IMG/VR virus record: IMGVR_UViG_3300022226_000018
Location: 1-26,059 of that record
Strand: one strand, 5' to 3'
Length of the DNA: 26,059 nucleotides
Origin: a virus
The notes beneath the pieces were generated by a model. It was not told the DNA's origin, made no database searches, and saw only the letters and a program-made list of their open reading frames with translations. Below are positions 1 through 26,059 of this stretch, piece after piece (positions within the stretch are counted from its first letter, which is position 1; every line of letters starts with the position of its first letter). Position numbers and translations under genes: made by a program.

Positions 1-575
1 AACGTGGAATTATTGACCACCGCCCCGCTCGTCACTGCCTGCGATGTGTTGCTTGCGTCCCCGGTATCGGTCGCCCAGCCGGCTGCAATGGTGACGGTCG
101 GCGCGGTCCCACTCTTGCCGGCCCCGGTCGTGTCGTCGTCATAGATAAATTCTGAGAGCGCCACGCGCACGGTCATGTTGGTCGTCGCCACAACGGTCTC
201 GTCAGTGTCGGCGTTGTTCGGGTATGGCTTGCGGACTTCGATCGTCCCGTAGACGGTCCTGGACACCGTAGAGAGGACACCGCCGGACGTGTAGCCCTCC
301 GAGGTCACGGTGAACGTCATGTTCGGCGAGGAGGGCAGCGTGCCGAAATCATAGGTCGCATTCGTCGTAAATCCGTCGATGGTGACGTCAGCGGTCCAGC
401 CGTCGGAATTGATGGAGACCGCGGAGATCGCGCCCTCGCCGACCGGCGCGCCGGCGACTATCCCTTGAATCCGGAGGCCGCTGGATGCCGGGTCCCATGT
501 GTCCCACCATGCCCCGACTGCGAGCGCAACCGTGCAAATTGTAAGTCCGACTGCCAATAATACAGGTTGTTTCAT
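1..575 (-). CDS. Secreted or membrane-anchored fibre-region protein, 3' part missing
   Basis: This frame opens with ATG at 575-573, overlapping the stop of the gene upstream as TGATG, and stays open for 191 codons to the window edge, so the C-terminus is missing. Residues 1-22 (MKQPVLLAVGLTICTVALAV) form a short basic and hydrophobic leader, either a signal peptide or a membrane anchor. The rest is rich in Thr, Ser, Gly, Val and Asn without charged helices, as in beta-sandwich carbohydrate-binding or Ig-like domains. I do not recognise the family. It is the last visible gene of a run of consecutive proteins with hydrophobic N-termini downstream of the tail fibre, which suggests a role at the adsorption end of the virion or on the host surface. 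That role is inferred from position and composition only. Confidence 0.7.
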   Translation of the reverse strand, partial: MKQPVLLAVGLTICTVALAVGAWWDTWDPASSGLRIQGIVAGAPVGEGAISAVSINSDGWTADVTIDGFTTNATYDFGTLPSSPNMTFTVTSEGYTSGGVLSTVSRTVYGTIEVRKPYPNNADTDETVVATTNMTVRVALSEFIYDDDTTGAGKSGTAPTVTIAAGWATDTGDASNTSQAVTSGAVVNNST

Positions 576-1351
576 CAGTCCGCCAACTCCGCATAGGTTC
601 GGGTCCCGCCGCTATTCCATATCCAAGTCATCTCATCGGCGGTGATTGCGCGGGAATAAAATGCCGCGTAATCGATATCCACATCAATGTGAGGCCCGGA
701 ATTATCCCCTGGGAAGTATGCAGTATTTCCAGCCGCCGTTGAAAAAGAACCTGTCGAAACCCCGTCACTAGCGGGCGCAGTCGTAGAGTACCCTACGAAC
801 AATTCATTAGTTCCGCCTGCGTAATAGTTTGCGATACAAGTGTACCAAATGTTGGTCGCCCCTAGAGGCGCCGCTCGATCAGTGATCGCCGCCATAGATG
901 ACCACAAGCCAGGGGAAGCTGTCATGTAGCGAATACCGAATCGCGTAGACTTCCCCTGTATAGGCCATTGTCCGTTGGAAATCCCTGTCCGCGCCCGCCA
1001 TCGCATTATCAACGCACTGTCTACATCGTTCGTCATCCAGAAATCCGCGAATCCCCCCGCCGCCTCGAAATACCCAGTCCCGGGGGAACCCGACGTGCCC
1101 TGCACATAGATCGTTGCGCCATTGGTGACATGCGTAGCGGAATTAGTGGACAGATCAAAGCTGCTCGTATGCGCATCCAATCCATCCGCGGTGAAGTCAT
1201 ACCACGCCACAAGACTCGTCTTGTCCAGCGCGTTGGTGTCGCCGGCTGCCACCGCTGGCGTCCCCGTGCGGCCGACAAGGCGGAATGCCTGCGGCGAGTT
1301 CAGTCCGAGGACCACCAACAAGAACCCTGCGATTGTGAGCTTCATTTTCAT
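575..1351 (-). CDS. LamG/concanavalin-like lectin-fold protein with hydrophobic leader
   Basis: The 258-residue product starts with a signal-like segment (MKMKLTIAGFLLVVLGLN, residues 1-18) ending near SPQAF. From about residue 44 it reads like a LamG/concanavalin-A-like domain: a SLVAWYDF strand, an internal FADFWM strand, and a C-terminal DYAAFYSRAITADEMTWIW segment close to the 'yxRALsxaEi' ending common in LamG_3 domains. Such domains bind glycans or act as fibre tips. Its start overlaps the stop of the FN3-like gene by four bases (ATGA), and its own stop overlaps the next start, so it is co-translated with its neighbours. A receptor-binding or surface-coating role is inferred. The domain call rests on motif reading, not on a profile search. 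Confidence 0.75.
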   Translation of the reverse strand: MKMKLTIAGFLLVVLGLNSPQAFRLVGRTGTPAVAAGDTNALDKTSLVAWYDFTADGLDAHTSSFDLSTNSATHVTNGATIYVQGTSGSPGTGYFEAAGGFADFWMTNDVDSALIMRWRARTGISNGQWPIQGKSTRFGIRYMTASPGLWSSMAAITDRAAPLGATNIWYTCIANYYAGGTNELFVGYSTTAPASDGVSTGSFSTAAGNTAYFPGDNSGPHIDVDIDYAAFYSRAITADEMTWIWNSGGTRTYAELAD

Positions 1352-1701
1352 TGTGCAACGGCAATAGTGACTCGGACGATGGGGGGCCCCGGCGGCGCGT
1401 CGTACCAGTGGACCGCTTCGCTCATCGGCGATTCGTTGCCACCCACATCAAACGCCGTCGCCGTGAACCATGCCTCATTCGTGCCCGGCGTGATCTCCAG
1501 TTGGTACGACTGGCCCAGGCTCGGAACTTGCGTGACGCCATTGGTCAGCGTGCCGACCATGGCCGCATCCGCCAAGTCGGCCGTGGTCGCCTGGTAGACG
1601 TTGAACCCGGCAAGGTCGTCGATCAGCGTGCCGTCAACGTTGAGCGATGGTGGGGACCACGCCAGCGTGATTGTCCAGAGTGCTATGAATAATGTCTTCA
1701 T
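1348..1701 (-). CDS. Small FN3-like protein with hydrophobic leader
   Basis: This 117-residue protein begins with MKTLFIALWTITLAW, a short signal-like stretch, followed directly by what looks like one fibronectin type III fold: WSPPSLN, then GFNVYQATT, a turn, YQLEITPG, and WFTATAFDVGGNESPMSEAV, the characteristic last two strands of FN3. FN3 modules are common in phage tail and fibre proteins and in cell-surface enzymes, where they act as adhesive spacers. It lies 12 bases downstream of the large fibre gene and overlaps the LamG-like gene by four bases. The product is probably a small accessory fibre or surface protein. The fold is supported by strand pattern only. Confidence 0.7.
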   Translation of the reverse strand: MKTLFIALWTITLAWSPPSLNVDGTLIDDLAGFNVYQATTADLADAAMVGTLTNGVTQVPSLGQSYQLEITPGTNEAWFTATAFDVGGNESPMSEAVHWYDAPPGPPIVRVTIAVAQ

Positions 1702-1713
1702 GAATAATGCTTC

Positions 1714-4700
1714 CTATGGCTGCGTCCACGTTGCGATCCGCCCAACCGTCATCCAGTTTGTTCCGTCGCTGCTGATGATGGTCATCAGATCTCCGGAAGT
1801 CCCCGGCGAAACGATCGCCTGCCCGGCCGTGCCCTGCGTCCCGTCCAACGTGATGTAATCAGCGGCGTTCGGATCGATGGTCGTGGTGAACGCGCCAACG
1901 GTCTGGAACGTCGCGCTGTGCCCGTCGGTGGTGACGTTGGCCAGCGTCTGCGTGGTTGTGCCGGTAAGAAAGATCATGGCGCCAGTCAAATCCGAGGCAA
2001 GCCATGTCTTGTTCGTGGCAACGGTGAACACCTTCACGAGCGCGGTCAGGTCGCCGTCGATCCCGACTGCTCCGGTCGCGCCGATCGTCCCATTGACCTG
2101 CAATGCGGCATCCTGCGGCCCGCTGGTGATCGTGACGGTATTGGCCGACTCGACGATATTGATCCGCACCCCGCCGCCGCCCGGTCCCGCGCTGTCAACG
2201 TCACCGATGGCAACCTGGAGATTACCGGTCGCGCTGCCGGTCGTGGTGAACACGGAATTCGTCAACGTGTCCTGAACCGTCAATGTGTTCACGATGGTCA
2301 TCGGCCCGCTCACGGTGACGTTGCTATTCACCGTCAAATTGTTGTCGATAGTCAACGGCGTCAGCACCGTATTGGGCACATCGTTTTCCCTGTCAGCGCC
2401 AGATACAAAAATCCGGCCAGTCGAAGCATGCGACCTGATTACGGTTCCCATCTTTTGTATGATGGTCCCGGCTGCGGTCGGCCTAACGTTCGTTAGCGAT
2501 CCGGATGCAACGTACAATGAATCGCTGATAGCCCAAGGGCTTGTATCTACGGTCTCTAACGATCCACCGCTCACTGCGTATCCGTTGTTGTTGTTATTGA
2601 TGTCCGCCTCGGCAATGCCGATAGCCGGCATGTTCGTGGCAACCGTAGAGTCGGCCGGGATCACGTTAACAAAATCGCCCGTGATATCCTTTGCCGTGAC
2701 TGGCGTGCCCTTGGTGATTGTGGATCCGGAAACATTCCTGACGTGAACAAGCGCCAGCTCGGACCGATCCACCACGTTGTCAAAGTCCGCATCGTAGGTC
2801 TGGCTCAGGCCGACGAAGTTGGTCGCCTGGATCGTCGTGCCTGTCGCTGTCCCGGTGATCGTCAGGTTGCTCGACATGCTGGCATTCGCCGCGAAGATCA
2901 CGTTGCTACCGGTCGCCCCGAAAGTGAGATCCGACCCACTCGGAGGGGAAATCACCTGCGCCTGGAGTTGCGAGACTGAGAGGACGAACGTGTCCGCGCC
3001 GTTGATGCTGCCGCCAGTCATCACGGTCCAGTTGGTGACGTAGATGTTCGCCGCGTTGGTGATGTCGTTGCCGGCCAAGTTATGATCGTTCGTGGAAGCC
3101 CGACTGTCCACCGGGTCGCCCGATGCCGCCGTGTTGACGATCCATTTGAAATTCGTGCCATCTGGAGAACTGATGATGTAATCCGCCGTGTGCGCATTGG
3201 TCGGAAAGGAGATCGCAGTGCTCGGCGCGCTGGTCCACCAGTTGCCGCCTGGGAGATCGGTCAGCGAGGCGCCGCTGCCGGCAAACGCGGTCGCCGTCAC
3301 CGTGCCGGTTATCGTGATCACGGATCCGGTCGTGAGCGTGAGGACGTTGGCTACCTCGTTATCCGCCCACGGGTTTGCGGTGTTCACCCAGTCCGAAGAG
3401 ATCGTCTCCGCCTCGTTGAGCATGGCCGCGTTAACCGCGATGTCCTTGCCGTCCACCGTGCCACTCGTGACGATATTCCCCACGCTACCAATATTGTTCG
3501 TTCCGAGAAAAAGAGGCTTTGTCATCTCGGTCAGGGAATCCGGATAGAGAATGATGTGTGCATTTACTGACGCGTTCACATCAGGGATGATGGTGTTGGT
3601 CGTATAGCCGATATACATACGATTCGATGCGCCACCAGCCCCAGACTTCGTTCTGCTGATGTACCAATCGTCATTCCGTGTCGTCCCGCTATGATCCCGC
3701 AATCCGATTACACTGCCCCATGTTCCGGTCGAATCGGACGACACAATAAACGCCGCCTCGGAACCCTCGATGTTGACTTGTACATCTTGACTGGCGTGAA
3801 TGTGAACGCCATCCGGAAATACGGGAAAGCTATCAGTAGTAGTGCCTGGCGCAAGAAATCGAGCGTTATGCGGCAGCATCGTTCCCCAGACTTCCATCCC
3901 TAAACGAGATCCAACCGAACGCCCCGGCCCACCAATCTGCACTAGCCGCGAGGTCGTGATTAAAAACGGCATGTTGACGATGGAAGTCCCCGCGCTATTC
4001 GCCGAGTTGACGTCTATCGCGAATTGGCCGTCGTGCGTGCTGTTGGTCTGCGCGAGGTGAAGAAATGCCGAATGCCCGAACTCGCTGGTGTTGCTCTTGA
4101 GGTTCATGAGTTCTAGGAATGATCCGTGCGCGCCCTCGTACTCGCTGATAATCGCCAGCCCGGCATCTTCGCCCACGATGATCGGGACCGCGTACTTAGT
4201 GCCCCGCACGCCCGTGTCGATGACGTTGGTCGCCGCCAGCACAGCGCCGGTCCACGCGCGCCCGCGGATGATCAGCGGCGACGATGCGATGTACTCAAAC
4301 GAGTTGGAACCAATCGTAACGGATTCCAAGTTGGTCAACGCGTATTGAGCCGCGTTCACTTGCCCGGTCCACGGAGTGAGGACTGCTGTCGCGCTGACAC
4401 CCGTCAAACTTGACCCATCCCCGGCGAAGACCGCGTTTGAAATTGTGTACCCGCCGGCGTTCATGTTGCCCTCCAACGTGTCGCCGGCCACAACATAAAA
4501 TGGAGCCGTCAACGCCACGGTCCCGGAGTAGGCCACATTGGTCGAACGCGGCGAATAGCGGATGATGGCAGCGCTGCTGGCAATGGCGCCGATATTCGTC
4601 GAGCCGATAGACACGTCCGCCAAGCTCACATATGTGCCCGTGGAAGCGTTGCTGGCTTCCGGCGTGAGTGTAAAGCGTACATGACCATCGGACGCGTTCA

Positions 4701-4977
4701 CGACAGTTCCAGTGCTGTTGACTACTAACGTGGTCGGCGTGGCTGCGGCCCACACGCGCCAGATCGGCACCGCGTTCGTCGGGATGTTCACCCGCTTGCG
4801 GCCCCGGCGGACGTGAATGTCATACTGCACCTGTTCGGCCTGATACCACTCGATATCCTCGTCCTGCTCCGCGTTGATCTCCATGTCGTTCTTGGTGTTG
4901 AAATTGCGCACGTTAAGCTGTGCGATGCAGGCAATGCACAGCGCAAAGAAGATGAGACCACACAGCTTGTATTTCAT
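1714..4977 (-). CDS. Large tail fibre / receptor-binding protein with hydrophobic leader
   Basis: I place the start at the ATG at 4977, two bases after the stop of the preceding gene, because an upstream in-frame ATG at 5103 would overlap that gene by 125 bases. The 1087-residue product opens with MKYKLCGLIFFALCIACIA, a hydrophobic leader with a weak lipobox-like ending. An early segment (IHVRRGRKRVNIPTNAVPIW) resembles BppU-type N-terminal domains that dock fibres to baseplates. The rest is Ser, Thr, Asn, Gly and Ala rich with repeated fibre signatures: FAGDGSSLTGV and FAGSGASLTDL, and VHVRNVSGSTITKGTPV, a domain start often seen in phage fibres. A beta-rich C-terminus ends in TNWMTVGRIATW. 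It is the largest gene in the window and follows the tape measure and distal tail genes, where the fibre is expected. The leader is odd for a virion protein. Confidence 0.8.
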   Translation of the reverse strand: MKYKLCGLIFFALCIACIAQLNVRNFNTKNDMEINAEQDEDIEWYQAEQVQYDIHVRRGRKRVNIPTNAVPIWRVWAAATPTTLVVNSTGTVVNASDGHVRFTLTPEASNASTGTYVSLADVSIGSTNIGAIASSAAIIRYSPRSTNVAYSGTVALTAPFYVVAGDTLEGNMNAGGYTISNAVFAGDGSSLTGVSATAVLTPWTGQVNAAQYALTNLESVTIGSNSFEYIASSPLIIRGRAWTGAVLAATNVIDTGVRGTKYAVPIIVGEDAGLAIISEYEGAHGSFLELMNLKSNTSEFGHSAFLHLAQTNSTHDGQFAIDVNSANSAGTSIVNMPFLITTSRLVQIGGPGRSVGSRLGMEVWGTMLPHNARFLAPGTTTDSFPVFPDGVHIHASQDVQVNIEGSEAAFIVSSDSTGTWGSVIGLRDHSGTTRNDDWYISRTKSGAGGASNRMYIGYTTNTIIPDVNASVNAHIILYPDSLTEMTKPLFLGTNNIGSVGNIVTSGTVDGKDIAVNAAMLNEAETISSDWVNTANPWADNEVANVLTLTTGSVITITGTVTATAFAGSGASLTDLPGGNWWTSAPSTAISFPTNAHTADYIISSPDGTNFKWIVNTAASGDPVDSRASTNDHNLAGNDITNAANIYVTNWTVMTGGSINGADTFVLSVSQLQAQVISPPSGSDLTFGATGSNVIFAANASMSSNLTITGTATGTTIQATNFVGLSQTYDADFDNVVDRSELALVHVRNVSGSTITKGTPVTAKDITGDFVNVIPADSTVATNMPAIGIAEADINNNNNGYAVSGGSLETVDTSPWAISDSLYVASGSLTNVRPTAAGTIIQKMGTVIRSHASTGRIFVSGADRENDVPNTVLTPLTIDNNLTVNSNVTVSGPMTIVNTLTVQDTLTNSVFTTTGSATGNLQVAIGDVDSAGPGGGGVRINIVESANTVTITSGPQDAALQVNGTIGATGAVGIDGDLTALVKVFTVATNKTWLASDLTGAMIFLTGTTTQTLANVTTDGHSATFQTVGAFTTTIDPNAADYITLDGTQGTAGQAIVSPGTSGDLMTIISSDGTNWMTVGRIATWTQP

Positions 4978-4978
4978 G

Positions 4979-5557
4979 TCATAGCCTATGTTGATAGATG
5001 GCCATACCGCCTTGCCACCATTGCTTGATTGTCGTGATCTGATTGGAAACCGCAACGACTTCGGCAAGGATCCATTTATCGATATTGGGCGAAGTCGTGC
5101 CAACCGGCTTTGCAGCGCCCGCCGTTGTCCGCGTTATACTCCACCTCGGAGTGCCTGACTGATTGAATTGGACGTAGCAATAGTACGTCCCTGATGTGAA
5201 CCCCGCCACAACCGCCGTCCCATCGCTAACCTGACTCCATGCCGGCGTTGGCGGTCCGTCAATGTCCGCGTCATATCCCCAGCCCTCGGAAATATTCAGG
5301 ACACTGAGCGTGGTCAAATTGCGCGAACACTGGAACCCGGCGTTTTGCTTGGGAATGGTCAGCGTGGCGTTCTTCCCGTTGTAGGCCATCTGTCCGCCCT
5401 CGACGCGGAAGTTGCTCACAAAATTAGAAACGTAGTTGCCCCACGACGCGCTTGGCTGGCTACCTTGTACGAAATTGTTAACACGATGCGGAACCGGGAC
5501 ACCGCCGGTGAATCGCGCGGCCGCTTTCGCTGCATTGGCTTCGATAATCGATGGCAT
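4979..5557 (-). CDS. Putative distal tail or fibre-attachment protein
   Basis: The 192-residue product has an Ala-rich helical N-terminus (IIEANAAKAAARF) followed by aromatic, beta-rich sequence, with a strand pair around VAGFTSGTYYCYVQFN and a C-terminal helix-like segment ending in WWQGGMAIYQHRL. No signal peptide is visible. It overlaps the stop of nothing but abuts both neighbours: its start shares one base with the stop of the upstream gene and the fibre gene begins two bases after its stop. Position between an internally duplicated tail protein and the fibre suggests a baseplate or adaptor protein that holds the fibre. I do not recognise a family, so the function is inferred from gene order. 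Confidence 0.65.
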   Translation of the reverse strand: MPSIIEANAAKAAARFTGGVPVPHRVNNFVQGSQPSASWGNYVSNFVSNFRVEGGQMAYNGKNATLTIPKQNAGFQCSRNLTTLSVLNISEGWGYDADIDGPPTPAWSQVSDGTAVVAGFTSGTYYCYVQFNQSGTPRWSITRTTAGAAKPVGTTSPNIDKWILAEVVAVSNQITTIKQWWQGGMAIYQHRL

Positions 5558-6342
5558 TACGTGGCTACCCAGTTGGTCTCGTTACGGAAAGCAATTGTCT
5601 CGCGAATCTTGTCCGTGCCTTGTTCGAGCAACGTAACGTCATGAGAAATGCAGTTGAACCCGGAAAAGCCAATGTAAACGCGTCCACGCAAAGGGTATGA
5701 CAAATCCCTGGGACGGACTCTGACCTTGCCTGCAAAAGACGATATCACACCGGATGGGTAATTATTCCCGACTTTAGAATTGAATTTCGTCATATCATGA
5801 AGAACGCGAAAAATGGTGTAATAATTTACAATCCTGTGCTGTTCTTCCGTTGGGTCTTCCGGGTTCTGACGATACTCGATGGCGACCGATTCCCCGACAT
5901 AAACCCATTCAGTTGCTCCGTTATTGGAAGATCCACCGAGCGCATTAATCTGACTGGCAAATGAGGATGTTTTCCAGTCGGTGTGCATCCGGAAAGTCTG
6001 CGTCTCTTTGAAGAAATTCGTTCCTTGTTCTTGCGCAATCAGATCATGCGAAACGCAAAAAAAACTATTTTCAAACGCGGGAACTTGCGAAGTACCGAGT
6101 TGAGTAGGCGTTAATTCCCTCGTTCCTGTTTTGGATTTGATGTTGACCTGGGCGAAGTTCTTCGCGGTATCATTGTTGAAGATAGTCGAGCTGTTGACTT
6201 GCTGGCCGTTACGGAATCGAGAGTACAAGTTGACAAAGCGGATCTGTTCTTCCAGCGTGTTCACCGGGTTCTGTCGGTACTCAATGTTGACCGTCTCGCC
6301 GATATAGATCCAGCCAGTTTCTTGTGAGAAAATTGACGCCAT
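5557..6342 (-). CDS. Tail protein made of two tandem copies of one domain
   Basis: The 261 residues contain two related halves, about 10-124 and 145-258. Paired motifs run in the same order: WIYIGETVNIEYRQNP and WVYVGESVAIEYRQNP, EEQIRFVNLYSRFR and EEQHRIVNYYTIFR, FFCVSHDLIAQEQGT and FNCISHDVTLLEQGT, then KETQTFRMHTDW and RETIAFRNETNW. An Asn/Gly linker (GGSSNNG, about residues 136-142) joins them. It starts two bases after the tape measure stop, the place where distal tail or tail-hub proteins usually lie, and a duplicated domain could build a pseudo-hexameric ring from a trimer. The duplication is direct observation; the distal tail role is inference. Confidence 0.75.
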   Translation of the reverse strand: MASIFSQETGWIYIGETVNIEYRQNPVNTLEEQIRFVNLYSRFRNGQQVNSSTIFNNDTAKNFAQVNIKSKTGTRELTPTQLGTSQVPAFENSFFCVSHDLIAQEQGTNFFKETQTFRMHTDWKTSSFASQINALGGSSNNGATEWVYVGESVAIEYRQNPEDPTEEQHRIVNYYTIFRVLHDMTKFNSKVGNNYPSGVISSFAGKVRVRPRDLSYPLRGRVYIGFSGFNCISHDVTLLEQGTDKIRETIAFRNETNWVAT

Positions 6343-6344
6343 GA

Positions 6345-7565
6345 TCAGCCCCGGAATCCGACTTCAGGCGGTTTGACTTCCTGAACAAAAAGCGGCTCGT
6401 TCTGGCTGCTGCCTAATCGCATTTCTGCACGATTATGATTCTTACCGACGATGCTTCCTTGTGACGCTGCTATTCCTGCCGCCGGAGATGGCAACGGCAG
6501 AGGACCCGCAATAGGTAGGTTCCGAAATCGCGCATCCTGCACTGCGGCGGAAGAAACAGGAAACTTTTCCGCAATCACATCGCCAGTGAATCGGACAAGC
6601 TTGCCAGGCAATGAAAGCAAAAGATCGAATATTCCCTTGGCAAAATTCTTGCCGGCTTCCGTCGCTGCGACTTTCAACGAATCATTGACCCCGTCAAATG
6701 TCGGCGTGACCTTCTCCAGCCATGCAATCAACTCCTCGGCGCCCTTGGCCAGTCGATCCCCAAATTTCCCAATCTTGCCCGATCCGATCAGCGAGTTGAG
6801 CGCATCGGTCGCTTGGGTCAACACTTTCGATGCCACCGGGAGCAACCGCTGGCCGATGGTCGCGAACGCTTCTTTGACCGTGTCCTTGAACGTCGTCCAC
6901 TTGCCCAGGATCGTCTGTGACGCCTTCTCTAACGAGCCCCCGAACTTGGTGCTGAAGATGTCCGTTAGTGCTTCCCTGGCCTCTTCTGCGCCCTTTGCAA
7001 CCACCTCTAATGCCTTGCCTGCCTTGTCCCTGAACTGGAACCGGAATTCATCCCCGGTTTTACGCAACTGGATGCCAAACCGCTTCAACGTCTCGCCCTC
7101 CAAACTGGCCACGGCGAGCGCCACATCTTCCACACTGCGGCCCATGACCGATGCCACTTCGGCAACCTGACGCAAGTTCTCTTGGCTGGCCGCGCCCACC
7201 GACGTGAGCAAGATCTCCGCTTTCACCAAGTCATCGAGGTTCAGCGGCGTGGATGCCGCGAACTTTCGGATCTCCTTGAACCGCTTCTCGGCGAGGACCG
7301 CGGACCCACTGACCGCCTCCAGCCGGAGCTTCAGCGTCTCGAATTCCGACGCGGCCCGGATACTGTTCTTGATCAGGAGGCCGATGCCGCCGGCCGTTGC
7401 GGTCGCGACGATTGCATTCTTCAAACTGAAGAACGACTTGGAGATCTTGCCGATCAACCCGGCGCCCTTTTCGCTAAACGTCTTCAGCCCACGCGAGAGC
7501 TTGCTCAGGCCCGCGCTGAATTCATCCTTCAGCCGGATGGTGATCTTTACGACCTTATTAGGCAT
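6345..7565 (-). CDS. Tail tape measure protein (short)
   Basis: The 406-residue protein starts with VVKITIRLKDEFSAGLSKL, the typical amphipathic beginning of tape measure proteins, followed by SRGLKTFSEKGAG and a hydrophobic segment around residues 45-67 (AIVATATAGGIGLLIKN). The central SASEF/LRLEAVSGS, KFAASTP and LDDLVKAEILL region and the VASLEGETLKRFGI segment are characteristic of tape measure domains in short siphoviruses. Length sets tail length by the usual rule of about 0.15 nm per residue, so a tail near 60 nm is predicted. Its start overlaps the stop of the preceding gene by eight bases, as expected after a tail assembly chaperone. No lytic domain is visible. Confidence 0.85.
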   Translation of the reverse strand: MPNKVVKITIRLKDEFSAGLSKLSRGLKTFSEKGAGLIGKISKSFFSLKNAIVATATAGGIGLLIKNSIRAASEFETLKLRLEAVSGSAVLAEKRFKEIRKFAASTPLNLDDLVKAEILLTSVGAASQENLRQVAEVASVMGRSVEDVALAVASLEGETLKRFGIQLRKTGDEFRFQFRDKAGKALEVVAKGAEEAREALTDIFSTKFGGSLEKASQTILGKWTTFKDTVKEAFATIGQRLLPVASKVLTQATDALNSLIGSGKIGKFGDRLAKGAEELIAWLEKVTPTFDGVNDSLKVAATEAGKNFAKGIFDLLLSLPGKLVRFTGDVIAEKFPVSSAAVQDARFRNLPIAGPLPLPSPAAGIAASQGSIVGKNHNRAEMRLGSSQNEPLFVQEVKPPEVGFRG

Positions 7566-8271
7566 GCGTCACCTTCTCCTGAAACTGGCGCAGGCGCTCA
7601 CAAAATTTCGAGTACGCAACGACTTGCGGGGAATTCGGATCCGGCGCAACGGCTTTTCCACCCTTGGCCGCTTCCCTACGCATGGATTCGTACTCGTAAT
7701 AGTTTTTCAATGCCACATCGTTCAGGCACGCCTTCACCATTTCAAGATGCGCCTCGAACAACCAGAACTTCGGCGTGGACCCATACTCCTTGACCAACAA
7801 CGCCAACAACGCGCCATATTGATCGGGGACCGGTGGGCCATCGTCCGGCATGTCGTCGAGGAACCCGAACCACCGCAGGACATACACCAAATGATCTTCG
7901 GTCAGATTGCGACAACGCCACCGCCCCCAGCGTTTGATGGCCCGGCGCACCTTGCTGGGATCATGCAGATCGGGAATCCGATTCCGATTTGCCATCGCAA
8001 ATGGAATAACCAATGACTGCAACACCGGATCTCCTTCGAGCGCCGGCAATGCCACATCCCGCGCCCACAATCGCCCCGCAATCGTCAGCGCGCGGAAACT
8101 GATACCACCAACCGTAATTGCATGATCGAGCACCGCAGCGGTCAAATCTGACGGCTTAGGCGCCATGCAATCCTTGGCCAGGTTGTCCAGTTCAACGAGG
8201 TCGTCAAAATGGTCCCGATCAAACTGGTTCGTCGGCAGCATCTCCAACGATCTTTGTAGGATGATTTGCAT
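7558..8271 (-). CDS. Putative tail assembly chaperone
   Basis: I choose ATG at 8271, two bases after the stop of the upstream tube-like gene; a longer reading would overlap that gene. The 237-residue product is helical and charged, with a DNLAKDCMAPKPSDLTAAVL region, an RAIKRWGRWRCRNLTEDHLVY segment split by aromatic residues, and a Lys/Glu-rich C-terminus. It has no recognisable catalytic motif. It sits between tail tube and tape measure genes, where phages usually place one or two chaperones linked by programmed frameshifting. Here only one frame is seen and I found no obvious slippery site, so either the frameshift is absent or the protein is a different tail component. Confidence 0.6.
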   Translation of the reverse strand: MQIILQRSLEMLPTNQFDRDHFDDLVELDNLAKDCMAPKPSDLTAAVLDHAITVGGISFRALTIAGRLWARDVALPALEGDPVLQSLVIPFAMANRNRIPDLHDPSKVRRAIKRWGRWRCRNLTEDHLVYVLRWFGFLDDMPDDGPPVPDQYGALLALLVKEYGSTPKFWLFEAHLEMVKACLNDVALKNYYEYESMRREAAKGGKAVAPDPNSPQVVAYSKFCERLRQFQEKVTHA

Positions 8272-8273
8272 GA

Positions 8274-9023
8274 TCAGTTTCGGTTGACGTATGCCTCCGC
8301 GCTGACTCCCCATGTGTTATGGGCGGAATTGGATTCGAAATTCGGGATCGAGCTAAACACCCACTTACCGGCGAACGATGGCAGCACATCCTGGATTCGA
8401 CCGATCCCCGATGCCGACAAAATCAGCTTCACATTCACATCGACCCCGAACTTCTGCACGTTGCGCTCGTCGAACATATCCACATGGAACGCCTCAGCGG
8501 TAAGAACCAAGTCCGTCACCGAGACCTTCTTGGCAGTCGGCACCTGAAAGAAGTAGTCGTTGGCGCTGATGTACCTCGTGATGGTTGGCAGGAATTGACC
8601 GAGCCCGACACCCGATGCGGAGATATTCGGCAACGCATCGCTCCAGTCGAAGTTGATCCGCGTGTGTTGCGTGGCCGCGTCAAGCCGGCGGCTGTGATCG
8701 TGCGCGTGAATGCTGACAGTCGGATACGATGTGTTACTAAATGCCACCGTCACCGAGTCCAACGCGCGATTGACTGATGTCGGCAGCAAGAACTTCGTGG
8801 CAATGTCACCCAAGTCGCGCTTCAGGTTGTTGCTTGTGTAAACATATTCTGTCTGCCAGATCGTGCGCGAGTCGCTCGCCGTCACCCATCGCGAATCACC
8901 ATCTGCATCGAAGTACCAATTGACATTGGCTTGCGCTCTTTGCATGGACGATTGAGCGCGGAACCTGGATGAATCCAAGCTGAAATAGTTCGCCGCGCCG
9001 AGTCCTATGACAGGATCCGCCAT
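8274..9023 (-). CDS. Tail tube-like protein, paralogue 2
   Basis: The 249-residue protein is beta-rich and clearly related to its upstream neighbour. Shared blocks are ALDSVTVAFSNTSYPTVSIHAHDH (neighbour: AIESIALSFSAAEYVGISITGHQH), VKLILSASGIGRIQDV (neighbour: CRVDMTASGLGNRTDV), and the ending NSAHNTWGVSAEAYVNR (neighbour: NAEHDTWAYTGHLYLPR). It starts four bases after the neighbour's stop. Genes at this position, after the tail terminator and before the chaperone and tape measure, normally encode the major tail tube protein. Two paralogues may form a mixed tube, or one may cap or decorate it. Which one is the main tube protein cannot be told from sequence alone. Confidence 0.65.
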   Translation of the reverse strand: MADPVIGLGAANYFSLDSSRFRAQSSMQRAQANVNWYFDADGDSRWVTASDSRTIWQTEYVYTSNNLKRDLGDIATKFLLPTSVNRALDSVTVAFSNTSYPTVSIHAHDHSRRLDAATQHTRINFDWSDALPNISASGVGLGQFLPTITRYISANDYFFQVPTAKKVSVTDLVLTAEAFHVDMFDERNVQKFGVDVNVKLILSASGIGRIQDVLPSFAGKWVFSSIPNFESNSAHNTWGVSAEAYVNRN

Positions 9024-9026
9024 GGA

Positions 9027-9749
9027 TCACGTTCGCGGAAGATACAGATGCCCAGTGTACGCCCATGTGTCGTGTTCGGCATTGGAATCCGACTCCGTCG
9101 AACTGTCCCCATTCCACGCAGTCCCCACTGTGACATCGGTTCTATTGCCCAAACCAGAGGCGGTCATGTCAACCCGGCATCCGTTGTTGCTGCCGACAAA
9201 ATGCACACCCGCGCCATTAATCGCATCAATGTGGGTCATGCCGATTGTGATGCCCAGCTCGGTCGTTGCGGATACTGATCCGTGTGTGATCGCGTGCGTG
9301 GTCGCCTTCATCGCCGGGATGCCAAACCCGTCCACACTGATCGCCGTGAACAATCCGGACCAATCCCACTTCGCGCCCACCGAGTCGGCATGTAATGTGG
9401 TCCCGTGTTGGTGCCCGGTGATGCTGATCCCAACATACTCGGCAGCAGAAAAACTGAGCGCAATAGATTCGATGGCAATCTCGGATCCGCCAACTGGATG
9501 CACCCAAAGTGCCGTAGCAATGACACTAAGATTCGCGATCAAATCGGACCCAACATACTTGTACTCAGCGCTGTAGTCATTGCGCACATCGAATGCCGAT
9601 GACTCCTCGCCAAGATCGCCAACCGCATTGAGCGCCACCGCGTAAGAGTTGTTTGTCGTGTTGGATACCGATTGCGGTTTGAATGCAGCATTCAGCGCCA
9701 CCAATCCAAACGGGTCACTTGATCCTATAGCGATTGCTGCGTCTGCCAT
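9027..9749 (-). CDS. Tail tube-like protein, paralogue 1
   Basis: The 240-residue product is paralogous to the next gene downstream, with matching mid-protein and C-terminal blocks. It is Ala/Ser/Gly-rich and beta-patterned, as tail tube proteins are. Translation starts at ATG 9749, preceded by a strong AAGGAG ribosome site seven bases upstream, one of the best in the window, which would fit the high copy number needed for a tube subunit. It follows the tail terminator candidate by 13 bases. The tube assignment comes from gene order and fold impression; no motif proves it. Confidence 0.68.
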   Translation of the reverse strand: MADAAIAIGSSDPFGLVALNAAFKPQSVSNTTNNSYAVALNAVGDLGEESSAFDVRNDYSAEYKYVGSDLIANLSVIATALWVHPVGGSEIAIESIALSFSAAEYVGISITGHQHGTTLHADSVGAKWDWSGLFTAISVDGFGIPAMKATTHAITHGSVSATTELGITIGMTHIDAINGAGVHFVGSNNGCRVDMTASGLGNRTDVTVGTAWNGDSSTESDSNAEHDTWAYTGHLYLPRT

Positions 9750-9762
9750 GATGTTCTCCTTG

Positions 9763-10194
9763 CTATCCTATGTTGTTGTACGCGGCGAACATCGGGATCG
9801 TCAGCCGCCAAACCCGCAGCGCATTCACGCCCTCGTTATTCTCAAGAAAGTCGCGGACCAAACTTGCTTCGGCCGTTTGTGCAAGCTTCGATACGTTCTG
9901 AATAGTAGTCGCCGGCAGGCTGGTCCGCACTTGTTGCTCGATCAATTGCGCCTCTTCGCGCACGAGAAAAACACCCTCCAGCATCGCTTCCATGTTCCGC
10001 GTCGTGCCATTGCACTCAGCAAGAAAATCAGATCCGCTTGGCCCGGTGATCGCGAAGGACCACACGTCATAAGCGCCTGCGGGCAACTCTCCAATGAATG
10101 AATTATCGCCGATGGAACTGCCGGAAATCTTCTTGCTGAGGAAGGCCATGCACTTTTCTTCCGCGTTCGCCCAGCTATTCGATGCAACCGCCAT
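9763..10194 (-). CDS. Putative tail terminator / tail completion protein
   Basis: This 143-residue alpha/beta protein carries an N-terminal helix (WANAEEKCMAFLSKKI), a strand-rich middle (GAYDVWSFAITGPSG), a helix over MEAMLEGVFLVREEAQLIEQQV, and a C-terminal strand ALRVWRLTIPM. That layout resembles lambda gpU-like and related tail terminator proteins, which cap the tube at the head-proximal end. Its start shares one base with the stop of the gp10-like gene (TGATG) and it directly precedes the tube genes, matching the usual neck-terminator-tube order. The assignment rests mainly on position. Confidence 0.6.
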   Translation of the reverse strand: MAVASNSWANAEEKCMAFLSKKISGSSIGDNSFIGELPAGAYDVWSFAITGPSGSDFLAECNGTTRNMEAMLEGVFLVREEAQLIEQQVRTSLPATTIQNVSKLAQTAEASLVRDFLENNEGVNALRVWRLTIPMFAAYNNIG

Positions 10195-10676
10195 CAGAGT
10201 TTATCCAGTATCCCGGACAGCAAAGCGTCGATGTCCTTGTCGTGATGATCCAGCGCCCGGTCGAGGAACTTGCCGCCCTTCTTGGCCCGAAACTGCGTAT
10301 TGCCCGGCCCGAGAAATTCCCAGCCGCGGATCCGCTTGTGCTGGCGATTGTGGATGTAGTCGGCATATCGGAGGGCGGCCCCACTGAATACGCCCACTTC
10401 CACCTCGCGCGACTTCTTGCGGATCTTGATCGAGTTGCGCAGCGTGCCAGGCGCCCGGCCCGGGTGATGGCGTGACTTGCTCTGCCCACTGTACGCGCGG
10501 GATTGGCCCTTCGTCGGCGACTGCGGACACCACTTGCGCGCGGTGGTCTGGACAAACCGCGCCGATTCGAGAAGCGCCCCCTTGATCTCGGCCGGCAGCC
10601 GCCGAGAGAACTTGCGGATGTCGCGTTCGAGCCGGATCCGCTTGGCCCGGTCGTCAAACTCGATGGAGACACTCAT
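10194..10676 (-). CDS. HK97 gp10-like neck / head-tail joining protein
   Basis: The 160-residue protein has the hallmarks of the HK97 gp10 family: a basic, helical N-terminal half (IRKFSRRLPAEIKGALLESARFVQTTARKWCP), then a basic loop with GRAPGTLRNSIKI, then VGVFSGAALRYADYIH with an aromatic strand, and a Lys/Phe-rich FRAKKGGKFLDRAL C-terminus. These proteins join the neck to the tail. Its start overlaps the end of the small interrupted frame upstream through ATGA. The order connector, minor capsid, gp10, terminator, tube is standard. Confidence 0.78.
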   Translation of the reverse strand: MSVSIEFDDRAKRIRLERDIRKFSRRLPAEIKGALLESARFVQTTARKWCPQSPTKGQSRAYSGQSKSRHHPGRAPGTLRNSIKIRKKSREVEVGVFSGAALRYADYIHNRQHKRIRGWEFLGPGNTQFRAKKGGKFLDRALDHHDKDIDALLSGILDKL

Positions 10677-10813
10677 CGGAAAAAGCGTTTACATGTCCCC
10701 GATGGACGGTTACTGTACGCGGCTGACGTCGGGTCTACTTGCAAGACCGTTCAGTCTATCCCTCGGGAGACACTGAACACGATCGCTTGTATGACCCGGC
10801 TCCATTTCCACAT
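10673..10813 (-). pseudogene. Probable small neck gene interrupted by one in-frame TGA
   Basis: The gap between the minor capsid and gp10-like genes is spanned by one frame of 46 codons plus stop. It starts at ATG 10813, overlapping the upstream stop as TGATG, and ends in a TGA (10675-10673) that overlaps the gp10-like ATG as ATGA. Both kinds of coupling are used by genes throughout this window. Codon 21 (10753-10751) is TGA. The frame reads MWKWSRVIQAIVFSVSRGID, stop, then TVLQVDPTSAAYSNRPSGT and a basic end, and third positions up to the middle of the frame are mostly G or C, as in the neighbours. The other two frames are interrupted or end early and share neither coupling. TGA clearly ends other genes here, so general recoding is unlikely. 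It may be a broken gene, a sequencing error or a readthrough site. Confidence 0.45.
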
Positions 10814-11820
10814 CAAGCCCGATCCCGGATCGTCGTCGTATCCTTACCCACGCCGACCTTGGCCTTCGGCTTTGGCAACGCCACATCCCGCGGCGCCCGG
10901 TTCTCCTTGTCCGCGATCAGCTCCCTGCCATCCGTAGTCTTGTCGCTGACGTAGACTTCCGTATGCACGCAGTTGGGATGGTGCAACCCTTCCGCCTCGG
11001 CCTCGGCAACCGTGGCATACCCCGGCGTGGCGCCAGTCAGCGAGAGGAGCTTCCCGTTCCAGCGCACGCACGCCGGGTGTGAATTGGGCGACGTCCCCCC
11101 GATCACCTGGACGAGATCCCGCTTCTCCGCAATCAGCGCATCATTGTACGAGTCGCGCGCCACCTTCGCCGACACAGTGCGGTTGAGCATCTGGAAATAA
11201 TTGCCGTTCTTCCATGTGCGCCCGGCCTTGTCTACAAACGCCCAGGACCGCTGTTCATCGACCATCGTCTCCACCCGGGCCCGCAACGCCAAGAACCGCT
11301 CCTCCGGCGTCAGGCCCGACACCTCGGAAAGCCGGAAGATCTCAATGGTCGCATTCTGGAGTTCGCGCACGTCGGAATCCAGCATGCGGTTGATGTTCGG
11401 ATTCAGATGCACATTGACCGCCGCCAGCCGGTCGGCATTGAACGGATGAATCCTCTCGAAATAGTCTTCGAAATGTTCCTGGCTGAACGTCGTGAAGCTG
11501 ATGACCGCCTTATCCGCCTCGGTCAAAAGCAAGTCCTCAACCGCCAAGTCGAAGAAGTCCCGCGACGTGTTGTCGATGGCGCCCTTCGTCCACGTATCCA
11601 GATCGCCCTGGAGATCCAAATAAAGTCCGATCAAGTCGCGCAGGAGGCCCTCGCGGACCCGGCGGGCTGTACCATAGCGTTTATTGCGCGCCGCCTTGAG
11701 AATGCGATCCTGGACCTTGTCCCGGGCCAACAGCAACGTGCGGATCATCTCCGCGCGGTTCTCGGATGTCTTGCGCGCCAGTAGTCTCAGCCGAGCGGCG
11801 TTTGACTTAGGATCCGGCAC
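10813..11820 (-). CDS. Phage head morphogenesis / minor capsid protein
   Basis: I choose GTG at 11820, four bases after the stop of the upstream gene and nine bases after a GAGG site, giving 335 residues. An ATG 153 bases further upstream would overlap the previous gene and adds Arg/Pro-rich sequence of shadow character. The protein is helical, with SNAARLRLLARKTSENRAEMI at the N-terminus, a long helical middle, and a C-terminal domain with VIGGTSPNSHPACVRWNGK and AEGLHHPNCVHTEVYV. The HPxC/HPNCVH pair is the signature of minor capsid proteins related to Mu F and SPP1 gp7, which bind the portal and aid capsid assembly. It precedes the neck genes, as expected. Confidence 0.75.
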   Translation of the reverse strand: MPDPKSNAARLRLLARKTSENRAEMIRTLLLARDKVQDRILKAARNKRYGTARRVREGLLRDLIGLYLDLQGDLDTWTKGAIDNTSRDFFDLAVEDLLLTEADKAVISFTTFSQEHFEDYFERIHPFNADRLAAVNVHLNPNINRMLDSDVRELQNATIEIFRLSEVSGLTPEERFLALRARVETMVDEQRSWAFVDKAGRTWKNGNYFQMLNRTVSAKVARDSYNDALIAEKRDLVQVIGGTSPNSHPACVRWNGKLLSLTGATPGYATVAEAEAEGLHHPNCVHTEVYVSDKTTDGRELIADKENRAPRDVALPKPKAKVGVGKDTTTIRDRA

Positions 11821-11824
11821 ACAC

Positions 11825-12187
11825 TCACGCCTCGCGGATGTAGAACTGAAAATCCACCGCGGCGGTGTCCGCCAGCATATAAATCGTGGCCGTGGTCGGC
11901 AGGAGCGGAAATAGCGCATGCTGGCCGGCAAGTAGACGTACTTGATAAACTCCGGTCCCCGTGAACCCCACATCGATAAAGTTCGTGGCGTCGCGGTTCA
12001 TCATCCAAATGTAGGACGCGTTGCCAATCTCGGTCAAGATGCTGTGCGTAGTCTCGCCGGCGGAGGAAACATCCATACGGTACTGGCTATCAAACCCTTT
12101 TTGCAGAATCTGTACTTCCCCACCCTCGCTGCGCGCTATGCCGCTGTCCGCATCACTAAACCCAAGCGAATAACTAAATGTTGCCAT
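11825..12187 (-). CDS. Small head-tail region protein, paralogue 2
   Basis: The 120-residue beta-rich protein is paralogous to its upstream neighbour. Both begin MA-aromatic-hydrophilic, carry a SYIWMMNRDATNFIDVGF / GYVFLKNHAISDSPEDYVDV block, a QVRLLAGQHALFPL / FMRLYPGQSAILPI block, and end in FYIREA / IYAREA. The start shares one base with the neighbour's stop (TGATG). Such small beta proteins next to connector genes may be capsid decoration or head-tail plug proteins. The family is not recognised. Confidence 0.65.
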   Translation of the reverse strand: MATFSYSLGFSDADSGIARSEGGEVQILQKGFDSQYRMDVSSAGETTHSILTEIGNASYIWMMNRDATNFIDVGFTGTGVYQVRLLAGQHALFPLLPTTATIYMLADTAAVDFQFYIREA

Positions 12188-12552
12188 CAGGCCTCCCTCG
12201 CGTAGATCTCGACTGGAGTCGTGCTCAAATTGCCCTTGAGATAGAGAGCCGATGTAGCCGGCGCGATCGGCAGAATCGCCGATTGGCCAGGATAAAGCCG
12301 CATGAAATACACTGTGGTTGCAACCGCAACGTCAACGTAATCCTCCGGCGAGTCACTGATTGCATGGTTCTTCAGGAACACGTAACCAACGGACCCAATC
12401 CCGGTAGGCAACGTATACGTGTATTCCCCGGTCGTGATGTCCGCCATGACATGCGTCGAATCATTGCCGGTCAATGTGAACGTGTCGGACCGTGAGATCC
12501 CCGTCCCTGTGACGTTGTCCGTGAACGATGTAGTTACCGTAAAGTCTGCCAT
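12187..12552 (-). CDS. Small head-tail region protein, paralogue 1
   Basis: This 121-residue protein is made almost entirely of short hydrophobic and polar strands with many Thr residues. Its C-terminal two thirds matches the downstream paralogue in order and in the motifs RLYPGQSAILPI and YAREA. It begins at ATG 12552, directly after the TAG of the connector gene, and ends overlapping the paralogue's start. A head decoration or joining role is inferred from location between connector and minor capsid genes. Nothing in the sequence points to an enzyme. Confidence 0.65.
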   Translation of the reverse strand: MADFTVTTSFTDNVTGTGISRSDTFTLTGNDSTHVMADITTGEYTYTLPTGIGSVGYVFLKNHAISDSPEDYVDVAVATTVYFMRLYPGQSAILPIAPATSALYLKGNLSTTPVEIYAREA

Positions 12553-12954
12553 CTATGCCCCCCTCGCTATCTGTACCCCTGCGCCGGCGCTCGCATTCAA
12601 CCACCGCTGCGCCTCCCGACAAATCGTGAACACATCCCGACGCTCCCGCGGCTGCCCGGTCCCATCATCAGCCGTGAACTTCGGCCCGGTCTGCGTACCG
12701 TCAACAATCGCGGTCGAATTCGCGAGCATGAAATACGCTTGCTCGTATACCGCGTAGTCAGGTCGGTAACTCGATGGCGTGTCGGTCGTCTCGTTCGTGA
12801 CTTCCGACCCCAGCGCCCGCGTGATCAGCCGGGTAGCGTGCGCAATCGCCGCGTCCTGCTGCTCATCCGAAAACCCAAACCACGTCCCATAGTTGAGGTG
12901 GCTCGACTCGCCAAAGTACGTCGCCGCCAGTGCCCGACTCAGTGTGATCGCCAT
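12553..12954 (-). CDS. Head-tail connector / adaptor protein (gp6-like)
   Basis: I start at ATG 12954 (MAITLSRALAATYFG); an upstream in-frame ATG at 13020 adds 22 residues of Cys/Arg-rich character that look untranslated. The 133-residue protein is helical, with FSDEQQDAAIAHATRLITRALG followed by YRPDYAVYEQAYFMLANS and a C-terminal RRDVFTICREAQRWLNAS. This pattern of short helices with 'A..A...I...LG' and 'vyeqay.la' resembles gp6-like adaptors that attach to the portal ring. Its position after the capsid genes and before the neck fits. There is no strong ribosome site at the chosen start. Confidence 0.65.
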   Translation of the reverse strand: MAITLSRALAATYFGESSHLNYGTWFGFSDEQQDAAIAHATRLITRALGSEVTNETTDTPSSYRPDYAVYEQAYFMLANSTAIVDGTQTGPKFTADDGTGQPRERRDVFTICREAQRWLNASAGAGVQIARGA

Positions 12955-13041
12955 AGTGGAAAAACCGCACCAAACTGCGCCGACGGCCCGAAAGGGAAAG
13001 CAAACTGGCCGCCGGCGCAACCGGTGATGTGGAGGTAAAGC

Positions 13042-13437
13042 TTAGTTATTAGCGGTTGCTATTTCACGCCATTGCGCGGCAGCGTTGGCAATCAAGGTTA
13101 GTGTATCCGTTGCGCCCAACGTGACCGTCCCGCCGATCGCAAGAGTCGTACCATTGTCACCAAATACGAGATTGTTGGTGCCAACATTCTCAATGACAAG
13201 AAACTGCCCGGCATACGTCGCATTGGCAAGCGTAGCGGTCGCCACGTTCGACGGAGTCACCTGGAGATAACTCGTCGTAATCGCCAACTCGCCACCATTG
13301 GCCACAGTGACCGCCGTCGGCACCACGCCCAGCCGATCCTTCGTAGCCGGCGTGTACTGCGCATTGACAAACATCGAGCCGATGACGCCAAGCGCCACAA
13401 CGACACCCGCTGCAATAATTACATTGTACTTATTCAT
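13042..13437 (-). CDS. Capsid decoration-like protein with hydrophobic N-terminus
   Basis: The 131-residue product begins with a single strongly hydrophobic segment (YNVIIAAGVVVALGVIGSMFV, about residues 4-23), then NAQYTPATKDRLG, and then a Gly/Thr/Ala-rich beta domain with LVIENVGTNNLVFGDNG and a closing TLTLIANAAAQWREIATANN. The closing strand resembles the end of the large fibre (TIISSDGTNWMTVGRIATW), and this kind of small fold is common in head fibres and fibre tips. It follows the capsid gene, whose accessory genes usually encode decoration proteins. The ATG overlaps the upstream small gene's stop. A hydrophobic anchor on a head-region protein is unusual. Confidence 0.65.
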   Translation of the reverse strand: MNKYNVIIAAGVVVALGVIGSMFVNAQYTPATKDRLGVVPTAVTVANGGELAITTSYLQVTPSNVATATLANATYAGQFLVIENVGTNNLVFGDNGTTLAIGGTVTLGATDTLTLIANAAAQWREIATANN

Positions 13438-13586
13438 TCTGTTTCTTCCTCGATCTTTTCAACTGGTTTGGGTTCGGGTTTCGGCGATGTGATGTTCGGT
13501 GGCGCCGACGATGGCGCAATCTTCACGCCAAATGTCGGCTTGTAGCCCACTGCATCCGGTTCGGTGTACGTAGGGTCATCCGCCAT
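13434..13586 (-). CDS. Small Pro/Glu-rich protein downstream of the capsid gene
   Basis: A 50-codon frame runs from ATG 13586 to a TGA that overlaps the ATG of the next gene by four bases. The protein starts MADDPTYTEPDAVGYKPTFG and ends PKPEPKPVEKIEEETE, so it is acidic and disordered-looking with Pro repeats. It starts seven bases after the capsid gene's end, and the tight spacing on both sides supports a real gene. Many phages carry a tiny head-accessory gene here. No family is recognised. Confidence 0.6.
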   Translation of the reverse strand: MADDPTYTEPDAVGYKPTFGVKIAPSSAPPNITSPKPEPKPVEKIEEETE

Positions 13587-13592
13587 CTTAGG

Positions 13593-14459
13593 TCAGCCTG
13601 TCATCGTGGTATTGACCATCACATCGTAGCACGCAACCGTTCGCGTCACCTTGTGACCAGCCGCAACGCGCCCTCGCACGAGATCATGGAACCGACCTTG
13701 CCCACGCAACGTCTCAACACCATTGGGCAGGACATAGATGCCCATCGCATTACCATAACTCTCAATGCCACCCATGCAATGCAACGTAGTCGAAACCGTC
13801 GTCAGGTTGTTGCTGATGTACACATTGAAGCCCATGAACTCAAAGCGCCGAATCAAACCTTGATTCAAAATCATGTCGCCGAAGTTCGTCTGACGATTGG
13901 CCGCAAACTCTTCGATGATCGCGCCGAGCGCCGGGTCAACCACAAGAAACGGCTTGCCCTGATTGTCTACCTTGTTCGTCCTCATCTGTTGACGAAGTTG
14001 GGCAAAGAAAGTCGTCACCTGAGCCAAACGTGTCGCGCCTAACTCCGATTCAAACTGCCAATCAGATCCGCTATTCTGGAAATCCGTCCACGCGGCATGG
14101 TTCGCAAACACGGAGGCATCCAAAGCATTCGCAAGCTGGAAACTGCCATTATTTGCATAAGCCCGCTCCCAACCTTGCACGGTCGTCTGAATCCTGTTCG
14201 TGTCCAAGATCTCGAACGAGAACGCCTTGTCGAAGTTCTTCGTGATCGAAACGTCCGTGTCCGTCAGCGCCTCGTAGGTGATCGTATCCAGGTCGTCCAC
14301 GTCGGTAACGCTTACGTCCGTGGGATTGATCACGTGAAACGTATCGCTTCCCTGGATCGGGATCGCCCGGTCCAAGATCCGCGTCGAGATCGTCATCGTA
14401 GTCAGAAACGCCTCGATCGTCTGACGCCATTTCTCGGTTTGTAGTGCTGTAATTGCCAT
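13593..14459 (-). CDS. Major capsid protein
   Basis: The 288-residue protein has the layout of a HK97-fold coat protein of the P22-like or N4-gp56-like kind: an N-terminal helix (EKWRQTIEAFLTTMTISTRIL), a strand region FHVINPTDVSVTDVDDLDTITY, then KNFDKAFSFEILDTNRIQT, the helical FFAQLRQQMRTNKV followed by KPFLVVDPALGAIIEEF, and the late FEFMGFNVYISNNL strand with a C-terminal GIESYGNAMGIYVLP and VAAGHKVTRTVACYD. 'Gxxvyxsn' and 'vagyk' motifs near the C-terminus are typical. The gene follows a scaffold-like gene by 19 bases, as coat genes do. It forms the icosahedral shell. Confidence 0.85.
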   Translation of the reverse strand: MAITALQTEKWRQTIEAFLTTMTISTRILDRAIPIQGSDTFHVINPTDVSVTDVDDLDTITYEALTDTDVSITKNFDKAFSFEILDTNRIQTTVQGWERAYANNGSFQLANALDASVFANHAAWTDFQNSGSDWQFESELGATRLAQVTTFFAQLRQQMRTNKVDNQGKPFLVVDPALGAIIEEFAANRQTNFGDMILNQGLIRRFEFMGFNVYISNNLTTVSTTLHCMGGIESYGNAMGIYVLPNGVETLRGQGRFHDLVRGRVAAGHKVTRTVACYDVMVNTTMTG

Positions 14460-14478
14460 TTAAGAACCCGTTCAGTTT

Positions 14479-15156
14479 TTAACTCGGAGCCGGTTCGGCC
14501 CACATTGAATCAAGCTTCTCAGTAACCGCTTTCTGTCCGCCGGATCGCTCAAGCGCCCGCCAATCAATAGGCTGGCTCCAGTCCTGCGCGCCCTGACGCG
14601 TCGAAGCGCCATTCTTCGATCCCTCGTCAACCCCAGTCCCCGCGCCAGACTTCGCCGACGCTGACACAAACCGCGAATTGTCCGATATGATGCGTTCAAC
14701 CACCTTGCCCACCTTGCCGGCGTCCGCCAGGTCCTCCGTTGCGAAGTCTTCAAAAGCTTCCTGCAACGTCATGTCCCGATACTTCCCCGACACATCCGGC
14801 AACCACGGCACCTCAATCCGCCCCAACGCAGCCGCCCGTCTTGTGGTCTCGTGCTGTGCGCGTTCGGCTTCAATCAGTTTCTCGGCTTCCGCATGCTTGG
14901 CCGCCAGGCGTTCATGTTGCCGCTTCAGCTTTTCCAATTCGGATCCGCCTACACTCGCCGCTTCGAGAGCCTCCTGCGCCGCCTCTGCCGCCGCTTGAGC
15001 ATCCTTCAACTCTTGCTCAAGTTGCTTGGCCCTCTTCGCCGCAATCCGCGCACTCGCCCCAGTGTCCGGGTCCTTGTAATCCCGCAATTCCTGGCGCTCG
15101 GCCTCGGTCAACTCCTGCCCCTCGGCAGCCTTCGCGATAATTCCTGCAATCCCCAT
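14479..15156 (-). CDS. Capsid scaffolding protein
   Basis: I start at ATG 15156, ten bases after a perfect GGAGG; an upstream ATG at 15210 would place the ribosome site inside the gene. The 225-residue product is almost all charged helix: ELTEAERQELRDYKDP, then a coiled coil of Lys, Glu, Ala and Gln (about residues 37-110, EQELKDAQAAAEAAQEALEA and later LERL-type heptads), and an Ala/Ser/Gly-rich C-terminus. This is the composition of phage scaffold proteins, which guide coat assembly and leave the head. It directly precedes the coat gene. No protease motif is seen. Confidence 0.8.
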   Translation of the reverse strand: MGIAGIIAKAAEGQELTEAERQELRDYKDPDTGASARIAAKRAKQLEQELKDAQAAAEAAQEALEAASVGGSELEKLKRQHERLAAKHAEAEKLIEAERAQHETTRRAAALGRIEVPWLPDVSGKYRDMTLQEAFEDFATEDLADAGKVGKVVERIISDNSRFVSASAKSGAGTGVDEGSKNGASTRQGAQDWSQPIDWRALERSGGQKAVTEKLDSMWAEPAPS

Positions 15157-15265
15157 GACAATGAATCCTCCATTTAAAGTCCGGGTAGACACTCCGCAAA
15201 AACGGGTCAAAAAAAGGACAAGTGTGTAAACATGGCACAGTTACGCGCGCGTGTATTTTAACGAT
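15157..15265. promoter_or_regulatory. Divergent intergenic region between scaffold and portal
   Basis: This 109-base stretch separates two genes read in opposite directions, so promoters facing both ways are expected here. It holds a GGAGG ribosome site for the scaffold (15168-15172 region, minus strand), a poly-A run followed by AAGGACA on the plus strand, and a short leader frame before the portal. A TTGACC hexamer on the minus strand is present, but no good -10 box lies at the right distance, so no promoter is named. Phage-specific polymerase promoters cannot be excluded. Confidence 0.4.
15232..15261 (+). CDS. Possible nine-codon leader peptide before the portal gene
   Basis: ATG at 15232 sits twelve to thirteen bases after an AAGGACA ribosome site, and the frame reads MAQLRARVF then TAA at 15259-15261. 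The portal ATG comes four bases later (15266) and lacks its own ribosome site. This arrangement would let ribosomes finish the leader and restart on the portal. The frame is very short and could be chance. Confidence 0.3.
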   Translation: MAQLRARVF

Positions 15266-16876
15266 ATGCCTACCTCAACTCTCCTCATCGCCAACGACAT
15301 CTCCGCCGAGTCAACGCCGGAAGAAATCTTCGCCACCCGCCACCATCGCACCATCGATCAACGCGCCAGGAAACTGCACCAAAACCTCCTCGTCCTTCGC
15401 GGCGGCCGGCCATACATCGAGGAACGCCTGGCCAGATTCCCGGCCGAATCCAGCGTGGACTGGACCGGGAGCGGATCGTTCGTTGACGAAAACCGATTCG
15501 AAAAAGTCGGCAAAATCGACATGGAAGGCCGACAAGGCCGCGCATACCTGGTCAACCACGCGCGCCGCATCGCCGATAAAATCACCCAGTACGTCTTCGC
15601 CGAACCTCCCGAGCGCGAAGGTGTACCAGACGAGATGAACGCCGATATCACCCGCGAAGGCGTCAGCCTCAACAACTTCATGGGCGAAGTGCTCCGGACC
15701 CTCGTCGCCACGAAATGGTGCTGGATCGGTATCGATTCACCCAAAACCGGAATCAGCATCAGCCAGGCCGAGGCACAAGAGAAAGCCATCCGCCCCTACT
15801 GGGTCGTCTACGATCCATTGCAGGTAGTCGATTGGCGCAGGCAGCCCAACGGCGAACTAGAGTGGATCATCACCGAGGGCATCAAGTGGGATAACCCAAA
15901 CCCATTCGCCCTCGCCGAAGAAAAAACCATCCGCAGACTGTGGCGCCCAGGTATCATGGAAGAATGGGAAATCCAGTTCAGCCCCAGCGGAATGTTCGAA
16001 TCAGCCAAGCGCGTTGACGTTACACAACTCGGATTCCAGAAAATCCCCTTTGTGCCCGTCGGCGAGATCAGCGAACACCCGCACTGGTACGACGACGTCG
16101 AGGACATCCAACGTGCCATCATGGACTTGGAATCCTGCCTCGATACCCTCTTCCATAAAGTCGTCTTCGCCCAGGTCGTCCTGCCCTCCAGTGTGGGCGA
16201 CGATCTAGCCGGCGAGGCCCGCGGCCAAGATATCGCCAAGCAAGTTGGCGCGATATTGGGATACGCCAACGCGATCCTCGAATCAGCACAGGAAAAAGGC
16301 ATCACCCGATACATCGGCCCAGACGGCGGCGCCATCAGCAAAATTCAGGAAGAACTCAGCCGCAAGCGTGAGATCATGTTCGACACCGTCGGCCTGCACT
16401 TGGGCTTCCAAAAGAACTTCAGCGAGTCGCCAGAGGTCAAAGCCTTCGATCAACTCGACCCCCAGGCCGTCCTGCGCAATTACGCCCAGCAAATCTCCGA
16501 GGCCGAGCGCCGGGCATGGGACCTGACCGAAATGATCGATCCCAGCGTCCGCGGCATCACCACCAGCTACGCAACCCGGTTCCACGTGAGCGACCTGTTC
16601 GAGGACTTCAAGTCCCTGATCCTGGTGAACCAAGTGGACGCGCCCGATTCCCTGCGCAAGCTGACCCTAAATGCCATCGTGGACAGCCTACTGCAAATTC
16701 TACGTAGCCAAGTGGCCCCCGACACCATCGAGGCCATCAGGCGCGATATCGACGGCTTTTCCTTCAGCGAAGCAATCGACCTGGACGCGGAGGGCATCGC
16801 TGCCCGCAGCCAGGCCGGCGTGAATACCCAGGCGACGGATAGCGGCGAAGGCTTGCCCGGCGACGCAGGCCAGTAG
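15266..16876 (+). CDS. Portal protein
   Basis: The 536-residue protein (start ATG 15266; a GTG at 15251 is an alternative) reads as a portal of the long SPP1/DUF4055-like sort. Typical features are an N-terminal YIEERLARFP region, VNHARRIADKITQYVFAEPP, a wing with RPYWVVYDPLQVVDWR and GELEWIITEGIKW, FQKIPFVPVGE near the middle, then the stem and crown helices (AIMDLESCLDTLFHKVVFAQVVLP, KIQEELSRKREIMFDTVGLHLG), and a Glu/Ala-rich tail. It forms the ring at one vertex through which DNA is packaged. It lies on the plus strand, opposite to all other structural genes, while its usual neighbours flank it. The methyltransferase starts 16 bases after its stop. Confidence 0.78.
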   Translation: MPTSTLLIANDISAESTPEEIFATRHHRTIDQRARKLHQNLLVLRGGRPYIEERLARFPAESSVDWTGSGSFVDENRFEKVGKIDMEGRQGRAYLVNHARRIADKITQYVFAEPPEREGVPDEMNADITREGVSLNNFMGEVLRTLVATKWCWIGIDSPKTGISISQAEAQEKAIRPYWVVYDPLQVVDWRRQPNGELEWIITEGIKWDNPNPFALAEEKTIRRLWRPGIMEEWEIQFSPSGMFESAKRVDVTQLGFQKIPFVPVGEISEHPHWYDDVEDIQRAIMDLESCLDTLFHKVVFAQVVLPSSVGDDLAGEARGQDIAKQVGAILGYANAILESAQEKGITRYIGPDGGAISKIQEELSRKREIMFDTVGLHLGFQKNFSESPEVKAFDQLDPQAVLRNYAQQISEAERRAWDLTEMIDPSVRGITTSYATRFHVSDLFEDFKSLILVNQVDAPDSLRKLTLNAIVDSLLQILRSQVAPDTIEAIRRDIDGFSFSEAIDLDAEGIAARSQAGVNTQATDSGEGLPGDAGQ

Positions 16877-16891
16877 TACCCTCCGGCCACC

Positions 16892-17995
16892 ATGCCGCCG
16901 GTCAAAATCTCCGATTCCATCGTAATCGAGCCCGGCGATTGTCTCGACGTCCTGCCCACCATGGACCCGGAGTCCGTTGACGCGATCATCACCGATCCGC
17001 CATACGGCCTCTCCTTCATGGGCAAGGACTGGGACCACGGCATACCCGGCCCTGCATTCTGGCAAGCCGCCCTCCGCGTCGCCAAACCCGGCGCCCACCT
17101 CCTCGCTTTCGGAGGCACTCGCACCCACCACCGCCTCATGTGCGCCATCGAGGACGCCGGCTGGGAAATCCGCGATTGCATTATGTGGGTCTACGCCAGC
17201 GGATTCCCGAAGTCGCTCGACGTGGGCAAGGCCATCGACAAGGCCGCCGGCGCAGAACGGGAAGTGATGGGACCATCTCCGCACTCTGCAAATCGAAAAC
17301 CAAAAATTGACGGCGTTTACCATGACATGAACGTTGAAGCTCAACGCACTGTCACCGCACCCGCCACGCCAGACGCCGCCAAGTGGAACGGCTGGGGAAC
17401 CGCCCTAAAACCCGCTTACGAGCCCATCGTCCTCGCGCGCAAGCCCATACAAGGAACCGTCGCCGCAAACGTCCTACAGCACGGTACAGGCGCGATCAAC
17501 GTGGACGGGGGAAGGATCGGGACAAGCAGCACACCGCGAAAAGACCCACGCAATGGAAAACTGAGAAAAGCACACATGGAAATAAGCCCATGGATGAAAC
17601 GGCGCATCGAAACCGGCGAACCGTTAAAAAAAGACTTTGACGGCACACAAGGCCGCTGGCCCGCCAATTTCATCCACGACGGATCCGACGAAGTGCTGGA
17701 GGGGTTCCCGACAGATGCGGCACGGTATTTCTACTGCGCCAAAACCTCCGTATCCGAGCGCGACGACGCAGACCACCCCACCATCAAACCCGTCGCCCTG
17801 ATGCGCTACCTCGTCCGCCTCATCACTCCCCCGGGCGGCCTCGTGCTCGATCCGTTCATGGGATCCGGCTCCACCGCCATCGCCGCGTATGAGGAAGGCA
17901 CCCGCTTCCACGGCGTCGAAATGGACCCCGACAACTTCAACGAAGCCAGGCGCCGCATCAACGATGCCACCCGCCAGATGCTCTTCGCGTTCTAA
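16892..17995 (+). CDS. DNA methyltransferase, beta class (N6-adenine or N4-cytosine)
   Basis: The 367-residue enzyme has the motif order of beta-class amino-methyltransferases: catalytic motif IV DPPY at residues 35-38 (IITDPPYGLSFMGKDW), then a variable target-recognition region, and the AdoMet-binding motif I DPFMGSGST at 320-328 near the C-terminus, after the PTIKPVALMRYLVRLI helix. DPPY suits N6-adenine or N4-cytosine transfer using S-adenosylmethionine. No restriction gene is near, so it is an orphan phage enzyme, likely protecting phage DNA from host restriction or altering packaging or expression. Its target is unknown. It shares the plus-strand block with the portal and has no clear ribosome site. 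Confidence 0.87.
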   Translation: MPPVKISDSIVIEPGDCLDVLPTMDPESVDAIITDPPYGLSFMGKDWDHGIPGPAFWQAALRVAKPGAHLLAFGGTRTHHRLMCAIEDAGWEIRDCIMWVYASGFPKSLDVGKAIDKAAGAEREVMGPSPHSANRKPKIDGVYHDMNVEAQRTVTAPATPDAAKWNGWGTALKPAYEPIVLARKPIQGTVAANVLQHGTGAINVDGGRIGTSSTPRKDPRNGKLRKAHMEISPWMKRRIETGEPLKKDFDGTQGRWPANFIHDGSDEVLEGFPTDAARYFYCAKTSVSERDDADHPTIKPVALMRYLVRLITPPGGLVLDPFMGSGSTAIAAYEEGTRFHGVEMDPDNFNEARRRINDATRQMLFAF

Positions 17996-18115
17996 GTGCC
18001 TAAAAACCGCCCCAGGATCGCCTACACGGCCCAAACGGCCCCAAATGCGGGCCAGTACCAGAATCCCGACCCATTGTGCAAGGCGCGCAACCTGGACGAT
18101 CCACGCGCAGAGTGA
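17996..18115 (+). CDS. Possible 39-residue protein after the methyltransferase
   Basis: A frame starting with GTG immediately after the methyltransferase TAA runs to TGA at 18113-18115. Its product begins VPKNRPRIAYTAQTAPNAGQ and ends in a charged KARNLDDPRAE. No start-site ribosome signal is present beyond what coupling to the upstream stop would give. It may be a real small gene, a former C-terminal extension or chance in GC-rich sequence. Confidence 0.3.
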   Translation: MPKNRPRIAYTAQTAPNAGQYQNPDPLCKARNLDDPRAE

Positions 18116-18144
18116 ACTAAACTAGACTTAGTCCACTAGGTTAA
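18116..18144. other. Short convergent intergenic segment
   Basis: Two convergent transcription units meet here. The segment is AT-rich compared with its flanks and contains small dyads such as ACTAA-N7-TTAGT and TAGT-CC-ACTA. No strong GC stem followed by a T run is visible in either direction, so a standard intrinsic terminator is not supported. Confidence 0.3.
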
Positions 18145-18351
18145 CTACCCACTCGCGCTAAAGTCCATCACCACCTGCGCCGGATCCCCAGACGTAACCA
18201 ACGCCTTCAACCTATCCCGGATGAACTTCCGCTCTTCCTTCCGCGGCCTCACCTCGTCAGCCATCAACACATCAATCTCCAACTCGATCCGAATGTCCGC
18301 CGCTACCAACTCCCGGATCTCGTCAACCACCGTTCGCGGTTCGGCGTTCAT
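18145..18351 (-). CDS. Small acidic helical protein of unknown function
   Basis: The 68-residue product is rich in Glu, Asp, Arg and Ile, with VVDEIRELVAADIRIELEIDV and a basic KEERKFIRDRLKAL helix near the C-terminus. Its start overlaps the stop of the zinc/HTH gene by four bases (ATGA), so the two are translated together. I do not recognise a family. A partner or small DNA-packaging accessory is possible but unproven. Confidence 0.55.
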   Translation of the reverse strand: MNAEPRTVVDEIRELVAADIRIELEIDVLMADEVRPRKEERKFIRDRLKALVTSGDPAQVVMDFSASG

Positions 18352-18860
18352 AGGATCGCAACCAATCGCATCTTCTCCATCCGCTCCCTCACAGACTTCG
18401 ACCGCTTGTACGCCAACTGTCGCGAGATCCCCAACGTCCGCCCCACCGCCGCATTGTTCGTCCCCTCCGGCGCGCTTAACTTAGCCGCCAAGAAATCCTC
18501 GTCAGGCGCCCCAAACGTCACCGCCACCCGCGCATACATCGTCTTACGCCGCTCATCGTCAGCCATCGCCATAGCACGATGAGACCGCCGCTCCTTCTTG
18601 CTGAGCAATAGGTATTCGCGAAGTACAACCGCCAACGTTCGAACATCATCCGCTACAGGCCGCTCCAACATCGCCCAAGTAGACGACGTCGGCGCCTCCC
18701 ATTGCGATCGATAACTAACTCGCCGACGCTCATACTGCGGTTCCGATAGCGTACAACGCGAACAAGGCAACAACGCATACATCGCCGGGTCCGATGCAGG
18801 ATACCCATGCAAATGCGGATTAGCCTCAACCGAAAAACGACACGTGGAACAGTCTTTCAT
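18348..18860 (-). CDS. Zinc-ribbon and helix-turn-helix protein
   Basis: The 170-residue protein begins with a CxxC (C4, C7) and has a second CxxC (C33, C36), separated by 25 residues, which together suit a zinc knuckle. The C-terminal part (about 132-158) reads NNAAVGRTLGISRQLAYKRSKS, a typical helix-turn-helix with 'GISRQLAY' as recognition helix. A DNA-binding regulator of the late region, or a DNA-packaging accessory, is the natural guess. The gene lies between terL and the inverted portal block, 13 bases after a small Cys-rich gene. Regulator function is inference from motifs. Confidence 0.65.
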   Translation of the reverse strand: MKDCSTCRFSVEANPHLHGYPASDPAMYALLPCSRCTLSEPQYERRRVSYRSQWEAPTSSTWAMLERPVADDVRTLAVVLREYLLLSKKERRSHRAMAMADDERRKTMYARVAVTFGAPDEDFLAAKLSAPEGTNNAAVGRTLGISRQLAYKRSKSVRERMEKMRLVAIL

Positions 18861-18869
18861 CGTGCAAGT
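18858..18869. repeat. Copy 1 of a 12-base repeat over a start codon
   Basis: On the minus strand this reads ACTTGCACGATG and ends in the ATG of the zinc/HTH gene. The same 12 bases occur at 19079-19090, also ending in an ATG. A shared translation-start element or a short duplication is possible. Confidence 0.45.
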
Positions 18870-18873
18870 AAGC

Positions 18874-19056
18874 TCATCGCGGCTGGCGTATGTTGTCCGG
18901 ATAATTCACACCCGTCTCAGGTAACTCATTACAATCACACCACTCGCCACATAATTCAGCAACCTCCGCACATTCTTCCGAACCGCCTATCTTGACAACT
19001 TCCTTGCGCCCAGACAACCAAGACGCAAACCCAAACACAGCTTCACGCCCATTCAT
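18874..19056 (-). CDS. Small Cys-rich protein
   Basis: The 60-residue frame starts at ATG 19056, about ten bases after an AAAGGAA ribosome site, and ends 13 bases before the zinc/HTH gene. Four cysteines cluster at C29, C36, C40 and C42 inside an acidic stretch (EECAEVAELCGEWCDCNELP), which could bind a metal ion. N-terminal residues are basic and aromatic. I do not recognise it. Tight spacing to the next gene supports a real operon member. Confidence 0.5.
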   Translation of the reverse strand: MNGREAVFGFASWLSGRKEVVKIGGSEECAEVAELCGEWCDCNELPETGVNYPDNIRQPR

Positions 19057-19078
19057 TGCTGTAGATTCCTTTCCTTCC

Positions 19079-19090
19079 CATCGTGCAAGT
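19079..19090. repeat. Copy 2 of the 12-base start-codon repeat
   Basis: This copy is identical to 18858-18869. Its ATG opens a 12-codon frame that runs MGRKGIYSNEWA and overlaps the start of the Cys-rich gene, so it may be a leader peptide or a relic. The flanks of the two copies also share scattered bases. Confidence 0.4.
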
Positions 19091-19149
19091 CAGCACATAA
19101 GCTAACTGCCGAAAATACCTCTGCACATCCAGCGCCAAACCAACGCGAA

Positions 19150-19165
19150 GAACCGCATGCGGTTC
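19150..19165. promoter_or_regulatory. 16-base perfect palindrome just after terL
   Basis: GAACCGCATGCGGTTC is self-complementary across all 16 bases and lies three bases past the terL stop on its downstream side. It could be a dimeric protein's operator or a weak RNA hairpin at the end of the terminase transcript. No T run follows on the minus strand, so a standard terminator is not supported. The remaining sequence to 19057 holds a repeat copy and no firm gene. Confidence 0.4.
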
Positions 19166-19168
19166 GAG

Positions 19169-20563
19169 CTATGCCCCCGCAATCAACACACTCCCTACCC
19201 GCCTGTCCAACTCCGCCACCAAGTACCTCAACGCATCCATCGCATGATCATCCTTGCCCACAGGTTTGTCCCCCTCGCGGTCCCATACATACGATTCAAT
19301 CTCACTCAGTAACCCAGGACACCCATACCTATGCGCGCGATCAGGACGCACAAAAAGCAACCGCCCCTCTTGCAATCTCTTTTTCACCCTGGCAAGGCCA
19401 TCGCGAATAGGACGATCCTTCCACGCCGGCCGCGTCACCACTCCTCCTCGCCTCAACGTCGCCGCATCCTCAGCATCATGATCACATACCGTATACCAAA
19501 CCGTATTCACCTTCGACCGCTCCATGATGTCGCCAGCATGATCAGAAACAATCCGCCCAGTACGATATATTTCATCGTACACGATAAGTCGTCCATCCCA
19601 GTCAACCCCCGCGAAAAGGCATACGAAAGGATCCCGGTAACCAAAGTCAATCGACCGATAACACGCCTTCCCCAAAAACGTACCCGTACTTATTTCCATG
19701 CAGTCTTTTGCTTCAATGACTGAACATTCAGTGAACTCACTGTACACCGCACCCTGATCCGCTACCCACTCCCCGTAAAGCATCCGCCGCTTCGTGATCT
19801 CATCCTGATCCTCGTAAGTCTGCAACGCATCACTCGCCAAATTCCCCGCATTGTCCGAGATCGTCCAACCTCCCAATCGCCCCCACTTCTGTCTGGCTTG
19901 TAACGGCTCGCCAGTTGCAGGATGCACCCCCAATACCCCAACCCGATACAACCAATGCCGAGGCCCTCGAGGGTTAGTATCGAACACCGCCTTGCACAAT
20001 CCCTCATCACCTCGCTCATCCACTCCCCTCTGCACCAACCGCGACATCAACTGCTCCACCACCTCCCATGGAAACTCCGACGCCTCATTAAACCATACCG
20101 TCATATACTCATTCCCATACAACTTCCTCACCCGCGCCTCATCATCACACCCATCAAAAAGGATCCGGCTGTTGTTAAACGGAAAGTGAATCATCAACTC
20201 ATCCCGCTTCAGTACCCAATACCGCTGATCCGGCCAATGCTTACTCAGGTAATCAAAAAACGTCCCATTCCATAACGACTGCACACAATGCGATCTAGCC
20301 TTGCGCAGGACCACATGCCAACTCCCAGGATACCGCGCCGCCCTGCTCAATAACCAATGCCCCAGCATCGCCGTCTTCCCACTGCGCCCACCTCCATCAA
20401 AGAGTAAACGCGTGCAAGTTCCCTCCAATAACGTGAGCCCCTCCAACTGCTTCTCACTCGGTACCCACGGCCCAATCACTCGCCGCTCCGTCTCATTACC
20501 TCGCGCAGGCGCCGCTCGTGCTACCCCAGGATCCTGACGTAAATTCTCACCTCGCTCCGCCAT
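19169..20563 (-). CDS. terL: Terminase large subunit
   Basis: The 464-residue protein (ATG 20563) has all motor and nuclease motifs of TerL. Walker A is GGGRSGKT (residues 57-64), Walker B is VWFNE (156-160), the coupling motif region is FDTNPRG (194-200), and the nuclease acidic residues appear in SIDFGYRDP (304-312), DHDAED (361-366) and the C-terminal KDDHAMDALRY (437-447). Together with TerS and the portal it pumps DNA into the head using ATP and cuts at each headful or cos site. The ATG has only a weak GAG upstream. The 217-base gap to TerS is longer than usual, as these genes commonly overlap. Confidence 0.9.
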   Translation of the reverse strand: MAERGENLRQDPGVARAAPARGNETERRVIGPWVPSEKQLEGLTLLEGTCTRLLFDGGGRSGKTAMLGHWLLSRAARYPGSWHVVLRKARSHCVQSLWNGTFFDYLSKHWPDQRYWVLKRDELMIHFPFNNSRILFDGCDDEARVRKLYGNEYMTVWFNEASEFPWEVVEQLMSRLVQRGVDERGDEGLCKAVFDTNPRGPRHWLYRVGVLGVHPATGEPLQARQKWGRLGGWTISDNAGNLASDALQTYEDQDEITKRRMLYGEWVADQGAVYSEFTECSVIEAKDCMEISTGTFLGKACYRSIDFGYRDPFVCLFAGVDWDGRLIVYDEIYRTGRIVSDHAGDIMERSKVNTVWYTVCDHDAEDAATLRRGGVVTRPAWKDRPIRDGLARVKKRLQEGRLLFVRPDRAHRYGCPGLLSEIESYVWDREGDKPVGKDDHAMDALRYLVAELDRRVGSVLIAGA

Positions 20564-20610
20564 CAATTAAACTCAATCTCTACGTTGTAACTCCGTTTCA
20601 ACATCTCTCC

Positions 20611-20629
20611 GTTGCAATATCGTTGTAAC
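20611..20629. promoter_or_regulatory. Imperfect 19-base dyad, possible operator
   Basis: Arms GTTGCAA and TTGTAAC around a five-base centre match at six of seven positions. It lies about 50 bases upstream of the terL start in the transcript direction, a fitting place for an operator. Function is unproven. Confidence 0.35.
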
Positions 20630-20664
20630 TGCTAGTTAAACCAGAAAAATGCGAGAGTAGATGC

Positions 20665-20699
20665 GGGGGGTGGGGGGTCGGGATATGGCCGGGGGGGGG
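20665..20699 (+). other. G-tract cluster, potential quadruplex
   Basis: The plus strand carries G6 (20665-20670), G6 (20672-20677), G3 (20680-20682) and G9 (20691-20699) within 35 bases, enough for a four-tract G-quadruplex with loops of one, two and eight bases. The minus strand, which is the coding strand of both terminase genes, is correspondingly C-rich. Long G runs can also be hard to sequence correctly. Confidence 0.5.
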
Positions 20700-20725
20700 T
20701 CGAACGGTGCCCCCTTACTAGATTA

Positions 20726-20761
20726 TCACACGTCGCATAATACTTATTATGCGAACTGTGA
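20726..20761. promoter_or_regulatory. Long inverted repeat with ten-base and five-base arms
   Basis: TCGCATAATA (20733-20742) and TATTATGCGA (20745-20754) are perfect complements around CT. Outside a two-by-two mismatch, TCACA (20726-20730) pairs with TGTGA (20757-20761), so 15 base pairs surround a centre at 20743.5. It lies 20-55 bases past the TerS stop. The stem is AT-rich and no T run follows on the minus strand, which argues for a protein-binding site over a terminator. Confidence 0.55.
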
Positions 20762-20780
20762 CACGCTTTGTAAGTGGCTA

Positions 20781-21269
20781 TCACTGGCCAGCTTCCACCG
20801 ATTCAACGTCGATGGTCTCCGTTATTGGGTCATTGTGAGCGGTCGTGGGTGTCATTGGTAGGGCGCGTGACCCACCGTTATCGCCGGCGTCGAGGCACTC
20901 AATTTCGACCGCCTGGGGTAGCACGAACGTCGGAGGGGGAAGCTGCTGTAACTCTATCCGGCTAGTCTCTAGGCCCCACCCATTCATCTTGATCAGGTGT
21001 CCCATCCATACGCCGGAATCCTTGCCCCCTTGCCGCAGGTTAGTCCAACAGATGTTGCGCGCCTCATCAATGTCACCTTGGCGTTGCTCCAAGTTGGTTA
21101 AACTTAGTCTAGCCAGCTCTGTAGCGACGTCTGCACGCTTTAATAGCCTAGCACCTGTTGTACCTGCGCTCCTTTTGGTATAGCCGGCCTTCACGGCGGC
21201 CTTGGTGGCATTGCGGCAGTGGAAGAACTCGAGGGCGAAAGCTTTGTGCTGGTCCTTGATGCCTGGCAT
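20781..21269 (-). CDS. terS: Terminase small subunit
   Basis: The 162-residue protein opens with KDQHKAFALEFFHCRNATKAAVKAGY and a helix-turn-helix (about residues 20-44, NATKAAVKAGYTKRSAGTTGARLLK), the classic Terminase_2 N-terminus. Helices with ELARLSLTNLEQRQGDIDEA follow, and then a Pro- and Glu-rich tail. It recognises phage DNA and recruits TerL. The ATG (21269) lacks a ribosome site. Unlike in most phages, a 217-base gap with dyads and G-tracts separates it from terL, and the repeat-rich region lies upstream. Confidence 0.82.
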   Translation of the reverse strand: MPGIKDQHKAFALEFFHCRNATKAAVKAGYTKRSAGTTGARLLKRADVATELARLSLTNLEQRQGDIDEARNICWTNLRQGGKDSGVWMGHLIKMNGWGLETSRIELQQLPPPTFVLPQAVEIECLDAGDNGGSRALPMTPTTAHNDPITETIDVESVEAGQ

Positions 21270-21327
21270 GGTGATTGTTTGGATGCGTTAACGAGAATTG
21301 GTAATGGAGTCAAGCATGTAATTTTCG

Positions 21328-21363
21328 GCCTCATTGTGACCTCAGTGCCTCATTGCCTCTGTG
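21328..21363. repeat. Left iteron cluster, consensus GCCTCAKTG
   Basis: Units are GCCTCATTG (21328-21336), ACCTCAGTG (21339-21347), GCCTCATTG (21347-21355) and GCCTCTGTG (21355-21363). The last three have an eight-base period. They are in the opposite orientation to the cluster at 21492. Confidence 0.6.
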
Positions 21364-21410
21364 CAATCGAGAGTATTACATAGAGAATACGCCCCTTGCC
21401 GGCCTCTATT

Positions 21411-21444
21411 TATGTTCACTATGTTCAATATACGTATTACGTAT
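21411..21444. repeat. AT-rich core with two tandem repeats
   Basis: TATGTTCAC (21411-21419) is followed at once by TATGTTCAA (21420-21428), then TACGTAT (21431-21437) by TACGTAT (21438-21444). The surroundings are the most AT-rich stretch of the window, fitting an unwinding element between two iteron clusters. Confidence 0.5.
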
Positions 21445-21491
21445 TGCAATATACTATAGATAACACCTCTTTTACGTGGATCTTCCAAGTG

Positions 21492-21516
21492 CACTGAGGT
21501 ATTGAGGTATTGAGGC
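21492..21516. repeat. Right iteron cluster, inverted relative to the left one
   Basis: CACTGAGGT (21492-21500), ATTGAGGT (21501-21508) and ATTGAGGC (21509-21516) repeat with an eight-base period and are the reverse complement type of the left cluster. A partial ATTGAG follows at 21532. Confidence 0.6.
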
Positions 21517-21570
21517 TAGGGGCATTCCAGTATTGAGAATTTGTTGCAGAAACGAGACTGACTCACACTT

Positions 21571-21599
21571 GCCTCACTGGAATTGTCCCGCACTGAGGC
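21571..21599. repeat. Facing pair of iteron units
   Basis: GCCTCACTG (21571-21579) and CACTGAGGC (21591-21599) face each other with eleven bases between them, giving a nearly complete inverted repeat just past the primase-helicase stop. Confidence 0.55.
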
Positions 21600-21635
21600 A
21601 GAAAAAAGATGGGACAATTGAAGCGTACTCTTGTT

Positions 21636-23960
21636 TTATTTGACACTTGCGATACCGTTTCTATCAATTACGATAATATCTACAAGGTATTGATGTTCCG
21701 GAACGTAATACTTTGAACGGAGCATGACGCCTCGATATCGTCGGCCTTTGTTTTTTGACGTTGGAAATTGAGGAATATCGAATGACCAACCTGGGAGCAT
21801 GCCCATTTTAGCCCAGTTGTGGGTAAAGTGTTTCACGCCTCGCCCGAATTTTCCGCCTAGTCCTGGCAGCACCTCACGCGCCCACAAGACGAGCACATCG
21901 GACGTAAGCCAGACCGGGGAATTTTCGGTAATGCCTAGGTTTTTCAGGTTTTGTTCGACATTAGTGTTCACCACTTCGGCATCGACGATTTCTTGATCTG
22001 AGGATTCTCTACGTTCGATCATGAGTTTATGACAATCGTTGAATACTTCTTCATCGGTGATCATTGTGGCCATGACGTTGGTTTCCCATGCACGGAATCG
22101 AGATTGTGTCATGACTATCCAAGTGGAACCGGCGACGATCGCGGCTTTGATATCGGCGAGGATTTGCCAGCGGTTTTGATTGATGAAAGCGCGGACTTCG
22201 GCGAGCCAATCGGCGGTTGCGGAGTCATCTCGGCTGACTGAGATCATCATTGACCTGGAAATCAGATCGCGGTCCAGCGTTGCGGAATTGCTTGTAAGGC
22301 AAAATGTTAGGTCGTTTTCCCTGGTGATCTCGTTTCTGGCGTAGGGGGCAAGGCCCGAGATATGGGCACTTGTGGCCATTGTGGCGAGGGTCGAGCTTTT
22401 GAAGAAGCCGGTGACGTTATCGAGCATGAATATCCGTTTACCGAGGGCGCCATCGGTCAGGAGGGTTCTCATCATGCGGTCGTGATCGCGTTCGTTGGTG
22501 AGCGATGTGGCGTCCACATAGAGGGGCGTAGAATTGTACAGGAAGGCCAGCAGCTCGATGAGCTTGGTCTTGCCCGACGCCTGGCCGGTATCACTGTCCA
22601 CGATCCATATGGGGCGATCAGCGTTGGCATCGTAGAACATGGGGCTGGCGAAGAGGACGCGCAGGAGCAGGCCGTCTTCCAACTCAGTAGGGCAGAAGTA
22701 GGACATCAGCTTATAGAATGCCTTACGGTCGGGGTCCGCTGGCGGTAGATCGGGATGATCAAAAAAAACGTTGTGGCGCTCGGGGACGAATGGGGCGGCT
22801 GCGACGTTGCCGAATTTGTGGGCGGACTGGATGAGTTTTTCGTATACGGCGCGCCAGCCGCTACAGCCGATGGTACGGCCTGGGGGCTCGAATTTGGGTT
22901 GCTCGTGGCTAAGACCGGCAACCCAGGCCTCCAACGCGCCCGGCGATCTGAGCATTGTAACCTTGCCCTGGCGGTAGTCGAAGAGGCTGTCCCCGAGCAT
23001 CATGGGGAAGCCGTCGAACGATTTTCGGATATGGTCCACGATGGCGTTGATGTGGAGGGGTTCCTTGACCTCCTTTTTCTTCCCGCCGCCGGTTTCGACC
23101 TCGAGGATGCGGTAGTTCTTGATTGCGATGAAGCGTTTTCGGTCCTCCGCGGCGGCGATTAGTGCTTCAAGATCGGCTTTTGTGCCGCCCACCTTGATCC
23201 AGTCGGACACATCGGCGCCCTTTGCCGGGAGGCCGAGGTCCACGACGCGCATGGACTTTGCGACACAAAGTGATTTGTTCTGGATGGCATTGACGAAGAC
23301 ACGGCCGGCGTCGTCGTTATCGGGTATGACTACTAAGTCTTTGCCTTCGAGCCATTTGTTGTAGCTGGCGCGCCAGTTGGCCTCGCCCATGGGGCAGGTT
23401 GTGGCTGCAAATCCGAGATTCCATAGCTGATCTGCATCCTTTTCGCCGCCGACCACACAGATCTGCGCCGCGTCCTTCCAGTCGTCCACGCGGTAGAGGA
23501 CGCGGTCCACGTTGCCGAGGCCGTTGATGAACTGGCCGGGATTATCGGGGTCCGGGCGCCGTTGGAAGAAGCGTTTGGGCTTCATGCGCACGGTTTGGTG
23601 TACGATGGAACCCCCCGACTTGTAGTCGTAGACGCAGTCGATGCACTCGGCTTGTCGGGTTTTTTGCTCTAGGTGTAGCCAGCGGCCGAGGATGATCTGA
23701 GCGGAGTGGAAGTCGCAGTTGTTGCCGGCCATGGCGAGGGAGATGACGTCGCCCTTTTCGCCGGATACGTGGTCGTGCCAGTGGTCGCGAACGGCGTTGA
23801 GAGCGCCCGAATTCGCGCCAGGACGCCACGGGTTGTCAAAAGACGTGTATTGGCCCGACTTGCCCCGCTCGGTGGCTCTTAGCTCATTTCTGAGGTATTC
23901 GCGGCAATCGGCGTTGTGTTTGATTTCATCCCGGCAATAGGTCTCCTTGAAATCGTCCAT
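21636..23960 (-). CDS. Primase-helicase with TOPRIM and D5/SF3-like AAA+ domain
   Basis: The 774-residue enzyme begins with ATG 23960, preceded by GGGAG, and overlaps the RecD-like gene by 35 bases. The N-terminal 95 residues look like a degenerate CHC2 primase zinc domain, with FDNPW, GEKGDVISLA and HSAQIILGRWL. The TOPRIM domain has GEKD (172-175) and PDNDDAG (213-219). The helicase part carries a variant P-loop TGQASGKT (458-465) with Thr replacing the first Gly, Walker B FMLDN (511-515), sensor LTSN (555-558) and RDLISRS with an arginine around 569. It would prime and unwind DNA at the phage fork. TOPRIM primase with a D5-type motor instead of a DnaB-type motor is known in mobile elements and phages. 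The repeat-rich gap follows its stop. Confidence 0.8.
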   Translation of the reverse strand: MDDFKETYCRDEIKHNADCREYLRNELRATERGKSGQYTSFDNPWRPGANSGALNAVRDHWHDHVSGEKGDVISLAMAGNNCDFHSAQIILGRWLHLEQKTRQAECIDCVYDYKSGGSIVHQTVRMKPKRFFQRRPDPDNPGQFINGLGNVDRVLYRVDDWKDAAQICVVGGEKDADQLWNLGFAATTCPMGEANWRASYNKWLEGKDLVVIPDNDDAGRVFVNAIQNKSLCVAKSMRVVDLGLPAKGADVSDWIKVGGTKADLEALIAAAEDRKRFIAIKNYRILEVETGGGKKKEVKEPLHINAIVDHIRKSFDGFPMMLGDSLFDYRQGKVTMLRSPGALEAWVAGLSHEQPKFEPPGRTIGCSGWRAVYEKLIQSAHKFGNVAAAPFVPERHNVFFDHPDLPPADPDRKAFYKLMSYFCPTELEDGLLLRVLFASPMFYDANADRPIWIVDSDTGQASGKTKLIELLAFLYNSTPLYVDATSLTNERDHDRMMRTLLTDGALGKRIFMLDNVTGFFKSSTLATMATSAHISGLAPYARNEITRENDLTFCLTSNSATLDRDLISRSMMISVSRDDSATADWLAEVRAFINQNRWQILADIKAAIVAGSTWIVMTQSRFRAWETNVMATMITDEEVFNDCHKLMIERRESSDQEIVDAEVVNTNVEQNLKNLGITENSPVWLTSDVLVLWAREVLPGLGGKFGRGVKHFTHNWAKMGMLPGWSFDIPQFPTSKNKGRRYRGVMLRSKYYVPEHQYLVDIIVIDRNGIASVK

Positions 23961-25095
23961 CCAGCTCCCTCAAACAAGTTGGGCGTTCTTTGACGCGTTT
24001 GATAGCGGCGGCGAAAGTGGGTGTGTGGCCCAGGACGATGCAAGCGGATTGCGCCCGGGTGATGGCTGTGTAAACCAGCTTGCGGTCGAGCATGTATCGG
24101 CTGTGTGGGAGGCAGACGAAAAAGACGCGGCGGTACTGTGATCCTTGGGATTTATGGACTGAGAGGCAGTACGCAAGGGTTAACTCTCTGGTCTGTGCTG
24201 CGGACAGTTTCCGCGTCGGGCAATGTTGGACCTCGGTGCGCTCACGGTCTAGGATGATTTCGGGATATTTATTGATTGCGACGATTTGTCCCGTGTCGCC
24301 GTTCCACAAGTCCTCCGGCCCGAAGTTCTTGCAGATCATGACGCGGTCGTTCACATCGAAATCGTTGCCGGTATCGCCGAGGAAGTACTTTTTGACCATT
24401 TGATTGATTGAGTGGATCTTGGCCACGTCTTCGGCGTCTGCGCCATAGCTGGGGGCGAGGAAGACATCCTGGGCCGGGTCGAACTTGCCAGCCCCCAACC
24501 ACCTACCGATCGTTCTCATGGCGTGCGCCGGCGTGCCGGCTTCCGCTATTTTCCAGAATTCGGAATCGGAGCGGAGTTCGGGCGGGGGGAGTGTGCCGGC
24601 GCGGATGGCGGCGGATGCGATGTGGATGGCGGCGTGTGCGCGGTGACATTTATCGAGGCGCGCGACGATGTCGGGGCGGATTTGGATTAGGTCATGGAAG
24701 GGCTGACCTGGGCCGACCGGGGGGAGTTGTGCGTCATCGCCGACAAGTATGATGTGGGCGATGGTGCGCTGGAGGAGGTGGAATAGGAGCCAGGATTCGA
24801 CCATGCTGGCCTCGTCGATGATGATGGTGGGAGCTTCGAGTGGCTTTTTCGGCGAGCGCATGAACTGTGCGCCGTTCCACTGGAGTGCGGAGTGGATCGT
24901 GGAGGCCGGATATCCGGTGAGATCGGACATGCGCCGGGCCGCCTTGCCTGTTGGCGCGAGGAGTTGGGCCCCGGGTGTGCGGTTGAGGATATTGCGGATG
25001 ATGGTGGTTTTGCCGTAGCCGGCGCCGCCGGTGATGATGGTATTGGCAACGCAGGCCCGGTCAACCGCGGCGATCTGGGACGGGTCCAAATTCAT
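23926..25095 (-). CDS. Short RecD-like SF1B helicase
   Basis: The 389-residue protein holds the whole SF1B motif set: Walker A GGAGYGKT (23-30), APTGKAARR (47-55), DEAS (94-97), GDDAQLPP (119-126), VHKSQGSQ (313-320) and YTAITRAQ (342-349). Cellular RecD2 proteins are about twice as long, so this is the motor without their extra N-terminal domain, a form common in phages such as T4 Dda. It is a DNA-unwinding partner for replication or recombination. It follows a small gene after one TGA by zero bases and overlaps the primase-helicase, so the three are one operon. Confidence 0.85.
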   Translation of the reverse strand: MNLDPSQIAAVDRACVANTIITGGAGYGKTTIIRNILNRTPGAQLLAPTGKAARRMSDLTGYPASTIHSALQWNGAQFMRSPKKPLEAPTIIIDEASMVESWLLFHLLQRTIAHIILVGDDAQLPPVGPGQPFHDLIQIRPDIVARLDKCHRAHAAIHIASAAIRAGTLPPPELRSDSEFWKIAEAGTPAHAMRTIGRWLGAGKFDPAQDVFLAPSYGADAEDVAKIHSINQMVKKYFLGDTGNDFDVNDRVMICKNFGPEDLWNGDTGQIVAINKYPEIILDRERTEVQHCPTRKLSAAQTRELTLAYCLSVHKSQGSQYRRVFFVCLPHSRYMLDRKLVYTAITRAQSACIVLGHTPTFAAAIKRVKERPTCLRELDGRFQGDLLPG

Positions 25096-25320
25096 TCAAT
25101 GAAGTTTCCATTTCAGCGGATCTTCTGCCTTGTGCCCGGTGCGCGTGCCGAGTTTCAGGCCGTACAGATCGCCGGGATCCTTCACGAAGATTTGGATGAC
25201 GCCGTCCTCGTACTCGTGGATGAGGACGTCATACTCGTTGATGTTGGCGCCTTCTGGAGTGATCGTGTTTCGCGTGACCTTGCGATGCGGGTGGAAGACG
25301 TGGACGATCTTGGCGTTCAT
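25096..25320 (-). CDS. Small protein of unknown function before the helicase
   Basis: The 74 residues read MNAKIVHVFHPHRKVTRNTI with a central INEYDVLIHEYEDGVIQIFVKDPGDLYGLKLG, beta-rich and rather acidic, and end KAEDPLKWKLH. A related start, MKAKIIH, opens a truncated frame at 25937, so this gene belongs to a duplicated unit. Its upstream sequence is part of the 127-base repeat and includes GGGAAGTG before the ATG. Family unknown. Confidence 0.6.
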   Translation of the reverse strand: MNAKIVHVFHPHRKVTRNTITPEGANINEYDVLIHEYEDGVIQIFVKDPGDLYGLKLGTRTGHKAEDPLKWKLH

Positions 25321-25442
25321 GCGATTTCACTTCCCAAGTGTACATTTCCTAACTGCGATCTCCGGGCCCGTCCCATGACGCCGGCATATGCCGGTCCGGG
25401 TGGATGATCCGGGCCCACTTTTCAGGCTCGTCTTTATCCATG
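25316..25442. repeat. 127-base direct repeat, internal copy
   Basis: This is identical to the last 127 bases of the window (25933-26059), 617 bases away. It spans the 3' end of the 172-residue gene, the gap after it and the first bases of the 74-residue gene. It includes CCGGCATATGCCGG, a 14-base palindrome. Similarity continues imperfectly into the small gene's start at its left side, so homology is wider than the exact match. Confidence 0.85.
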
Positions 25443-25867
25443 ACTTGTAAAGTGTCACCAGCCAAACACCAGCCGCTTTCATAGCCGTCAGGAGGAGATC
25501 CGGTCCCGTCTGGCAGCATCTCACCACCAACCTCCCACGAGTCATACCCGACCACAGATGGCAGCCCATGAAAGAGCCCAAGAATCCAAGAGCCGTCCTT
25601 CGGTGCGGGCCCGTCTTGCCATGCTCCCGCAGCCATCGAGTCGGCAAGTTGGTCAACGGCAGCTTTGTAAACTCGTGCTTTTGCTGCCGTTTCCAACCCC
25701 CACAGCCATTCCGAAAAGGCTGTCCTGGTGATGATTTCCCAATCTTCCATGTCGGTAATCTTCATTTCACCGGAAACGATCTTGTCGAACACTTCCGCCG
25801 GAATTACGTGGGCATTTCCGTCCAATGTCGGCACGCACAGATGCGGCTTGTTGTTTTCAATTTTCAT
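25349..25867 (-). CDS. Accessory protein of unknown function
   Basis: ATG 25867 gives 172 residues; a TTG twelve bases upstream is possible. The protein starts MKIENNKPHLCVPTLDGNAH, has EVFDKIVSGEMKITDMEDW, a helix ALETAAKARVYKAAVDQLAD-like region, and then WQDGPAPKDGSWILGLFHGLPSVVGYDSWEV, resembling small phage proteins with 'aPkDGswil' blocks. It ends HPDRHMPASWDGPGDRS. Its C-terminal codons lie in the 127-base repeat, and a second copy of that end appears at the right edge, so it is part of a tandem duplication. Its role is unknown. Confidence 0.6.
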   Translation of the reverse strand: MKIENNKPHLCVPTLDGNAHVIPAEVFDKIVSGEMKITDMEDWEIITRTAFSEWLWGLETAAKARVYKAAVDQLADSMAAGAWQDGPAPKDGSWILGLFHGLPSVVGYDSWEVGGEMLPDGTGSPPDGYESGWCLAGDTLQVMDKDEPEKWARIIHPDRHMPASWDGPGDRS

Positions 25868-25937
25868 CCCTGGGTCCAATCCATTTCAATGTCCTCTTCG
25901 TCCAGCTCTTCATCTCGTGAATGATCTTAGCTTTCAT
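25857..25937 (-). pseudogene. Truncated paralogue of the 74-residue gene
   Basis: The frame starts MKAKIIHEMKSWTKRT, matching MNAKIVH of the gene at 25320 over the first seven codons with mostly silent or mild differences (18 of 22 bases match), and then departs. The overlapping frame two bases on reads SRDEELDEEDIEMDWTQG and ends in a TGA coupled by ATGA to the 172-residue gene, so an acidic C-terminus may have been joined to a foreign start by deletion, frameshift or misassembly. Confidence 0.4.
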
Positions 25938-26059
25938 GCGATTTCACTTCCCAAGTGTACATTTCCTAACTGCGATCTCCGGGCCCGTCCCATGACGCCG
26001 GCATATGCCGGTCCGGGTGGATGATCCGGGCCCACTTTTCAGGCTCGTCTTTATCCATG
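25933..26059. repeat. 127-base direct repeat, copy at the right edge
   Basis: This exact copy of 25316-25442 stops at the window edge. It carries the last codons of a second copy of the accessory gene and the start of the truncated paralogue. Its length equals a common assembly word size, so the edge may be set by the assembler at a real repeat. Confidence 0.85.
25966..26059 (-). CDS. 3' end of a second copy of the accessory gene (partial)
   Basis: The visible frame ends DKDEPEKWARIIHPDRHM and PASWDGPGDRS then stop, identical to the C-terminus of the gene at 25349. The rest is beyond the window, so whether it is a complete second gene or a fragment cannot be judged. Confidence 0.55.
   Translation of the reverse strand, partial: MDKDEPEKWARIIHPDRHMPASWDGPGDRS

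Follow-up and report, generated by a model that had tools for sequence, protein, structure and literature searches.

A putative iteron-type replication origin beside the primase-helicase gene of an uncultivated tailed phage

PICI origins are located immediately 3′ of rep, and two iteron sets always flank their AT-rich region; no other known bacterial replicon was reported to be organised in this two-set manner (PMC6092414). SaPI Rep uses its C-terminal domain, apparently as two hexamers, to recognise iterons that lie downstream of the rep gene, and the C-terminal domain of Cch2 reads its repeats like SaPI Rep (PMC7581432). In the P4 alpha protein, a winged-helix domain binds the origin repeats (PMC4234260).

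The analysis covered the full 26,059 bases (the window) of an IMG/VR virus record that is listed as linear. Its late block encodes the portal, minor capsid, tape measure, TerL and TerS proteins, and the right-hand part codes for a primase-helicase of the TOPRIM type and for a RecD-like helicase. The ORF map leaves a gap of 366 bp (21270–21635) between the 3′-end of the primase-helicase gene (21636–23960, 774 aa) and the start of terS (20781–21269; Pfam Terminase_2, E = 2.8e-11), with both genes on the − strand. The primase-helicase, our proposed initiator, matched phrog_239 (E = 3.6e-18) at residues 108–271, the TOPRIM region; a weak AAA match at residues 462–570 was below the cut-off, and Walker-like motifs are visible in the sequence. 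At the right end of the window, a 144-bp direct repeat (97% near-identical copies at 25299–25442 and 25916–26059) has its second copy finishing exactly at the contig end, which is probably the point where assembly stopped.

As in PICIs and SaPIs, the gap is directly 3′ of the proposed replication-initiator gene in the window and in two relatives (L005 and L006, below), two short iteron sets surround an AT-rich region in the window, and terS can follow the initiator in the same direction. In contrast, the window is a phage with portal, capsid, tail, TerL and TerS genes rather than a satellite, and its primase is of the TOPRIM type, whereas those of SaPIbov1 and SaPI5 are of the archaeo-eukaryotic type. 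Phage P4 is a satellite whose origin is split into ori and crr, and it differs in this from the window, which was compared with P4 by description. The likeness to P4 alpha would lie in a single TOPRIM primase-helicase with a C-terminal DNA-binding domain (predicted in the window) acting on origin repeats (PMC4234260, PMC6092414). SCCmec Cch2, a self-loading helicase, is similar in that its C-terminal domain binds direct repeats situated downstream of the helicase gene, but Cch2 belongs to a mobile cassette with 5-nt repeats and a separate primase (PMC7581432). By analogy, the window origin would work like a PICI or P4 origin with a putative binder, and we do not class it as a PICI.

Repeat sets and the AT-rich core

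The sequence-only reading had placed at 21328–21599 about ten repeat units in 272 bases, with eight-base periods and in opposite orientation on the two sides of an AT-rich core. The coordinates hold, with all six exact matches to CCTCANTG in the whole 26-kb window falling within 21329–21598. With up to one mismatch, 10 places were found in 265 bp, against a maximum of 4 per equal stretch elsewhere in the contig. They are at 21329, 21340, 21348, 21356, 21572 and 21588 on the + strand and at 21492, 21500, 21508 and 21591 on the − strand; those at 21588 and 21591 overlap, so that the count of about ten becomes 9 separate units. The best families in the gap with one mismatch (a 9-mer with n = 7 and an 8-mer with n = 8) were reached in 0 of 300 dinucleotide shuffles of the gap, where the maxima were 4 and 5.

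The inner sets are opposed, with four + units on the left (CCTCATTG, CCTCAGTG, CCTCATTG, CCTCTGTG; 21329–21363) and three − units on the right (CACTGAGG, TATTGAGG, TATTGAGG as read on the + strand; 21492–21515). An 8-bp period is exact within both (21340/21348/21356 and 21492/21500/21508), but the first left unit, at 21329, is spaced 11 bases from the next. The claimed opposite orientation is likewise limited to the inner sets, since the outer units at 21572 (+, CCTCACTG) and 21591 (− unit, CACTGAGG) form an inverted pair of their own (21572–21598). An inverted repeat, AATTGTCCC / GGGACAATT (21581–21619), surrounds the outermost unit. An automatic search for opposed clusters (one mismatch) missed the window's own array because the right units differ at two positions, and it was left out of the evidence.

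The AT-rich core (21372–21490, 36% GC) is a candidate unwinding element in the stability profile, and the 100 bp of lowest stability in the contig (21404–21503) are between the two repeat sets. Both of the further tandem repeats expected in the core are present at 21411–21445, with two copies each of TATGTTCAM (21411–21431) and TACGTAT (21431–21445); two such tandems occurred in 9 of 1000 core shuffles, which is modestly unusual. No DnaA box (TTWTNCACA) was found within 21201–21700, so this feature of a DnaA-dependent origin is lacking, and a scan of the proposed origin region detected no IHF consensus site. Rfam gave 0 matches within 20500–21700.

The gap is upstream of terS and could contain its promoter, and regularly spaced, clustered sites do occur in operators. 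The array might accordingly serve the terS-late operon as an operator or promoter array, to which a repressor or an activator (for example the 170-aa HTH protein) would bind. The scan of 21270–21635 gave no sigma-70-like promoter at its threshold, however, and we consider this explanation unlikely, also in the light of the relatives described below.

The same interval in relatives and in other phages

Relatives were collected via TerL: L005 (91% identical), L007 (91%, a contig that begins inside terL) and L006 (73%). The gene order primase-helicase, gap, terS and terL is common to L005 and L006. Absence of the units in close relatives had been named beforehand as a result that would speak against an origin. 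The literal CCTCANTG-type unit is indeed absent from L006, with one stray copy in L005 and none in the gap of either, but the layout at the same place is kept. The L005 gap contains five exact copies of TGGCCCCG (shuffle maximum, 3), and the L006 gap four exact copies of TGGGCCAT (shuffle maximum, 3) together with GGGCCATTG units; the L006 8-mer family with one mismatch was not significant (reached by 23 of 300 shuffles). The least stable 100 bp of each contig starts at 1542 (L005) and 6204 (L006), in both cases between the primase-helicase gene and terS, and is flanked by the repeat sets as in the window. In L006 the majority of the units are on one side of the core, and the other side has a GGCCAAT-type unit. 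All five L005 units point in the same direction, so the opposed orientation of the sets is not conserved.

As judged from these alignments and counts, the architecture is conserved among the window, L005 and L006, and the repeat word is not. The search for the literal unit in relatives was dropped as a test for an origin because relatives keep the layout but differ in the word. An operator would not be expected to combine a melting minimum with a two-set layout at one shared position in three phages.

The relatives differ from the window in gene content around this interval. Between its array and terS, L005 carries an HNH-type endonuclease ORF (1581–2066); another inserted ORF (2764–3573) separates its terS from terL, and the window has neither. 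In L006, a perfect 29-nt direct repeat (6073–6101 and 7098–7126) flanks terS, one copy being in the array gap. The N6/N4-type DNA methylase gene of the window (16892–17995, + strand) had no tblastn match in L005, L006 or L007, where its neighbours match.

Third-codon GC skew, read on the + strand, was +0.41 for the primase gene, +0.45 for the RecD-like gene, ∼0 for terS and −0.65 for terL, all four being − strand genes. The portal and methylase genes, on the + strand, have negative third-codon skew like their neighbours. The skew sign switch therefore places a leading-strand change between terL and the primase gene, and the sign switches in the same interval in L005 and L006. The minimum of the cumulative skew is a plateau of ∼1.4 kb (about 20.6–22.0 kb) that includes the array, with no point minimum there.

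Iterons can serve in partition and copy control, and the array could on that ground be a site for partition or incompatibility in a plasmid-like phage, either parS-like or made up of copy-control iterons. The direct neighbour of the array is a replication enzyme, however, and no ParA/ParB-like gene was detected among the proteins searched in a record that may be a fragment; we regard this explanation as highly improbable.

An alignment-based primase search gave two distant contigs, L013 and L017 (∼37% identity); a single-sequence primase scan of viral contigs and an alignment scan of genome contigs returned no match. The L017 contig ends ∼100 bp past the primase gene and was left out of the array comparison. 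L013 has no array after its primase gene. At 1093–1230, ∼7 kb upstream of that gene and at the start of a replication/recombination block, three GTCACCCAC units face three inverted copies across a 76-nt core; this opposed array is possibly an origin or an operator. Clusters of high-copy 8-mers at 450–850 and 3150–4020 of L013 were rejected as arrays, being low-complexity coding repeats. Two small ORFs of L013 (3272–3529 and 3789–4040) consist nearly entirely of glycine-rich repeats and start with MELLMPMDxYGCGFGFGSG.

Among cultivated phages, Rhizobium phage RHph_Y3_1 (L026) has eight exact copies of CGTTCCCA in the gap that immediately follows the 3′-end of its TOPRIM primase/helicase gene. 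It differs from the window in that the helicase part is AAA_25, RSF1010 RepA-like, and the gap is not a local melting minimum, and its array is probably convergent or only partly related. None of the four other cultivated phages inspected, all with distant primase/helicases, has such an array 3′ of the primase/helicase gene: the 3′ gap of Salinibacter M1EM-1 is without a significant array, and those of Arthrobacter Rizwana, Gordonia Smoothie and Microcystis Mae-JY30 (3–81 bp) are too short for one. With arrays in the window, L005, L006 and RHph_Y3_1, the arrangement is therefore recurrent and not universal.

Candidate reader of the repeats

The C-terminal domain of the primase-helicase (residues 661–774; 21636–21980, − strand) is proposed to bind the iterons. 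The identity between the window and L005 proteins is 83% over the AAA+ core (431–585), 59% over residues 586–660 and 46% over residues 661–774. Nearly all shared proteins of this pair are 82–97% identical (TerS, 87%; TerL, 91%; capsid, 97%; HTH protein, 82%). The C-terminus is no closer in this pair than between the window and L006 (59% over 586–660 and 48% over 661–774), although the neighbouring proteins are all far closer in the first pair. Similarity between the window and L005 DNA fades at 21966, within the C-terminal coding region, and picks up again at 21270, one base ahead of the terS start codon.

The full-length model of the primase-helicase was poor (mean pLDDT 46), and the C-terminal model alone was used. 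The latter is confident, with a pLDDT of ∼90 for the final 120 residues, and its elements follow a winged-helix-like order; structure comparison gave no significant fold match. The primase-helicase had no sequence relative among the solved structures of the PDB, SaPI Rep included.

The array might alternatively be a packaging site. Sites of the pac and cos classes are often near terS, and TerS would here bind a site of the pac or cosB type beside its own gene, directly upstream of it. With a conserved TerS, a conserved site would be expected, yet the window and L005 arrays are unrelated and share no unit while TerS is 87% identical (83% over its N-terminal 60 residues). The non-coding block between terS and terL (20692–20752), which carries GGGGGTCGA and the invariant ACGTCGCATAATAC in the window, L005 and L006, is a better candidate for packaging, and such a role for the array seems improbable. 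The 82% identity of the HTH protein, set against unrelated arrays, likewise weakens the terS operator array, which had been the main alternative of the sequence-only reading.

The comparison points to the primase-helicase, rather than TerS or the HTH protein, as the candidate binder of the array, because its C-terminus diverges together with the array while the other two proteins stay 87% and 82% identical. Joint divergence of this kind is what a C-terminal domain that reads the units would be expected to show. A single recombination tract over the two adjacent parts could give the same pattern without functional coupling, and for this reason the coupling is only inferred.

Proposed origin and its implications

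We propose, with a probability of about 0.7, that 21270–21635 is an iteron-type replication origin of a tailed phage, bound by the C-terminal domain of the primase-helicase. The C-terminal domain would bind the units of its own phage on both sides, and the primase-helicase would form a pair of helicase rings at the AT-rich core. The rings would then melt the core and unwind outward, with the TOPRIM domain priming. The domain and the units, being adjacent and needing to match, would change together, which may explain the turnover of the repeat word.

These data suggest that (i) the original claim of a replication origin with an initiator is partly borne out, by the same place, layout, melting minimum and skew switch in relatives and by the co-diverging primase C-terminus; and (ii) among the readings, comparison gives the best support to an origin that the primase-helicase recognises. 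More tentatively, the iteron word and the matching C-terminal domain of a PICI-like origin may form one cassette that close relatives exchange or evolve anew; a single phage group would then contain several origin-specificity types (incompatibility groups), and phage origins might be linked to those of satellites.

The layout is found here beside a TOPRIM primase-helicase, in phages that are uncultivated and carry a full set of virion genes. If the proposal is confirmed, close relatives would supply natural pairings of an origin word with its binding domain, giving access to a recognition code of self-loading primase-helicases, and a melting minimum combined with a repeat specific to the genome, both 3′ of the primase-helicase gene, would serve as an origin finder for uncultivated phages.
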